NCBI GenBank assembly: GCA_009840355.1
Contig: VXNZ01000056.1
Coordinates: 186,001-250,000 of the forward strand
Origin: Chloroflexota bacterium
GTDB lineage: Bacteria; Chloroflexota; Dehalococcoidia; Lucifugimonadales; JADFKI01
DNA length: 64,000 nt
Direction of reading: 5' to 3'
Part shown: piece by piece, positions 1 through 64,000 of the stretch
Layout of the letters: each line of letters starts with the position of its first letter
Numbering within the stretch: position 1 is the first letter of the stretch
Notes under the pieces: model-generated
What the model was told of the DNA's origin: nothing
Seen by the model: the letters and a program-made list of their open reading frames with translations, nothing else
Databases searched by the model: none
Position numbers and translations under genes: made by a program

Positions 1-165
1 CGCGTCAACGAAGGATGGCAGGCTGCGGAACTCCACGCCGTCCGCGCTGCTGTCTAGGATGTCTAAGATGATGCCGCGCAGCAGGTCGTACTTCCACTTG
101 TGGATGCGCGTTGGCTTTTTGCCGGGCGTGGGCGTGTGGCAGACTACCCTGGAGTCGTCGTTCAT
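1..165 (-). CDS. DUF6958-like small protein, C-terminus cut by window edge
   Basis: The reading frame starts at ATG 165-163 and runs off the left edge of the window with 55 codons visible. The visible protein begins MNDDSRVVCHTPTPGKKPTR and continues with IHKWKYDLLRGIILDIL, then a VEFRSLPSFV segment. From memory, the TPTPG-K-PTRI-KWKYD signature followed by a short helical segment resembles the small DUF6958 hypothetical family, which looks like a winged-helix-type DNA-binding fold. No catalytic residues are visible and no function is assigned. It lies 18 bp downstream of the next minus-strand gene, so the two may be cotranscribed. The start has only a weak ribosome-binding site. Confidence 0.5.
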   Translation of the reverse strand, partial: MNDDSRVVCHTPTPGKKPTRIHKWKYDLLRGIILDILDSSADGVEFRSLPSFVDA

Positions 166-183
166 GAGTGAGTCTTGATCGCT

Positions 184-549
184 TTACGCAGTCTTGCGTA
201 AGGGACCGTTTGGGCGGAGTTCGTCGAGGATGGCTGTCGTCTCGGCGGCGAGACCGTCGCCGGACTTGCGGCGCTTGGCGAGCAGGTCGAGCGCGTATTC
301 CGATACGCCGGCGCGAATCCGCAAGTCTTCGGGCTTGTAGCGCATGCAACGGCGCATCAGCACTTGTGCCGGACGGCGCGTCTTCTCGGTGCAACCGTAT
401 GCGTAGGGGCACATGTACGCATAGCAGGTTGTGATTTCACGGTGGATCGGTGGCACTCGGCTGGACGAAGGCGCGAGGTGCGTGCCAACGAAATCGTCGA
501 GTGGCTTGTCAAGCGCGCCGGGCGTGGGCGTCTTGTAGAGTCGTCGCAT
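184..549 (-). CDS. Hypothetical protein, 121 aa, Cys-containing
   Basis: No family was recognised. The frame has codon usage like the neighbouring real genes (G/C in most third positions). The C-terminal half, about residues 60-121, reads like a structured helical protein (RAGVSEYALDLLAKRRKSG followed by an acidic helix). The N-terminal third is proline-rich and contains KTPTPG, similar to the TPTPG of the downstream neighbour. A cluster of cysteines at about residues 42-53 (CYAYMCPYAYGC) could bind a metal, but this is speculative. A GAGG motif lies upstream of the ATG. The N-terminus could be mis-assigned. Confidence 0.42.
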   Translation of the reverse strand: MRRLYKTPTPGALDKPLDDFVGTHLAPSSSRVPPIHREITTCYAYMCPYAYGCTEKTRRPAQVLMRRCMRYKPEDLRIRAGVSEYALDLLAKRRKSGDGLAAETTAILDELRPNGPLRKTA

Positions 550-730
550 CGGGGCATCGCCTCGCGGTCAAGTATGCTAGGTGCGACAAATGTTAAACGG
601 AAAATTATACTTTTACAATACTTTTGAGCGGCGTCTTAAGAGCGTTTTTTTGTGTTTGGGTAGTGGACTCATCCTAACCATCCTGTACACCCCGTTAGAT
701 TCGTCTCTGCGTTTGAGCGTAGCGCAAAGC

Positions 731-761
731 AAAAAGCCTTCCCTTATTGATGAGAGAAGGC
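731..761 (-). terminator. Rho-independent terminator after clpX
   Basis: On the minus strand, GCCTTC (761-756) pairs with GAAGGC (741-736) and is followed directly by TTTTT. It lies 38 bp past the clpX stop codon, so it most likely ends the tig-clpP-clpX transcript. Confidence 0.65.
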
Positions 762-798
762 CTTTAGGTGATTGTAGTGATGGCGGGTATGAAGCGCG

Positions 799-2088
799 CT
801 ATGCCGACTTCTTTTCTAGCATTAGCGGTGGGGTGGGCATCTGAACTATTTCGCCGTTTTTCAGGATTAGTGTTACGGGGGCGTTGCCCCAGATAGCGTC
901 GGCGTCCACCGTGCAGCGGCGGACGTCCTTCATACTGGGCAGTTCGTACATCACATCAAGCAGCGTGTTCTCTAGGATGGTGCGCAAGCCGCGCGCACCA
1001 GTCTTGTGCTGCAGCGCCTGCTCTGCGGCTGCGGCGAGCGCGTCGTGTGTGAAGATTAGCTCAACGTCATCCATGTCAAAGAGCGACTGGTATTGACGCA
1101 CAAGCGCGTTCTTCGGCTCGCTTAGCACCTTGATTAGCGCTGCCTCGTCCAGCGTGTCCAGCGTGGCGATGACGGGCAGGCGTCCCACGAACTCGGGGAT
1201 GAAGCCATATTCCATCAGGTCGTCAGAGTTGACATGGTGCAGCACATTCTCTTCGGTCTCCGCGCTCCAGCTTGCCGAGCCGGTGAAGCCGATGGAATGC
1301 TTGCTCTTGAACACGCGCCGGTTGATGATTTCTTCCATGCCCTCGAACGCACCGCCGCACATGAACAGCACATTGTCGGTCTTGATTTTCAGGAAGTCCT
1401 GGTGCGGATGCTTACGACCGCCCTGCGGCGGCACATTCGCCTCGCAGCCTTCGATAATCTTCAGTAGCGCCTGCTGCACACCCTCGCCGGACACATCACG
1501 CGTGATCGACGGGTTGACGCTCTTGCGCGCTATCTTGTCTATTTCGTCGATGTAGATAATGCCTTGCTCGGCGCGCGCCACATCGTAATCCGCCGCCTGA
1601 ATTAGACGCAACAGGATATTCTCCACATCCTCGCCGACATAGCCCGCCTCGGTGAGTGATGTTGCGTCCGCGATGGCGAACGGCACCTGCAATATGCGCG
1701 CGAGTGTCTGCGCGATGTGTGTTTTGCCGGAGCCGGACGGCCCTAGCATCAGTATGTTCGCCTTCTGTATTTCCACTTCGGACTGTGTCTGCGCGGAGCT
1801 GATGCGCTTGTAGTGGTTATAGACGGCGACGCTCAGGATTTTCTTGGCGAGGTCCTGCCCTACGACATATTCTTCGAGGCTTTCGTAGATAAGCTTCGGG
1901 TTTAGGCCAGTCGCCATCGGATTCGCAATGACGGTGGGCTGCGCGGGACCGTCTTCGGCGATAATCTGATCGCAGAGCAGCACGCACTCGTCGCAGATGA
2001 ACACCCGGTCGGGACCTGCGATTAGGCGCTTAACCTGCGCCTGCGCCTTGTCGCAGAAGGAGCAACGGTAATCGGTCCTGCTAGTCAT
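799..2088 (-). CDS. clpX: ATP-dependent Clp protease ATP-binding subunit ClpX
   Basis: ClpX is the AAA+ hexameric unfoldase that recognises tagged proteins and threads them into ClpP. The N-terminal zinc-binding domain is intact, with the pairs C9-x2-C12 and C32-x2-C35. The AAA+ module has Walker A GPSGSGKT (116-123), Walker B with [10 protein letters not shown], the pore loop GYVG, and arginine-finger and sensor-2 regions, ending in the small C-terminal lid domain. At 429 aa it has the usual family length. It is the last gene of a minus-strand tig-clpP-clpX cluster, 128 bp after clpP, and is followed by a terminator. The arrangement with trigger factor and ClpP supports a general cytosolic proteolysis role. 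Confidence 0.97.
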
Positions 2089-2216
2089 AATGCGGAAGCT
2101 CCGGAAAACTATCTGGGTTGCGACGCCGGCGGTAGATTAAGACGGCCGACGCCATGACACTATTGACACCAAATTGACGACATTACGGAGGATTATCGGA
2201 TCATCGGGCGCGATGG

Positions 2217-2864
2217 TTATGCGCCGCTGGATGACGCTAGAACTTCGTCTATCAGCCCGTATTCTTGAGCCTGGTCCGCGCTCATGTAGTGGTCGCGGTC
2301 GGTGTCCTGCGCGATTTGGTCGTAGGACTGCCCTGTGGTATTGGACAGGATGGTGCGAATCTTATCCTGCAGGCGCAGGATCTCGCGCGCGGCGATTTCC
2401 ACATCGCTCGCCTGTCCTTGCGCGCCGCCCATCGCCTGGTGCATATGGATGGTCGAATCCGGCAGCGCGAAACGCTTTCCCTTGGCTCCTGCGGTTAGCA
2501 GAACGGTTCCCATGCTCGCCGCCAAGCCAACGCAGATGGTGGAGACATCGGGGCGAATGAGGTTCATAGTGTCGTATATCGCGAGACCGGCGTATATGAC
2601 GCCGCCCGGCGAGTTGATGTACAGGCTGACATCGCGCTCCGGGTCTTCCCTGTCTAGGAACAGCAGCTGCGCGATGATGGCGTTCGCCACTTGGTCGTTG
2701 ATGGGTGTTCCCAGATACACGATGCGCTCTTTCAGCAGCATCGAGTAGATGTCGTAGGCGCGCTCGCCGCGTGGGCCAGACTCCACGACCATAGGAATGA
2801 CATTCTCAGGCCCACCGCCCTGCAGCAATTCACTCGCGCTTAAATCTTCGGGCCTAAACAGCAT
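2217..2864 (-). CDS. clpP: ATP-dependent Clp protease proteolytic subunit ClpP
   Basis: ClpP is the serine protease chamber that works with ClpX. The catalytic triad is visible: Ser in [11 protein letters not shown], His in STIHMHQ and Asp in DTDRDHY. The fold-diagnostic INSPGG and [10 protein letters not shown] segments are also present. The frame is open upstream to 2996, but the ATG at 2864 was chosen because AAGGAGATATACCG precedes it with ideal spacing. This gives a 215-aa protein of normal length, while the longer version would add a non-conserved 44-aa leader. It sits between tig (151 bp upstream) and clpX (128 bp downstream) and is probably cotranscribed with both. Confidence 0.96.
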
Positions 2865-3015
2865 CGGTATATCTCCTTGAAGCGTAGGGGTCATTCCCCC
2901 GGTCAGGTATATTGGTGATTTCAGGTGTGATAACGGTGTGACAGATGTAATCGTCTCCGGCGGTCCGATGTCGCCGGTTATGCGTTTGTTAAGCATTTGT
3001 TATGGGCGAACGGGT

Positions 3016-4416
3016 CTAGCCGCTCGTGGACTCGTCCTGTTCTGCGGTTGGTTCCGCATCGTCGTTGTCGTCGGCGTCGGATTCGGCGGGTTCGCCCGCT
3101 TCGGCAGTTGCAGCAGACTGGTCGGTATCGATCGCTTCGCCCTTGGCGATTTCTACGAGACGCTCCATCACCTTTTGCGAGTGCATCATGCGGCGGATGT
3201 TGGCTCGCATGTCGTCAGTAATTTCTGGAGTTTCGGGCGCGTCCGGATTCTGTTCGCGGTTTACATCAATGATGGTCTGAATGCGCTCGTCCACCTCGTC
3301 GTCCTCAACGTCGATGCCTTCCGCTTCGCCCAGCCTTTCAAGTGCGGCGGCGCGCTTAATTCGCATTTCCGCTTGTTCGCGCATTTGCTCGCGCAGTTCC
3401 GCCTCCGTACTGCCGATGGAGCGCATATAGTCGTCCATGCGGATGTTGATGCGGGCGAGCGTCTGCGCCTGCTCGTTCAGCATGTAATTGACTTCGTGCT
3501 GAATAATCACCGGCGCGATGGTCGCGGTCGCGCCTTCAATCAAGCTGTCGATTGCGGACTCTCTCAGTTCTTCGGCTGCGGCGTTTTCGGACTCAGCGTT
3601 GAGTTCTTCGACAACCTGCTCTCGCAGCGCTTCGAGCGAATCGTAGCCCTCGCCGATGCTCTTCGCGAATTCATCGTCGAGTTCCGGCATTATGCGCTCT
3701 TTGATGTCGCTGACGGTAACCGACACTTGCACCTGCTGTCCCGCAACCTCATCGACGGGAAAATCGTCCGCGACCGTCAGATCGAACTCGCTTGGCGTGT
3801 CAATCTCGGCGCCGACGAGCGCTTCAGCGAAGCCGGGGAACGGGCGGTCGGCGTCTTCTACCAGCAGGTACACCGTATCGGTCTCATCGAGTATGGTGTC
3901 GCCTTCGACAGTGCCGGTGGCGGTCATCGTCACCATGTCGCCCATCGCGACAGGACGCTCTACGGGTTCCCATGACGCCACGCTGCCGCGCAGCCGTTCC
4001 AGCCGTTCCTCGATCTGTTCTTCGCCAACTTCCGTCTGTTCGACTTCCACTCGGATGTCCTTGTAATCGCCGAGTTCTACTTCAGGGCGGAGCGGCACGG
4101 TCGCGGTGAAGGTAACGGGGTCTAGGTTTAACACCTCCATTTCGGGCATGCCACCGGGTTGAATCTGCTGTTCGTCGATCGCCCTGCCTGTAACCTCGGG
4201 CAGCATGGTGTCGAGCACTTCGTTCAGCAGCGTCTCGCGTCCCAGCATCTGCAGCGCGATATGGCGCGGCACACGCCCCTTACGGAATCCGGGATAGGAG
4301 ATGAGCGGCTTTACTTTCTGGTAGCCGATATCGATGTATGGACGAACTTCTTCGTCTTCCAGTTCGATATGCAGCACGGTCTGTAGATCGACTATTTCCC
4401 CTTGAGTAATACGCAC
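3016..4416 (-). CDS. tig: Trigger factor (ribosome-associated chaperone/PPIase)
   Basis: Trigger factor binds nascent chains at the ribosome exit tunnel. The N-terminal ribosome-binding domain carries the GFRKG signature in YPGFRKGRVP (about residues 43-52). A FKBP-type peptidyl-prolyl isomerase domain follows at about 165-250 and a helical C-terminal cradle at about 260-420. The last 40 or so residues form an acidic, low-complexity tail rich in D, E, A and S, which is longer than usual. The start codon is GTG, preceded by TAGGAGATTCTG. It is the first gene of the tig-clpP-clpX cluster, a classic coupling of folding and degradation. An extended -10 promoter lies upstream. Confidence 0.95.
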   Translation of the reverse strand: MRITQGEIVDLQTVLHIELEDEEVRPYIDIGYQKVKPLISYPGFRKGRVPRHIALQMLGRETLLNEVLDTMLPEVTGRAIDEQQIQPGGMPEMEVLNLDPVTFTATVPLRPEVELGDYKDIRVEVEQTEVGEEQIEERLERLRGSVASWEPVERPVAMGDMVTMTATGTVEGDTILDETDTVYLLVEDADRPFPGFAEALVGAEIDTPSEFDLTVADDFPVDEVAGQQVQVSVTVSDIKERIMPELDDEFAKSIGEGYDSLEALREQVVEELNAESENAAAEELRESAIDSLIEGATATIAPVIIQHEVNYMLNEQAQTLARINIRMDDYMRSIGSTEAELREQMREQAEMRIKRAAALERLGEAEGIDVEDDEVDERIQTIIDVNREQNPDAPETPEITDDMRANIRRMMHSQKVMERLVEIAKGEAIDTDQSAATAEAGEPAESDADDNDDAEPTAEQDESTSG

Positions 4417-4453
4417 CAGAATCTCCTATAAAACAATTGCGATACTGATTAAG

Positions 4454-4485
4454 ATTATAGCACGTGGATTGTGCGCTAGAAAACA
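4454..4485 (-). promoter_or_regulatory. Probable tig promoter, extended -10
   Basis: On the minus strand a perfect TATAAT (4459-4454) is preceded by TGC, giving an extended -10 (TGCTATAAT). The -35 hexamer 17 bp upstream (TTTCTA) is weak. The -10 lies about 40 bp before the tig GTG start. Confidence 0.45.
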
Positions 4486-4663
4486 CTGAAGAAAGTTCAC
4501 GATTTGCGCACTTTTAGGTAAGTCGGTCAGTTAGTCAGTTGGTCAGGACTGTCAGCCAAGAATGGCGATGTTAACGAATATTGCTGTTGACACGCATTCA
4601 GCAGTTGTTTAGGATTTGAGGATAGATAGGCTACGGGTTATAAGCGTATTCGGGGGAACGGGT

Positions 4664-5071
4664 ATGCCTGACCAGTATCAGAAGGAAATCGAGGATATCC
4701 TGCGGAAGGCGGAATCGGAAGCGCCGCTGCCTTCGGGTGGCGCAAACCGCAGTCTGCGAGGGATGGTGTGGCAGTACACGCGGCAGGCGCTGAACAGCAA
4801 GGCTTGGGGCGTGTCGCCGGGCAAGATTATGCTGGGCGCGCTTGGCATAATTCTCGCGGCTGTACTGCTGCGGCCGTTCATACCGGGTATGGTCGGGCTG
4901 CTTGCTTGGGCCGGCCTCATCATCTTCATCGTCGCTTATGGGATGATTTTCCTGCGGCCGTCCAAGTCGCGCGGCGAGCGCAAGATGTGGCGCGGACGAT
5001 ATATCGACGATGACGATGGGGATGAAGATGGCGGCGGGTCGTGGTGGAGCAGGTTTCGCCGTAAGCGGTGA
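4664..5071 (+). CDS. Small two-helix membrane protein, hypothetical
   Basis: The 135-aa protein has a charged N-terminal helix (QYQKEIEDILRKAES), then a hydrophobic hairpin of two probable transmembrane segments at about residues 52-95. The C-terminus is very polar, with an acidic stretch DDDDGDEDGGG followed by WWSRFRRKR. The frame is open upstream to 4616, but the ATG at 4664 is preceded by GGGGGAACGGGT and gives a sensible N-terminus. No enzymatic motif is seen, and the function is unknown. It is a monocistronic plus-strand gene convergent with the reductase gene, with a strong hairpin between them. Confidence 0.7.
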   Translation: MPDQYQKEIEDILRKAESEAPLPSGGANRSLRGMVWQYTRQALNSKAWGVSPGKIMLGALGIILAAVLLRPFIPGMVGLLAWAGLIIFIVAYGMIFLRPSKSRGERKMWRGRYIDDDDGDEDGGGSWWSRFRRKR

Positions 5072-5126
5072 TTTCCCCATTTTACCGCCGCAAGAGCGGT
5101 AACTCCCATCTTGCACAGACGAAACA

Positions 5127-5149
5127 GGGGCAGGCTTGAAGCCTGCCCC
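5127..5149. terminator. Bidirectional hairpin between convergent genes
   Basis: A perfect 9-bp inverted repeat, GGGGCAGGC - TTGAA - GCCTGCCCC, lies between the stop of the membrane protein gene and the stop of the reductase gene. The flanking T-tracts are weak on both sides, so termination is inferred mainly from stem strength and position. Confidence 0.6.
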
Positions 5150-5192
5150 TGCTTTATATCCTATCCATCCTGTGTATCGATGTTAGTTCTCG

Positions 5193-6953
5193 CTAGACGG
5201 CGCACTCGCCTTCGCCGCGTTCTAGGACGTACTTGACTGTCTTGTCCCAGTCGATGTACTGTTCTAGCGTTTCGCGGTTGAGGTCGGGCAGCTCCTTGAA
5301 CTCGCCCATCATCTCCTCGAAGTAGCCTGTGCCTTGACGCAGCACGTAGTCCTTGAACAACTCGCCGTCGTCGTGGCTGCTCTGGTAGTCGGCGACGATT
5401 TTCTTCAACGCTTCCGGCGCGCGCTTGGCGGGGATCTTCGCCTTGATGCGCTGACCGAATCGCGGGTCGTCCTGCGAGTAGCTGCCGCCGAGGAAGAGTT
5501 CGTAAGCAGGCACCTGTCCGCCCGGGCCTCGCGCCGCCGCGCCGTGGAATCCGATGTCCGCGATGTGGTGTTGACCGCAGCCGTTGGGGCAGCCGCTCAT
5601 CTTCACATGCATCTCGCGCACCAGCGGGTCGGACTTATCGACATCTTCGACCGCGTCGGATAACGCCCTGCCGAGACCCATCGATGCCGTGATGCCCAGC
5701 TTGCAGCTATCGGTGCCGGGGCAGGACACGATGTCGGTGATTTCGTGTGCGCCTGATCCGCCGAAACCGATGTCGCTGAGTCGCTGCCAGACTTCGTAGA
5801 GCGCGTTTTCCGGTACCCAGCGGAATGTCAGGTTCTGCTGGTGCGTGATGCGCGCACGACCGCCGGCGTACTTGCGCGACATATCGGCGAGCTGGTGGAA
5901 TTGCCGCGCGTTTATATCGCCGAGCGGCAGTCGGACAGTTACCGCCTTGTATCCGTCCTGACGCTGGTCTTGGACATTCGTCTCCAGCCAGCGGCCGAAT
6001 TCAGGGTCGTCTCCGAATGCGGCGAAATCGCCGTCGAGCGCCGGGGCATCCTGCTCTTCGTCCTCGACGAACATCAGGTCGGCGGGGTCGAACGATCGCT
6101 GCGCCCACGACTGCTTGATTTCCTCTTCGACTTCCTTGCGGAATTCGTCGATACCGACACGCGCGATGTAGAACTTGATGCGCGCCTTCATGCGGTTGCG
6201 GCGCAGTTCGTTGGTGCGGTGGAATATGCGCAGCACCGCCTCGGTCATCTTCAGGTATTCTTCGACCGGTACGAACTCAAACAGCGTCGGCGCGATACGC
6301 GGCATAATGGATGTGCCGCCACCCACGACCATCTTGAAGCCCTTCTTCCCGTCCTGAACGCGCGGGAGGAAGCCGATATCGTGGATGGGCGTGATGGCGC
6401 AGTCGCTGTCGCAGCCGGAGAACGCGCTCTTTATCTTGCGCGGCAGGGACTGGCTGAAAGGATGCCGCACGAAATATCGCGCGTACGCCGCGGCGTATGG
6501 CGTGACATCGAACGGCTCGTTGGCGCACACGCCAGCGACCGCGCAGCCGGTAACATTGCGCACGGTGTTTCCGCACGCCTCGCGCGTGCTCAGCCCGACA
6601 TCGCCGATGAGCCGCATAATTTCGGCGCCGTGATCGAGATTGATGTGGTGGAACTGGAAGTTCTCGCGCGTGGTAACATGCCCCTTCTTCAGCGGCGCGT
6701 ACTTCTCCGAGACCTCGCCTAGCGCGTCAAGCTGGTCGGCGTTGACGCCACCGAACGGGCACTTGATGCGGAACATCTGCGCGTCCGGCTGGCGCTGGCC
6801 ATAAACGCCCTGCCGCAGCCGGAATGCCATAAAATCGGTCTCCGACCATTCACCCGCTCGGAAGCGAGCCACCTGTGTCTCAAAATCGGCAATCTCTTCA
6901 GGAAGAATCTCGATGATGCTCTTGGCACGAGGCTTCCATTCCGTCTGGGTCAT
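5193..6953 (-). CDS. Siroheme-dependent nitrite/sulfite reductase (ferredoxin type)
   Basis: The enzyme reduces sulfite to sulfide (or nitrite to ammonia) with six electrons. Two repeated ferredoxin-like half domains and two siroheme/4Fe-4S domains are present. The cluster-binding cysteines appear as CPGTDSC and CPNGCGQH, the hallmark C-x5-C...C-x3-C arrangement. The start at ATG 6953 gives 586 aa; an upstream ATG at 7022 in the same frame adds a non-conserved leader and abuts a hairpin. GGAAGGAG lies 11 nt before the chosen ATG. Sequence alone does not separate sulfite from nitrite reductase. The upstream Cys-rich leader peptide and attenuator-like hairpin argue for assimilatory sulfite reduction controlled by cysteine supply. 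Confidence 0.93.
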   Translation of the reverse strand: MTQTEWKPRAKSIIEILPEEIADFETQVARFRAGEWSETDFMAFRLRQGVYGQRQPDAQMFRIKCPFGGVNADQLDALGEVSEKYAPLKKGHVTTRENFQFHHINLDHGAEIMRLIGDVGLSTREACGNTVRNVTGCAVAGVCANEPFDVTPYAAAYARYFVRHPFSQSLPRKIKSAFSGCDSDCAITPIHDIGFLPRVQDGKKGFKMVVGGGTSIMPRIAPTLFEFVPVEEYLKMTEAVLRIFHRTNELRRNRMKARIKFYIARVGIDEFRKEVEEEIKQSWAQRSFDPADLMFVEDEEQDAPALDGDFAAFGDDPEFGRWLETNVQDQRQDGYKAVTVRLPLGDINARQFHQLADMSRKYAGGRARITHQQNLTFRWVPENALYEVWQRLSDIGFGGSGAHEITDIVSCPGTDSCKLGITASMGLGRALSDAVEDVDKSDPLVREMHVKMSGCPNGCGQHHIADIGFHGAAARGPGGQVPAYELFLGGSYSQDDPRFGQRIKAKIPAKRAPEALKKIVADYQSSHDDGELFKDYVLRQGTGYFEEMMGEFKELPDLNRETLEQYIDWDKTVKYVLERGEGECAV

Positions 6954-7029
6954 TGCGTAACGCTCTCCTTCCGCGTGTGCGTGGGTGTCGGATGTATTAA
7001 CTGGGCGGGAATAATGCAGCAAACAGAAA

Positions 7030-7056
7030 GCCCCGCTTGATTAAATTAAGCGGGGC
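7030..7056 (-). terminator. Attenuator-like terminator in the reductase leader
   Basis: On the minus strand GCCCCGCTT (7056-7048) pairs perfectly with AAGCGGGGC (7038-7030) and is followed by TTTCTGTTTG. It lies downstream of a consensus promoter and the Cys leader ORF, and 76 nt before the reductase start. Transcription from that promoter must therefore read through it, as expected for an attenuator. Confidence 0.6.
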
Positions 7057-7092
7057 GTCTTATCGACTTCGGCAAAGCATGCCTGCCAACCC

Positions 7093-7143
7093 CTAGCGGT
7101 CGTTCATACAGGCGCAGATGTTGTCGAAAGCGCAATGCAGCAT
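7093..7143 (-). CDS. Putative cysteine leader peptide (MLHCAFDNICACMNDR)
   Basis: A 16-codon ORF with cysteines at positions 4, 10 and 12 runs from ATG 7143 to TAG 7093. A consensus promoter (TTGACA-N17-TACAGT) predicts a transcription start around 7146, only about 3 nt before the ATG. The peptide would be translated from an essentially leaderless mRNA, and no Shine-Dalgarno is present. It ends 36 nt before a terminator-like hairpin upstream of the sulfite/nitrite reductase. The layout matches the leaderless polycysteine sORF attenuators known from mycobacteria. Here it is an inference from sequence alone, and the ORF is short enough to be chance. Confidence 0.5.
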   Translation of the reverse strand: MLHCAFDNICACMNDR

Positions 7144-7152
7144 ATTAGAGCA

Positions 7153-7181
7153 ACTGTAACAACCTATCCCCTGTATGTCAA
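7153..7181 (-). promoter_or_regulatory. Consensus promoter for the leader peptide-reductase transcript
   Basis: On the minus strand a perfect -35 TTGACA (7181-7176), a 17-bp spacer and a -10 TACAGT (7158-7153) are present. The predicted start is at about 7146. It points into the leader ORF, the hairpin and then the reductase gene. Confidence 0.6.
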
Positions 7182-7259
7182 CAATAGGGCAACGGCGCGG
7201 CGGGGAACATGGATGGACAGGATACGGGTTTCGCCTTGGCAGTTTGAGTTCTGTCGTGT

Positions 7260-7288
7260 TTGACGAAATAATGCCTTAATAATAGAAT
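7260..7288 (+). promoter_or_regulatory. Promoter of rex
   Basis: TTGACG (7260-7265), a 17-bp spacer and TAGAAT (7283-7288) each match sigma-70-type consensus at 5 of 6 positions. The predicted transcription start, about 7295, lies just before the Rex box. Confidence 0.6.
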
Positions 7289-7296
7289 ACGCAGAT

Positions 7297-7320
7297 ACTT
7301 TGTGCGATTTGCCACAAAGT
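7297..7320. promoter_or_regulatory. Rex operator (ROP box), autoregulatory
   Basis: The palindrome has perfect 8-bp arms, ACTTTGTG and CACAAAGT, separated by 8 bp. Its core TTGTG-N8-CACAA matches the 18-bp architecture of known Rex sites (TTGTGAAATATTTCACAA). It sits at the predicted start of rex transcription and 34 bp before the rex ATG, so Rex probably represses itself at low NADH/NAD+ ratio. The inner four bases are not fully symmetrical. Confidence 0.65.
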
Positions 7321-7354
7321 TCTGAGTGTGTAGTCAGCGGGGGTAAGGATTCGG

Positions 7355-7990
7355 ATGTCGATGGACTCTGTCGAGGTGCCTGAGGTAGTCGTTCTGAGGC
7401 TGCCTCTGTATGTTAGGGCGTTATCACAGCTCTTGTCGGAGTCGATTGATGTGGTGAGTTCGCAGCAACTCGGCAGCTTGCTGCAGATGACGCCCGCACA
7501 GATTCGCAAGGACCTGAGCTACTTCGGACGGTTCGGCAAGCAGGGCAGAGGCTACGATGTTCGCTTCCTGCTGAACGAGCTGCAGGAGATACTAGGGCTA
7601 GATCGCGAATGGCGCGCATGTCTTGTCGGCGTGGGACGGCTCGGCAGGGCGATCATCAACTATCCCGGCTTCTACCGCGAAAACTTCCGCATCGTGGCGG
7701 CGTTCGATGGCGATCGCGCGCAGGTTGGCAATACTATCGGCGAGTTCAATGTGCAGCCGATGTCTGAATTAAGCGATACCGTCATCGACAAGCACGTCAC
7801 TATCGGCATCGTCGCGGTGCCCGCACAGCAAGCGCAGAACGTCATAGATGTGCTGATAGAGAACAACATCAAGGGCATCTTGAACTACGCGCCCGTCGCC
7901 GCCAAAGTCCCGATGAACATAGTAGTGCGCAACATCGATCCCGTCCTATCGCTGCAATCGATGACATTCTATTTGCGCGATATGGAGTGA
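7355..7990 (+). CDS. rex: Redox-sensing transcriptional repressor Rex
   Basis: Rex is a homodimeric repressor that senses the NADH/NAD+ ratio and controls fermentation and respiration genes. The N-terminal winged-helix domain (about residues 8-80) has the typical QLGSLLQMTPAQIRKDLSYF recognition region and the FGKQGRGYDV wing. The C-terminal Rossmann domain has the NAD(H) motif VGVGRLGRAI (about 89-98) and ends in the domain-swapped helix. At 211 aa it has the family length. The ATG is preceded by GGGGGTAAGG. A consensus promoter overlaid by a Rex box lies immediately upstream. The nearby ATP synthase and NADH dehydrogenase genes are plausible regulon members elsewhere, but no further Rex box was noticed in this window. 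Confidence 0.95.
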   Translation: MSMDSVEVPEVVVLRLPLYVRALSQLLSESIDVVSSQQLGSLLQMTPAQIRKDLSYFGRFGKQGRGYDVRFLLNELQEILGLDREWRACLVGVGRLGRAIINYPGFYRENFRIVAAFDGDRAQVGNTIGEFNVQPMSELSDTVIDKHVTIGIVAVPAQQAQNVIDVLIENNIKGILNYAPVAAKVPMNIVVRNIDPVLSLQSMTFYLRDME

Positions 7991-8007
7991 AGTCGTGTCC
8001 GCTTGAG

Positions 8008-8820
8008 TTAGCGTGGTTCGGGCGGCTTCAAGTCTGCAGAGTAGAGCCGATGCCAGTATGCGCCGTTCTCGTCGCGGGCATCCACGAACTGTTCTAGCTC
8101 GTCATATAGCCTGCTCCGCGTTGCCTGCTCCATCTCGTCATCCGGCATAACTGCCGCCACTACCGGATAGGCATCCAGCCCGGTAACCGATCGGACAATC
8201 TTGGCATGGTCAGTAGCCCTGTCAACATCCTCCGTGTCTCCGGTATAAGAGGCTTCGACGACGATGTAGTACACCGGTGTCTCGTCTTCGGCAGTGTACA
8301 AATTTTCAACTGACGCGATAATATCCGGGCACAGGAAGGTTCTTGTGGCTCTTTTCCTAATGTTCAGAGACTTCACCAAGTCTCTGTTCTCTCTAAGCCA
8401 CGCCTCCAGATTGTTTCCGGATATATGTCTAGTCTTTATGTCTTCCAAGCCATGCCTGTACGCGAACAGATGGGCAATCTCGATGTCGGATGCGGATGCG
8501 GCGCTTTGAGCGTAGTTGCCGCGGAAGCTGGATTGGGCGCGAACTTCTCGCCTGAAGGACTCGCCTAGTCCGTTGATGTCTCTTTCCACGACGTCAAGCC
8601 GCCTATCGATAGCGTTGGTCTGCTCAACGATTGCCGCGATGGTCTGGTCCATACGGTCTAGTCGCACGTTGGTCGCGTTGGCATGTCCGACCAACGCCGT
8701 GACGCTCTGCGGCACTTCCAGCAGTTCGACGGTGAGCAGTTCGCGCCGCATTGTCGCGCTAAAAGCCGCATCTTCACGCAGAATAAGCAGCAAGTCATCA
8801 GGCGTGTTGATAGTAGTCAT
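8008..8820 (-). CDS. Coiled-coil protein with PD-(D/E)xK nuclease-like C-terminal domain
   Basis: The 270-aa protein has an N-terminal helical and coiled-coil half (about residues 40-110, heptad-like RLDRMDQTIAAIVEQ and RRLDVVERDI). The C-terminal half has a core resembling the PD-(D/E)xK fold: CPDIIASVENLYT followed by YYIVVEASYTGD, with Asp then Glu-x-Ser positioned like catalytic residues. Similar two-part proteins (DUF3782-like) are common accessory genes of unknown role in cyanobacteria and Chloroflexota. Nuclease activity is not shown. The gene is downstream of the atp terminator and convergent with rex, so it is probably transcribed alone. Confidence 0.72.
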   Translation of the reverse strand: MTTINTPDDLLLILREDAAFSATMRRELLTVELLEVPQSVTALVGHANATNVRLDRMDQTIAAIVEQTNAIDRRLDVVERDINGLGESFRREVRAQSSFRGNYAQSAASASDIEIAHLFAYRHGLEDIKTRHISGNNLEAWLRENRDLVKSLNIRKRATRTFLCPDIIASVENLYTAEDETPVYYIVVEASYTGDTEDVDRATDHAKIVRSVTGLDAYPVVAAVMPDDEMEQATRSRLYDELEQFVDARDENGAYWHRLYSADLKPPEPR

Positions 8821-8849
8821 GCATTGATTATGTATCTATCGCCGAATAG

Positions 8850-8892
8850 AAAAAGAGTGATGGGAGATTGATTCTGCCTCATCACTCTTTTT
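8850..8892 (-). terminator. Strong terminator at the end of the atp operon
   Basis: A perfect 13-bp inverted repeat has arms AAAAAGAGTGATG (8850-8862) and CATCACTCTTTTT (8880-8892). On the minus strand it gives a stable stem ending in a T-tract 25 bp beyond the atpC stop. It can also act in the opposite direction. Confidence 0.8.
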
Positions 8893-8917
8893 CAGTCCGG
8901 AATTAACAAGCGCCGCT

Positions 8918-9364
8918 TTAAGAAGGCTGCGACGGCGGCGGCGCGCCCACACCTCGGCGTGGACGGCGGCGGCGGGCGGCTATAAGCCTGGCTTGCGAGC
9001 GTCGCAGCGACATTACGGCGCGCTGCATGTCCCGGTCGGAGGCGCGGCCGGCAATGCGTTCTTGTGCTCGGCGAACTGCGGCTTCGGCGCGCTCGATGTC
9101 TATCTCTTCCGCGCGCTCAGCGGTATCGGCGAGGATCGTCACACGGTTGGCGAGCACCTCTAGGAAGCCTCCGCTTACTGCCATGTACGACTCTTCGCCG
9201 TCTTTGTCCACGCGGATTTCACCGGGCTGCAATGCCGTCAGCAATGGCGCGTGGTTCGGCAAGATGCCCAATTGCCCGTCGATGCCAGGCGCGACTAGCA
9301 TATCCACATCTTCGGAATACACTCGCCGCTCGGCGGTTACTATTTCCAGTCGCATAGTAGCCAT
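8918..9364 (-). CDS. atpC: F1Fo ATP synthase epsilon subunit
   Basis: Epsilon is the central-stalk subunit that couples rotation and can inhibit hydrolysis. The N-terminal beta-sandwich (about residues 3-88) has the typical [23 protein letters not shown] and ILPNHAPLL segments. The C-terminal two-helix domain is rich in E, R and A, and the extreme C-terminus is an unusual basic, proline-rich tail ([18 protein letters not shown]). At 148 aa it is slightly longer than average because of that tail. An alternative start is Met4. It is the last gene of the atp operon, 59 bp after atpD, and is followed by a strong terminator. Confidence 0.94.
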
Positions 9365-9423
9365 TCAGCCACTCCCAAGTTGTGTCGCCATTGTGCCAAC
9401 GCAATTGTACTAACGCGGTTCGT

Positions 9424-10865
<1,442 letters not shown>

Positions 10866-10965
10866 AGTTGAAGTGGAGAATCCGAAAAAGTGGAAGTCCA
10901 GTAATAAAAATACCTTTGCAGTATCTAAATCACTGACAACCGACTATTGCTAACTGACAACTACC

Positions 10966-11829
10966 CTATTGTTCGACCGCCGCGACACCGCCAACGATGT
11001 CCAGCAGTTCCTTCGTTATCGTTTCCTGCCGCGCCTTGTTCATCACGAGCGTAAGGTCGCCCACCATCTCATTGGCGTTGTCGGTGGCGTTTCGCATCGC
11101 GACCATGCGCGCGGACTGCTCGCTGGCGATGCCTTCGAGCAGATAGTGGTAGAGCTGCATTTCCACATAGCGGGGCAGCAGCGCGTCCAGCACGGGGCGC
11201 TCGTCCGGCTCGTATATATAGCCGACCGCCTGTGTCGCTTCGAGCTCGGCGGGTACTACGGGCAGAAGCTGCGCTACCGTCGGACGCTGTAGCGTCGTGT
11301 TCACAAAGTTGGCGTATGCGACGAACACGGCGTCAACATCTTCGTTCGTGAACGAGTCGATGACCATGCGCGCGACCGGCGTTACGACATCCAAGCCCGG
11401 TCGGTCGGGAATATCGGTGAAGACGGCCTGGACATCCTGTCCCGTCCGCACCATAAAGTCCCTGCCCTTCTTGCCGAGCGCGATCACTTTGACGCCTGCG
11501 CCTTCCTGATCGACGACGAACTGCCCTGCGGCGCGGTTGATATTGGAGTTCAAGCCGCCGGTCAAGCCCCTGTCCGGCGATATGACGACCAGCCCGACAT
11601 TGCGGCGCGGTCGTTCCACCAGCAGCGGGTGATGCTCTTCGTCGTCCTGAGTCTGCGCGGCGAGGTGCGCCAAGAGCGTCTGCATCAGATCGGAATACGG
11701 CCTTCCACGAAGGGCGGATTCCTGCGTGCGGCGCATCTTGGAAGCCGCGATCATGGACATCGCCTTCGTGATTTTCGCCGTATTCTCGACGCTGCGAATG
11801 CGCCGCCTAATCTGTCTTACGCTTGCCAT
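10966..11829 (-). CDS. atpG: F1Fo ATP synthase gamma subunit
   Basis: Gamma forms the central rotating shaft. The conserved N-terminal helix is clear (RQIRRRIRSVENTAKITKAM, followed by MIAASKMRR), as is the conserved C-terminal helix (MVAMRNATDNANEM with LTLVMNKARQETITKEL). At 287 aa it has normal length. It is encoded between the DUF4177 insertion and atpD. Confidence 0.96.
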   Translation of the reverse strand: MASVRQIRRRIRSVENTAKITKAMSMIAASKMRRTQESALRGRPYSDLMQTLLAHLAAQTQDDEEHHPLLVERPRRNVGLVVISPDRGLTGGLNSNINRAAGQFVVDQEGAGVKVIALGKKGRDFMVRTGQDVQAVFTDIPDRPGLDVVTPVARMVIDSFTNEDVDAVFVAYANFVNTTLQRPTVAQLLPVVPAELEATQAVGYIYEPDERPVLDALLPRYVEMQLYHYLLEGIASEQSARMVAMRNATDNANEMVGDLTLVMNKARQETITKELLDIVGGVAAVEQ

Positions 11830-11873
11830 ATTTGATCCTGTCTCAGGTGTTCAGCGTATGAATGAGAATGATT

Positions 11874-12065
11874 CTAGGTCTGCTTTGGACGCTTAAAGTA
11901 AGCCCTGATGTACTGACCTCTCATGCCTGAAATTCTTTGGGAAACATTAACAAGTTCCCAGCCTTGACTGCCCAACGAGTTAAGTTCGTTTTGCTCCTCT
12001 TCCGGCGTCAACGTGCCTCCCCGCTTCTGTCCAAGAGATACAACTAGATACTCCCATATCGTCAT
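11874..12065 (-). CDS. DUF4177 small protein inside the atp operon
   Basis: The 63-aa protein has the DUF4177 pattern: an aromatic start MTIWEYLVVSL, an acidic helix (EEEQNELNSLG), and the diagnostic GWELVNVSQ core followed by a beta-strand YIRAYFKRPK. The family is small, widespread and of unknown function. An in-frame ORF extends to 12134, but the ATG at 12065 gives the family-typical N-terminus. No good Shine-Dalgarno precedes it. It lies 37 bp after atpA and 44 bp before atpG, in the same direction, so it is almost certainly cotranscribed. It is not a known ATP synthase subunit. Confidence 0.7.
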   Translation of the reverse strand: MTIWEYLVVSLGQKRGGTLTPEEEQNELNSLGSQGWELVNVSQRISGMRGQYIRAYFKRPKQT

Positions 12066-12102
12066 CGCCGAGACCACATATCGTTTACTGATTACTGAAA
12101 AC

Positions 12103-13614
12103 CTAATACGGCACATTCGCCTTGAAGTCGTCAATCGCCGCCTTCAGAGCCTCTTCGCTGTCGCCTCCAATGTCCTTTGCCTCCGCTATGCCGGCGAGAA
12201 GGTCGGGCTGGTTGGAAGCGAAGTAGCTTGCGAAGGCCGCCTCGAACGCCCGAACCTTTTCGATTTCAACATCGTCCAGATAGCCGTTCGCGAGCGCGTA
12301 CAGGATTGCCGCCTGCTGTTCCATCGAAATTGGGGCGTTCTGGTCCTGCTTTAGGATTTCGGTGGCGCGCTGGCCGCGTTCGAGCTGCTGTCGTGTTGCA
12401 GCGTCAAGGTCTGCGGTGCCGAACTGCGCGAATGTCTGCAACTCTGCGTACTGCGCGAGGTCTAGCCGCAGGCTGCCCGCGACTCCGCGGATTGCGCGAG
12501 TTTGTGCGGCGCTGCCCACGCGTGACACCGAGAGACCGGCATTCACGGCGGGGCGGATGCCGGAGTTGAACAGCTCAGGCTCAAGGTATATCTGCCCGTC
12601 CGTGATGGAGATAACATTAGTTGGCACATACGCGGACACGTCGCCGGCGAGCGTCTCGATGATGGGCAGCGCGGTGATGGAACCGCCGCCGTTTGCCTCG
12701 TCGAGCTTCGCGGCGCGCTCTAGCAGCCGGCTGTGCAGGTAGAAGACATCGCCCGGGTATGCTTCGCGGCCCGGCGGGCGGCGAAGCAGCAGCGACATCT
12801 GGCGATACGCCCAGGCGTGCTTGGACAGGTCGTCGTATATTATGAGCGCGTCCTTGCCCTGCCACATGAACTCTTCAGCCATCGCGCAGCCCGCGTATGG
12901 CGCGAGATACTGCATTGGCGCGGGGTCGGATGCGTTCGCGGCGACGACGATGGTGTGGTCCATCGCGCCGTATTGCTCGAGTAGCGCGACAGTCTGCGCC
13001 ACCTTGCCGACCTTCTGCCCGATGGCGACATAGATGCAGATAAGGTCGCCGCCGCGCTGGTTGATGATGGAATCAAGCGCGATGGCGGATTTGCCGGTAG
13101 AGCGGTCACCGATGATTAGCTCACGCTGCCCGCGTCCGACCGGGATCATCGCGTCGATAGCCTTGATGCCCGTCTGCACCGGCGTGTCCACCGAGCTGCG
13201 GATAGCCACATTCGGCGCGACTACTTCAACTTCGCGCGTGCTGCTTGTGTTGATGGGGCCCTTGCCGTCGATGGGCTGGCCCAGCGCGTCCACGACACGA
13301 CCGACAAGGTCATCGCCCGTGGGGACGACGACCACGCGGCCGGTGCTCCTGACCTCGCTGCCCTCTTTGACGGCAAGTGGATCGCCCATAATCACGGAAC
13401 CCACGCTGTCTTCTTCGAGGTTCAGCGCCATGCCCATGATGCCGCCCTCGAACTCCAGCAGTTCGCTGTAGGCGACGCCGGACAAGCCGTGAACCTGCGC
13501 AATGCCGTCGCCAACCTCAACGACCGTGCCGACATCAACCATACTCAGGTCGCGCCCGAACTCTTCAATCTGGCGCCTTATTACCGAAGCAATGTCTTGT
13601 CCTCTAACTGCCAT
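12103..13614 (-). CDS. atpA: F1Fo ATP synthase alpha subunit
   Basis: Alpha is the non-catalytic nucleotide-binding subunit of F1. The P-loop is GDRSTGKS (about residues 169-176), where GDRQTGKT is usual. The family signature around [17 protein letters not shown] is present. At 503 aa it has the typical length. Its N-terminus ([21 protein letters not shown]) is the peripheral-stalk docking region. The start is preceded by CGGAGGAGC. It follows atpH by 95 bp and precedes a DUF4177 gene. Confidence 0.97.
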
Positions 13615-13709
13615 GCAGCTCCTCCGTCCGAAGCGACGCTCCCAAGGGCATGTCGCTTGTAGTTTTTCTCTGCGCCCTAAATGCGCGATCCTATATGCGT
13701 CCTAATGGA

Positions 13710-14249
13710 CTAGGCGCCTTGCACCAGTTCGCGCCGCAGTTCGTCCAGTTTCATTCTAGTGCTGCCGTCGATTACTTTGTCGCCGACACGCGCTACGAAA
13801 CCTCCGAGCAGGTACGGCTCGACCCTTGTTGTCGCCGTAATGTCCTTGCCTACGATGCCCGTGAGCATCTGCACGATGCGCTGCTGCTGTTCGTCGTCCA
13901 GCGGCACGGCGGACACGATTTCGGCGCGTTCGACGCCGTTGTGTTCGTCAAGCATCTGCTGATACGACTCGGTAATGCCCGGCAGGAGCCTAGCCGAATT
14001 GCGCGATGCGAGCAACGATATGAGATTGCGCGCGAGCTCGCCTACGGAATCGCCAATGGACTCCGCAATCAGGTCGGTCTTCTGCTGCAATGTGAACTGC
14101 GGCGCGTCCAGGAAGGCGGCGAACTCTTCGTTTGCCATCGCGTCTGTGAGCAATGCCAGGTCGTCGAGCCATCTATCAGGCTCGCCCTGATCCAGCGCTA
14201 TCGCGAAGACCGCTTGAGCGTACCTGCGCGCGGATGCTCCTCTTGCCAT
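13710..14249 (-). CDS. atpH: F1Fo ATP synthase delta subunit
   Basis: Delta caps F1 and holds the peripheral stalk. The start MARGASARRYAQAVFAIALD is the typical alpha-helical N-terminal domain. The C-terminal domain includes AEIVSAVPLDDEQQQRI and the conserved DPYLLGG-like segment VEPYLLGGFVARVGDKVIDG. At 179 aa it is family-typical. It lies between atpF and atpA. Confidence 0.94.
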   Translation of the reverse strand: MARGASARRYAQAVFAIALDQGEPDRWLDDLALLTDAMANEEFAAFLDAPQFTLQQKTDLIAESIGDSVGELARNLISLLASRNSARLLPGITESYQQMLDEHNGVERAEIVSAVPLDDEQQQRIVQMLTGIVGKDITATTRVEPYLLGGFVARVGDKVIDGSTRMKLDELRRELVQGA

Positions 14250-14338
14250 TTGACCCTTCTCGCTTCAATTCATGGATGCCGCCAAACGCTGGCAGCCGTT
14301 TCGATGTGCCTGTCGCAACCTAGTTACACCACTGCGCT

Positions 14339-14842
14339 TCAGTTGCTATTTATACGGGAGCCGCTCTCTTCCAGAACGCGGTCGATGATGTCTTGGTGCG
14401 CCTGTTCGTCGAGCGAGCGTTCAACAACTTGCTCGGCGGCGGTTATCGCCAAGCCTGCGAATTCGCTGCGGAGCTGTTCGATGGCGGCGTCTCGCTCGCG
14501 CTGGATATTGGCTTCAGCGCGGCTGCGCTCCGCTTCGATATCCTGCCTAACCTTCGCGGTCTCTTCCTCGCGGAAGCGGTCGGCAACCTCACGCGCGGAC
14601 GCGATGAGCTGCTGACCTTCGGCGCGGGCAGCTTCGAGCTGCGCTGCCACTTCTTCTTGCGACGCGGCGGACTCTTGCTGCGCGCGCTCTGCAGCTTCGA
14701 GGCTTTCCCGAATGCGATGCGAACGCTGGTCGAGCATGTTCACGATGGGCTTGTACAGCGTCAGCCGCAATACTATGAGCAATACCAGAAAGCTGATAAT
14801 ATGCGTTAACAAGCCCGGCAGGTTGATACCCAAGGCTTCCAT
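14339..14842 (-). CDS. atpF: F1Fo ATP synthase b subunit
   Basis: Subunit b forms the peripheral stalk. An N-terminal transmembrane helix lies at about residues 8-28 (LLTHIISFLVLLIVLRLTLY), followed by a long charged helix rich in E, A, Q and R up to about 150. At 167 aa it is normal for a single homodimeric b subunit, and no second b' gene is present. It lies 89 bp upstream of atpH. Confidence 0.94.
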   Translation of the reverse strand: MEALGINLPGLLTHIISFLVLLIVLRLTLYKPIVNMLDQRSHRIRESLEAAERAQQESAASQEEVAAQLEAARAEGQQLIASAREVADRFREEETAKVRQDIEAERSRAEANIQRERDAAIEQLRSEFAGLAITAAEQVVERSLDEQAHQDIIDRVLEESGSRINSN

Positions 14843-14991
14843 GCCTTCTCCCCTATCTTCTGAATGCCTTCATTGCCGCTCCCTTCCCCCAATACCCTAT
14901 GGGATTACCTGCTATCGGCTTACCGCCGTAGCGCGATTATCACCGTAGCCGTAGGGGAAGGCAGCGCTGTTTGTTTGCTACAGTTGTGTGG

Positions 14992-15216
<225 letters not shown>

Positions 15217-15331
15217 TCACTTCTCCTTCGTATTGATTTCTGCGTACCCTGTACTTTTCAGGTCCTACGCATTTTCGACTGAATGAGATAGATGTTGTCG
15301 TGATGCAACAATAACAATGTGGTGATGTAGT

Positions 15332-16384
15332 TTAGTGATGCTCGCCGCCATGCGCCGTGGTTGCCATCACCGCAAATACCAGCGTGAGCATTGCGAAGAT
15401 GAACGCCTGTATCGCGCCGACGAACAGCTCCAGACCGAGGAACGGCACGATCCCGATGAGCGGGAACAGGAACGCCATTGCGAACAGCAGCACCTCACCT
15501 GCGAACATGTTGCCGAACAGACGGAAGGTGAAGCTGATTATCTTGGCGACTTCGCCGATGGCTTCGAGTATGCCGACGAATAGACCGACGGGTCCTTCTT
15601 TGAAGTTGATGAACTTGCCCACATGGCCGAAGCCGAGCGCGGACAAGCCCCATATGTGAATCGTGACCATGGAAATCAACGCGATAGCGAGTGTCATGTT
15701 CACATCGGTGTTCGCGCTGCGCAGGAACGGCACTAGAATGCCCGCTTGCTTACCCTCGCCGGCGCTGTGGGTTTCCTCGTACTCGTGGGCGGTGATGTCG
15801 TTCCCCAGCGAGCCAAAGCCCAAGTAGCCGAAGCCGCCATCACCCTCAAACACTTGCAGGTGGATGTCGTGCAGGTTAACTTGCTCGCCTTCGGGCAACT
15901 TATCTTCGACGTGGTGTATGTACTCTTCCGGCGACTCTATCCTGCCGATTGTGCCGAAGCCGGGCAGGATGCCTGTCCAGTTGGCAACCATGATGAACAG
16001 GAAAATTGTCATCACGAGCGGGAAGAAGCGGCGCGCGCGTTCGGCACCTGCGATTCGTTCGCACATGCCAAGGAAGAATTCGATGAAGACTTCTACGAGG
16101 TTCTGCAATCCGGTCGGCACTTCTTGCATGCGACGGGTTGCGAGGAAGGAGATAACAATCAGAATCACGATCGCAAGCCAAGCGGCAATCATCGTATTCA
16201 TGAGTTTCCAGCCGGGCAGGATGTAGCCGGCGAGAACGGGTTCTGCGGGGAGCTGAATATGAGCCAGCGGCGCGCTGAGGAAGCCGAATCCGAACGCGCT
16301 GCCAAGAGCACCGCCTAAAAGACTGACTACAAATGCGATTACTGCGATTATAAGTATTGCCAGAGTCTTAGGATTGCTAAGCAC
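15332..16384 (-). CDS. atpB: F1Fo ATP synthase a subunit
   Basis: Subunit a forms the proton half-channels. The essential arginine is in SFTFRLFGNMFAGE (about residue 286), followed by the conserved C-terminal helices. It is longer than usual at 350 aa. A hydrophilic insertion at about residues 147-215, rich in E, H and G, follows the NWTGILPGFG segment and would form an extra exposed loop. The start is GTG, with AAAGGAT about 11 nt upstream. It lies between the AtpI/AtpZ-like gene and atpE. Confidence 0.95.
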   Translation of the reverse strand: MLSNPKTLAILIIAVIAFVVSLLGGALGSAFGFGFLSAPLAHIQLPAEPVLAGYILPGWKLMNTMIAAWLAIVILIVISFLATRRMQEVPTGLQNLVEVFIEFFLGMCERIAGAERARRFFPLVMTIFLFIMVANWTGILPGFGTIGRIESPEEYIHHVEDKLPEGEQVNLHDIHLQVFEGDGGFGYLGFGSLGNDITAHEYEETHSAGEGKQAGILVPFLRSANTDVNMTLAIALISMVTIHIWGLSALGFGHVGKFINFKEGPVGLFVGILEAIGEVAKIISFTFRLFGNMFAGEVLLFAMAFLFPLIGIVPFLGLELFVGAIQAFIFAMLTLVFAVMATTAHGGEHH

Positions 16385-16438
16385 GCTCTACAATATCCTT
16401 TTCAGTGTCAGCCGTCGGGCTTATCCGGAAAGACAGCC

Positions 16439-16660
16439 CTATTCGTCCCGTTCGGCGGAAAAGACCGCCAAGAGCATCCGCATCATTCCTACCGCCGCAA
16501 CCGCAATGCCTAAACCAAGCCCCAACAGAGTGAACAAAGGTCTCAATTCCAGCCATTTATCAAGCAAATAGCCGCCGTATGTTCCGCCTGCGATACAGAT
16601 TGCCACATACCAACCGATGCCCAGAAGTTGAAGCAGCAGCGCCAATCTTTCGGCGTTCAA
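16439..16660 (-). CDS. AtpZ/AtpI-type ATP synthase accessory membrane protein
   Basis: The 73-aa protein has two hydrophobic segments: LGIGWYVAICIAGGTYGGYL, ending in LDKW, and PLFTLLGLGLGIAVAAVGM. The GG-x-LDKW pattern is typical of the F0F1 ATPase gene-1 product (AtpZ/AtpI family), which helps assemble the c-ring or acts in Mg2+/Ca2+ transport. The TTG start at 16660 is supported by AAGGAGG six nt upstream. A longer frame to 16741 reads through the promoter and into a repeat element and is rejected. It is the first gene of the atp operon, as usual. Confidence 0.82.
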   Translation of the reverse strand: MNAERLALLLQLLGIGWYVAICIAGGTYGGYLLDKWLELRPLFTLLGLGLGIAVAAVGMMRMLLAVFSAERDE

Positions 16661-16685
16661 TCGCGCCTCCTTCAATGGCTTGTGT

Positions 16686-16715
16686 AGTATATCACAATCA
16701 TTTTGAGAATGTAAA
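16686..16715 (-). promoter_or_regulatory. atp operon promoter
   Basis: On the minus strand TTTACA (16715-16710), an 18-bp spacer and TATACT (16691-16686) form a good sigma-70-type promoter. It lies 26 bp upstream of the TTG start of the first atp gene. Confidence 0.6.
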
Positions 16716-16729
16716 TTTATTGTTACACG

Positions 16730-16910
16730 AGACGATTTCACAAATCCTTAATGTTGCTATTCCGCGCTGTCTTTGTCATTCCGAACGCAGTGAGGAACCT
16801 GAAGCATGTCCCTGCGAAAGCAGGGATCGTTGTATGCAAAACTGTTTCCGAATTCAGATTTCTCGCTTTGCTCGAAATGACAGGTATAAATTGCGTTTGT
16901 GAGATCGTCT
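16730..16910 (+). repeat. Inverted-repeat (MITE-like) element, 181-bp form, copy A
   Basis: The ends AGACGATTTCACAAA and TTTGTGAGATCGTCT are 15-bp terminal inverted repeats with one mismatch. Inside are TGTCATTCCGAACGCAGTG and TTTCTCGCTTTGCTCGAAAT blocks shared with three other copies in this window. It lies directly upstream of the atp promoter. The ORFs in it are repeat translations, not genes. The stretch 16742-17159 holds this element, then about 190 bp with no recognisable gene, then the terminator at 17102. Confidence 0.8.
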
Positions 16911-17101
16911 TTACACGTTGGCGTGTGGCGCTTGCGCTAGTCCCCTGCCCCGCTCGCACAGATTAGCGCCCGGACGAAAGTGGCCTTACAAAATAAATGC
17001 CTACCAGCAAAGTCCCGTCCCGCTATGGGAGAAAGGACTCTGGAGCAGCAATAGCACCGTACTTTGCTACCACTATGCGCCATCACTACGACTGAATGCA
17101 A

Positions 17102-17131
17102 ATGACCTCGCTATATTTCTAGCGAGGTCAT
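17102..17131 (-). terminator. Hairpin downstream of the bifunctional nuclease gene
   Basis: A perfect 12-bp stem, ATGACCTCGCTA / TAGCGAGGTCAT, lies 28 bp past the stop of the BFN-family gene. The T-tract after it on the minus strand is short (CATTTGCATT), so termination is likely but not certain. Confidence 0.6.
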
Positions 17132-17159
17132 ATTGTTCATCACATTGGTAGGCGCAGGG

Positions 17160-17717
17160 TTACCTATTCTGTGTTGGCGCGTCACCTTGATCCAGATCGA
17201 TATCCAGCGAGCCGATGAAGTCTTCAAAGGCGGATAGTTTAGCGCGCTCTTCTTCGGTCACCGGGCGCGGCGCATCGAGTTCGTGCTCGGAGGCGTGTAC
17301 CGCTTTGCCGGTCTCAGCGTCGAGGATGATTGCCGCTTTATCCACGACGGCAGTTTCCGCGAATATGGGAGAGTCGGTGCGCACTGCTAGGGCTAGGGCG
17401 TCGCTTGGACGGGAATCTACTTCCATCACGGAGCCATTGACTTGCAGCACGATTTTGGCGAAGAAGGTGTCGTCGGTGAGGTCGGAGACGACGATGCGGT
17501 CAACCTGCGCGTTCAGCGATGTGATGACATCGAACAGCAGATCGTGGGTCAGCGGTCGAGGCACGGTTACATTCTGCAACTTCAGCGCGATCGCGTCCGC
17601 TTCGCTGGGGCCAATCCAGATGGGCAGGTATTTGTCCGTGTCCTTCACTCGAAGAATGACAACCCGCTGCTGGTTCATTAGGCTCACGCGGATGCCGTCG
17701 ATGACCAATTCCAGCAT
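17160..17717 (-). CDS. Bifunctional nuclease (BFN/DUF151) family protein
   Basis: The BFN domain covers about residues 1-135. It includes the diagnostic VVILRVKDTDKYLPIWIG segment, the PRPLTHDLL motif and the closing SRPSDALALAVRTDSPIF block. The fold is ascribed to RNase/DNase activity in plant and Thermotoga homologues; the bacterial role is poorly known. A C-terminal acidic tail of about 50 residues follows. The ATG at 17717 was chosen over the upstream in-frame start at 17771 because GGAGGGG lies 8 nt before it. It is a single gene with its own hairpin terminator. Confidence 0.88.
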   Translation of the reverse strand: MLELVIDGIRVSLMNQQRVVILRVKDTDKYLPIWIGPSEADAIALKLQNVTVPRPLTHDLLFDVITSLNAQVDRIVVSDLTDDTFFAKIVLQVNGSVMEVDSRPSDALALAVRTDSPIFAETAVVDKAAIILDAETGKAVHASEHELDAPRPVTEEERAKLSAFEDFIGSLDIDLDQGDAPTQNR

Positions 17718-17920
17718 CAGATCGTCCCCTCCAGTGGTTAATTTCCGATTGTCAGCATATTGTAAGCACAAGGCAAATGAGTGTCAACGCATGAACGGGG
17801 TAACTGCGAGTTGCTTGTGCGCAGTTCATGCCGTTCATAGGGAAGGCATTCTTCGCATCCGCCGATGAAATCTCAGCGCGAGCAGGAAATATCGACACAC
17901 TCGAATTTCTGGTCGCGCCG

Positions 17921-18124
17921 TTACCGGGGAGGCGCCGCATCCTTGAACGGCTGCCCGCGCATGCGGCGTTCTAGCGATGAGCGCGGCAGGGTTACGCGGC
18001 GAGCGCAGCCTGTGCAGGAGATTCCGATGTCTGCGCCGACGCGGACTACGCGCCAGTCGAATTCGCCGCAGGGATGCCGCTTTTTCAGGCGCACATAATC
18101 TCCAATTTCGTACTGCGTTACCAC
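17921..18124 (-). CDS. DUF951 family zinc-ribbon-like small protein
   Basis: The 67-aa protein matches DUF951: YEIGDYVRLKKRHPCG, then FDWRVVRVGADIGISCTGC, then a RVTLPRSSLERR block. Three Cys residues (one in HPCG, two in CTGC) may help bind a metal. The function is unknown. The start is GTG within the end of pyrF (GTGGTAA), overlapping it by 7 bp, which implies translational coupling. Confidence 0.85.
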   Translation of the reverse strand: MVTQYEIGDYVRLKKRHPCGEFDWRVVRVGADIGISCTGCARRVTLPRSSLERRMRGQPFKDAAPPR

Positions 18125-19023
18125 GATACGCCCTCGTTTGCGAGAACATCGTTGATGGCGTCTCGCAGGCGCATTGCCGCAGTGCGCGCGCCGTCCGCGA
18201 ATTCGCCGGAGCTGCGGTCGGCGTAGATTATGCCGCGCGCGGAGTTTATCAGGATGTTGGGCGGTACGCTGCGGCCGCCGTTATCGCGGTCTATGCCGTT
18301 CTTCACGGACGCTTCGAGTTCGCCGCCTTGCGCTCCGATGCCGGGTATGAGTATCGGCATTCCGGGGCAGCGTCGTCTGATTACGCCAATCTGATCCGGG
18401 GATGTGGCACCTAAGACCAAACCGATATTGCCGTTGGCGTTCCATTCGGATGCGCGCGCGGCAACCCACTCGTAGAGCGGCATTTCTTGACCGTAGGCTG
18501 GTGCGACGTCGCTTTCTGAACTGTCTGCATTGACGGACACAATAATATCCTGGAACTCGCGCGCGCCCTGATTTGATGTGCGGCACAAGACAAAAACGCC
18601 CTTGTCCGCGTAGTCCAAGAATGGTGCGAGCGATTCTCCACCCATATATCCGTTCACGGTAACGGCGTCGAAGCCCCAGTAATCGAACATCGCCCCGGCG
18701 TACTTGACGCTGGTCGAACCAATGTCGCCGCGCTTGGCATCGCAGAGCAGCACGACATCCGGCGCGGTCTCGCGGATGTGCGCTATCGTGTCGTGCAGCA
18801 ATTGCAAGCCTTCGATGCCGAGCGCCTCGTAGAAGGCGATGTTAGGCTTGTACGCGCAGACCAGGTCCTTCGTCGCGTCCACGATGGCGCGGTTGAACGC
18901 CCGCATATCGCTATTTCTTGCCAGCGCGGGCGGCATCAGCGCGGGATCGACATCCAAGCCCACGCACACTAGACTGCGATTCGTGCTCGCTGCGCTATGT
19001 AGTTTGTCGGTGAATGCGCTCAA
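18118..19023 (-). CDS. pyrF: Orotidine-5'-phosphate decarboxylase (type 2)
   Basis: PyrF makes UMP in the last step of pyrimidine synthesis. It has VCVGLDVDP at the N-terminus, the K in YKPNIAFYE, and the catalytic D-x-K-R-G-D motif LLCDAKRGDIGST. The phosphate-binding region IPGIGAQGGE and the closing ARGIIYA segment are present. At 301 aa and with this motif order it belongs to the longer type-2 (PyrF subfamily 2) enzymes. It overlaps the downstream DUF951 gene by 7 bp. No other pyrimidine gene is nearby. Confidence 0.93.
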   Translation of the reverse strand: MSAFTDKLHSAASTNRSLVCVGLDVDPALMPPALARNSDMRAFNRAIVDATKDLVCAYKPNIAFYEALGIEGLQLLHDTIAHIRETAPDVVLLCDAKRGDIGSTSVKYAGAMFDYWGFDAVTVNGYMGGESLAPFLDYADKGVFVLCRTSNQGAREFQDIIVSVNADSSESDVAPAYGQEMPLYEWVAARASEWNANGNIGLVLGATSPDQIGVIRRRCPGMPILIPGIGAQGGELEASVKNGIDRDNGGRSVPPNILINSARGIIYADRSSGEFADGARTAAMRLRDAINDVLANEGVSW

Positions 19024-19171
19024 GTTCGCTCCTAAGTATCAATATGATTGCCATTGCCCCACGACCAGTTTAATATCGCGGCAGTGGCGCGACAAGTGTG
19101 GGAAGGCTGCTGATTGTGCTAATTGGCAACGCATCCTATCCTGCCCATTCTGAACATAGATGTACATATAG

Positions 19172-19900
19172 ATGTATATAGTGGAGAAAGAATCACTTTT
19201 GACTGAAAGGCTACAAGAAATCTTTGAGCGCCTGCTGGCGCGCTACGGCGGGCAGCGCTGGTGGCCTGCCGACACGCCGTTTGAGGTGATGGTAGGAGCA
19301 GTGCTGACGCAGGCGACTTCGTGGGCGAATGTGGAATTGGCTATCGCGCGGTTGAAGGACGCCGGCGCGCTCTCGCCTTCTGCGATTCGCGATATGGACG
19401 CGGCAGAACTCGCGGCGCTCATATATTCAAGCGGTTTTTATAACATCAAGGCACGGCGGTTGAAAGCACTGGTAAAGTTCATCGGCGACGCTTACGGCGA
19501 TAGCATAGACGCGATGCGCGCGGCGGATTGCGACACATTACGGCGCGAACTGCTTGCCGTCAGCGGCATCGGCGAAGAGACTGCTGACGCGATACTGCTG
19601 TATGCGCTGGACAAGCCGGTGTTCGTGGTTGACGCGTACTCGCGCCGGCTGACTGAACGGCTTGGAATCGCGCCTCAATCGCAGTCTTACGGCGCGCATC
19701 AGCGGCTGTTCACCGACAACCTGCCACACGACCGCGCGCTGTTCGCCAACAATTTACCACAAGATACTGCGCTGTTCGTGGAGTATCATGCGCTCATCGT
19801 GGAACACGGCAAGCAAGCGTGCCGCAAGACGCCCGTGTGTGCGAGCTGTTGTCTCGTCGATGTGTGTGCGACCGGGATGGAGCGGAATAGCAGGGAGTAA
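19172..19900 (+). CDS. HhH-GPD DNA glycosylase with 4Fe-4S cluster, MagIII-like
   Basis: This is a base-excision repair glycosylase of the endonuclease III superfamily. The helix-hairpin-helix motif reads AVSGIGEETADAIL (residues 129-142) and the catalytic Asp is D154 in FVVDAYSRR. The position of the lyase lysine of true EndoIII is occupied by Glu135, so a monofunctional 3-methyladenine-type (MagIII) enzyme is more likely. A 4Fe-4S cluster is formed by C217-x5-C223-x2-C226-x5-C232. A short tandem duplication (DNLPHDRALFA / NNLPQDTALFV) is inserted at about 182-203. The start is uncertain: ATG 19172, or TTG 19199 after GGAG. Confidence 0.85.
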   Translation: MYIVEKESLLTERLQEIFERLLARYGGQRWWPADTPFEVMVGAVLTQATSWANVELAIARLKDAGALSPSAIRDMDAAELAALIYSSGFYNIKARRLKALVKFIGDAYGDSIDAMRAADCDTLRRELLAVSGIGEETADAILLYALDKPVFVVDAYSRRLTERLGIAPQSQSYGAHQRLFTDNLPHDRALFANNLPQDTALFVEYHALIVEHGKQACRKTPVCASCCLVDVCATGMERNSRE

Positions 19901-19950
19901 TCCTGTACAACCAGCTTGTACATTACAGCCAGCCTGTACATCGATGTTAA

Positions 19951-20793
19951 TTACACGCCTTGAAATCGGTCTGCGAATTGGGCGGCTAGGGTTTCGTCGC
20001 CGGATAGGGCTATTCTGCCGCGTCTGACGGAGCGGCGCAGTTGCAGACGGCTGTAGCAGAACAGGATGTAGGTGTCGGTGTCGCAGGTGAAGGTAACATC
20101 GGCAGGCGAGTCGTCGTCTAGTGGCGTATGGCGGAAGCGGTCGCCGGTGATGGTGATGTCGTAACCACCCTCAGCGTCCGTCAAGTCGAAGCGGTAGCGT
20201 ATCGGCGTGTCTAGCGGAGCGCTTGCCTGAAAGCCCGTGCGCAGCCAGCGCCGCACGAACTCCAGCAAGAACGTCTTGGCGCGCGCGCTGAGATTGGCAT
20301 TGCGGTCGATCGGGTAGCGGATGTCCCACGAGTGTATCGCAAGCTCGGATGCGCGAATGTCGATGAGCCTGTCCACGCTGATGACGAAATACGGATGCCA
20401 AGTGGGCAGCGCATAAGACGATTCGTCGAGGTCTAGCAGCAGCGTGTTGAACCGCTTGCAGCTGGCGTTGAAGTCGTAAAACAGGTCTTCGTGGATGGCG
20501 TTGCGCGTGTCCACCAGCCGATCGAGTCCCTGCTCCGGGCTTGATGGAGGATTCCAGCCCATCGGCGGCTCCACGCTGCCCCTCACAGCGTTCGTAATGC
20601 TCAACCCGAACACATTCGCGCCAAGGATGAGGTGCGTGATGACATCGGCAATCTTCCAACCGGGACAGGCGCTGGCATACACATCCGGGTCGCGCCAGAT
20701 ATTGTCGGGCAGAGTGTGCAGATACGCTGCCATCTCGTTTGACAGGTCGCGCACGAGTTGGATGCGCTCTTTCACTTGCTGTACATCGCTCAT
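19951..20793 (-). CDS. DinB/mycothiol maleylpyruvate isomerase-fold protein
   Basis: The protein has the four-helix DinB-like fold with the family pattern around the entry helix, PGWKIADVITHLI (about residues 44-56). A second conserved region is RASELAIHSWDIRY (about 147-160). Its C-terminal third (about 195-275) resembles the SCP2-like lid found in TIGR03083/MDMPI proteins. Such enzymes are metal- and thiol-dependent transferases, but the substrate is unknown. The three His/Asp/Glu-type ligands are not all certain here. It overlaps the upstream HIT gene by 4 bp (ATGA), so the two are coupled. Confidence 0.75.
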   Translation of the reverse strand: MSDVQQVKERIQLVRDLSNEMAAYLHTLPDNIWRDPDVYASACPGWKIADVITHLILGANVFGLSITNAVRGSVEPPMGWNPPSSPEQGLDRLVDTRNAIHEDLFYDFNASCKRFNTLLLDLDESSYALPTWHPYFVISVDRLIDIRASELAIHSWDIRYPIDRNANLSARAKTFLLEFVRRWLRTGFQASAPLDTPIRYRFDLTDAEGGYDITITGDRFRHTPLDDDSPADVTFTCDTDTYILFCYSRLQLRRSVRRGRIALSGDETLAAQFADRFQGV

Positions 20794-21278
20794 AGTTGCG
20801 CCCTTATCTCTTCAGCGATTTCGCGCTCTCGCTTAATATCAATCTGCACCTTGTCCAGTATATCAGCCGACCGTCGTTCAAGCGCGGCGAGGTGCAAGGG
20901 ACCGTCGCCCCAAAGACTGCTCTTGCGGCGCGGCACGACATGCATGTGGAAGTGCGGGACTTCCTGCATGCTGGCGACGCCGTTGTTATTGTACAGCGTA
21001 ATGCCGTCCGGCGAGTATGTCTTGACCATCGCGACGGACACTCTACGCACGGCACGCATTATCGCATGCAGTTCATCGTCGGTCAGGTCAAGTATAGTCG
21101 GCGCGTGTCTGCGCGGAATGACAAATACTTGCCCCACTTCATACTGCCGTATGTTGACGATTGTGAGCGTCAATTCGGTCTCTTCCACAAGCCCCTTGTC
21201 AAACCGCCCCGCTATCAGTTCGCAGAACACGCAAGGCGTCATCTTGGGCAATTCAAAAGGTGTATCCATCATCCACAA
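20790..21278 (-). CDS. HIT family nucleotide hydrolase/transferase
   Basis: The histidine-triad motif is HFHMHVVPR (H-x-H-x-H, about residues 112-120). The N-terminal CVFCELIAG motif, with two cysteines, is typical of Hint-like proteins that may bind zinc. These hydrolyse AMP-linked substrates. The C-terminal tail (about 130-162) is a charged helix. The start could be Met1, Met3, Met4 or a later Met. It is the first gene of a two-gene unit with the DinB-fold gene (4-bp overlap). Confidence 0.88.
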   Translation of the reverse strand: MWMMDTPFELPKMTPCVFCELIAGRFDKGLVEETELTLTIVNIRQYEVGQVFVIPRRHAPTILDLTDDELHAIMRAVRRVSVAMVKTYSPDGITLYNNNGVASMQEVPHFHMHVVPRRKSSLWGDGPLHLAALERRSADILDKVQIDIKREREIAEEIRAQL

Positions 21279-21281
21279 CTA

Positions 21282-21312
21282 CACTGATAACTGTTCGCTG
21301 AAAACTGCAAAC
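21282..21312. repeat. AACTGATAACTG-type short repeat
   Basis: The string CACTGATAACTG, followed by CTGAAAACTGC, lies in the gap between gap and the HIT gene. It belongs to the same loose family as 10838-10865 and 33088-33130. Confidence 0.45.
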
Positions 21313-21318
21313 TCTTAT

Positions 21319-22332
21319 TTATAGTCCCCTGCTTGCAATATATGCGGCGAGGTCAGCGGTGCGGCAGCTGTAGCCCCATTCGTTGTCGTACCAGCCGACT
21401 ACCTTGACCATGTTCTCGCCGACGGTCATCGTGGAGAGCGCATCCAGGACGCAGCTGTGCGGGTTCCTGATGATGTCGCTGCTGACTAGCGGCGCTTCGC
21501 TGTATTCCAGGATGCCGTTTAGTTCGCTTGCGGCGGCGGCTTGGAATGCGGCGTTTACTTCGTCCGCGGACGCGGGCCGTTCCAGCGTGGCGACGAAGTC
21601 CGTGACCGAGCCGGTGGGCGTGGGTACGCGCATCGCCATGCCGTTCAGCTTGCCGTCGAGTTCGGGCAGCACGACGCCGACAGCCCTCGCCGCGCCGGTC
21701 GATGTGGGGATGATGTTGACCGCACCGGCACGCGCGCGCCTCAAATCCGAGTGTCCGCCGTCCAGCAGGCGCTGGTCGTTCGTGTATGCGTGGATGGTCG
21801 TCATCAGCCCTTGCTGCACGCCGAAATTGTCGTTCAGCGTCTTCGCCATCGGCGCGATGCAGTTCGTGGTGCAGGATGCGTTGGACACGATGTTGTGCTT
21901 GTCCGGATCGTAGCGGCGCTCGTTGACGCCCAAAACAAGGGTGATGTCGTCATTGCTCGCCGGCGCCGATATAATGACCTTCTTCGCGCCGGACGCCAGG
22001 TGCTTCGCGGAGTTGTCCGCGTCCGTGAATACGCCGGTGCACTCGATAACGATGTCCACACCAGCGTCGCCCCAGCGCAGGTCGGCGGGGTCGGCTTCGG
22101 AGAATGCCTGTATAGACATGTCGCCTATGACAATCGATCCGTCGAGCGCCTGCACATCAGATGGATATATCCCGTATGTGGAGTCGTACTTGAACAGGTG
22201 CGCGTTGGTCTCGAAGTCGGTCCTGTCGTTGACGACGACGACCTCTAGCGTGTCGGCATGGCGTTCCATAATAGCGCGGAGCGCCTGCCTGCCGATGCGC
22301 CCGAACCCGTTGATGCCCACGCGAGTTGTCAT
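21319..22332 (-). CDS. gap: Glyceraldehyde-3-phosphate dehydrogenase (NAD-dependent)
   Basis: The enzyme oxidises G3P to 1,3-bisphosphoglycerate. The NAD-binding motif is INGFGRIGR (residues 7-15). The active-site cysteine is in SNASCTTNCIAP, its His partner lies downstream, and the C-terminal signature VKVVGWYDNEWGYS is present. An Asp in VVNDRTD after the second strand suits NAD rather than NADP. At 337 aa it has normal length when started at ATG 22332; an in-frame upstream start at 22404 adds an unconserved leader. No pgk or tpi gene is adjacent, so glycolysis genes are scattered here. Confidence 0.96.
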   Translation of the reverse strand: MTTRVGINGFGRIGRQALRAIMERHADTLEVVVVNDRTDFETNAHLFKYDSTYGIYPSDVQALDGSIVIGDMSIQAFSEADPADLRWGDAGVDIVIECTGVFTDADNSAKHLASGAKKVIISAPASNDDITLVLGVNERRYDPDKHNIVSNASCTTNCIAPMAKTLNDNFGVQQGLMTTIHAYTNDQRLLDGGHSDLRRARAGAVNIIPTSTGAARAVGVVLPELDGKLNGMAMRVPTPTGSVTDFVATLERPASADEVNAAFQAAAASELNGILEYSEAPLVSSDIIRNPHSCVLDALSTMTVGENMVKVVGWYDNEWGYSCRTADLAAYIASRGL

Positions 22333-22419
22333 AGTATCGTCAAGCCCTTTCTTCAAATTGGCATTCCCATTCCATGGTGGATATGCTTTGCTGTGTCTTT
22401 TCAAAATGCAATTGCGATT

Positions 22420-22772
22420 TCACGAAGGGATGATGCTTCGCTCGAAATTACAAATCTGCTCTGCATTATACAGGGCATATTCCGCGTCTTCGTACATATA
22501 GTATGATTCCAAGGATTCCACAATTTCACGAAACCTAGAAAGCTCGTGGTATGACTCTTCAAGGCTGATCGCTAATGCTATCCGTGTGTGTCCAAAGACA
22601 TCGCTGTCGCCGCGATGGTAGGCAAGCGCCTTCAAGGTTTTCTCCGCAACCTGTTGCGCTACGAAGGATACATAGCTGTATCGCTCGTTCCTCATCAGGT
22701 AACGGGCAGTGTGTCTAGGTCATGCTCGGCTTGGCGCATCCATATCCCCGTTACATCTTCACTCTCCCTCAT
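22420..22772 (-). pseudogene. HEPN-domain protein, frameshifted (toxin-like half of an MNT-HEPN pair)
   Basis: The downstream frame (22695-22420) encodes the HEPN helix pattern SYVSFVAQQVAEKTLKALAY. The natural N-terminus is in another frame: ATG 22772 gives MRESEDVTGIWMRQAEHDLD and meets a stop near 22700. A change of about 1-2 bases at 22705-22708 would join them into a normal HEPN protein (DLDT...RYLMRNERYSY). It overlaps the end of the nucleotidyltransferase frame by 14 bp. The extreme C-terminus (FERSIIPS) sits in sequence resembling a decayed end of the inverted-repeat element. It may be a decayed toxin gene or assembly indels. Confidence 0.6.
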
Positions 22773-23102
22773 AGATTACCACCCCTTCCGCAAGAGCCCT
22801 GCAGATGAATGGGCGGTTTTGGCGCTGCATGCCGTCGAGTTCTTTAGGAGTGTAAATCAGCATGTCTAGGCTTTTGCCCCAGGGATCCCATAACCTGAAC
22901 ACGGGGCGATAGTCCTTATGCCGCTGCAAAAAGTGCTTGTCCGTCTCCGCGACGATTATCAGGTCAAGGCGCTGTACTCGTCTGCGTCGCCGCGCGCATA
23001 AGAGCCGAACACGATTGCACGCTGCGCACCGCTTGCTTCGAGCGCGGGCGTGAGCGCGTCCCGTATGGTGTCCAGCGTCGGTATTTCTGCACGAGCCTGC
23101 AT
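22759..23102 (-). pseudogene. MNT-type minimal nucleotidyltransferase, frameshifted
   Basis: ATG 23102, with GGAAGGG upstream, begins a typical MNT antitoxin-like protein with the GSYARGDADEYS motif. The expected next residues are DLD, but one base is missing at about 22970, giving a premature TGA. The correct continuation is intact in the next frame: LDLIIVAETDKHF, then WDPWGKSLDMLIYTP, and so on to TGA 22759. The missing base falls exactly at the first catalytic Asp codon (GSYARG...SDLD). Paired with the HEPN gene it forms a MNT-HEPN module in which both genes are broken. Confidence 0.65.
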
Positions 23103-23147
23103 AGTGTTCCCTTCCCTGACGGACTGATGAACTGACCGACCGAAGAA

Positions 23148-24833
23148 CTACACCCGTGCCATTTCGCGGCGCATCTGGGCTAGGCCCATTGGTCCGAGGT
23201 TCAGCGCGCGAGTGTGGAACTCTTTCAGGTCGAAGTTAGCGCCTTTTCGCTGCTTGGCGTCGTCGCGGGCGTCTAGCCATTCGCGCTCGCCGACTTTGTA
23301 CGATATTGCCTGCGCGGGCATGCCTAGGTAGCGATCAACTTCGCTTGCCACGAAGTCGGGTGGGAAGTGGCTGCGCTGCCGGATGAACTCCAATCCAAGC
23401 TCAGGCGACCACGCCTCGCCGGGATGGAAATCCGCGTCCGCCGGTATGGCATAGCCTAAGTGCATGCCGATGTCTATTATCACGCGCACGCTGCGGAGCG
23501 CTTGCGCGCGCAGCATGCCGAGATAGTAGTCCGGGTTTCTCAGATAGCCGAGTTCTGCCATCAGCCGTTCGGCGTACAGCGCCCAGCCCTCGATGTAGCC
23601 GGATGTGCCACCCATCGCCGTCTGGAAGCGTGACAGCTCGCTGGTCAGATATTTGGCGATGCCTCGCTCGAAGTGATGTCCGGGCACGCCCTCGTGGTAC
23701 GCGATGGACGCCTCGCCCCAAAGCGGAAATCGCGTCTTGCCGCCGGTCGGATACCATGTCCGCCCGGGTCGGCTGAAGTCTTCAGACGGAGCGGTGTAGT
23801 ACATCGCGAGCGCGCCGCCGGGTGGCGCAATCATCGCCTCAATACGCTTCACGGGCTCAGGGATGTCGAAGTGCGTGCCGTTCAGCTCGGCGATAGTGGT
23901 GTCCTGCAATTCTTGCATCCACCTTTGGAAAGCGTCCACGCCTTCGATGGCGCGGTCGGGGTCGGTCTCCAGCAATTCTTTAGCCGCTTCCACGCCGGCG
24001 CCGGGCAGGATGCGCTCTGCGGTCTTTGCCATCTCGCTTTCGACCCACCGCAGCTGCTCCCAGCCCCAAGCGTATGTCTCGGCGAAGTCCAATTCCACGC
24101 CGTTGAACGCGCGCGACGCCAGCGCGTAACGCTCTTCGCCCACGCCGTCCTGCGATGATGCCGCATGCAGATATTCGTCGGTCAGGAAGCGCCCGAAATC
24201 GGCGTATGCGCTCGCGGCTGCATCTGCGCCTGCCGCGAGATCGCCTCGCAGCGCGTCCGATGCAACGCCAGCTGCGTCGAACGCGTCGATGAGTTCATGG
24301 AAGAAGGTCTTCGCGCCGTTATTACCGCCTTCACCCGACCAGACGCGCGCTTGTTGAGCGCAGCCTTCGGCTTGGCGACGGCTGCTCGTGGACGATAGGC
24401 GCATGCCTTCAGCAAGGCTTTGGCGGTAGCTCGACAAACCTTGCGGGACGAGCGCCATGCGCGCGGCGATGTTGCGCCAATGCTCTTCGGTGTCGCGCGG
24501 CATCAGGTCGAATATCATGCGGATGCTCTGGAACGGGCTGCCCAGCACGCGCAGGCTGCGCAGGTGTTCGCCGGCGTCGTGCGTGTCCAAGTCGGTCCGC
24601 AGGTCGTCGAGCATCGCTTCTTTGGCGATGCGGTCGCGCTCGCCTTCGACGGCGGCGGCTTGCAGCGCGGCGATGGTCCGGCGTTTCAGGTCGGCATTGG
24701 CATCCGCGCCCTGCGGCGAGAAGTCTGCCATCTTGTCGTCGTATCCCGGTACACCGATGGATGTCGCGCTGAACGGATTGAGCGCGGCGTATCGCTCCAC
24801 ATAGTCGTTCGCGATGTCGTAGATTTCGGACAT
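23148..24833 (-). CDS. DUF885 family protein (zinc metallopeptidase-like)
   Basis: The 561-aa protein matches DUF885. The diagnostic HExxH-like motif is AYHEGVPGHHFE (about residues 380-391), followed by SGYIEGWALYAE (about 413-424), which supplies the downstream Glu ligand. These features indicate a gluzincin-like peptidase, probably cytosolic because no signal peptide is seen. The substrate is unknown. It is the last gene of a minus-strand series (LOG-like, eno, flavin-binding protein, DUF885), 72 bp after the preceding gene. AAAGG lies 13 nt upstream of the ATG. Confidence 0.88.
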   Translation of the reverse strand: MSEIYDIANDYVERYAALNPFSATSIGVPGYDDKMADFSPQGADANADLKRRTIAALQAAAVEGERDRIAKEAMLDDLRTDLDTHDAGEHLRSLRVLGSPFQSIRMIFDLMPRDTEEHWRNIAARMALVPQGLSSYRQSLAEGMRLSSTSSRRQAEGCAQQARVWSGEGGNNGAKTFFHELIDAFDAAGVASDALRGDLAAGADAAASAYADFGRFLTDEYLHAASSQDGVGEERYALASRAFNGVELDFAETYAWGWEQLRWVESEMAKTAERILPGAGVEAAKELLETDPDRAIEGVDAFQRWMQELQDTTIAELNGTHFDIPEPVKRIEAMIAPPGGALAMYYTAPSEDFSRPGRTWYPTGGKTRFPLWGEASIAYHEGVPGHHFERGIAKYLTSELSRFQTAMGGTSGYIEGWALYAERLMAELGYLRNPDYYLGMLRAQALRSVRVIIDIGMHLGYAIPADADFHPGEAWSPELGLEFIRQRSHFPPDFVASEVDRYLGMPAQAISYKVGEREWLDARDDAKQRKGANFDLKEFHTRALNLGPMGLAQMRREMARV

Positions 24834-24905
24834 TTGTAAAGTAGCCTTTCACTGGTAATGCCGGAGGCTGTGAAGCGCTAAGCGGCAAGGTTCACGCTGG
24901 GTCGA

Positions 24906-25427
24906 TTACGCGCGCTGCGGCACACGCTCGCCTTTATACAGCCTACCCCTGTCCCCAATCGTGCGCTCTCGCTCGAATGACATCACCGGCACACCGTAGC
25001 CACAGCTCGTGCTGGTCTTCTCCACCTGAATGTCTATCACTTGGCGCATGGGTAAAGCGATGTCGTCTGCGGCATATCCGAGCAGCAAATCGGCCAGCGG
25101 CGAATCTTCGATTGGCATAGTGCGCGCGCGACCGTACAGCCGAATTATGCCCGCATTATCTTCCTCAAAGGAGCAGACCATCACGGTAACAGGGCTGCCC
25201 GCGTCCGAATGCCGCGCCGTCTCGTTGCCGCTGCCAACATAGTCAAGATACGCCACACGGTTCGGGCTGATGATGTGCAGCGGAACGCCGCCCTTCGGCG
25301 ATACATTCACCGCATCAATATCGCCATCCTTGCCGCCGTCGAAGTCCGCGGATCCCACGAAGAACACGGGCGCGCCGCGAATCATCGCCGCCTGTTCGTC
25401 CGTTATGAGCGAATATGCCGTTGCCAT
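24906..25427 (-). CDS. Pyridoxamine 5'-phosphate oxidase-like (split-barrel flavin) protein
   Basis: The split beta-barrel fold is suggested by FVGSADFDGG, NVSPKGGVPLHIISPNRVAYLD, GNETARHSD and the closing RLYGRARTM strand. The NVSPKG motif and the NRVAYLDY stretch are typical of FMN-binding PPOX-like proteins, several of which bind F420 in related bacteria. The substrate is unknown. At 173 aa the length is normal. GGAGGAACATA precedes the ATG. It is 46 bp after enolase and 72 bp before the DUF885 gene. Confidence 0.8.
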   Translation of the reverse strand: MATAYSLITDEQAAMIRGAPVFFVGSADFDGGKDGDIDAVNVSPKGGVPLHIISPNRVAYLDYVGSGNETARHSDAGSPVTVMVCSFEEDNAGIIRLYGRARTMPIEDSPLADLLLGYAADDIALPMRQVIDIQVEKTSTSCGYGVPVMSFERERTIGDRGRLYKGERVPQRA

Positions 25428-25473
25428 TATGTTCCTCCGTCCCGTGATTTTATCCGCCGGAATTGCCGCCCGG

Positions 25474-27304
<1,831 letters not shown>

Positions 27305-27326
27305 GGAGTGTTTGCCTTCCGGTAGT

Positions 27327-27363
27327 CCCTTCCCCTTAACGGGAGAAGGTTAGAATGGGGGTG
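27327..27363. repeat. CCCTTCCCC...GGAGAAGGTTAG palindromic repeat
   Basis: The sequence TCCCTTCCCCTTAACGGGAG is followed by AAGGTTAGAATGGGGG. It belongs to a dispersed G/C-tract repeat family also seen at 27541-27574 (opposite orientation), 36521-36556, 37682-37718, 43715-43751, 58278-58310 and 63461-63515. Confidence 0.6.
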
Positions 27364-27716
27364 TTGGTCTTCGCAAGGCGGCATTCGCTAAGTATGGACC
27401 AGTAACTCGCCGCACAGGGATTATACGATTATAGTACAGGCGCTTGATAGTATGGGCGAGATTCTATAACTTAATGATAAGTGGTGTCGGAGGGCGTTCT
27501 GCTTTGCGCTGTCCGGCGAGTCCTGTGAGTGGCAATTTTGCCCCACCCTAACCCTACCCTTGAGGAGTACGGGACATCGATGGCTGCGCGGACAATGCAA
27601 TTGTACGAGACGGGGTTTGCCACCGGACGAGAAACGCAATCGAGGCAACATTCGCTGCCATAATCGCGGCATTTAGATGAACACACTCTCGGCATTGATA
27701 TATTTGACGAGGCGCT
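27364..27716. other. Intergenic stretch without a supported gene
   Basis: This is the divergent region between the LOG-like gene and the NADH dehydrogenase gene. It holds an inverted copy of the G/C-tract repeat at 27541-27574 (CCCCACCCTAACCCTACCC). No ORF has plausible codon usage, and no RNA gene was recognised. A GAGGCGCT motif near the end serves as ribosome-binding site for the gene at 27717. Confidence 0.5.
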
Positions 27717-29426
27717 ATGTTTTCACGGTTTCGGCGCACTGAGCGTGGTGGGCATGTTCCATCCGTAGTCATTTTGGGCGGCGGGTATGGCGGCGTGCAT
27801 GCGGCTATCGAGTTGCAGCGCGCGGCGAAGCGTGGCGAGATTGAGTTGACGCTAATCAGCAGGGACAACTTCTTCCTATTCCAGCCGATGCTCGCAGAGG
27901 TCATTTCCGGCGCGATAAGCCCGCTCAATGTGGTCAGCCCGGTGCGCCGCATCGTCCCGTACGCGAATGTGCATCAGGCGGAAATAGAGTTCGTAGATAC
28001 GGATGAGCGCACGGTCGCCATTCGATACCCCGGACACGCGCGGCTCACATATGTCAAGTACGACCACCTGATATTCGCCATAGGCAGCGCGACCGATCTA
28101 TCGCAGTTTCACGGCGTGGAAGAGCACGCGCTACCATTCAAGACGTTGGGCGATGCGATACGCTTACGCAATCACCTGATTAGCATGCTGGAAGCCGCCG
28201 ATGTGGAAGAAGACCCGTTTGAAAAGCATTGCATACTGACATTCGTCATCGCGGGCGGCGGGTACACCGGCGTTGAGGTTACATCGGAAATCAACGAATT
28301 CCTGCGCGTGGCGAGCAAAAGCTACCGCAACGTCGATCCCGATGAATTTCGCGTTATCCTGCTGCATCGCTCCGGGCGCATCCTGCCCGAACTAGGCGAA
28401 AGGCTGGCGAACCTGAGCCACAGGCTGCTGGAAAAACGCGGCATCTACATTCGCCTGCATACGAGTCTGGTCGGCGCGACGGGCGCATCCGCGCTGCTCG
28501 CGAACGACGTGTACATCCCCACCAAGACACTCGTCGCGACCATCGGCGCATCGCCCAACCCTATCCTGTCCGACCTGACATGCGAGCTGGAGCGCGGGCG
28601 GCTCGTCGTGGACGATACGCTTGCCGTGCAAGGCGGCGAGAACCTTTGGGCGGTGGGCGATTGCGCGCTAGTGCCGGATGCGCTGCGCGGCGGATTTTGC
28701 CCACCGACGGCGCAATTCGCGCTGCGGCAGGCGAAACAAGCCGCGCAAAATGTGCTTGCCAGCATTCGCGGTATGCCAACGAAGACATTCCGATACAAGA
28801 GCCGCGGCGTGTTCGTGCCGCTGGGCGGATTCGCGGCGGCGTGCCAATCGTTCGGAGTCGAGATGTCAGGCTTTATCGCGTGGTGGCTGTATCGCACGTT
28901 CTACCTGCTGCAACTGCCGCGCATCGAGCGCCGACTGCGCGTGGTAACGGACTGGACGATGGACCTGATATTCCCGCCGGACATTGTGAAGGTGGACATC
29001 GACCGACCGCACGGCACATCGCGGCAGCACTACGAGGCGGGTGAGTACATATACAGCAGGGGCGACATCGCGCAGGACTTCTATGTGATAATCTCCGGCG
29101 AGGTGGAAGTGCTGCACGAACAGGACGGTAATGAAACGCAGGTGGCAGAGCTGGGCGTGGGAGAATACTTCGGCGAGATGTCGCTGCTGAGAAACGCTCC
29201 ACGCTCGTCGTCCGTCAGAGCCAACACACGCGTGGAACTGCTGGTTATGACCGGCGAAGACTTCCTCGCGCTCGCTTCATCGTCGTTGCTGTTCGGCGAT
29301 ATGCTGCGCGAAGTCGTCCGAGAGCGCAGCGACAGCAACGTGGCGCGCATGCAGGACTTGTCAGCTGACGGTACGCAGGATGGATCGCAGGACAAGCCGC
29401 CTGAAATGTCGGACGAGGCAAAGTGA
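27717..29426 (+). CDS. Type II NADH dehydrogenase fused to a cyclic-nucleotide-binding domain
   Basis: Residues 1-420 form an FAD-dependent NADH:quinone oxidoreductase (NDH-2). The FAD motif is ILGGGYGGVHAA (19-30), the NAD motif is IAGGGYTGVEVTSE (178-191) and the closing WAVGDCALVP (311-320) is present. A hydrophobic, aromatic segment (FIAWWLYRTFYLLQL, 386-400) probably inserts into the membrane. Residues 437-535 are a CAP-ED/cNMP-binding domain with an intact phosphate-binding cassette, FGEMSLL (485-491) and APRSSSV (494-500). The common helix-turn-helix is absent. NADH oxidation may be allosterically tuned by cAMP or a similar nucleotide. The SDR gene downstream overlaps by 47 bp in the longest reading. 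Confidence 0.9.
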   Translation: MFSRFRRTERGGHVPSVVILGGGYGGVHAAIELQRAAKRGEIELTLISRDNFFLFQPMLAEVISGAISPLNVVSPVRRIVPYANVHQAEIEFVDTDERTVAIRYPGHARLTYVKYDHLIFAIGSATDLSQFHGVEEHALPFKTLGDAIRLRNHLISMLEAADVEEDPFEKHCILTFVIAGGGYTGVEVTSEINEFLRVASKSYRNVDPDEFRVILLHRSGRILPELGERLANLSHRLLEKRGIYIRLHTSLVGATGASALLANDVYIPTKTLVATIGASPNPILSDLTCELERGRLVVDDTLAVQGGENLWAVGDCALVPDALRGGFCPPTAQFALRQAKQAAQNVLASIRGMPTKTFRYKSRGVFVPLGGFAAACQSFGVEMSGFIAWWLYRTFYLLQLPRIERRLRVVTDWTMDLIFPPDIVKVDIDRPHGTSRQHYEAGEYIYSRGDIAQDFYVIISGEVEVLHEQDGNETQVAELGVGEYFGEMSLLRNAPRSSSVRANTRVELLVMTGEDFLALASSSLLFGDMLREVVRERSDSNVARMQDLSADGTQDGSQDKPPEMSDEAK

Positions 29427-30336
29427 ATTGCTGATATTACTTCGCAGACGCGGTAAGAACACGGCGGGCACCGGCGGTGCAGATACTCGCGGCGCATACG
29501 CTACCGGCGGCAATGTGCTTATCACCGGCGCGTCTTCGGGCATCGGTAGGGCAACTGCGGTGCATCTCGCAGCCTGCGGTTTCGATGTGATTGCCACCAG
29601 CCGCGACGCGTCTCGCCTCGATGAGATGTTGGCGGAAGCGGAGGGACTCAGTGGCTCGGTAGCCGGCGTGGAGTTGGACATCAATTCTGATGCGGAAGTC
29701 GCGCGAGTCATGCCGGCGCTCATTGAACGGCGCGGTGCGATGGAGGCACTGGTGAACAACGCGGGCTTTGGTCTGTGGGGACCGGTCGAAACGCTTTCGG
29801 ACGCCGAGTTGAAGGCGCAGTTCGAGACGAACTTCTTCGCCGCCGTGCGAATGACGCAGGCGGTGCTGCCCGCGATGATTCGACGGCGGCGCGGCACAAT
29901 TGTCAACATCAGCTCGGTGCTAGGACGGATCGGGACGCCGTTCAACGGCGCGTATGTTTCCAGCAAATTCGCGCTGGAAGGCATCAGCGAATCGCTGAAG
30001 ACGGAAGTGCAGCCCTTCGGCGTGCGCGTGGCGATGGTTGAGCCGGGCTTGTTCCGCACCAACTTCCCGGACAACTCCATCAGAGGCGCGGCGGCGGACA
30101 GCGATACGGTGTATTCGCCATACATTGGGCGCTATCATCTCAACCGCGATATGTTCCACCGCTTCGGCGGTGATCCGGCGCGCGTGGCGAGAGTCGTGCA
30201 CAAGGTCATCACATCGCCCGCGCCAAATTTCCGCAACCCGGTAGGCATAGACGCGCGATCGGCAACGCTCGCGGCACGGATGCTGCCGGAGCGCGTATAT
30301 TGGCGCTTGTTAAGCAAGGTGACCATGCGGCATTAG
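29380..30336 (+). CDS. Short-chain dehydrogenase/reductase
   Basis: This is a classical SDR. The cofactor motif is LITGASSGIGRAT (about residues 47-59), with NNAGFG (about 125) as structural motif and Ser of the NISSVLG segment. The catalytic pair is YVSSK (Tyr-x3-Lys). The substrate is unknown; a C-terminal extension of about 60 residues (DMFHRFGGDPARVARVVHKV) resembles retinol-dehydrogenase-like members. The true start is unclear. ATG 29380 overlaps the previous gene by 47 bp, and a TTG at 29428 just after its stop would also fit. It is likely cotranscribed with the NADH dehydrogenase. Confidence 0.88.
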   Translation: MDRRTSRLKCRTRQSELLILLRRRGKNTAGTGGADTRGAYATGGNVLITGASSGIGRATAVHLAACGFDVIATSRDASRLDEMLAEAEGLSGSVAGVELDINSDAEVARVMPALIERRGAMEALVNNAGFGLWGPVETLSDAELKAQFETNFFAAVRMTQAVLPAMIRRRRGTIVNISSVLGRIGTPFNGAYVSSKFALEGISESLKTEVQPFGVRVAMVEPGLFRTNFPDNSIRGAAADSDTVYSPYIGRYHLNRDMFHRFGGDPARVARVVHKVITSPAPNFRNPVGIDARSATLAARMLPERVYWRLLSKVTMRH

Positions 30337-30400
30337 GCGGTTGGCGCCGTGTAGGGTCGCCGGTCGGTCGCCCCTACGAAGAACGCATACGGGAGTACGA

Positions 30401-31597
30401 TTATCCAATCACGCCGTCTTCCCTCATTTGCTCAACATCTTCCGCTGTGCAGCCGAGAATGGTCGTCAGCACTTCGTCGTTGTGTTCGCCGTAGCGCGGA
30501 GCGCGCGTTACGGTGGCGTCTTGGTCGGATAGTTTGATTGGGCAGCCGAGCATCGTGTAGTCGCCGCGCACTTCGTCTTCGACGGTTACGACCATCTCGC
30601 GCGCTTTGAGCTGCTCGTTTTCCAGCAAGTCGTAAGAGTTCATCGTCGCGCCTGCCAGAACACCTGCGCCTGCGAGAATTTGCATCGCGTCGTGCTTTGT
30701 GTGTTGGCGCGTCCAAGAGGAGATAATCTCTTCGATCTCGTCCGCGTGCTGCGCTACCGACTCTAAGTCTGCGAACCTATCGTCGCCAATCAGGTCTTCC
30801 CTGCCCATTGCCACGAACAGCAGCTGCCACATTTCGCCGCGCGGGAAAATCATGATGTAGTCGTCCGCACCGCCGGGAGCGCAGGGAAAGACGAGTGGCA
30901 TTCCCCTGCCCGCGCGGTGGCCGCGCCGCGCCTCAGGCTGCTGCAACCCCAGAACGGGTGTCATCTGCATTCGCATCAGGTTCACCACGGCGTCTTGCAT
31001 GGCGACCTCCACGCGCTGTCCTTTGCCGGTGATGTCGCGCTTTCGCAGCGCGGCGAGAATACCTATCGCGGCGTGCAGACCGCTGCCTGAATCGCCCACG
31101 CCCGGCGACAGATAGACCGGCGGCCTGTCCGGATAGCCCGTCGTCGCCATCGCGCCGCCGACCGCCTGCGCGACCATCTCCCAGCCCTTGTATTGAGCGT
31201 ATGGCCCGTATGTACCGAAGCCTTTGATGGCAGTATAGACTATGCCCGGGTTGATTTCCTGCATCGTGTCCCAGTCGAAGCCGAGTCTGTCCAGCATGCC
31301 GAGCGAGAAGTTTTCCACGAGCACATCCGCCCACTTCAGCAGCCCGGTGAAGAGTTCTTTGCCCTTTTCCGTCTTTAGATTGATGCTGACGGCACGCTTG
31401 TTGTTGTTGAATATCAGGAAGTAGAAGCTATCCGAATCGTCGTCGTGCCGCAGGTCTCTGCGTGTAGAATCGCCGCCCCAGACATCTTCGAGCTTGATGA
31501 CATCCGCGCCGAGAAAACCGAGCAACTGCGTGCAAGACGGACCCGCCTGCACATGCGTCAAGTCCAGCACCTTCACGCCCTCCAAAGCCTTGTCCAT
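30401..31597 (-). CDS. CaiB/BaiF-type family III CoA transferase
   Basis: The enzyme moves CoA between carboxylic acids. The N-terminal LEGVKVLDLTHVQAGPSCTQ core, the KLEDVWGGDSTR segment (the D is the expected catalytic Asp region) and NNNKRAVSINLKTEKG are all typical. At 398 aa it has the normal length. The acceptor and donor acids cannot be told from sequence. GGGAG lies six nt before the ATG. It is a single minus-strand gene convergent with the SDR. Confidence 0.9.
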   Translation of the reverse strand: MDKALEGVKVLDLTHVQAGPSCTQLLGFLGADVIKLEDVWGGDSTRRDLRHDDDSDSFYFLIFNNNKRAVSINLKTEKGKELFTGLLKWADVLVENFSLGMLDRLGFDWDTMQEINPGIVYTAIKGFGTYGPYAQYKGWEMVAQAVGGAMATTGYPDRPPVYLSPGVGDSGSGLHAAIGILAALRKRDITGKGQRVEVAMQDAVVNLMRMQMTPVLGLQQPEARRGHRAGRGMPLVFPCAPGGADDYIMIFPRGEMWQLLFVAMGREDLIGDDRFADLESVAQHADEIEEIISSWTRQHTKHDAMQILAGAGVLAGATMNSYDLLENEQLKAREMVVTVEDEVRGDYTMLGCPIKLSDQDATVTRAPRYGEHNDEVLTTILGCTAEDVEQMREDGVIG

Positions 31598-31725
31598 TAG
31601 GTACTCCCTTCGTTAGAGATTGATTATCAGAGTAGTGGCTGAGCATTGCCAAAGAGAACGGCATGGTTTCGTCTGCATTCGGCAAATTGCCCTATGCTAA
31701 CCTTCTTCTTATGAAGCAAGGGGCG

Positions 31726-32247
31726 TCAGTGCGCCGACAATGCCTCGCCGTTCCATCTGCCGGCGTATGCGCTTCGCAGCCATAGAAGCCATATAGTAAA
31801 CGCGGCAACTACCATTGACAGTTGTGATACAGCCAAGTGCAAGAAATCGAAGTGTTCCGGAAAAGTGATGCCTATCAGCATTAGGCTGATTATGCGCGCG
31901 AAATTCAGTGCGATTATCGCGGGTATTCCCAGCGCGAGCGCCCACATCCGCGCTTTGAGCGGCACCGGGAAGATTAACACGCCCGCGCAGAACACGAGAA
32001 TGATGTCGATGGCGGTGCATTGCGCGGCGACGAACGCGCTGAAACCGCCGGCTTCAATAATTGCGCCATCAGACGACGCGGAAACGCCCAGCGCGCCCGC
32101 CGCCTGCGCCGACAGCCAAGCAAGCGCGGTTGCTAAAGCGCCAACGCCCGGCGGTTCGAGAGTTCCTATCGCTATCGCGGACGCCACGACGACGCTGGCG
32201 CCCACCACGCCTATCCGCAGCGCCGGTTTCATGAAATGCACAACCAC
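31726..32247 (-). CDS. Exosortase/archaeosortase family protein
   Basis: The 173-aa protein consists almost entirely of transmembrane helices. The three invariant exosortase residues are present: Cys77 in AAQCTAIDIIL, Arg118 in LNFARIISLM and His137 in HFDFLHLAVSQL. The CTAI context and the short single-domain form resemble the XrtH-type subgroup. Exosortases are membrane transpeptidases that cleave C-terminal sorting signals of exported proteins. The start is GTG at 32247, overlapping by one base the TAG stop of the methyltransferase (TAGTG), though Met6 is possible. No PEP-CTERM cluster or EPS operon surrounds it. Confidence 0.8.
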   Translation of the reverse strand: MVVHFMKPALRIGVVGASVVVASAIAIGTLEPPGVGALATALAWLSAQAAGALGVSASSDGAIIEAGGFSAFVAAQCTAIDIILVFCAGVLIFPVPLKARMWALALGIPAIIALNFARIISLMLIGITFPEHFDFLHLAVSQLSMVVAAFTIWLLWLRSAYAGRWNGEALSAH

Positions 32248-33041
32248 TATCGAGCCTGCTTTAATGCGCGTGTTGCGATGTATATTGACGTGTACTCGGA
32301 GAGAAATACCTCACCGTCATTGCGCTCGTCAGATAGCCGTCTGTCTTCGTAGAATCCGGTAATGACGAAGCCTGCATCAATCTGCCCACCGATCTGGTCC
32401 GTCAGCGTATGTCCGAATACCAGCGGTACGCCTTCATCCAGCCAGTGTTGAAGACCGTCTTCCGACAGGCTATTCGTGTCCGAGTATGGCAGCGTATGTT
32501 TGACCACAAACTCGCCCTTTTCCAAGAGTTCAAGGTCAAATATGAACTCCAGCGGATTGACGAACCCTGCCATCAGCACGCCGCCCGGTCGCAGCACGCG
32601 ATAGGCTTCTCTCCACACAGGGAGCACGCTTGGCGCGAAGATGTTGGATATGGCGTGAAACACAAGGTCGAAGCTGGCGTCCGCAAACACGGACAGGTCA
32701 GCCATGTCGCCTTGCACCGTTCGCAGTGCCAAGTCTTCCCGCTCCGCAACGAGCCTATCCTGGGCAAGCATCCGCTCCGAATTGTCGTAGGATGTTACAT
32801 TGTATCCGGCAGCGGCAAGGAGCGGCGCTTGCTGCCCGCCGGCCGAAGCTAGGCACAGAATATCGTTTCCCGGAATCTCCGCGAACCAGCCGGGCGGCAC
32901 CGGAGTCTTGTCAGTCAGCCAGACGACAGGCTCGCCTTGTTTCGCGGCGGCGATTGCGTCCTCATCCACCGGAATAGTCCACACATTGCCGCGGTCAACA
33001 TTCCTGTCCCACGCGGCTCTGTTGTACTCTAAAATATCCAT
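32247..33041 (-). CDS. Class I SAM-dependent methyltransferase
   Basis: The SAM-binding region reads ILCLASAGGQQAPLLAAAGY (motif I, about residues 61-80) with the acidic residue in VTSYDNSERML. Motif II includes VQGDMADLSVF, and post-motif YRVLRPGGVLMAG is present (about 146-158). It resembles the UbiE/COQ5-type small-molecule methyltransferases, with an unusual N-terminal cap (WTIPVDEDAIAAA). The substrate is unknown. It is the upstream member of a two-gene unit with the exosortase-like gene, coupled through TAGTG. AAAGGAAACG precedes the ATG. Confidence 0.88.
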   Translation of the reverse strand: MDILEYNRAAWDRNVDRGNVWTIPVDEDAIAAAKQGEPVVWLTDKTPVPPGWFAEIPGNDILCLASAGGQQAPLLAAAGYNVTSYDNSERMLAQDRLVAEREDLALRTVQGDMADLSVFADASFDLVFHAISNIFAPSVLPVWREAYRVLRPGGVLMAGFVNPLEFIFDLELLEKGEFVVKHTLPYSDTNSLSEDGLQHWLDEGVPLVFGHTLTDQIGGQIDAGFVITGFYEDRRLSDERNDGEVFLSEYTSIYIATRALKQAR

Positions 33042-33087
33042 CGTTTCCTTTCAGTGTGTCAGGCAATCAATCTATCAGATAGTCGTC

Positions 33088-33130
33088 AACTACTGACGAC
33101 CGATAACTGAATACTGATTCGCGACAACTA
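33088..33130. repeat. AACTGAATACTG-type short repeat
   Basis: Repeated CTGA-containing units (TACTGACGACCGATAACTGA, then ATACTGATTC) lie between the methyltransferase and phosphofructokinase genes. They belong to the same loose family as 10838-10865. Confidence 0.45.
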
Positions 33131-33233
33131 ATCGTTGCAAACGGACGGCTTTCATTATAACCTTTCGCCATCGTGGCTGCGCCAATGACACGGGACTTTA
33201 ACGCGAAGAGCGTGAACAGGTTGAGGAGGTACG

Positions 33234-34511
33234 ATGAACGCTGAAAATGTGAGGCTTGGCATCCTCGTCGGCGGCGGTCCGGCGCCCGGCATCAACAGCG
33301 CCATCAGCGCCTGTACGCAGGCGGCGCTCGCCAATGGCGCAGAAGTGTTTGGCATTATGGACGGCTTCAGCCATCTGATGGCGGGCAGCACCGAACATGT
33401 CAAACCTCTGACGGCGGCGGATGTGCGGTTCATCCACTCGGAAGGCGGCGCTATCCTGCGCACATCGCGCGCCAATCCCACGCGCAATCCTGAACACCTG
33501 CAGAATTGCGTGGACTCGCTGCGGCGGATCGGCATCACGCGGCTGGCATCCATCGGCGGCGAAGATACGGCATTGTCCGCGGCGGAGGTGGCGAAGGCGT
33601 CCGGCGGCGCGGTTCGCGTGGCGCACATCCCCAAGACCATCGACAACGACCTGCCGCTGCCCGGGGATATACCCACATTCGGCTTCGAGACGGCGCGGCA
33701 TCTCGGCACGGAGCTTGTGCAGAACCTGATGCGCGACAGCCGCACAACGAACCGCTGGTATGTGGTCATAGTGATGGGGCGCAAGGCAGGACACCTCGCG
33801 CTCGGCATCGGCAGCTCGGCAGGCACGGCGCTCAGCATCATCCCGGAAGAGTTCCCCGACCCGGTAATTAAGGTTGACGATGTGGTGAAGATGACCGAAG
33901 GCGCGATGCTCAAGCGCAAGGCGGTCGAAGGGCGCGAAGACGGCATTGCGGTCATATCCGAAGGCGTCGCAGAACGGTTCGATCCGGAAGAGTTGGCGGC
34001 TCTCGCCGGCATAGAGGTCAATCGCGATCCGCACGGGCACATACGGCTGGGCGAACTGCCGCTGTCCGCAATGCTGCGCCGTGCGATACAGCAGCGCTTC
34101 GCGGACGCGGGCAAGAACCTCGGAATGGTAGATGTTACAATCGGCTACGAACTGCGCTGCGCATCGCCATTGTCGTTCGACATCGACTACACGCGCAGTC
34201 TGGGCTACGGCGCGGCGCGGCTGCTGCTGTCCGCGCCCGAAGACGACAGATTCGCCAACGGCGGCTTAATCTACCTAGACGGCGAAAAGTTGAGCACGCT
34301 GACATTCGACGAACTGCGCGACCCCGACACCGGCAGGACGCGAGTCCGCATGGTCGATACCGACTCCGAGCGCTACAAAGTCGCACAACAATATATGGTG
34401 CGAATCCAACCCGAAGACTTACAAGACGACGCGCTAGTATCCGAGATGGCAGCCTACGGCAACCGCAGCCCCGAAGAGGTCCGCGAGCGATTCGGCGACA
34501 GCGACAGTTAG
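33234..34511 (+). CDS. 6-phosphofructokinase, probably PPi-dependent
   Basis: The enzyme phosphorylates fructose-6-phosphate. The nucleotide/PPi loop is GGGPAPGINSAI (13-24). Two diagnostic positions point to pyrophosphate: GGED (108-111) in place of the ATP-type GGDG, and Lys in PKTIDND (133-139) where ATP enzymes have Gly. The catalytic Asp residues of TIDND are kept. The protein is 425 aa, longer than the short ATP-PFKA type, as expected for the PPi group. The ATG follows GAGGAGG. The gene is monocistronic. Confidence 0.88.
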   Translation: MNAENVRLGILVGGGPAPGINSAISACTQAALANGAEVFGIMDGFSHLMAGSTEHVKPLTAADVRFIHSEGGAILRTSRANPTRNPEHLQNCVDSLRRIGITRLASIGGEDTALSAAEVAKASGGAVRVAHIPKTIDNDLPLPGDIPTFGFETARHLGTELVQNLMRDSRTTNRWYVVIVMGRKAGHLALGIGSSAGTALSIIPEEFPDPVIKVDDVVKMTEGAMLKRKAVEGREDGIAVISEGVAERFDPEELAALAGIEVNRDPHGHIRLGELPLSAMLRRAIQQRFADAGKNLGMVDVTIGYELRCASPLSFDIDYTRSLGYGAARLLLSAPEDDRFANGGLIYLDGEKLSTLTFDELRDPDTGRTRVRMVDTDSERYKVAQQYMVRIQPEDLQDDALVSEMAAYGNRSPEEVRERFGDSDS

Positions 34512-34569
34512 CGATATCCTCTGTTAAGATTAGAACCCGCGCAAGGCTACAACAGATTGTCGGAGGCTG

Positions 34570-35325
34570 ATGGTGGCAACGACAAGGACTACAACCAAGA
34601 CATTCAAGAAGATAACCAACGCTTGGGTTAACAGGACGCTGCCCGACATCTTCTACGAAGAGCCGGAACCGGTGGAGGACGGTGTGCTGCAAGAATCACC
34701 CCTAATGAGAATCATCAATCTGCTCAGGGAACTCTTTGAAGACCGTCCGGATGTATTCATGTCAGGCATGGTATTCGTCTCCTACGACGAAACCAACGGC
34801 AATGCCCGCGTCGCGCCGGACTTTTTCATCGCATTCGATGTCCCTAACGAATCCATCCGTCGTAACCTGCCCAACTTTTGGATATGGGAGATTGGCAAGG
34901 CACCCGACTTTGCGCTGGAAGTGGCGTCGCAAAGCACCGCCTTGAACGACTTGGGACACAAGCGCGACCTGTACGCGGAGTTGGGGATAGCCGAGTACTG
35001 GCGCTTCGACCCGACGGGCGGCGACTACTACGGACAGCCGCTTGCGGGCGAGCGGTTGGTCGAAGGCGAGTATCGGCAGTATGAACTTCAAGAGGAAGCG
35101 GACGGTTCGGTTATTGGATACAGTCCACTACTGGAAGTGGACTTCTACTGGGACGGGAACGAATTCGATGTGCTTGACCCAGTAACGGGCAGGACGATTG
35201 ATAAGCGTATCGCAGCCGAAGAGCGCGCCGACGCAGCTGAAGAGCGCGCCGATGCAGCCGAGGCGCGCAACCGTGAACTTCTTACGGAAATCGAACGGCT
35301 GCGCCATCAAATATCCGAAAAATAG
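34570..35325 (+). CDS. Uma2 family protein (PD-(D/E)xK nuclease-like) with C-terminal coiled coil
   Basis: Uma2-type proteins have a restriction-endonuclease-like fold. Here VAPDFFIAFD supplies the Asp, and the APDFALEVASQST strand supplies Glu-x-Ala-Ser. YAELGIAEYWRFDP is also family-typical. Their activity has never been firmly established. The C-terminus carries a repeated heptad-like AAEERADAAEERADAAEA coiled coil. The start ATG follows CGGAGGCTG. It is followed closely by the hydroxyacid dehydrogenase gene, and a second paralogue lies at 43885. Confidence 0.85.
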   Translation: MVATTRTTTKTFKKITNAWVNRTLPDIFYEEPEPVEDGVLQESPLMRIINLLRELFEDRPDVFMSGMVFVSYDETNGNARVAPDFFIAFDVPNESIRRNLPNFWIWEIGKAPDFALEVASQSTALNDLGHKRDLYAELGIAEYWRFDPTGGDYYGQPLAGERLVEGEYRQYELQEEADGSVIGYSPLLEVDFYWDGNEFDVLDPVTGRTIDKRIAAEERADAAEERADAAEARNRELLTEIERLRHQISEK

Positions 35326-35371
35326 GCAATCACGATCACAACATCACAACCACCATGAAGGAGGAACTGAA

Positions 35372-36388
35372 TTGGCAGAACACAAAGTGGCATATGTAGG
35401 CAGAGGGGCGCCTGACACCACCCTCATTGAGGAAGGCTTGCAAGGGTTGGACTACGAGATTGAAATCAGCGTGGTCGAGACTCAGGGCGAGATTATCGAG
35501 GCGTGCAAGGGCGCGGATGTCATTCTGAACGGCGGCGTGGAGATGCCGCGCGAGGTTATCGAGGAGATAGACACGGCGCAGGCTATCATCGTCGGCAGCC
35601 ACGGCTTCAACCAAATCGACCACAACGCCGCGACCGACCAGGGCCTGATGGTTATCAACTGCGCGGGCTTCTGCACCGAAGAGGTGTCGAACCACGCGAT
35701 CGTGATGCTGATGGCTTGCGCCAAGAAGCTGACCATCCTGCACAACCTAGTGCGCGAGGGCAAGTGGGGCGCGGAGACTCGCGACGCAATTATGCCTATG
35801 GCGCCCATCGACGGGCAGACTCTCGGGCTTGTCGCGTTCGGCAACATCGCCCGAGCGGTCGCGCGCAAGGCGCAGGCGCTCGGCATGGATGTCATCACTT
35901 ACGATCCGTACTGCCCGCCGTGGGTAACCAAGGAATACCGCGTCCGTCCCGTCGCCACTCTCGAAGAGCTCGCGGCAGACTCGGACTTCGTTTCCATGCA
36001 CACGCCTCTCAACGACGAGACTCGCAAGCTGGTCGGCGCGGACTTCTTCAAGCTGATGAAGCCCACTGCGTACTTCATCAACACCTGCCGCGGACCGACG
36101 GTTGACGAAGCAGCGATGATAGACGCGCTGAACAACGGCGAAATCGCAGGCGCAGGCTTGGACGTGTTCGAGGAAGAGCCGACGCCGGCGGACAATCCGC
36201 TGCTGAAGATGGACAATGTCATCGTAACGCCGCACTCGGCGGGCAGCTCCAACAACTCGCGCGTAAGGTCGCCCATGCGCGTCGGGCAGGAGACCGCGCG
36301 CGTACTGACCGGCAACTTCCCGATGTCGCTAGTCAACCCCGAAGTACGCTCCAATCTCCCCATCAGGGAGCCGGCGGTGAACGTGTAG
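35372..36388 (+). CDS. D-isomer-specific 2-hydroxyacid dehydrogenase (CtBP-like)
   Basis: The enzyme reduces 2-oxoacids with NAD(P)H. The nucleotide-binding region is GLVAFGNIARAVARKAQALG, with an Asp 18 residues later (TYDPYC). The catalytic Arg (INTCRGPTVDE), Glu (LDVFEEEPTP) and His (VTPHSAGSS) are present. The substrate is unknown. An ATG-initiated frame starts at 35198 inside the Uma2 gene; the TTG at 35372 is preferred because AAGGAGG lies 7 nt before it and the protein then begins like its homologues. A clear terminator follows. Confidence 0.88.
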   Translation: MAEHKVAYVGRGAPDTTLIEEGLQGLDYEIEISVVETQGEIIEACKGADVILNGGVEMPREVIEEIDTAQAIIVGSHGFNQIDHNAATDQGLMVINCAGFCTEEVSNHAIVMLMACAKKLTILHNLVREGKWGAETRDAIMPMAPIDGQTLGLVAFGNIARAVARKAQALGMDVITYDPYCPPWVTKEYRVRPVATLEELAADSDFVSMHTPLNDETRKLVGADFFKLMKPTAYFINTCRGPTVDEAAMIDALNNGEIAGAGLDVFEEEPTPADNPLLKMDNVIVTPHSAGSSNNSRVRSPMRVGQETARVLTGNFPMSLVNPEVRSNLPIREPAVNV

Positions 36389-36423
36389 AGCATAACCGCG
36401 ACTGACGCGAAACAGAGCGATAA

Positions 36424-36480
36424 GAGAACGCTATCTCTGTCCGATACATCGATACCGGGCTAGGGATGGCGTTCTCATTT
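36424..36480 (+). terminator. Terminator after the hydroxyacid dehydrogenase gene
   Basis: GAGAACGCTATC (36424-36435) pairs with GATGGCGTTCTC (36465-36476) through 12 positions with one G-T pair. It is followed by ATTTATCTTATT and begins 36 bp after the stop codon. Confidence 0.65.
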
Positions 36481-36520
36481 ATCTTATTGCCACAGATTAT
36501 CGGGGAAGTGCATGTGCAAT

Positions 36521-36556
36521 CCTCGCCCCCCTCCAAGCCTTATCAAGGGGAAGGTA
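36521..36556. repeat. G/C-tract palindromic repeat copy
   Basis: CCTCGCCCCCCTCCAAGCC followed by TTATCAAGGGGAAGG is another member of the dispersed family listed at 27327. It lies just downstream of the stop of the alcohol dehydrogenase gene on the opposite strand. Confidence 0.5.
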
Positions 36557-36560
36557 CTGC

Positions 36561-37601
36561 CTACTCCATCGTCAGCACTAATTTGCCGAAGAAGTTTAGC
36601 GCTTCCATAGCTTCGTGCGCTTTTGCGGCTTCTTCTAGTGCGAATGTTTCGTGGATTATGCTGCTGATTACACCTCTGCCGGCTTGTTCGACTATTTGGC
36701 GTAGGTCTTCTTTGCGGCCCATGAAGACGCCGAAGATGGTGTGATAGCGCAGGAACATCAAGCCCATCTGCAGGTCGGCGCGGTAGCCGCTGGTTACGCC
36801 GCAGATGCCGTAACGTCCGCCCATCGCGAGTGACCTTACTGCCGCCGGGTAGAAGTCCGCGCCTACATGGTCTAGCACGACATTTACGCCCTGCCCGTCG
36901 GTGATTTCCTTCACGCGCTCGGCGACATCTTCCGTCGTGTAGTTGATAACCTCGTCCGCTCCGAGTTCTCGCGCCCTCTGCGCCTTTTCCTCGCTGCTGG
37001 TGGTGGTGATGACGCTCGCGCCCAGCACATTCTTCGCGACCTGTATGCCCGCCGTGCCCACGCCGCTGGACGCCGAAGGTATCAGCAGTGTCTCCCACGC
37101 CTTGAGCTGAGCCTTTCGCACGAGTATCGTCCAGCACGGCAGGAACACCGTAGGCAGCGACGCCGCCTGCACATACGATAGCGAATCCGGTATCGGCTCC
37201 ACATTGACAGCAGGCACGCAGACGTATTCCGCATATCCGCCGCTGACGGTCGAACCGAGCATCCTAGCGTTGGGACACAGTTCTTCTTCTCCCGACAGGC
37301 AGAAACGGCACTGGTTGCAGGTGATGCGCGGATTGACCACGACACGCTCGCCCACACCCACGCGGCGCACTTCTCCGCCCACTTCGGCCACCTCGCCGGA
37401 CACGTCGCCACCCAGCACATGCGGTCCCTTGAATCGTATGCGAGTGCCGCGAGCCCCCTGCCGCGTATAGACATCCAGCCGGTTCAACGCGCACGCGCGC
37501 ACGCGCACCTTGACATCGTTGGCGCCTACCTCCGGTTCCGGCAAGTCGCCGTAAGTCAGCGCGTCCGTGCCGCCGTGTTCCGTTATGTAAACTGCCTTCA
37601 A
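36561..37601 (-). CDS. Zinc-type medium-chain alcohol dehydrogenase/quinone oxidoreductase
   Basis: The MDR enzyme has a structural zinc site C-x2-C-x2-C-x7-C (TCNQCRFCLSGEEELC) and the NAD(P) Rossmann motif SGVGTAGIQVAK. The substrate-binding N-terminal domain includes GGDVSGEVAEVG. The substrate is unknown. The TTG start at 37601 is supported by GGAGG six nt upstream; a longer frame from ATG 37628 includes that ribosome-binding site in its reading and is rejected. The protein is 346 aa, the normal length. Confidence 0.87.
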   Translation of the reverse strand: MKAVYITEHGGTDALTYGDLPEPEVGANDVKVRVRACALNRLDVYTRQGARGTRIRFKGPHVLGGDVSGEVAEVGGEVRRVGVGERVVVNPRITCNQCRFCLSGEEELCPNARMLGSTVSGGYAEYVCVPAVNVEPIPDSLSYVQAASLPTVFLPCWTILVRKAQLKAWETLLIPSASSGVGTAGIQVAKNVLGASVITTTSSEEKAQRARELGADEVINYTTEDVAERVKEITDGQGVNVVLDHVGADFYPAAVRSLAMGGRYGICGVTSGYRADLQMGLMFLRYHTIFGVFMGRKEDLRQIVEQAGRGVISSIIHETFALEEAAKAHEAMEALNFFGKLVLTME

Positions 37602-38030
37602 TTCGTCCCTCCAAGTTTCAAGTTTCATTCACGTAAGACAGCGACGCGCCTTTGCAGCAACGCTGCCGTCGATTCCCAAAGTCCCTTCCCCCCTTTAGGG
37701 TAAGGTTAGGCGTACGGGATAACATAAGAAAACACTCAATCATCAATGAATCATCAGCCAAGTTTTCCATCAAAAACAAGCCATCGTGATGGATACGACA
37801 TCCGCGATAGCACCGCCATGGCACCGCAACCGCATAGGCGCCGCCTGCTTTCTGATATTATACGACTATGGAGCCTACGGTATGGATATATTCTGTGAGG
37901 GGTTGGTAATTGCGGGCATCGGTGTTTCGTTCATGCTTACGCCCTAGCCTTCCTCTTGATGGGAAGGGACAATAAGAATTATCGGAACAATTGAAACTGC
38001 TCTATTACAATACGCACAGGAGGAATGAAT
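37602..38030. other. Divergent intergenic region with a G/C-tract repeat, no gene seen
   Basis: The region holds a G/C-tract repeat copy at 37682-37718 (GTCCCTTCCCCCC, then AAGGTTAGGCG) and a partial one at 37950-37972 (CTTCCTCTTGATGGGAAGG). No ORF of plausible composition exists. An AGGAGG site just before 38031 serves the downstream gene. Confidence 0.5.
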
Positions 38031-39860
38031 ATGACAGAACGCTACGAAGACATGCTATTGCCGAACCAGCGGGACAAGACCATTAGCCGCGTGGTGCAAG
38101 CGCTGAAGGCGAACGGCGATTTATCGGCGGAAACGGTGGCCAGATTCAGACAGTTATTACGCAAGGGTAAGCCCATCCCCGGCTTCAATAAAGACCCTGT
38201 CAAGGCACCCCCGCCGCAACTGAAGCAGCACATCACCGAGCGTGTGGAAATCCTTCCGGAATTCGGACCCGTCATCGTCGAAGCTTGGGCGGAAGCCGAG
38301 CAGGGGCTGCGCGAAGTCGTCGACGAACATCTCAATGGAATCGACAAGGCGGTTTTTCTCGCGGATGAAGCGGATGAGGATTTTTGGGATACGCAAGTCG
38401 CGCTGCTGGCTGAAAAGCACGACGACTTCGATGAAGACGACATACTGCAGATGACCAAAGCCCGCTTCGCCTACGCAAGAATGCACGCGAAGTCCGAGAG
38501 CGACGAGAACGCTTCGTCTGAGGATGCGACGGGCGGCACAGTTCTTGCGGCAGCAACGCGGGCCGAGTTGGAACTGGCGCTGAACACCATGCTCACTGCG
38601 CTGGGAGACACGCCCGCGACCGCTGCTATCTGGCAAGATACCATCCCCGCGTTCGCCGAATCGTTGCAAGAAATATCCGTACGAAAGGACGAAGAGCGAC
38701 TTCGCATCGGCGGCTTGCTCGACGACCTGAACGCCATATTCAGCGACTTCGAGGCAGAGTTCGCATTCTTCTGGCAGCAGAGCGCAGACTGGGATATAGA
38801 TTACCTCGCGCATGCGATGGCAACTCTCGAAGGCGTGGACGATGCCAAGCAGACGCTGGCGGCATTCAGGACAGACCTCGACGCGTACCGACAGATTCAG
38901 CCGCGAGCGGAAACCTTCGCAGCGGAACAGGAACGCCGGGAGCAGCGCAACGTCCTAGAAGAAACCATCGTCGGGACACTCACGAAATTGCACGAAATCG
39001 CGCAGATGTCCGTTGCGCCCGCCTGTGATGCAACGCCGGACGATTCGCAGTCCGGTGCAGATGATGCGGACGCACCGGACGGAACGCAGACTGCGGCCAC
39101 GCAACACGAGACAGTCGCGAATCTTCAGGACGAGCTTTCCGCGCTGCAAGAGCAGTACGATGCCTTACAGACCACCAACGAAGAGTTGACGCAAGACAAC
39201 GCCCTGACGACAGACGGCTTCCGCGCGCTGCAAACCCAAGTAAACGCACTGCAGGGCGAGGTCACCGGGCTGAATGCCGACAAGAAGACGCTGTCCGACG
39301 AGGTGGCGGAGCTGAAAGACCAGCTGCGAATCAGCGAGGCGCAGGAGCTGAACTGGCGCAGCGCGTACGAGTCCGAAGTGAGCAACCGAGACGCCGCCGC
39401 GCCGGAGCCGATGATTGCCGAAGTCGAGAGCGTGCGGCAGGCTTGGGAGCTGGCGGAACAGCGATACCGCGACCGGCTGGCGTTTCGCCTGAACAAGAAG
39501 TCGGATCCCGACTACAACTACAGCAGGCCTAAGGAAGTCTGGAGCGCTCTGGAGTGGCTTGCGACGACATATCACGGCTCGCAGACCGGCGCATCGCGCG
39601 TCGTGGATTTGGACGACTCCATCCGCAACACTTGCAGCGGCTGGCGGTACGCTGCCGATCAGACGGACACCACCTTTAACATGTACCGCGAGTGGTACAC
39701 GACTAGCAAGGACGGCACGACTTACGAGCTGCGCAAGCACATCGGCAAGGGTATCGGCCGCGATAGCAACGTCATCCGCATCGCCTTCGCCTGGGACGAA
39801 GACTCCGAGCGCGTACTCGTCGGCTACATAGGACCCCACCAGCGCAGCCGCGGGTCGTAA
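38031..39860 (+). CDS. Large acidic coiled-coil protein with compact C-terminal domain, unknown function
   Basis: The 609-aa protein is not a recognised family. Residues 1-100 are helical and basic-to-acidic; 100-330 form a helical acidic region; about 365-475 is a strong coiled coil (LQDELSALQEQYDALQTTNE, then LQTQVNALQGEVTGL). The last 130 residues form a separate globular domain, with Trp and Tyr-rich segments (EVWSALEWLATTYHG) and a beta-rich end (ELRKHIGKGIG, then VIRIAFAWDEDSERVLVGYIG). That final part resembles RelE-like beta-sheet folds, but this is an impression. The start at 38031 uses AGGAGG seven nt away (38025 is an in-frame ATG too close to it). It is monocistronic and may be a defence or surface-sensing protein. 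Confidence 0.72.
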   Translation: MTERYEDMLLPNQRDKTISRVVQALKANGDLSAETVARFRQLLRKGKPIPGFNKDPVKAPPPQLKQHITERVEILPEFGPVIVEAWAEAEQGLREVVDEHLNGIDKAVFLADEADEDFWDTQVALLAEKHDDFDEDDILQMTKARFAYARMHAKSESDENASSEDATGGTVLAAATRAELELALNTMLTALGDTPATAAIWQDTIPAFAESLQEISVRKDEERLRIGGLLDDLNAIFSDFEAEFAFFWQQSADWDIDYLAHAMATLEGVDDAKQTLAAFRTDLDAYRQIQPRAETFAAEQERREQRNVLEETIVGTLTKLHEIAQMSVAPACDATPDDSQSGADDADAPDGTQTAATQHETVANLQDELSALQEQYDALQTTNEELTQDNALTTDGFRALQTQVNALQGEVTGLNADKKTLSDEVAELKDQLRISEAQELNWRSAYESEVSNRDAAAPEPMIAEVESVRQAWELAEQRYRDRLAFRLNKKSDPDYNYSRPKEVWSALEWLATTYHGSQTGASRVVDLDDSIRNTCSGWRYAADQTDTTFNMYREWYTTSKDGTTYELRKHIGKGIGRDSNVIRIAFAWDEDSERVLVGYIGPHQRSRGS

Positions 39861-40002
39861 TCTTCAAGCCGCTTTCAATTTTCGATACGGAAGAATCGCC
39901 CAAGAATCAGCAACGAACAGCACGACCCACAATTACCATAAGTCACATTAACACAACCTACAAGCACCACAAGCCGCCACAATCAAGGCAAGGAGGCATG
40001 CA

Positions 40003-40953
40003 ATGGAATTCGGATTTGGAGTGCCTAGCCGCGGGCCCCTGGCATCGCTGGAAAATATCGTCACACTGGCGCAGCAAGGCGAGCAGATGGGCTTCGACAT
40101 TCTCAGCGTCAGCGACCACATAGTCGTGCCCACGAGCATCGACTCAATCTACCCGTACAATGACACCGGCGAGTTCGTCAGCTCGGCGTCCGGCGAGTAT
40201 ATGGAACAGCTCGTCACCATCAGCTACTTGGCGGGCATCACATCCACCATCAAGTTGCTCACATCGGTCATGGTTTTGCCGCACCGCGCGCCCGTGCTCA
40301 CGGCGAAGATTCTCTCGACCATCGATGTCGTGTCGCAGGGCAGGCTCATCGTGGGCTGCGGCGTCGGCTGGATGCGCGAGGAGTTCGAGGCGATCGACGC
40401 GCCGCCATACGAAGAGCGCGGCGCGGTCAGCAACGAGTACATCGCCGCGTTCAAGGAACTGTGGACAAGCGACAACCCGACATTCGACGGTAAGTATTGC
40501 AGCTTCTCCGACATCAGTTTCGCGCCGAAGCCGGTGCAGCAGCCGCACCCGCCCATCTGGATAGGCGGCGAAAGCCCGCCCGCACTGCGCCGCGCAGCCC
40601 AGCTCGGCGACGCGTGGTATCCGATATGCAGCAACCCGAAATTCCCGGTCGGCACATTCGACCAACTCGCCGAATACCACGCGCGTGTGCGCGCCAATGC
40701 GGAGCGCGTCGGCAGAGACCCGGCGACGCTCGATTTCGCGTACAGCGTGAACTGGTACAGCGATGCCGGCGCGCAGGAAGTTGACGGCGAGCGCCGCCTG
40801 CTCACAGGGGACCCGGCGCAGGTCGCCGCCGACATCAACCGCCTAGAAAGTATGGGCATCAACCACCTGATGCTCAACTTCCCCACCGACAGCGTGGACG
40901 AGACGCTCGCCGCGATGGATAGGTTCGTCAGCAATGTGAAGCCGCTGCTGTAG
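40003..40953 (+). CDS. LLM-class F420/flavin-dependent oxidoreductase
   Basis: The TIM-barrel luciferase-like fold is shown by GFDILSVSDHIVVP, the non-prolyl cis-peptide region STIKLLTSVMVLPHRAP and the cofactor-binding GRLIVGCGVGWMREEFEA. The TIGR03619-type end motif is GINHLMLNFP. F420 is likely, although FMN cannot be excluded from sequence. At 316 aa it is normal. AAGGAGG lies upstream of the ATG. It is followed by the PIG-L gene after 59 bp. Confidence 0.9.
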   Translation: MEFGFGVPSRGPLASLENIVTLAQQGEQMGFDILSVSDHIVVPTSIDSIYPYNDTGEFVSSASGEYMEQLVTISYLAGITSTIKLLTSVMVLPHRAPVLTAKILSTIDVVSQGRLIVGCGVGWMREEFEAIDAPPYEERGAVSNEYIAAFKELWTSDNPTFDGKYCSFSDISFAPKPVQQPHPPIWIGGESPPALRRAAQLGDAWYPICSNPKFPVGTFDQLAEYHARVRANAERVGRDPATLDFAYSVNWYSDAGAQEVDGERRLLTGDPAQVAADINRLESMGINHLMLNFPTDSVDETLAAMDRFVSNVKPLL

Positions 40954-41012
40954 CGTGGTAATTTGCGTCGATACACAGCACGAGCATGATGAATAGACAG
41001 GAAGGTGATTGA

Positions 41013-41744
41013 TTGAATATGACAGGCGATAGACTGCTTGCGCTACCGGAAGACTGGGACTGCATGCTGGCGGTCGCGGCGCATCCGGACGATTTGGAGT
41101 ATGGCGCAGCGAGCGCGATAGCCCGTTGGACATCGCAAGGCAAGCGGGTAACCTACCTGATGGTTACGAGAGGCGAGGCGGGCATAGACGCGATGACGCC
41201 GGAGGTGGCAGGTCCGCTGCGCGAGCAGGAAGAGCTGGACAGCGCCGCAGTGGTCGGCGTGGACACCGTAGAGTTTCTGAACTACACGGACGGCATAGTC
41301 GAGTATGGATTGCCGCTGCGCCGCGACCTCGCGCGTTCCATCCGCAGGCACAAGCCAGACATCGTACTCACCAACAACTTCGAGCTGCGCTGGGGCGGCG
41401 GGCAGTTCAACATGGCGGACCATCGCGCCGTCGGTCTGGCGACGCTGGACTCCGCAAGAGACGCAGGCAACCGATGGATATTTCCCGAGCTGCTGGACGA
41501 AGGCTACGAGCCTTGGAACGGCGTGCGCACCGTGCTGACGGGCGGCGCGGCAGACTCCACGCATGCCGTCGATGTAACGGACTTCATCGACAAGGGCGTG
41601 GAATCGCTGGAAAAGCACCGCGTCTATATTGACAACCTAGGCGTGGACTTCGACCCGGACACCTTCCTAACCTTCAACGCCGCCGCCACCGGCGAACGCT
41701 TCGGCTGCGACTACGCCGTAGCCTTCGAAGTGTTTCAGATTTAG
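41013..41744 (+). CDS. PIG-L family (LmbE-type) deacetylase
   Basis: The zinc-dependent deacetylase motif AHPDDLEYG (about residues 23-31) supplies the catalytic base and metal ligands. A second ligand comes from NMADHRAVGLATLD (about 133-146). LmbE/PIG-L enzymes deacetylate N-acetylglucosamine derivatives (for example bacillithiol and mycothiol precursors), but the substrate here is unknown. The TTG start at 41013 follows GGAAGG with 7 nt spacing; the ATG at 41019 is a possible alternative. It probably forms an operon with the upstream LLM oxidoreductase. Confidence 0.88.
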   Translation: MNMTGDRLLALPEDWDCMLAVAAHPDDLEYGAASAIARWTSQGKRVTYLMVTRGEAGIDAMTPEVAGPLREQEELDSAAVVGVDTVEFLNYTDGIVEYGLPLRRDLARSIRRHKPDIVLTNNFELRWGGGQFNMADHRAVGLATLDSARDAGNRWIFPELLDEGYEPWNGVRTVLTGGAADSTHAVDVTDFIDKGVESLEKHRVYIDNLGVDFDPDTFLTFNAAATGERFGCDYAVAFEVFQI

Positions 41745-41944
41745 GCGCGTAGTCGGTCTTCCAATGGCGTCTCTTTGTCCCTTACGTCTGTCGGTCCCGA
41801 TGAGAGGAAGCTAGGAAGGGGACAAAGCGAAATACGCCGCCCGCCAGCGCGCTATTGCGAATGGGGGCAGGTCAAGATAATATGTGCCTGTAAGATTCGT
41901 GCTTGTGATACGCGGTGTCGCAAGCTTGCATGTGAGGCGGATTT

Positions 41945-42472
41945 ATGGCGAATGTTGTGCTCGTAACGGATATGGTCGTCGGCTTTATGGAAGACGGGCA
42001 TAACCTGTATTGCGGGGACGCCGCGCGCGAAATTATCCCGAATGTGCAACGCCTCATAGAGAGCGAGCAGGCGGCGGGCGGTAGCGTCGTGTTCATATGC
42101 GACACGCACGACCCGGACGACCTCGAGTTCGAGATGTTCCCCGTGCATTGCGTTCGCGGCACGGGAGAGCCGGATATCATCCCCGAACTGAGTGGTTACG
42201 AAGGCATTCACCTGACCAAGCGCCGCTACAGCGCGTTCTTCGAGACGAACCTCGCGGGCATACTCGCCGAACTTCAGCCGGAACGCGTCATCGTCTGCGG
42301 CGTGTGCACCGACATCTGCGTGATGCACACCGTCGCGGATGCGCGCAACCGCGACTACGCCGTGTATGTCCCGCTGGACTGCGTCGCGTCATTCGACGAA
42401 CAGGCTCACGCCAACGCATTGGAGCACATGGAGAAAATCCTAGGCGCACGGCTGGTAGGTGCCCCGCAGTAA
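41945..42472 (+). CDS. Isochorismatase-fold cysteine hydrolase, nicotinamidase-like
   Basis: The catalytic triad is D9 (VLVTDMVVGF), K92 (HLTKRRYSAF) and C125 (CGVCTDICVMHTVADARNR). The metal-binding D53-x-H55 (ICDTHDP) and the nicotinamidase-type FPVHCVRGT (H68) are present, but the second His of the usual D-x-H...H metal site is not obvious. Nicotinamide to nicotinate hydrolysis is the best guess, supported by the NAPRTase-like gene 167 bp downstream. No strong Shine-Dalgarno is seen, other than GAGGCGG before the ATG. Confidence 0.85.
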   Translation: MANVVLVTDMVVGFMEDGHNLYCGDAAREIIPNVQRLIESEQAAGGSVVFICDTHDPDDLEFEMFPVHCVRGTGEPDIIPELSGYEGIHLTKRRYSAFFETNLAGILAELQPERVIVCGVCTDICVMHTVADARNRDYAVYVPLDCVASFDEQAHANALEHMEKILGARLVGAPQ

Positions 42473-42639
42473 ACGGGCGCGTTACAATAGTCCGCTTCCG
42501 AATGAATATCAACCAAGCAAGGCACTATTCTCTATTCGATTCGCCCCCATTCAAACATTCCCGAATCAATCATTCCCGGATAAACGGGACGGAACGATTC
42601 CTGTAATCGCAAATCCAAGACGGTAACGGACAGGCATAT

Positions 42640-43638
42640 ATGACCACTTCCAATTTTGAACTCGCACCATCCTTGCTGGTTGGCGATCGCACCGATGTGC
42701 AGTCGCAGCGGACGCAGACCATCCTGCGCACCGAGAATATCAGCCCGACTGTGACGCTGGAGTTCAGTCCGACGCGCGACGGCGTGCTGTGCGGCATCGG
42801 CGAAGTCCGCGTGCTGCTGGGCAGGGTGCTGCCGGAGACCGGGGTTGAAGTCTGGGCGCTTAACGAAGGCCGCGCGATGGTGGCAGGCGAAGTCGCGCTG
42901 CGGATCAAAGCCGCGTACACGGTCATCGGGCTGTACGAGAAGACGATATGCGGAATGCTGGCGTCGTCAAGCGGCTGGGCGACCGCCGCCCGCGAGTGCG
43001 TGGATGCCGCGGGCAACATCCCCGTCGTCTGCGCATCGCCCGCTCACGCGCATCCCAACGTCGTGCCGCTGATAGACTACGCGGCGGTAATCGGCGGCTG
43101 CGTCGCGGTCTCATCCACGCTGGGGGCGCGGCTCGCCGGCGTAACGCCTACCGGCTACATGCAGCACGCCCTGCCGCTGTTGCTCGGCAACACCATCGAC
43201 GCGCTGCAATCGTATGATCGGCACATGCCGCTGGAAGTCCCCAGAATCGCGATATTAGACACTTTCAAGGACGAGGCGGAAGAGGCGCTCAATGTTGCGC
43301 ACGCGCTGGGTAATCGGCTGCGCGGTGTGAATCTCAGCACGCCCGCAGAGCGTGGCGGCGTAACGCCCGGCTTGGTGAAGGAGATTCGCGCGAAATTGGA
43401 CACAAATGGCTTCCAGCATGTGGACATCTTCGTCACGGACGGCGTGAACAAGGATACAATCCGCGATTTCGTGGAGCAGGGAGCGCCCGTGAACGGCTTC
43501 AGCGTGGACGAGGCGATAGGCGGCGCGCCACCGCTGAGCTTCGATGCGGAGATTCACGAAATCGATGGCACGCCCACAGCCCGACGCGGCAGAATGCCCG
43601 GCATAACCCCCAGCCCCCGCCTAGATCGCATTATGTAG
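42640..43638 (+). CDS. Nicotinate phosphoribosyltransferase-like protein
   Basis: The protein resembles short nicotinate phosphoribosyltransferase family members. It has GEVALRIKAAYTVIGLYEKT, the core catalytic-barrel segment, and AILDTFKDEAEEALNVAHAL followed by VNLSTPAERGG. The last regions correspond to the ribose/phosphate contacts. It makes nicotinate mononucleotide from nicotinate and PRPP in NAD salvage. The paired nicotinamidase-like gene upstream supports this. The family assignment is by resemblance; nicotinamide-type or quinolinate-type activity is less likely. Confidence 0.72.
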   Translation: MTTSNFELAPSLLVGDRTDVQSQRTQTILRTENISPTVTLEFSPTRDGVLCGIGEVRVLLGRVLPETGVEVWALNEGRAMVAGEVALRIKAAYTVIGLYEKTICGMLASSSGWATAARECVDAAGNIPVVCASPAHAHPNVVPLIDYAAVIGGCVAVSSTLGARLAGVTPTGYMQHALPLLLGNTIDALQSYDRHMPLEVPRIAILDTFKDEAEEALNVAHALGNRLRGVNLSTPAERGGVTPGLVKEIRAKLDTNGFQHVDIFVTDGVNKDTIRDFVEQGAPVNGFSVDEAIGGAPPLSFDAEIHEIDGTPTARRGRMPGITPSPRLDRIM

Positions 43639-43714
43639 GGCAGTGTAAGGCGACTTTACCCGCGTCATTTCTGTCATTTATAAGCCTAGGCTAGGCACGA
43701 CCCTAGTTCAGATT

Positions 43715-43751
43715 ACCCTTCCCCTTTCTGGGGGAAGTTTGGGATTGGGTT
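43715..43751. repeat. G/C-tract palindromic repeat copy
   Basis: ACCCTTCCCCTTTCTGGGGG followed by AAGTTTGGGATTGGG belongs to the family listed at 27327. It lies between the NAPRTase-like gene and the second Uma2 gene. The rest of the 234-bp gap shows no gene. Confidence 0.5.
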
Positions 43752-43884
43752 GCTTTAACTTCAGGTACACTAGGGCGAAGGCTCCTGCGAAGTCGTCCTC
43801 GTTCAAGGCGCGATTCTATTCTGTGATACAATGTCCTCAAAGTATTCGCGTGTTTCATAGCGGCTACGACCAGTGAGGATGAAC

Positions 43885-44607
43885 ATGACCATGCAAGGCG
43901 TCGCCCAGCCTACAAAGGCTGCAGGCAAGTACGCTCACATAATTCCATTGCCGGATCCGCCGAGAGAGCCTGATATGCAGCAGACAATGCGACTGCTCGA
44001 TTTCGGAAGCATCGTCCGCTATCACTTCGCGCACCGTGACGATGTGCTTGTGGCGGGCGAAGGCTACTTGCGGCACGATGGCGAGAACGACTCCGAGAAC
44101 TTCGTACCTGACTGCATAGTAACCTTTGGAGTAGATCCGCAGGCGATCGTGGCGCGCAACGGCTATGTGATAAGCGAAGTGGGCAAGCCGCCCGACTTCG
44201 TTCTAGAAGTAGCATCTCGCAGTACAGGCAGGCGCGATTACACGGTGAAGCGTGAGGGATACGCCGCTTATGGAGTGCGCGAGTATTGGCGGTTCGATCA
44301 CACGGGCGGCGAGTTCCATGACGCGGCGCTCGCAGGCGATACGCTCATCGGCAACCACTACGAAGCGATGGAAATTCACCACGAGTCGGACGGCCTGATT
44401 TGGGGGCACAGTCCCATATTGGGGTTGGATATATGCTGGGACAAGGAACAGATACGCTTGCGCGATCCCTCCACCGGCGCTTTCATACCCACGCCCGAAG
44501 AATCCGCGGCCCACGCGAAAGAAGCCGAAGCGCGGGCAGAAGCTTCCGAGGCGGAAAATAGACTGTTGCGCGAGCGCGTTAGAATGCTTGAAGACAGACC
44601 ATCGTAA
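43885..44607 (+). CDS. Second Uma2 family protein with C-terminal coiled coil
   Basis: This is a paralogue of the gene at 34570. Asp comes from FVPDCIVTFG, and Glu from PDFVLEVASRSTG. The YAAYGVREYWRFDHTGG segment is shared. The C-terminus is a coiled coil (EAEARAEASEAENRLLRERV). The two copies differ throughout, so they are not recent duplicates. The ATG at 43885 follows GAGG with 6 nt spacing; GTG 43873 and ATG 43879 are alternatives. The function is not established. Confidence 0.85.
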   Translation: MTMQGVAQPTKAAGKYAHIIPLPDPPREPDMQQTMRLLDFGSIVRYHFAHRDDVLVAGEGYLRHDGENDSENFVPDCIVTFGVDPQAIVARNGYVISEVGKPPDFVLEVASRSTGRRDYTVKREGYAAYGVREYWRFDHTGGEFHDAALAGDTLIGNHYEAMEIHHESDGLIWGHSPILGLDICWDKEQIRLRDPSTGAFIPTPEESAAHAKEAEARAEASEAENRLLRERVRMLEDRPS

Positions 44608-44695
44608 GTGCGGGATGTGTCGGATAACGAGCCCTAAAGAGTTTTCTCAGCCTTGCGTCCAATATCCTGTATTTCGTTCCAATATGACAAGGCGT

Positions 44696-46222
44696 TCACG
44701 AGGCATAATTTACTTCAAGCCGCAGCACGCGCTTCGTCGTATCCGTGATGCGCGCCCAGTCTGCGATGCGCCAGGCGGGAACGCACACTATTCCGCGCTC
44801 GGATACCAGCAGCGGCAAGCCTTCGCGCCATCTTCGTGGCACCCGCGCGTCTATCATGAACGCTCGCAGCGACTTGCTACCTGCCATGCCTAACGGCTGG
44901 AACCTGTCCCCCGGCTGTCGTGCCCGTATCCGCAGCCCGCTGCCTACGCTGTCGAGGTCCAGCGACTCCACGATTGTCGTGCCGTCTTGCCATTCTGCAG
45001 ACGCGGCGATTTTGCGTGCATCGGCGACCGTCTTTTCATGTTCGGGTGCTTTTAATTCTTCTATGGTAGCTCTGATTCGCCAAACGCCCGTCTGAACTTC
45101 ACCCGGCACTGTAAGCGGAAACTCGCCGCGCAGTTTGGGCAACGACGACAGCCGCTCATCGAGCGCGTCAGCATTGCCGATGAACGCCTTGCCGTAGTCT
45201 GTTGTGAAGCACAATCGTCCGGGCAGGTTCAACATCTTGCCGGGCGCGCTGCTTAATAGGCGTGTCGCGTCTAGGATGCTCCGTTGCGTTATTTCGCCAC
45301 CGACTGCTTCGATGGCGTGACGCAGCACATAGCTTTGAATCGCGGGATGTTCGTGGCGCAGCGCGGCGGTGTTTAGTGCTACGACCTTGCTGTGTCCGTC
45401 GCCGGTCAGTTGTGCCACATCGCCCCACATGGCGGCGGCGTGTTCTCGAATGTAATCGCTGTCTTGCGTGGCGTTTCGCGCCAGACGCAGCAGCGCCGCT
45501 TGCATTGACGGGTTCAGCTGTTCCAGCAAGGGCATTAGCTCCAAGCGGACGCGGTTTCGCAGAAACTCCGGCGATGTGTTCGATGAATCAATGCGCGGTG
45601 TCAGACCTAGCGCGGCGCAGTATGCATGAGTCTGTGCGCGAGTCGCACTCAACAGCGGGCGGAACAACGCGATTGCCTTGTCCTTGCCATCGCCCTTGCG
45701 CTCGCTCATCCCAGCGATGCGCCGCGTGTCCAGCGTCTGCATTCCGCGTATGCCGTCCAAGCCACTGCCGCGAATTATATGCATCAGCACGGTCTCCGCC
45801 TGGTCGTCCGCCGTGTGTCCGAGCGCGATGGCATCCGCGCCGTACTGTTCGGCTGCATCGGCGAGGAAAGCGTAGCGCACTTGCCGCGCCGCATCTTCGA
45901 GAGATAATCTGCGCTTATCACGATACGCGGCAACATCCGCACTTTCGCAGGTGAATGGGATGCCGATTTGCGCGAATGTGGACACCGCGAACTCTGCGTC
46001 TGCATCCGATTCCGCGCCGCGCAGTCTATGGTTGAGGTGCGCGCCGTACAGGGTCAGCCCACAGTCGTTTCGCGCGCTATGCAAGGCATGCAGCAGTGTC
46101 AGGGAGTCGGGACCGCCGGACAGCGCGACGAGAATGCGCCTGCCCGCAAGGTCGTGTTCTACTAGAGCGTCGGAGACGCGCCGCCGAATTGCGCCGACAA
46201 GACGGCTATCATCCGCCCGCAT
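44696..46222 (-). CDS. tilS: tRNA(Ile)-lysidine synthase TilS
   Basis: TilS adds lysine to C34 of tRNA-Ile2 so that it reads AUA. The N-terminal PP-loop ATP pyrophosphatase motif is ALSGGPDSLTLLHAL (about residues 33-47). The family features HLNHRLRGAESDADAEF and ALGHTADDQAETVLM (about 133-147) follow. The C-terminal lid includes RQPGDRFQPLGMAGSKSL. At 508 aa it is at the upper end of the range. AAGGAACG precedes the ATG. It overlaps the CBS-domain gene upstream by 14 bp (46209-46222) and is the last gene of that run. Confidence 0.95.
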   Translation of the reverse strand: MRADDSRLVGAIRRRVSDALVEHDLAGRRILVALSGGPDSLTLLHALHSARNDCGLTLYGAHLNHRLRGAESDADAEFAVSTFAQIGIPFTCESADVAAYRDKRRLSLEDAARQVRYAFLADAAEQYGADAIALGHTADDQAETVLMHIIRGSGLDGIRGMQTLDTRRIAGMSERKGDGKDKAIALFRPLLSATRAQTHAYCAALGLTPRIDSSNTSPEFLRNRVRLELMPLLEQLNPSMQAALLRLARNATQDSDYIREHAAAMWGDVAQLTGDGHSKVVALNTAALRHEHPAIQSYVLRHAIEAVGGEITQRSILDATRLLSSAPGKMLNLPGRLCFTTDYGKAFIGNADALDERLSSLPKLRGEFPLTVPGEVQTGVWRIRATIEELKAPEHEKTVADARKIAASAEWQDGTTIVESLDLDSVGSGLRIRARQPGDRFQPLGMAGSKSLRAFMIDARVPRRWREGLPLLVSERGIVCVPAWRIADWARITDTTKRVLRLEVNYAS

Positions 46223-47528
46223 CGTTCCTTGCCGCGCTCAGTCTGCCGCTCTCGAAGGCGTTCATGCGCGTAATCTTGATGGTCTCAATCTTGAGATTGC
46301 GCATCTCGATGACCTCAATCTTCAGATCCTCGTAGTCCAGCGTCTCGCCTTCGTGCGGGATGTGCCCGAGCTTGTCGAGAATGAAGCCCGCCACCGTGTC
46401 GAACTCACCGTCCGGTAAGGACAAGTCCAGCTCGTCGTTTGCCTCGTCGATGCTCATCGCTGCCTCGACTTGGAACGTGTTTTCGCCGATATGCTCGTAC
46501 TCTTCTTCAGGCGCCGCATCTTCCTCGCCGTGCGCGCCGACGACTTCCTCCGACAGCCGCTTGAGCGTAACCAAGCCAGCCAAGCCGCCGTACTCGTCCA
46601 CGATGATCGCCATCTGCTTGCCATTGCTGCGCATTTCGGCGAACAGCTCCGCGGTGCGCTTCGTTTCCGGCACGAACAGCGGCTCGCGCGTTACATCCGT
46701 AACAGTCGCGTCGAGCGCCAAGCCGCCGTTGTCCGCCATCGTGCGCAGCACGTCCTTCGCCGAAAGGATGCCGATGATGTCGTCGCTGGATTCGTTGTAC
46801 ACGGGGAAGCGAGTGTGCGAGTGCGCGCCGTACACGCTCAGGAACTCGCTGAGCTTAGCGTCTCGCTGCACGCCGACAATCTCCGGACGCGGCGTCATCA
46901 CCTCGCGCACCTGCATATCACCGAAGCGAAAAACCTTCTGCAACAGCTCGGCTTCGGACGGCTCCAAGACGCCTTCTTCCTCGCCGATGTCGATGAGCGA
47001 TCGCAACTCACCCTCGCTTATGGAATCCCGCGCCTCTTGTTCAACGCCTAGTATTCTGGTCGTGAATCGAGTAATGAATTGCATCAGGATGATGATAGGC
47101 CAGAATAGCCTTTCTAGCATGCGAAGCGGCCGCGCGTACCAGAATGCGAGGCGTTCGGACTGGTGCACGGCGATGGTTTTGGGGATGGTTTCGCCAAACA
47201 CGAGCAATAGCGCGGTGCCCACAACGGTGGCGATGATAGTCGCCATGCCTTCGCGCCCTTCACCGAGCAGATCGAGCGCGACCACGGTTATCAGCGCGGT
47301 GAACGCCACATTAACGAGGTTATTGCCGAGCAGGATCGTGGACAGCAGGCGTTCGGGGCTTTCGATCCATGATGCGATGCGTTTCGCGCCGGGCCTGCCC
47401 GTGTTGACCAGATGCGCCAGACGCAAGCGTTCGAGTTTTAGATACGCAGCCTCCGATGACGAGAAGAACGCCGATAGCAGGATGCAGATACCTATCAGAA
47501 TTATGCTCGATAACTGTGCTTCCGCCAT
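46209..47528 (-). CDS. Hemolysin C/CorC-type CBS-domain membrane protein
   Basis: The protein has an N-terminal DUF21 transmembrane domain (four segments within about residues 1-180). Two CBS domains follow at about 200-325, including VMTPRPEIVG and HTRFPVYNESSDDIIG with DEYGGLAGLVTLK. A C-terminal transporter-associated domain (CorC_HlyC) lies at about 335-425. Such proteins function in Mg2+/Co2+ efflux or membrane maintenance. The ATG at 47528 is preferred over one at 47573, which would precede the gene start and add a poor leader. It follows recX by 8 bp and overlaps tilS by 14 bp. Confidence 0.9.
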   Translation of the reverse strand: MAEAQLSSIILIGICILLSAFFSSSEAAYLKLERLRLAHLVNTGRPGAKRIASWIESPERLLSTILLGNNLVNVAFTALITVVALDLLGEGREGMATIIATVVGTALLLVFGETIPKTIAVHQSERLAFWYARPLRMLERLFWPIIILMQFITRFTTRILGVEQEARDSISEGELRSLIDIGEEEGVLEPSEAELLQKVFRFGDMQVREVMTPRPEIVGVQRDAKLSEFLSVYGAHSHTRFPVYNESSDDIIGILSAKDVLRTMADNGGLALDATVTDVTREPLFVPETKRTAELFAEMRSNGKQMAIIVDEYGGLAGLVTLKRLSEEVVGAHGEEDAAPEEEYEHIGENTFQVEAAMSIDEANDELDLSLPDGEFDTVAGFILDKLGHIPHEGETLDYEDLKIEVIEMRNLKIETIKITRMNAFESGRLSAARNDAGG

Positions 47529-47536
47529 AATTGAGA

Positions 47537-48028
47537 TTACCCCCGTTCCGCGCCCTGTTCGCGGGCGCGCCAAAGGCTAGAGACGACGCTGCGGCTGACG
47601 GATTGGCTAAAGCCGCGCCTGCCCAAATAGCCGTAGAGTCTGCGGTGAAAGGTATTGTAGTCGGCACCGTGCAACCGGCGAGCGTACTGTTCGGCGGCGC
47701 GATGGGCGCTTTCGGAGTCGTCGCACTCGCTGACGGCGGCATCGGCGTGATCGCTCTTGACGCCCTTATTCAGCAATTCGCGCTTGATGAGCCACGCGCT
47801 GCGTGGTTTCGCGCGGAGTCTGCTTTCCGTCCAGAGGCGTGCGAACTCGGCGTCGTCGATAAGTGAGCTGCGGCGCAAGTCGGCAACGACCCGTTCCGCG
47901 ATGTCGCGGGGAAATTTGCGGCACAGGTGGTTAAGGACCTCAAATTCGGTCCTTGGTCGGAGTGCCAGGAGGCGGATTGCGGAGGCGCTTGCGCGCCTCG
48001 TCTGGCTACTGTCGCTATCGTCGTTCAT
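47537..48028 (-). CDS. recX: Regulatory protein RecX
   Basis: RecX binds RecA filaments and restrains their activity. The protein consists of repeated three-helix units: AIRLLALRPRTEFEVLNHL, LIDDAEFARLWTESRLRAKPRSAWLIKRELLNKGV (a core RecX block spanning about residues 56-90) and TFHRRLYGYLGRRGFS. At 163 aa it has typical size. In most bacteria recX follows recA directly; here a restriction-modification pair separates them. It is the first gene of the recX-CBS-tilS run. Confidence 0.92.
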   Translation of the reverse strand: MNDDSDSSQTRRASASAIRLLALRPRTEFEVLNHLCRKFPRDIAERVVADLRRSSLIDDAEFARLWTESRLRAKPRSAWLIKRELLNKGVKSDHADAAVSECDDSESAHRAAEQYARRLHGADYNTFHRRLYGYLGRRGFSQSVSRSVVSSLWRAREQGAERG

Positions 48029-48175
48029 TTCAGGTCACGCGGACCCTGCAAACTCCCACTGCGGATGCTGCGGGTGGCAACACACGATGAATGTAATGGT
48101 AGTATAAGAAAGTACAAAGTATGTCCGCATAGTGTATCAAGGGTAAGGGCGCGCGTAAAGGCGGGCGAGTATTGC

Positions 48176-49480
48176 TCATTCTCTCCTTTGGCATACTACT
48201 ATACTCTCTTCACGCATTGTCGTGTCCGTCTTGCCGGTTACATTAGAAGGGCTATTCACCGAAGGCATACGCTTGTTGGGTATATTTCTGACAACAGTTT
48301 CCTCATGCGAAAACCCCAGTTCGCCGAAAGTGAACGCGACAAACTCGTCCGTCGGTAGGGTAACGCCTTTCACTCTACGATTTCCCACAACATAGCACAC
48401 CGTCGCTTCATCGGATGTAACCGAAGTGACAGTTCTGATGCTTTGCCTTAAATCAAAGTAAAACAACTCGACCTGACGCGCCCGCTTTCTGTCGGCAATA
48501 CGAATTTCTTCTATTGCGGGCGAAACCGGCGAGTCCGGCAGATATCCATCCTTGCGAGTGCCACCCATCGAAAGCCGGTCAACCTTTCTTGGATTGGGCA
48601 ATCCTATCCACTCTGCCGAAAGGCGGGAGAACTGCCCGTATGCAACCGTAGTCGGCGAATCCCCATAAGGCGGAGAGGTAATCACCAAATCGAACGATTT
48701 AGGCGGGCGTGGTGTCTCGTCGTTAGCGGTATTCGCATCCGTGACTAGCACATTGACATCCTGCCGCCGCTTGATATAGGCGGCTAACCCGTCTCTATTG
48801 CGCGCCAGCTTGCCTCTAAATGTCCCGAATACATCTGGATTATGGGATTCCAGTTTATCAGGCGCCATTCGCACCAATTTGAACTCGCCGTTCTTAGTAT
48901 ATGAACACTCCCTCACCGTCTCCGAGAATGCCACCCACAGGAAGTTACGGGCAACTGCGTCTTTTACGGATAGGATGTGCTCTCTAATCATCGACAACTG
49001 CTTGGCGACATCATTGGAAAACCAGTAATCCATATTCAAGATATGCGGAATGTTAGTGGAAGGCAGACCGTTCCTGTCAAGCCTGAATCGAGTGAGCTTA
49101 TCTTGGAGAACTTCAATGTGTCCGTCTAACTTGTCCAGTGAAACAGGGGTAGTCTTGGCTGTAGCAATCAAGCGCACCAGGGGGTTGATGTCGCAGCCTA
49201 CAGCATTCATGCCGAAAATAGAGGCTTCAACCAGCGATGTGCCCGTGCCACAGTAGGGATCCAGCAGCCAGCCGTCATGTACGCCATAACGTTCCAAGAG
49301 TTTCCGAACTACCTGCGGAATCATCATCGCGGGGTAGTTGTGGAAGCAATGCGTGTATTCCTTGGTGTCGGACTTCCTAAAGTCCCACGATACGTCTTTG
49401 TACTTTGCGGTGGTTAACATCCCAGGTCCTTCTGGCGCTGAATAACTTAGTCCGAGAGTTGACACGGCGATATTCACCAT
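48176..49480 (-). CDS. DNA methyltransferase of an EcoRII-like restriction-modification pair (N4-cytosine type)
   Basis: The SAM-binding motif is LLDPYCGTGTSLVEA (about residues 72-86, F/YxGxG-type) and the catalytic motif is DLVITSPPYGDS (about 268-279). The SPPY motif marks an amino-methylase acting on the exocyclic N4 of cytosine (or N6 of adenine). The motif order is I then IV. The start overlaps the end of the endonuclease gene by 7 bp (ATGGTGA), so the two are translationally coupled. The A+T content is visibly higher than in recA and recX nearby, suggesting foreign origin. Its target sequence is unknown. Confidence 0.88.
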   Translation of the reverse strand: MVNIAVSTLGLSYSAPEGPGMLTTAKYKDVSWDFRKSDTKEYTHCFHNYPAMMIPQVVRKLLERYGVHDGWLLDPYCGTGTSLVEASIFGMNAVGCDINPLVRLIATAKTTPVSLDKLDGHIEVLQDKLTRFRLDRNGLPSTNIPHILNMDYWFSNDVAKQLSMIREHILSVKDAVARNFLWVAFSETVRECSYTKNGEFKLVRMAPDKLESHNPDVFGTFRGKLARNRDGLAAYIKRRQDVNVLVTDANTANDETPRPPKSFDLVITSPPYGDSPTTVAYGQFSRLSAEWIGLPNPRKVDRLSMGGTRKDGYLPDSPVSPAIEEIRIADRKRARQVELFYFDLRQSIRTVTSVTSDEATVCYVVGNRRVKGVTLPTDEFVAFTFGELGFSHEETVVRNIPNKRMPSVNSPSNVTGKTDTTMREESIVVCQRRE

Positions 49481-50646
49481 GCCAAGGACTCTCGCACCAT
49501 GTCTATAAACCTGTGAACACTCAAGAGTTCATCGCTTCTGATTGCGCCGATAGGGTATCCGGTGTGTAAGGACTCAGGAACTACAAGCCTCACATCAGCG
49601 TCAACAATTGCATCGAATTGCCTATTGGACATATTAGGTTGAAGAGTCATGAAGTATTTACTCCGAATTCTCCTGCCTTCATCAAGCAGTTGCCGCCAGC
49701 GCTCCCTTGATGTGGTCTTAGCCCCAATAACGAATAATCGGTCAACAGGATAATCGAAGTCGTTGTAAGCGGCCGCACTCGGGATAATGAAGTCAGGCCT
49801 TCCATCCACATCAGGCTGATGCTCGAAGGGTATTTCAGCATCTCTAAGTGTGAACCTTATGTGATTTTCAAACGATCGACCGGCTCGGGATCGACGTCGA
49901 TTCGTTATGGAATTTGCTACAGACACAAACTCATCTATACTTCTGAATCCACGCTCAACGATCGGCCCGCATATTGACTGCTCGACCAGTTTGAATAGTT
50001 CGTATTCCGTGTCTCTTCCCTTGATTATCTTCTCGTCCGCACTCAAGTTGATAAAGCCTGGCACGCAGTCAATAAGCGCCATTCTTGTCTCTTCTGAGAA
50101 CTCATCTCCACTTGGGAAATCATCTATCCCCGCCATAAATTCGTGTAATCGGTGGCGAAGACATTCGTCCTGTTCTTCAATGGCCGGCTGGGTTCTATCA
50201 TAGATGCCCCATCCGGAGACTATTTCTACACCAAGTGCAACTTGCGCTTCAAGGATGTCTTCATCAATATCGAGTACATGAGCGCGAAAATTTGAAATAT
50301 CCACGGGGACAAGAACAAGGAGACTACCTACAAAATAGTCGTCCTTGAACATAAAATTACGACCAAAGCGCGTAAGCCTATATTCGCTGCGTGTCCCTGT
50401 CCCGTACCAAGTTACCACTGACTTGGTCTCTCTTGTGCCCTCCCAATGAATAGTGACTACGTGCTTATCGTTTCTCCCATCGAGCGGAGCGTGCGGCGTG
50501 TACATTCCCCACGCGCCTTTAGGCAAATAAAAGCCAGCCTGATGACTGCCGGTCGTGCCTACGTCGTTGGGGGACATGAACTTAAGCAGCGCACGACCGT
50601 GATGCAAAGCATCACTAATCGCCGACTCAGCAAGGGGACCCGCCAA
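49474..50646 (-). CDS. EcoRII-like type II restriction endonuclease
   Basis: The 390-aa protein has two parts. The N-terminal region (about 15-160) resembles an EcoRII N-type effector DNA-binding domain, with STRAIGHTFORWARD aromatic motifs such as YLPKGAWGMYTPH and TRFGRNFMFKDD. The C-terminal nuclease domain has an EcoRII-C catalytic arrangement: SFENHIRFTLRD, RPDFIIPSAAAY, and VIGAKTTSRERWRQLL, which fits the PD-(D/E)xK-type core. The TTG start follows GGGGTGA. The gene sits between recA and its coupled methyltransferase, with low G+C relative to its neighbours. Confidence 0.85.
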   Translation of the reverse strand: MAGPLAESAISDALHHGRALLKFMSPNDVGTTGSHQAGFYLPKGAWGMYTPHAPLDGRNDKHVVTIHWEGTRETKSVVTWYGTGTRSEYRLTRFGRNFMFKDDYFVGSLLVLVPVDISNFRAHVLDIDEDILEAQVALGVEIVSGWGIYDRTQPAIEEQDECLRHRLHEFMAGIDDFPSGDEFSEETRMALIDCVPGFINLSADEKIIKGRDTEYELFKLVEQSICGPIVERGFRSIDEFVSVANSITNRRRSRAGRSFENHIRFTLRDAEIPFEHQPDVDGRPDFIIPSAAAYNDFDYPVDRLFVIGAKTTSRERWRQLLDEGRRIRSKYFMTLQPNMSNRQFDAIVDADVRLVVPESLHTGYPIGAIRSDELLSVHRFIDMVRESLAW

Positions 50647-50687
50647 TTCTATTCACCCCGATCCTTCTCATCATATAAGCTAAGCAC

Positions 50688-51785
50688 CTAATCTCCAATC
50701 ACCGTCAGCGGCACGGAATCATCGTCTTCTGACGCGTCTTCGATGATGATTTGCGGCGAGAGCTTGCGGCGGACTTGCTCCTCGATTTCGGATGATATGC
50801 CGAAGTTTTCGGTCAGGAATATCTTGGAGTTTTCGCGTCCCTGCCCGAGCCGGATGTCGCCGTAGGAGTAGAACGAACCGCTCTTACGGATGATGCCCTC
50901 GTCCACGCCAATGTCCAGCAACTCACCGTATTTGCTGATGCCCTCGCTGTACATAATGTCGAACTCTGCCACGCGGAACGGCGGCGCGACCTTGTTCTTG
51001 ACGATGCGCGCACGCACGCGATTGCCCATCACGTCGCTGCCCTGCTTGATGGATTCCGTCCGGCGCAAGTCCACGCGCACCGAGCTGTAGAACTTAAGCG
51101 CACGACCGCCCGGCGTAACTTCCGGATTGCCGAAGAATACCCCAACTTTCTCACGAAGCTGGTTGATGAATATCACGCAGGTGTTCGAGCGGCTTATCGC
51201 GGATGTCAGCTTGCGTAGCGCCTGAGACATCAGCCGCGCCTGCAGACCGACATGAGTGTCGCCCATATCGCCTTCAAGTTCAGCGCGCGGCACCAGTGCC
51301 GCCACACTGTCCACAACAACGATGTCCACCGCGCCGCTGCGGACGAGGTATTCGCATATTTCCAAGCCTTGCTCGGCAGTGTCCGGCTGCGACACTAGCA
51401 GTTCCTCGATGTCAACGCCGCATTTCGCCGCATATGCGGGATCAAGCGCGTGCTCCGCGTCGATGTACGCCGCGGTGCCGCCTTCTTCTTGCGCATTCGC
51501 CATCACATGATAGGCGAGCGTGGTCTTGCCGGACGATTCCGCGCCGTAAATCTCGACAACGCGACCGCGCGGCACGCCGCCCACGCCTAGCGCTACATCC
51601 AGCGAAATTGAGCCGGTGGAAATCGCGCCGGAAAAGTCGTCTGTCATAGAGTCGCCAAGCTTCATCACCGCGCCGCTGCCGAAGTGCTTATCAATCTGCC
51701 CCAAGGCGAGCTCCAGCGCCTTTTCTTTGTCGGCTTCCGTGTTCAGCCTGGTAATCTTACTATTCGTCCCGCTCCGCTTCGCCAT
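50688..51785 (-). CDS. recA: Recombinase RecA
   Basis: RecA polymerises on ssDNA for homologous recombination and SOS induction. Walker A is GAESSGKT (about residues 80-87), and the hallmark [14 protein letters not shown] and [15 protein letters not shown] (loop L1 region) are intact, as is the DNA-binding loop [21 protein letters not shown]. At 365 aa it is slightly longer than usual because of an acidic C-terminus. GGAGG with 5 nt spacing precedes the ATG. A consensus promoter with a LexA-like box lies upstream. Confidence 0.97.
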
Positions 51786-51865
51786 ATCAGCCTCCGTGAG
51801 TTCGGTGTGGTTTGAGAATAATCTGTTTACGTTTGCCGGAATGTTCGTGTTTCTATCCTGCTTGG

Positions 51866-51894
51866 AACATAGCAGGTTATACCCAGCATGTCAA
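51866..51894 (-). promoter_or_regulatory. recA promoter
   Basis: On the minus strand TTGACA (51894-51889), a 17-bp spacer and TATGTT (51871-51866) preceded by TGC (extended -10) form a strong promoter about 80 bp before the recA ATG. Confidence 0.6.
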
Positions 51895-51905
51895 TACACT
51901 TGTTC
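51894..51905. promoter_or_regulatory. Candidate LexA/SOS box at the recA promoter
   Basis: On the minus strand GAACAAGTGTAT matches the Gram-positive-type SOS consensus GAACRNRYGTTY at all but one specified position. It abuts and shares one base with the -35 element of the recA promoter, a position where repressor binding would block RNA polymerase. The LexA motif of this lineage is not known, so this is only suggestive. Confidence 0.4.
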
Positions 51906-52126
51906 TAATAAATTGAGGCGGATTTCAGGCTTGCCTCATTTCTAACATTTACTTCTAACACTTACTCAGTCGGGAAGGGACTCATATAGCCGCCCTGCCA
52001 TACGATAATTCTCGCCTAACTTACACTAATGTCAGTGTATAGAGTGTATAGCAGGGGCATGTGCCACTGCTCCGCGTGTGCGCGCCTTTACGCAGGGATG
52101 GGATTTAATGTATTATGGGTATGATA

Positions 52127-52156
52127 TTGAGCATGATATGCGCGTCCTGATAGGAT
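52127..52156 (+). promoter_or_regulatory. Possible ftsH promoter
   Basis: TTGAGC (52127-52132), an 18-bp spacer and TAGGAT (52151-52156) form a moderate promoter. The rest of the 429-bp recA-ftsH divergent gap shows no gene; it contains a TGAGGC/GCCTCA hairpin at 51914-51938. Confidence 0.35.
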
Positions 52157-52172
52157 GCTTTGACACGCAGAT

Positions 52173-52194
52173 GCGGGCGAACATAGGCGCCCGC
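52173..52194 (+). other. Stem-loop in the ftsH 5' leader
   Basis: A perfect 7-bp stem, GCGGGCG / CGCCCGC, has an 8-nt loop. It lies within the probable ftsH leader, ending 20 nt before the ATG and leaving the CGGAGGAGCG ribosome-binding site free. It could stabilise the mRNA or regulate it. Confidence 0.4.
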
Positions 52195-52214
52195 ACCGTT
52201 GTTACGGAGGAGCG

Positions 52215-54071
52215 ATGAGTCCCCGGCTAATGCGAAACAGCTTTATTTATCTGCTTATTACGGTGGCTGTTCTCGCGATTTTCTTCACGCTATTTTCAGA
52301 CACGCTCGGCGGCTCGGATGAGATCCCCGTCAGCGAGGTCATTTCACGCTCTGTGCGCGGCGAAATCGAACGAATCGAGGTGCGCGGCGATAGGCTCGCC
52401 GTCTTTTCCACTTCGGGCGAAAGCTACTCGTCCCGCAAAGAAGCCGGCGCGAGCATGCACGAGATGCTCATCGCGTCCGGCGTCGATCCGGCGACTTCGC
52501 CCGTTAGAGTCGATGTTAAAGGCACGGGCGGGCTGGGCAGCCTATTAGGCATTCTGGTTAACTTCCTGCCGCTGATTTTCTTCGGCGCGATACTGCTGTT
52601 TATGATGCGCCAAGCGCAGGGCAACAGCAACCAGACTTTCAGCTTCGGCAAGAGCCGCGCGCGCATGTTCGTAGGCAACAGCCCCGCCGTCAGTTTCTCG
52701 GATGTCGCAGGCGTGGAAGAGGCGAAGGAAGAACTGCAAGAAGTCGTCGAGTTCCTGAAAGTACCGGAGCGCTTCGTCAGCCTCGGCGCGAAGATACCAA
52801 AGGGCGTGCTGCTCATTGGTCCGCCGGGCACGGGCAAGACCCTGCTGGCGCGTGCGGTCGCGGGCGAGGCGGGCGTTCCGTTCCTGTCCATCAGCGGCTC
52901 GGAGTTCGTCGAGATGTTCGTGGGTGTCGGCGCGAGCCGCGTGCGCGACCTTTTCGAGCAGGCGAAGCGTAATGCGCCGTGCATCGTCTTCGTGGACGAG
53001 ATAGACGCGGTCGGACGGCATCGCGGTGCCGGGCTTGGCGGCGGACACGACGAGCGCGAACAGACGCTGAATCAGATTCTCGTCGAAATGGACGGCTTCG
53101 ATGTCAACACGAACATCATCATCATCGCCGCGACGAACCGCCCAGACATTCTCGACCCCGCGTTGCTGCGTCCCGGACGCTTCGATCGGCGCGTGGTGCT
53201 GGACAACCCGGATGTGCGCGGTCGCGAGCAGATACTCAAGGTGCACTCCAAAGGCAAGCCGCTCGCGGAAGACATTGACATGGAACGCATCGCCAAGCAG
53301 ACGATGGGCTTCAGCGGCGCAGACATCGCGAACCTCGTCAACGAGTCTGCGATACTCGCTGCACGGCGCAGCAAGGTTACGATTACCAACGACGAATTCG
53401 CAGAATCCATCGACCGCGTGATAGCGGGTCCGGCGCGCAAGAGCCGCGTGGTGAACGAGCGCGAGAAGGAAATCACGGCGTACCACGAAGCCGGGCACGC
53501 GCTAGTGGGCTATATGCTGCCCAAGGCGGATATGCCCTACAAGGTGACCATCGTGGCGCGCGGAATGTCCGGCGGGCACACGCGCTACTTGCCCGACGAA
53601 GACCGCCACCTGTGGACGAAAGGGCAGTTCGAGGACATGATGGCTGCCGCGATGGGCGGACGGGTAGCCGAGGAGATTATCTTCGAGGATGTTACGACCG
53701 GCGCGAGCAACGACTTGGAGCAGGCGACGAACATCGCACGGACGATGGTGACACGCTATGGCATGAGTAGCAAACTGGGACCGCGCACCTTCGGCAAGCG
53801 CGAGGAGCTGGTGTTCCTCGGCAGGGAAATCTCAGAGCAGCGCGATTACAGCGACAAGATAGCCGAGGACATAGACGAAGAGGTGTACGGCTTGGTAGAG
53901 GACGCCTACCAAAAGGCAACTAATGTCATCACCGACAATAGGGACAAGCTGGCGCTGCTCGCCCGCCACCTCTTGGCCCACGAAACCGTCGAAGGCGACG
54001 AGCTGCGGGACCTGCTTGACCCCGGATCGGACGGGGCAGCCCCTGCCGTAGCGGAAGCGGCGCCGGCATAG
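52215..54071 (+). CDS. ftsH: ATP-dependent zinc metalloprotease FtsH
   Basis: FtsH is the membrane-bound AAA+ protease for membrane-protein quality control. Transmembrane segments lie at about residues 9-26 and 105-130, flanking a small periplasmic domain. The AAA+ domain has GPPGTGKT (about 199-206), the pore segment [17 protein letters not shown] and SRH region [11 protein letters not shown]. The zinc motif is [10 protein letters not shown] (about 420-429). The C-terminal tail ends in [11 protein letters not shown]. At 618 aa it is of normal length. CGGAGGAGCG precedes the ATG. Confidence 0.97.
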
Positions 54072-54121
54072 GTGGGGCTGCTTCGGCAACACAACGCGAT
54101 TGATTATATCTATTGATCATT

Positions 54122-54164
54122 GAGAGCGCCTTTGTAATACAACTTTGTAATACAAGGTGCTCTC
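54122..54164 (+). terminator. Hairpin after ftsH
   Basis: GAGAGC (54122-54127) pairs with GCTCTC (54159-54164), extended imperfectly by CCTTTGTA/TACAAGG. The loop contains a short direct repeat TTGTAATACAA. It lies between convergent genes and has only a short T-rich tract. Confidence 0.5.
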
Positions 54165-54208
54165 TTCGTGTCCGGAGGATGTCGCTGCGGTCGCCGCAAG
54201 GACATCCC

Positions 54209-54655
54209 CTACAACCGCCGCGCGTTGAAATTGTCGGTAATGGCTTCGCCGGCTCGGAGGCTGGCGTCGGATATGAAGCGCTCTAGTTCGGCTATTCGAG
54301 CTTCATCGACGAGTTCACCGGCGGTTCGACTTGCCTTAAGGCAAGATAGTTCGGCTTTGGCTTGCGAGATTCTTTCGGTGATGTTTAGCGCGACTAGCTC
54401 TGCTTCTGCCTGCCTTTGCACCGCCGCCAGGTGCTTGCGCTGCGCTTCCACATCGTCCAGGCGCTCCTGGATTTCGCCCATCAGGTTGAGCGTAGTGTCC
54501 AGCGAGTTGCCGCCTTGGATAGCGTAACGCGGCGCGCGCTCCAACTGCCGGCGGAACTGCCGCGCCAACGCTTCGAGTTCTTCGTCTTTGGCGCGCACCG
54601 AAGCCAGCAGCAGCCGTAAGGTCGAAATCGCCTGTTGCATCTGCGGCATCGTCAT
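54209..54655 (-). CDS. Coiled-coil hypothetical protein
   Basis: The 148-aa protein is almost entirely helical. Heptad patterning is seen in LRLLLASVRAKDEELEALAR and in LMGEIQERLDDVEAQRKHLA, with further helices to the end. No signal peptide, metal site or catalytic motif is seen. It is unrecognised. It lies between ftsH (convergent) and the aminotransferase gene (same strand). Confidence 0.68.
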   Translation of the reverse strand: MTMPQMQQAISTLRLLLASVRAKDEELEALARQFRRQLERAPRYAIQGGNSLDTTLNLMGEIQERLDDVEAQRKHLAAVQRQAEAELVALNITERISQAKAELSCLKASRTAGELVDEARIAELERFISDASLRAGEAITDNFNARRL

Positions 54656-54730
54656 GTGTCTGCCTCACGAAATTGACAGGGACGGACAAGATACACAGGA
54701 TATTTATCCTCTCCATCCTGTATATCGGTG

Positions 54731-55801
54731 TTAATCCAGCACTTGCTTGATGGCGGATAGGACTTCGTGGATTTCTTGCTCGGTGGTGTAACCTAGATGG
54801 CCGATGCGGAATATCTTGCCCGCAAGCGAGCCCTGCCCACCGGTTAGCACGACGCCGTGGTCGTCTCGCAGCGCGCCAACGAACTTGCCGCCGTCGACGC
54901 CGTCCGGCACATTCACAGCAGTGACGGTGTCCGATGCTACGCTTTCGTCCGGGAAGAGCGTCAGCCCTAGGTCTTTCACACCATCGCGGGTCAGCTTGCC
55001 TATCGTTGCGTGGCGCTCGTACACGCCGCCCATGCCCTCGTCTAGGATGCGCTTCAGCGCGACATCGAGGCCAAACATCACCGATATGGCGGGCGTGTAC
55101 GGAGGCTGCCCGATTTCGTAGTAGCGCTTGTACATCGCCATGTCGAAGTAGTAGCGCGGCATCTTCGCCTGCGCGTGCGCTTCCCATGCGCGCTCGCTGA
55201 AGCTGATAAACGCCAGACCGGGCGGCAGCATCCAGCCCTTCTGCGACGCGGTCGCGACCACATCGCATCCCCACGCGTCCGTGCTGATGGGAATAGAGCA
55301 GACGCTGCTGATGCCGTCCACGAGCAGCAGCAGGTCGAATTCGCCCTTCACGACCGCGGCGATCGCCTGAAGATCGTTCGTAACGCCGGTGGAAGTCTCG
55401 TTGTGCGTAACCAGAACGGCTTTGACATCCGGATTGTCGTTCAGCGTCTGCCGGATGGTGTCCGGGTCCGCCGCGCTGCCATATGGGAAGTCGAGGCTGA
55501 TGACTTCCGCACCGAACAGCTCGGCTATCTCGCCAAAGCGCTCGCCGAACACACCCACACACACGTTGACCACCTTGTCGCCGGGCGACAGCGTGTTGAC
55601 AATCGCCGCCTCCATCGCACCCGTACCCGACGAGGTCATTATATACAGGTCGTTCTCGGTCTCGAAGACCCGCTTAACACCCTCAGTCGTGCGATATAGC
55701 AGGTCCTCGTACTCGGGGCCACGGTGGTTGATCATCTGCCAAGACATCGATTCGAGGATGTCGTCCGGCACAGGTATGGGACCAGGGGTTCGCAGGTTCA
55801 C
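54731..55801 (-). CDS. Class V aminotransferase (alanine-glyoxylate/serine type)
   Basis: This PLP enzyme belongs to the SGAT/AGT group. The opening NLRTPGPIPVP and INHRGPEYEDL are typical. The glycine-rich region is SSGTGAMEAAIVN, the Asp contacting PLP is in LLLVDGISSV and the Schiff-base Lys is in ATASQKGWMLPPG. At 356 aa it is normal. It likely moves amino groups between alanine or serine and glyoxylate or pyruvate, but the substrate is not certain. It is a single minus-strand gene; the 350-bp gap beyond its start holds inverted-repeat copy B. Confidence 0.91.
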   Translation of the reverse strand: MNLRTPGPIPVPDDILESMSWQMINHRGPEYEDLLYRTTEGVKRVFETENDLYIMTSSGTGAMEAAIVNTLSPGDKVVNVCVGVFGERFGEIAELFGAEVISLDFPYGSAADPDTIRQTLNDNPDVKAVLVTHNETSTGVTNDLQAIAAVVKGEFDLLLLVDGISSVCSIPISTDAWGCDVVATASQKGWMLPPGLAFISFSERAWEAHAQAKMPRYYFDMAMYKRYYEIGQPPYTPAISVMFGLDVALKRILDEGMGGVYERHATIGKLTRDGVKDLGLTLFPDESVASDTVTAVNVPDGVDGGKFVGALRDDHGVVLTGGQGSLAGKIFRIGHLGYTTEQEIHEVLSAIKQVLD

Positions 55802-55956
55802 TTCTCCGTGTCCTCCGTTCTCTCGCTTGTGCTCATGGTTGTTGCCAATCGTTGTTTCTACCGCTTATTTGTCTTGCACAGCGCGCCTTTGTACAATGCG
55901 CACAACTTTCGATTTTAACACATCGGCATTATATTGCGCTAAAATACCGTCCTGTA

Positions 55957-56095
55957 AGACGATTTCACAGTTCCCTACTGTTGTCATTCCGAATGCAGTG
56001 AGGAATCTGAATCGTCGCATGCAAAACTGTTGCCGACTTTAGATTTCTCGCTTCGCTCGAAACGACAGGGATAAATTGCATTTGTGAAATCGCCT
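55957..56095 (+). repeat. Inverted-repeat element, short form, copy B
   Basis: It starts AGACGATTTCACAG and ends TTTGTGAAATCGCCT, with the internal block TGTCATTCCGAATGCAGTG and the TTTCTCGCTTCGCTCGAAAC block. It is 139 bp and lacks two internal stretches present in the 181-bp form. It lies in the gap between the aminotransferase and the surface-protein gene. Confidence 0.8.
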
Positions 56096-56151
56096 CTGTC
56101 CTCATCCTGTATCAACTACGCAAGTTTAGAATTAAAGTTTAGGAATTACCG

Positions 56152-58206
56152 ATGCCAAAGCTTCTGACAACCGCGCTGCACACATTTGTCGCGGCCGTTG
56201 GTGCAATTGTCATCGGCGCGCTGGCGTTGGCAGCGGCAGGCATAGCGCAGGCAGCACCGCCGTCGCAGTCTGACTTGCTCGAAGTTCGCATTCAGCGCGT
56301 CACGATGATCAGCGACTTCGAGGACAACATAAAGACCACATTTGGACGCGGCGCGCGCATCAGGACGGAAGTCGAACTCCGAGACCTGCGCGACCCTGAC
56401 GCCATCGCGTCCAATGCGCCGGATTATCGCGCCGAATACATCCTGTCATCTTCGGTGAACAGCCTGCGGCTCGGCACGGTATATCAAGGGCGCAACGACC
56501 CGGCAAGCCTCAAGAGCGCTGTACTTACGCCCGGCGAAGAAGGCATATTCGAGATTTATTGGAATGTGCCTTACGACTTCGGCGGCGGCGAATACAACCT
56601 CCGCGTGGAAGTCAGCAAGGCGGACAGTCCACACGCCGTCGAACACCACCTGCAGCGCGATTTTCGGGTGAGCGAACGCTCCGAGTATGTGCACATCTCC
56701 AAGAATCGATACGACTTCGGCAACATAGACGACGAAGAGACTCCGCGCAGCGACATCATCTTCATTGCGCCCATAAACGGGCAGGCGGGAGACTTGATAT
56801 GGCGTGTTACCGAATGGCCTTCGGAATGGCTGAATCTCGTTGATCCGCTGCCCGATCCCGACGATCCGACGCAATCCGTTGAGGTCGTTAACAACGGCTC
56901 CATCGTGCTGCAGGTCGAGGAAACGACGCTATTCGGCAATTTCCAAAACGAAGATGTGGTCGTAAGCACCAACGCGGGCGATTACACAATCAAGGTCAGC
57001 GGAAATATCGACAGGCATCCCGGCGGCAAAATCTCCGACTTCGGCATGAGACCGCCAAGGCGATTTGACGCCGGCGACATCGTGAAGTTCAGATACCGCA
57101 TCGACAATAGCGGGCGCACGAATCTGCTGTACCGCGTAACATTCATCGTCACGAGTCCGACGAATACAGTCATCTACGACAGCAGCGTTGCCGCCGAAGA
57201 TGCCTTGATCGAAGTGGATGACGGCGAAAACTCGGGCATTCAGGAATTCGAATGGCAGATACCGCACGACTCGATTGATGGGATATACCGCGTCGGCATC
57301 CAACTACGAAACGCGTACGACTTCGGATCCGCCGTATATTCATCGATTGACTATACCGACCATGACGCCGTAACTTTCAGCGTGCTTGAAGGACCGTTGC
57401 TAGAAGTTAGCCCAACGGAGGTGCAGTTCGGCACTATATTAGACCATTCCGCCGATCAGGCGCGCGCGACATTCTCGGTAACGAACGTCGGCAGGCTGAC
57501 GCTGGAATGGCGGGTTACATCCGTCCCGGATTGGGCAGAACTCGTAAGCCCGCTAGGACCCGTAACCGGCGATGGCGAGATAACGTTGCGAATCAAGGAA
57601 GACGCCGCGACGGGCAGCTTCCTGAGCACGATGACAATCGAATCCAACGGCGGCAACGCATCGGTGACCCTAGGCGTGAACATCCCTCGCCACACGGCTG
57701 CAGCAACGCGCACGCCCGTCCCAACCGAAACGCCCGCGCCGACCAACACACCATTGCCGACCGAAACGCCCGTGCCTGAACCCACGGACACGCCTGTGCC
57801 GACCGAAACACCGGCACCCACAAGCACGCCAGCGCCCACTGCGACGAACACGCTGCCGCCCACAGGCACACCGCAACCTACCGCAACACTCGAGCCAACG
57901 GACACGCCAGCGCCAACAGCAACACCCACACCACAACCTACCAACACGCCACAACCCACAGCAACACCGGAGCCCACAAACACACCAGAACCGCCAACAA
58001 CCGCACAGGCGCAGCCGGACAACACGCCTGCGCCACCACCGCCGACAGCCATCCAACCCAACGTCAGCGACACACCACCCGGCGGCGCATGCAGCGGGTC
58101 GCCGCAGCCGGTGTCGCCGTTGACGGGCATGGCGAATATCGCGCTGCTACTATTACCGGTGGCATTGGCAGGCGGAGCAAGGTTGCGGCGGAGGCAGATG
58201 CAGTAG
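56152..58206 (+). CDS. Secreted surface protein: duplicated beta-rich modules, Thr-Pro stalk, C-terminal sorting-like signal
   Basis: The 684-aa protein has an N-terminal signal peptide (hydrophobic core at about 11-33, AQA cleavage-like). Two repeated module pairs follow: A1 at about 41-175 with B1 at 178-286, then A2 at 290-412 with B2 at 415-511. The B modules share WRVTEWPSEWLNLV / WRVTSVPDWAELVS and resemble BACON/Ig-like folds. Residues about 515-640 are a Thr-Pro-rich repeat (TPVPTETPAPTNTP-type), probably a glycosylated stalk. The C-terminus has a Cys (about 647), a hydrophobic helix (MANIALLLLPVALAGG) and a basic end (ARLRRRQMQ), the tripartite form of a sorting signal. Confidence 0.82.
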   Translation: MPKLLTTALHTFVAAVGAIVIGALALAAAGIAQAAPPSQSDLLEVRIQRVTMISDFEDNIKTTFGRGARIRTEVELRDLRDPDAIASNAPDYRAEYILSSSVNSLRLGTVYQGRNDPASLKSAVLTPGEEGIFEIYWNVPYDFGGGEYNLRVEVSKADSPHAVEHHLQRDFRVSERSEYVHISKNRYDFGNIDDEETPRSDIIFIAPINGQAGDLIWRVTEWPSEWLNLVDPLPDPDDPTQSVEVVNNGSIVLQVEETTLFGNFQNEDVVVSTNAGDYTIKVSGNIDRHPGGKISDFGMRPPRRFDAGDIVKFRYRIDNSGRTNLLYRVTFIVTSPTNTVIYDSSVAAEDALIEVDDGENSGIQEFEWQIPHDSIDGIYRVGIQLRNAYDFGSAVYSSIDYTDHDAVTFSVLEGPLLEVSPTEVQFGTILDHSADQARATFSVTNVGRLTLEWRVTSVPDWAELVSPLGPVTGDGEITLRIKEDAATGSFLSTMTIESNGGNASVTLGVNIPRHTAAATRTPVPTETPAPTNTPLPTETPVPEPTDTPVPTETPAPTSTPAPTATNTLPPTGTPQPTATLEPTDTPAPTATPTPQPTNTPQPTATPEPTNTPEPPTTAQAQPDNTPAPPPPTAIQPNVSDTPPGGACSGSPQPVSPLTGMANIALLLLPVALAGGARLRRRQMQ

Positions 58207-58277
58207 GTCAGTCCCTCAGTTGGTCAGTCAGTTGGTCGCGGGAGTGATGTTAGTGGCAATTGATCGGCGCTCGAAGA

Positions 58278-58310
58278 GTCCCTTCCCCGTATGGGGGAGT
58301 TAGAACAGGG
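58278..58310. repeat. G/C-tract palindromic repeat copy
   Basis: TCCCTTCCCCGTATGGGGGA followed by GTTAGAACAGGGG is another family member. A GTCAGTTGGTCAG-type low-complexity tract lies just before it at 58206-58240. Confidence 0.5.
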
Positions 58311-58354
58311 GCGATGTGTCAGTTTGGAAATTAGAAGACAATAGGATGCAACAC

Positions 58355-59893
58355 ATGCGATACGATACGATTGTCATCGGTGGCGGTTCGGCAGGGGCGG
58401 TTGTGGCGGCGCGGCTTTCTGAGGATGCGGCGCGGTCGGTGCTGCTGCTCGAAGCGGGCAGCGATTACCCGGATTTCGACGCGATGCCGGACGATATAAA
58501 GCTGGGGCTCGGCACGGGCGCGGACTTCTTCAACATCGAGGACCGCCACAACTGGTTGTTCAGCGGCAAGGCGACGGACGAAGCGCCGCCGATGGATGTA
58601 CCGCGCGGCAAGGTGATGGGCGGCACGAGCGCCATTAATGGGCAGGTCTTCCTCCGCGCCATCCCCGACGACTTCGATTACTGGGTTTCGATGGGCAACG
58701 ATCAGTGGCGCTATGAAGACGCGCTGCCGTACTTCCGCAAGCTGGAAACCGACATGGATTTTCAGGACGATTTCCATGGCAGCGACGGGCCCATCATCGC
58801 CAAGCGGCACCGTCTCGAAGACCTGCTCACCGACCAGATAGCCTTCTACAACGCATGCATTGAGGCGGGCTTTCCCGCGAACCCTGACCATAACCACCCG
58901 GACGCCACCGGCGTCGGTCCGTATGCGCTAAACAACCCCAACGGCATTCGCTGGAGCACCGCGCTCGGGTATATCAACCCGGCGCGGCATCGGCTCAACT
59001 TGACGATTCGCCCAAACTGCGCCGTGCAGCGCGTGCTGTTCACAGACAACAGCGCAGGCGAGAAACGCGCAGTCGGAGTAGAGGTGGAGAGCGGCGGAGA
59101 GAGATTCACAGTCGAAGCGAACGAGATTGTGCTCAGCGCGGGCGCTATCGGCTCGCCACACCTGCTGATGCTGTCCGGCATTGGCGACTCGGCGGAACTC
59201 GAAGGCGTGGGCATTCCGATCGTGCGTCATCTGCCCGGCGTAGGCAAGAACCTGCGCGACCATCCCGCCGTCCACGCGCGCTGGCGCTGCAAGCCGGACT
59301 TCCCCGTGCCGCCCGAAGGCGTCGGCGCGCAGAAGGTCGCGCTGCGCTACACCGCCGAAGGTTCGCCGCTGCGCAACGATATGATAAAGATAATGCGCTT
59401 CAACTCCGACGAGCGGCTGCTCATCATGTCGGTCGGCATATATTTGGCGCGGTCGGCGGGTGAAATGCGCATCGTGTCGGCAGACCCGAAAGTGCAGCCG
59501 GCACTCGAGTACAATTACCTCAGCGACCCTTTCGACCTAGAGCGACTGCGCGGCGGCGTTCGCTTGGCGCACCGGCTCGCCGAGCATCCCGAACTCGCGC
59601 AGATAATCGACTCGCCGGACGAGCCGACACACGAGCAGCTGGAATCGGACGACGCGCTAGACGACTGGATGCGCCGCACTGTCGCCACGATGCACCACAT
59701 ATCCTGCACCTGCAAGATGGGCGCGGCGTCCGATCCGATGGCAGTCGTTGACCAGCACGGGCGCGTTCATGGCGTCGCCGGGCTGCGTGTCGCCGATGCG
59801 TCCATAATGCCCGACTGCCCGCGCGCGAACACGAATGTGACCACGATGATGATCGGCGAGCGCGTAGCGGACTTCATCAAAGACGGCGAATGA
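58355..59893 (+). CDS. GMC family FAD-dependent oxidoreductase (choline dehydrogenase-like)
   Basis: The FAD motif is IVIGGGSAGAVVAARL (about residues 6-21) with Glu in LLLEAGSDYP. The GMC signature GKVMGGTSAINGQVFLRA and the GPYALNNPNGIRWST segment are present. The C-terminal active-site region has HHISCTCKMG and NTNVTTMMIGERVAD. It oxidises alcohols, and the substrate is unknown. The frame is open to an earlier ATG at 58316; 58355 (or 58346) is preferred because it gives the family-typical short leader and has AGGATG nearby. The final start is uncertain. Confidence 0.88.
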   Translation: MRYDTIVIGGGSAGAVVAARLSEDAARSVLLLEAGSDYPDFDAMPDDIKLGLGTGADFFNIEDRHNWLFSGKATDEAPPMDVPRGKVMGGTSAINGQVFLRAIPDDFDYWVSMGNDQWRYEDALPYFRKLETDMDFQDDFHGSDGPIIAKRHRLEDLLTDQIAFYNACIEAGFPANPDHNHPDATGVGPYALNNPNGIRWSTALGYINPARHRLNLTIRPNCAVQRVLFTDNSAGEKRAVGVEVESGGERFTVEANEIVLSAGAIGSPHLLMLSGIGDSAELEGVGIPIVRHLPGVGKNLRDHPAVHARWRCKPDFPVPPEGVGAQKVALRYTAEGSPLRNDMIKIMRFNSDERLLIMSVGIYLARSAGEMRIVSADPKVQPALEYNYLSDPFDLERLRGGVRLAHRLAEHPELAQIIDSPDEPTHEQLESDDALDDWMRRTVATMHHISCTCKMGAASDPMAVVDQHGRVHGVAGLRVADASIMPDCPRANTNVTTMMIGERVADFIKDGE

Positions 59894-59932
59894 CATCACT
59901 ATCCTATCAATCCAATCCTGTCTGTCCTGTCA

Positions 59933-60069
59933 AGACGATTTCACGAATGCAATTTATCCTGTCATTTCTCGCTTCGCTCGAAATCTAAAGTCGGGAACAG
60001 GTTCACAGGCAATGACTTCAGATTCCTCATTGCGTTCGGAATGACAGCATTAGGGATTTGTGAGATCGT
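59933..60069 (-). repeat. Inverted-repeat element, short form, copy C (reverse orientation)
   Basis: It starts AGACGATTTCACGAATGC and ends GGGATTTGTGAGATCGT. The internal blocks are in the order TTTCTCGCTTCGCTCGAAAT, then CGGAATGACA, the reverse of copies A, B and D. It is 137 bp. It lies between the GMC oxidoreductase and the phosphotransferase gene. Confidence 0.78.
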
Positions 60070-60090
60070 ATCATCCTGTCAGGTTAATAC

Positions 60091-61143
60091 ATGCTGCAAC
60101 ATTTCAAGCACCTATACAGCGATGACATACGCGAAGATGCCCAGCGTCGGTTCGGGCTGACGCCGGTGTCGCGCGATGTATTGCCGGACGCAAGCCATAG
60201 CTATGTATATGATTGCGAGCGCGACGACGCGGCGTACATCCTGAAGATTACGCACACCATCCATCGGCAGCCGCACAACATCCACGGCGAGGTCGAGTTC
60301 ATCAACTTCCTTGCAGACGGCGGCGTAACCACTCCACGCGCCATATCGTCGCTCGCGGGCAATCTCGTGGAGACGATAGCGGCAGACGACGGCGAATTTG
60401 TCGTGGCAGCGTTCGAGAAAGCGGACGGCGCGTTGGTTGATTGGCGCGCCTGGACGCGGGAGATGTTCGAGCAGTGGGGCGCCGTTATCGGCAAAATGCA
60501 CGCGCTGACGAAGGGATATGAGCCGTCAGACGAAAGCCGGCGCCGGCGATTCTGGCATCAGGACACGGACTGGAACACCGAAGCCGAAGTGTATCTGACA
60601 CGCCCGACATTCCGTGAAAAGGCGCGGCGCACGCGAGACTGGCTGTTCACGCTGCCCACCGGCAGCGACTGCTTCGGGCTAATCCACTCGGACTTGCACC
60701 AGTGGAACTTCTTCTACCACGACGGCAAGGTGCTGCCTTTCGATTTCGACAACACGCACTACGACTGGTTTATCGCGGACTTCACGACGGTGGTGGTCAA
60801 TGTGGTGCACTGCCAGCAGCACCACTACGCGCGCGGCGAGTACGACCGCTGGACCGCAGGCACGCCAATGAAGGCGGCAGAGTTCCTAGACTACTTCTTC
60901 GCACCGTTCATCGAAGGCTACCGGCAACACAACCGGCTAGACGGCGTGTGGCTGCGCCGCATGCCCGCCTTCCTAAACCGCCACTGGCTGACATTCCTAA
61001 CCGATGCCCTGCGCGACCCAAAGTTCGCCGCACTCACGCCTGAACAGCAAGCCGCAACCTTCCCCTGGCGCACCCTATCGCAGTCCTGGGACGAAGTGAT
61101 GAACGATTACTGGAGCCGGTTTGACTTTGATAGGTATGCTTGA
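60091..61143 (+). CDS. Aminoglycoside phosphotransferase-fold kinase
   Basis: The catalytic loop is GLIHSDLHQWNFFYHDG (H-x-D-x4-N, about residues 196-212) and the Mg-binding motif is PFDFDNTHYDWF (about 216-227). The N-lobe invariant Lys is in AYILKITH (about residue 50). APH-fold kinases phosphorylate small metabolites such as homoserine, choline or fructosamine, or antibiotics. The substrate here is unknown, and the long C-terminal helical region (about 265-350) is not typical of resistance enzymes. It is monocistronic. Confidence 0.82.
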   Translation: MLQHFKHLYSDDIREDAQRRFGLTPVSRDVLPDASHSYVYDCERDDAAYILKITHTIHRQPHNIHGEVEFINFLADGGVTTPRAISSLAGNLVETIAADDGEFVVAAFEKADGALVDWRAWTREMFEQWGAVIGKMHALTKGYEPSDESRRRRFWHQDTDWNTEAEVYLTRPTFREKARRTRDWLFTLPTGSDCFGLIHSDLHQWNFFYHDGKVLPFDFDNTHYDWFIADFTTVVVNVVHCQQHHYARGEYDRWTAGTPMKAAEFLDYFFAPFIEGYRQHNRLDGVWLRRMPAFLNRHWLTFLTDALRDPKFAALTPEQQAATFPWRTLSQSWDEVMNDYWSRFDFDRYA

Positions 61144-61257
61144 ATAGTGGCGGCTGCCTGTGCTTGTAAAGGGTGCCTGCTTGCATTGGGCGATTACTTG
61201 CTTGGCTAAACCATCGTGGTCTTGCAGGCATTTTGCTACCATCCTCTCTATCCTGTG

Positions 61258-61438
61258 GGACTATTTTGCAAATCCTTAATGTTGTCATTCCGCGCTGTTT
61301 TTGTCATTCCGAATGCAGTGAGGAATCTGAAGCATGTCCTCACGAAAGCAGGGATCTTCGCACGCAAACCCGTTTCCGACTTTAGATTTCTCGCTTCGCT
61401 CGAAATGACAGGAATAAATTGCATTTGTCAAATCGTCT
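61258..61438 (+). repeat. Inverted-repeat element, 181-bp form, copy D
   Basis: It begins GGACTATTTTGCAAATCC and ends GCATTTGTCAAATCGTCT, an imperfect 15-bp inverted repeat matching copy A. It is the same 181-bp length and has the same extra internal stretches as copy A. The region 61144-61576 holds this element and nothing else recognisable. Confidence 0.8.
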
Positions 61439-61576
61439 CATCCCGTCTTTCCTATTGAGCAATTCGTTGAAATTAGGGTATGGGTGATACTGCGCTATCG
61501 GAGGTTGGGGGTTATAATGCGCGGATACATCTAGGCAATTGAGACAGCGTAACAGCAGTGGAGACAGGTGAATTGC

Positions 61577-63427
61577 ATGGCTTCGCGCACAGACTATCCC
61601 GACATATCTGACTACGGCATTATCAGCGATATGCACTCTTGCGCCCTCGTGTCGTCGGCTGGCTCGGTGGACTGGTGCTGCTTCCCGCGCTTCGACAGCG
61701 ACGCCATCTTTGGCAGGATTCTCGACTGGGACAGGGGTGGCTATTTCAAGATTGCGCCGCGCAATTCGCACGCCGTCAGTAGGCGATACATCCCCGGCAC
61801 TAATGTCTTGCAGACGACATTCACCACGGACAATGGCGTGGCGCAGTTGACAGACTTTATGCCGGTGCACCACGACGAAGACGCGCCCATCGAGCCGTAC
61901 AAGGTCGGGGAGACGCACCAGATTATGCGCATCATCGAGTGCATCGAAGGCAGCGTGGCGCTTGATTTAGCGTGCCATCCGCGCTTTGAGTACGGCAGCA
62001 TCGTGCCGCACACGCAGCTGTTTCGCGCAAACATCGGCTTCGCGCACGGCGGGTCGAACGCCATATCGCTGTACTGCTCCGTGCCGCTGCGTATGGTCGA
62101 GGGCGGCTTCGTGTCGGAGGGCACGCTGCGACAAGGGCAAAAGGCGTTCGCCATCGTTACCTACGAGACGCGCTTCTCCTACGACTCCCACTCGCTCAAC
62201 AGCCGCACTATCGAGCAGAGCCTCGCCGAAGCGACGCGATACTGGCAGGAATGGAGCGACATGTGCACATACGAAGGTCCATACGCGGACCATGTGCAAC
62301 GCAGCGCGCTGACGCTCAAGGCGCTGACATACGCGCCGTCCGGCGGTATGGTCGCCGCGCCGACGACATCGCTGCCCGAGCTTATCGGCGGCGAGCGCAA
62401 TTGGGACTATCGCTACACTTGGATCCGCGACGCGTCGTTCGCCATCTACGGCTTGCACATCATTGGCTACCAGAACGAGGCGAAGGCGTTCCGCAACTGG
62501 ATACAGTGGGCAACGGTAGGACGCGCGCGCGACCTGCACATTATGTACGGGCTTGGCGGCGAACGGAGGCTGACTGAGGTATCATTGCCGGAGCTGTCCG
62601 GCTACCGCGACTCCGCGCCGGCGAGAATCGGCAACGGCGCATACGACCAGTTCCAGCTAGACGCATACGGCGAGCTGCTGGACTCGGCACACCTGTACCG
62701 CCGGTTCATTGGGCCCATTGACGGCGAATACTGGGCGTACCTGCTGCAGATAGTCGAATATGTGCTGGAAAACTGGGAAGCGCCGGACGAAGGCGTCTGG
62801 GAGGCGCGCTCCGGCAGGCAGCACAATGTGTTCTCCAAGGCGTGGTGCTGGGTCGCGCTGGACCGCGCCATCAAGATGGTCGCCGCGCTCGACCTGCCCG
62901 GCGATGTGGAGCTTTGGAAGCGCGTGCGCACCGAGATACGCGAGCAGATTCTGGAGCAAGGTTTCAACGAAGAGCGCGGCGTGTTCACGCAGGCATACGG
63001 CAGCGACCTGCTGGACTCCGCGAACCTGATGCTGCCTCTCATCGGCTTCATCAAGGCGGACGATCCGCGCATGCTCGCGACCATCCGCGCCACGCAGCGC
63101 GAACTCACATCGGAGCAGGGCTTCTTGTATCGCTATCGCGGCTTCGACGACGGGCTGCACGGCGAAGAAGGCACATTCAACATCTGCTCGTTCTGGATGT
63201 GCGACAACCTTATAATGCTAGGCGAAATAGACGAAGCAACCGAACTGTTCGACCGTCTGCTAGAGCACACCAACGACCTAGGTCTGATGAGCGAAGAAAT
63301 AGACCCGCACACCGGCGACATGCTCGGCAACTTCCCGCAGGCATTCTCGCACCTGTCCATCATCAATACTGCCGTACAGTTGCAGAGAGCGCGGCGACGG
63401 CAAGCGCGGCGGGCGGCAGCGGGCTGA
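61577..63427 (+). CDS. Glycoside hydrolase family 15 protein (glucoamylase/trehalase-like)
   Basis: The N-terminal beta-domain (about residues 5-250) carries the trehalase-like opening DYPDISDYGIISDMHSCALV. The (alpha/alpha)6 barrel follows, with NWDYRYTWIRDASFAIYGLH (about 275-294) and the catalytic GEEGTFNICSFWMCDN (about 519-534), where the Glu acts as acid or base. It hydrolyses alpha-glucosides such as maltodextrins or trehalose. No signal peptide is seen, so it is probably cytoplasmic. The ATG at 61577 follows AGGTG with 6 nt spacing; an in-frame GTG at 61568 is rejected. Confidence 0.9.
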   Translation: MASRTDYPDISDYGIISDMHSCALVSSAGSVDWCCFPRFDSDAIFGRILDWDRGGYFKIAPRNSHAVSRRYIPGTNVLQTTFTTDNGVAQLTDFMPVHHDEDAPIEPYKVGETHQIMRIIECIEGSVALDLACHPRFEYGSIVPHTQLFRANIGFAHGGSNAISLYCSVPLRMVEGGFVSEGTLRQGQKAFAIVTYETRFSYDSHSLNSRTIEQSLAEATRYWQEWSDMCTYEGPYADHVQRSALTLKALTYAPSGGMVAAPTTSLPELIGGERNWDYRYTWIRDASFAIYGLHIIGYQNEAKAFRNWIQWATVGRARDLHIMYGLGGERRLTEVSLPELSGYRDSAPARIGNGAYDQFQLDAYGELLDSAHLYRRFIGPIDGEYWAYLLQIVEYVLENWEAPDEGVWEARSGRQHNVFSKAWCWVALDRAIKMVAALDLPGDVELWKRVRTEIREQILEQGFNEERGVFTQAYGSDLLDSANLMLPLIGFIKADDPRMLATIRATQRELTSEQGFLYRYRGFDDGLHGEEGTFNICSFWMCDNLIMLGEIDEATELFDRLLEHTNDLGLMSEEIDPHTGDMLGNFPQAFSHLSIINTAVQLQRARRRQARRAAAG

Positions 63428-63460
63428 AAATCCGACTGCACGCAATTGTCGCGCAAGAGT

Positions 63461-63515
63461 TCCTTCTCTCCTTGGGGCCATTCTCCCCCCTTGGGGCAAG
63501 GTTAGGATGGGGGGA
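63461..63515. repeat. G/C-tract palindromic repeat copy, double
   Basis: Two successive G/C-tract blocks, TCCTTCTCTCCTTGGGG and TTCTCCCCCCTTGGGG, are followed by CAAGGTTAGGATGGGGGG, the full consensus-like end of the family. Confidence 0.55.
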
Positions 63516-63640
63516 TAATGTAATCCGCATCCATTTAAGCGCTTGCCCATCGCAAACAAGAGCGGCGATGAGTTAATCCGAACAACGCCTCCTTTTCACT
63601 GCGCTGACCTAGGTTCTGTGGACAATTCACAATTACGTCA

Positions 63641-63779
63641 TGTCACTCCTACGGAATCAGGAATCCGACGCCTACAGGCGGCGTCAATATAACAAAGACT
63701 GCTACATTGACTGCTACATTTGAGATTTCTGATTCCCGTTCCCCGATCGGGGTCGAGGACATGCTTCACAGGAATGACA
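63641..63779. repeat. Second type of inverted-repeat element
   Basis: The outer ends TGTCACTCC and GGAATGACA are near-inverted repeats. Inner inverted repeats GGAATCAGGAATC (63653-63665) and GATTTCTGATTCC (63724-63736) match with one mismatch. The element is 139 bp. It is related in style, but not in sequence, to copies A-D. Confidence 0.6.
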
Positions 63780-63871
63780 CAAATGTTCGTACAGCTTAGA
63801 ATACAGCATTTGTCATAAGCCTTCAAGCAATCTGCCGATTTCCGACACGCTTTTGTACACGCACCCGGCGA

Positions 63872-64000
63872 TTACAGCACCAGCGTAACCGCGCCGGATA
63901 TTATTAGGCTGATTGCCCAGAGGCGGTCCATATTGAACCAGGCGCGGCGTAGGATGGCTAAGCCCACTTTTTCGTACACTATCAGGGCGGTCGCTGCCAT
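63872..64000 (-). CDS. C-terminal end of a membrane protein, cut by window edge
   Basis: The frame enters from the right edge with 42 codons visible, ending at TAA 63872. The visible part includes MAATALIVYEKVGL and a final hydrophobic helix (LWAISLIISGAVTLVL). The MAA-x-ALIVYEK pattern followed by a hydrophobic end resembles the last two helices of DUF2182 (predicted metal-binding membrane) proteins. This is by resemblance only. Confidence 0.45.
   Translation of the reverse strand: MAATALIVYEKVGLAILRRAWFNMDRLWAISLIISGAVTLVL

Follow-up and report, generated by a model that had tools for sequence, protein, structure and literature searches.

Attenuators of the trp/his type in Proteobacteria have a leader rich in the regulated amino acid, four regions (1–4) that pair in mutually exclusive ways and an intrinsic terminator, and translation of the leader is initiated with a Shine-Dalgarno sequence. 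For cysteine, the leaderless polycysteine sORFs of mycobacteria described by Canestrari et al. in 2020 (doi 10.1111/mmi.14498) are said to act in cysteine-responsive attenuation. Mycobacterial cysteine leaders without conserved terminators had been predicted in 2005 (Seliverstov et al., PMC1262725) and seen to be leaderless in 2015 (Shell et al., PMC4633059); in 2020 they were shown to regulate downstream genes by a process that two later papers describe as translation attenuation (PMC9031893, PMC13236596). A cysteine leader with a terminator, the uORFC-8-2 motif, stands before cysS in Rhodobacterales (PMC8632094).

Here we analyze a Chloroflexota stretch of 64,000 nucleotides, which as a whole is referred to as the window, in which an earlier note had proposed a leaderless cysteine leader peptide and attenuator ahead of a sulfite/nitrite reductase gene. 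The promoter, the 16-codon ORF with three cysteines, the 9-bp hairpin with its T-rich tract and the gaps of 36 and 76 nt given there are exact base for base; an antiterminator segment at the stop codon and a regulon in relatives go beyond its content. Like the mycobacterial polycysteine sORFs, the element has, ahead of sulfur or cysteine genes, a short ORF that is predicted to be leaderless and carries Cys codons toward its C-terminal end, a likeness of architecture for which homology is not established. Unlike the mycobacterial leaders, which have no conserved terminator (PMC1262725) and are described as acting on translation (PMC9031893), it has an intrinsic terminator and a covarying 1:2/2:3/3:4 switch. 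With uORFC-8-2 it shares the short Cys-codon ORF, the intrinsic terminator and predicted ribosome-mediated transcription attenuation. However, uORFC-8-2 belongs to Alphaproteobacteria, precedes cysS only, is dominated by UGC and is not described as leaderless (PMC8632094), whereas the Chloroflexota leader stands before sulfur assimilation genes, here a NirA/SirA-like reductase and not cysS, is rich in UGU and is leaderless by prediction. It differs from the trp/his attenuators in its near-leaderless start, its Cys signal and its phylum. The element thus appears to join two features so far apart, the leaderless start of actinobacterial Cys leaders and the terminator switch of the Cys transcription attenuators of Rhodobacterales, in a new phylum and with a wider gene set. 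The literature search found no report of Cys leaders in Chloroflexota, most subscription papers being outside its coverage; within the literature covered, this would be the first description from that phylum of an attenuator with an amino-acid leader peptide.

Anatomy of the Leader

All elements of the leader lie on the minus strand. The −35 hexamer TTGACA (7181–7176) and the −10 hexamer TACAGT (7158–7153), preceded by TG, are separated by a spacer of 17 nt. The leader ATG at 7143 is 9 nt past the −10 hexamer, and the transcript is predicted to start at about 7146, some 3 nt ahead of this ATG. The ORF (7143–7093), predicted to be leaderless, encodes the 16-residue peptide MLHCAFDNICACMNDR with three Cys and includes the putative regulatory Cys codons TGC (7116–7114) and TGT (7110–7108). 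At the Cys frequency of the window (1.1%), the probability of at least three Cys in 15 residues is 6e-4; conservation in relatives, rather than this figure, is decisive for the putative leader ORF against chance.

Region 1 (CGACC, 7102–7098) lies in the final codons of the ORF. Its partner, region 2 (GGGGTTG, 7093–7087), lies at and past the stop codon, which merges into the GGGG, and can alternatively pair with terminator arm 3. The terminator hairpin (7056–7030), 36 nt past the leader stop, is a perfect GC-rich stem of 9 bp made of arm 3 (GCCCCGCTT, 7056–7048) and arm 4 (AAGCGGGGC, 7038–7030), with a folding energy of −16.0 kcal/mol (z −5.1 against shuffles). The T-rich tract TTTCTGTTTG (7029–7020) that follows is interrupted in the window; longer T runs are found in many relatives. 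The reductase ATG (6953) comes 76 nt past the hairpin, with a Shine-Dalgarno-like AAGGAGAG (6970–6963) ahead. The possibility that the hairpin ends a neighboring or convergent gene was rejected: rex (7355, plus strand) is divergent, which leaves no other gene to which the hairpin could be assigned. An Rfam search of 6500–7800 yielded no family reaching threshold.

The Reductase and Its Host

The gene under the leader (6953–5193, minus strand) encodes a ferredoxin-type sulfite/nitrite reductase of 586 aa. It has both the NIR_SIR and the ferredoxin-like half (NIR_SIR_ferr) domains of Pfam, as expected for the NirA/SirA family; its best match in NCBIfam is the NirA family, under the cut-off of that model, and the closest solved structure is NirA of M. 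tuberculosis (1zj8). Its substrate, sulfite or nitrite, is not decided by the sequence of the putative enzyme; the leader would flag this NirA-like protein as an assimilatory sulfite reductase. Its nearest named relative, at 90% identity, is from SAR202 cluster bacterium bin90, followed at 86% by one from an uncultured Dehalococcoidia bacterium, and therefore the window comes from a SAR202-type Chloroflexota genome, in agreement with the host considered likely in the earlier note. This lineage is widespread, uncultured and marine.

On the opposite side of the leader, immediately past the promoter predicted for rex, a Rex-operator-like palindrome (TTGTG-N8-CACAA; TTGTGCGATTTGCCACAA, 7300–7317, plus strand) likely serves rex autoregulation.

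Conservation across Relatives

Reductase upstream regions were taken from 60 relatives, and a second search added more genomes of the class. Conservation of the promoter, the Cys codons and the hairpin, which had been named as the check on the attenuator, was found in the order of the host: the array stands directly before the reductase or its operon in 34 of the 43 genomes that have the reductase. It is absent in eight (G009, G012, G023, G030, G033, G034, G043 and G055), and in G020 the contig begins too near the reductase to show a leader. Five were counted as positive despite one weak element: a TTG start (G017), a poor −35 (G025 and G059), an apparent loss of the stop codon (G031) and a 13-nt spacing (G048). 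Outside the order, 72 of 73 reductase loci in other orders of the class are without the leader, the one exception being L082 of G064.

The shared array consists of TTGACA-N17/18-TAnnnT, a start codon 6–11 nt past the −10 (mode 9), an ORF of 12–17 codons in which the Cys codons cluster toward the end, G-rich sequence at the stop codon and an intrinsic terminator. In 30 curated leaders the −35 is TTGACA throughout, a figure somewhat flattered by picking the set by score; the spacer is 17 nt in 22 and 18 nt in 8, and the start codon, at the same distances and mode, is ATG in 25, GTG in 4 and TTG in 1. Such distances predict a 5′ UTR of about 0–3 nt. There would therefore be no room for a Shine-Dalgarno sequence in the transcript, and the sORF is predicted to be leaderless, so the spacing supports the architecture proposed before.

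How common are such starts in this genome? The own genome has 20 instances of a promoter with a near ATG as against 0 for the reversed pattern, which suggests that starts of the leaderless type are habitual in it. Leaderless genes have been predicted earlier in Chloroflexi (PMC3160421). Six similar promoters of the own genome (L059, L060, L064, L065, L067 and L074) end in ATAATCnGAACA(T/A)ATG, with the start codon within a GAACATATG box that resembles an SOS box; some of them are near contig ends, and they belong to a repeated gene family, perhaps a mobile one.

Between genera, only the Cys positions near the C-terminus of the leader are common, and the remaining peptide varies outside the genus, save in a sub-class with DDLFHLC. 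The final Cys codon is 2–6 codons ahead of the stop. Cys accounts for 73 of 416 leader residues (17.5%) versus 1.1% in window genes, and TGT for 45 of these 73 codons (62%) versus 24 of 170 (14%) in window genes, so that TGT exceeds TGC in leaders and the reverse holds in genes. This conservation of Cys codons supports the role proposed for cysteine. In two leaders (L026 of G031 and L078 of G307) the frame or stop is apparently shifted relative to the similar L056 and L057, which appears to be assembly error or leader decay.

In the sister orders the reductase gene is under some other control, perhaps that of a DNA-binding regulator. At five loci that lack the Cys leader, all from other orders of the class (L102, L111, L117, L120 and L156), palindromes with ACTTTATCAA / TTGATAAAGT lie upstream of the reductase; a regulator binding them may perhaps replace the attenuator, the Rrf2 type being a guess.

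Alternative Hairpins and the Proposed Mechanism

How could the ribosome on the leader ORF govern the terminator? RNAalifold on a MAFFT alignment recovered just five terminator pairs with the spacer misaligned, and therefore pairing was tested with own-versus-cross duplexes, in which the regions of a leader are compared by permutation with regions from different species. Region 1 was taken as the last codons to the stop, region 2 as the stop codon plus the 20 nt after it, and arms 3 and 4 as the terminator. Own pairings were better than cross pairings for 1:2 (p 5e-5), 2:3 (p 0.001–0.004) and 3:4 (p 5e-5), and were no better for the control pairings 1:3 and 2:4 (p 0.5–0.9). Since the three pairings covary and the controls do not, the array looks like a trp-type attenuator. 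The results hold in 24 non-redundant leaders, and those for 1:2 and 2:3 also in 14 leaders without the common CCCCG arm. On the alignment, 78.9% of pairs are standard versus 40–52% for slid partners; examples are TAGGAGAGG with CCTCTCC (L040), GGGCGC with GCGCCC (L039) and GGGGCGT with ACGCCCC (L021). An upstream stretch of the ORF gave p 0.013 with region 2, and thus this part may also take part in folding.

A ribosome was then modeled as masking 14 nt from the A-site. The mean probability that arm 3 is paired upstream is 0.635 with the ribosome stalled at the last Cys codon versus 0.375 at the stop, as compared with 0.555 and 0.507 after shuffling of the spacer (p 7e-5 for the difference); the stall-versus-stop difference is small or reversed in several leaders (L003, L010, L012, L013, L015, L023 and L043). 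In the window itself, the full-length leader folds as 1:2 plus the terminator. In the segment before arm 4 (7104–7048) GGGG pairs with CCCC, and this antiterminator alone is no stronger than shuffles (z −0.08). It is the 2:3 covariation across relatives that provides the predicted antiterminator pairing, mutually exclusive with the terminator.

Most probably, charged Cys-tRNA is sensed here by a ribosome-mediated transcription attenuator, under whose control the assimilatory sulfite reductase stands. RNA polymerase would start about 3 nt ahead of the leader ATG and a ribosome would load at the 5′ end of this leaderless transcript. With ample cysteine, the ribosome would clear the Cys codons and reach the stop, where region 2 would be masked or paired with region 1, so that the 3:4 terminator could form and transcription end before the reductase. 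When cysteine is scarce, the ribosome would stall at the CxC codons and leave region 2 free for arm 3; the 2:3 pairing would block the terminator and the reductase would be made. The sequences themselves show the anatomy, its conservation, the Cys-codon enrichment, the 1:2/2:3/3:4 covariation and the association with sulfur genes; where the transcript starts, that it is translated without a leader, that it is terminated and that it responds to cysteine are inferences. As in trp/his-type attenuators, the leader ORF is enriched in the amino acid concerned, an intrinsic terminator lies between it and the first gene, and the genes belong to the same amino-acid pathway (sulfite reductase, and in relatives CysH, ATP sulfurylase, a PALP enzyme and siroheme synthase).

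The mechanism described for mycobacteria, in which the leaderless Cys ORF would gate the entry of ribosomes at the start of the reductase, with the hairpin an incidental feature, has some appeal, as leaderless Cys-codon sORFs before mycobacterial sulfur genes reportedly affect how the following gene is translated (PMC9031893, PMC13236596) and the leader-to-gene gap is short in a few relatives (33 nt in L034). We regard it as unlikely, however: nearly all leaders have, before the gene, a GC-rich terminator with a T tail and arms that covary, the 3:4 covariation is strong, region 2 covaries with arm 3, and the reductase retains its own Shine-Dalgarno sequence. The mycobacterial logic invoked in the earlier note is supported as to the predicted leaderless Cys sORF, but the terminator and the covarying hairpins point to transcription attenuation of the trp type.

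The DDLFHLC Sub-class

In the sub-class mentioned above, DDLFHLC is common to L033, L036, L040, L197, L207 (twice) and L217, all found without a peptide query. The codons of these seven leaders differ at 8 sites, all synonymous; the chance of such a pattern is about 4e-5, if variable sites are random over 21 positions of which 9 are synonymously variable. A back-translated DDLFHLC pattern occurs at 20 places in 13 of 147 genomes of the order, all of them leader-like, with 0 for the control; across the phylum outside the order it occurs in 4 of 400 genomes, none leader-like, which is chance level. The pattern admits synonymous changes only, so its matches alone are no proof of selection, and the evidence lies in the seven unselected leaders. 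DDLFHLC leaders (also L231–L249), often with a single Cys, precede genes for the reductase, PAPS-reductase-like, ThiF, peroxiredoxin-like, rhodanese-like and binding proteins. A literature search for DLFHLC found no report, most subscription papers lying outside its coverage.

The sub-class is possibly a nascent-peptide sensor. That SAR202 has a multi-operon cysteine regulon run by leaderless transcription attenuators, with DDLFHLC as a tunnel arrest or sensor element in this one sub-class, is a tentative idea that we rather doubt; if it is true, a single Cys codon would suffice, and the peroxiredoxin-like, rhodanese-like and binding-protein genes would join the regulon beyond cysteine synthesis. 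Could the window leader itself work in this way, the peptide in the exit tunnel, and not the supply of Cys-tRNA, sensing cysteine, sulfide or redox state? The synonymous codon changes of the sub-class, its often single Cys and its occurrence before peroxiredoxin-like and rhodanese-like genes would fit such a sensor, but the window leader falls outside the sub-class and most relatives conserve Cys codons only, which makes this explanation very improbable. A chance ORF that happens to precede a terminator of the usual kind or a leader that is constitutive, suggested by the individually modest signals of the window (a promoter match of 10/12, and 4 promoter-like sites versus 1.8 expected in a 4-kb region by promoter scan), is practically dismissed by conservation over dozens of genera, the covariation and the absence at 72 of 73 sister-order loci.

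Candidate Regulon

Further leaders were sought with a covariance model, which was built from 27 leaders and recovers the own reductase leader with an E of 2e-22. In relatives it finds leaders before CysH alone or with ATP sulfurylase/APS kinase (L208, L209, L212, L214 and L260), TauE/SafE alone or with CysH (L196, L204 and L221), a PAPS-reductase-domain protein (L197 and L207), ThiF alone or with a cysteine-synthase-like PALP enzyme (L199 and L213), siroheme synthase followed by the reductase (L203), TusA/DsrE (L201, L206, L216 and L259), DUF4395 (L210 and L211) and CMD proteins (L202 and L226), some of these genes being named by Pfam and others from sequence. These leaders before other sulfur genes make up a candidate regulon, so that some of the sulfur regulon becomes readable from sequence in organisms beyond the reach of cultivation. 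Convincing matches are confined to the own order among the 301 genomes of the phylum sampled.

In the own genome, the model finds the reductase leader only. A search of this genome (G000, 97% complete) for PF01507 (CysH-type) gave no match, though the reductase and the Cys attenuator are kept; because of these two results, sulfite may come there from a source other than CysH. A second, weak match in the own genome (G000:C44, L219), with an E of 0.07, lies upstream of grpE/dnaK-like genes; it is unaccompanied by a Cys ORF and was taken as chance, as were L215, L218 and L222.

Phylum-wide matches outside the class have E values of 0.004–0.006. At L220 (G487, from another family of the phylum), a short ORF rich in Thr, MLAAPRTTITATTTPTTTTGSVRRGRVSGR, comes after a promoter and precedes threonine-synthase-like and aspartokinase-like genes, which makes it a candidate Thr attenuator.
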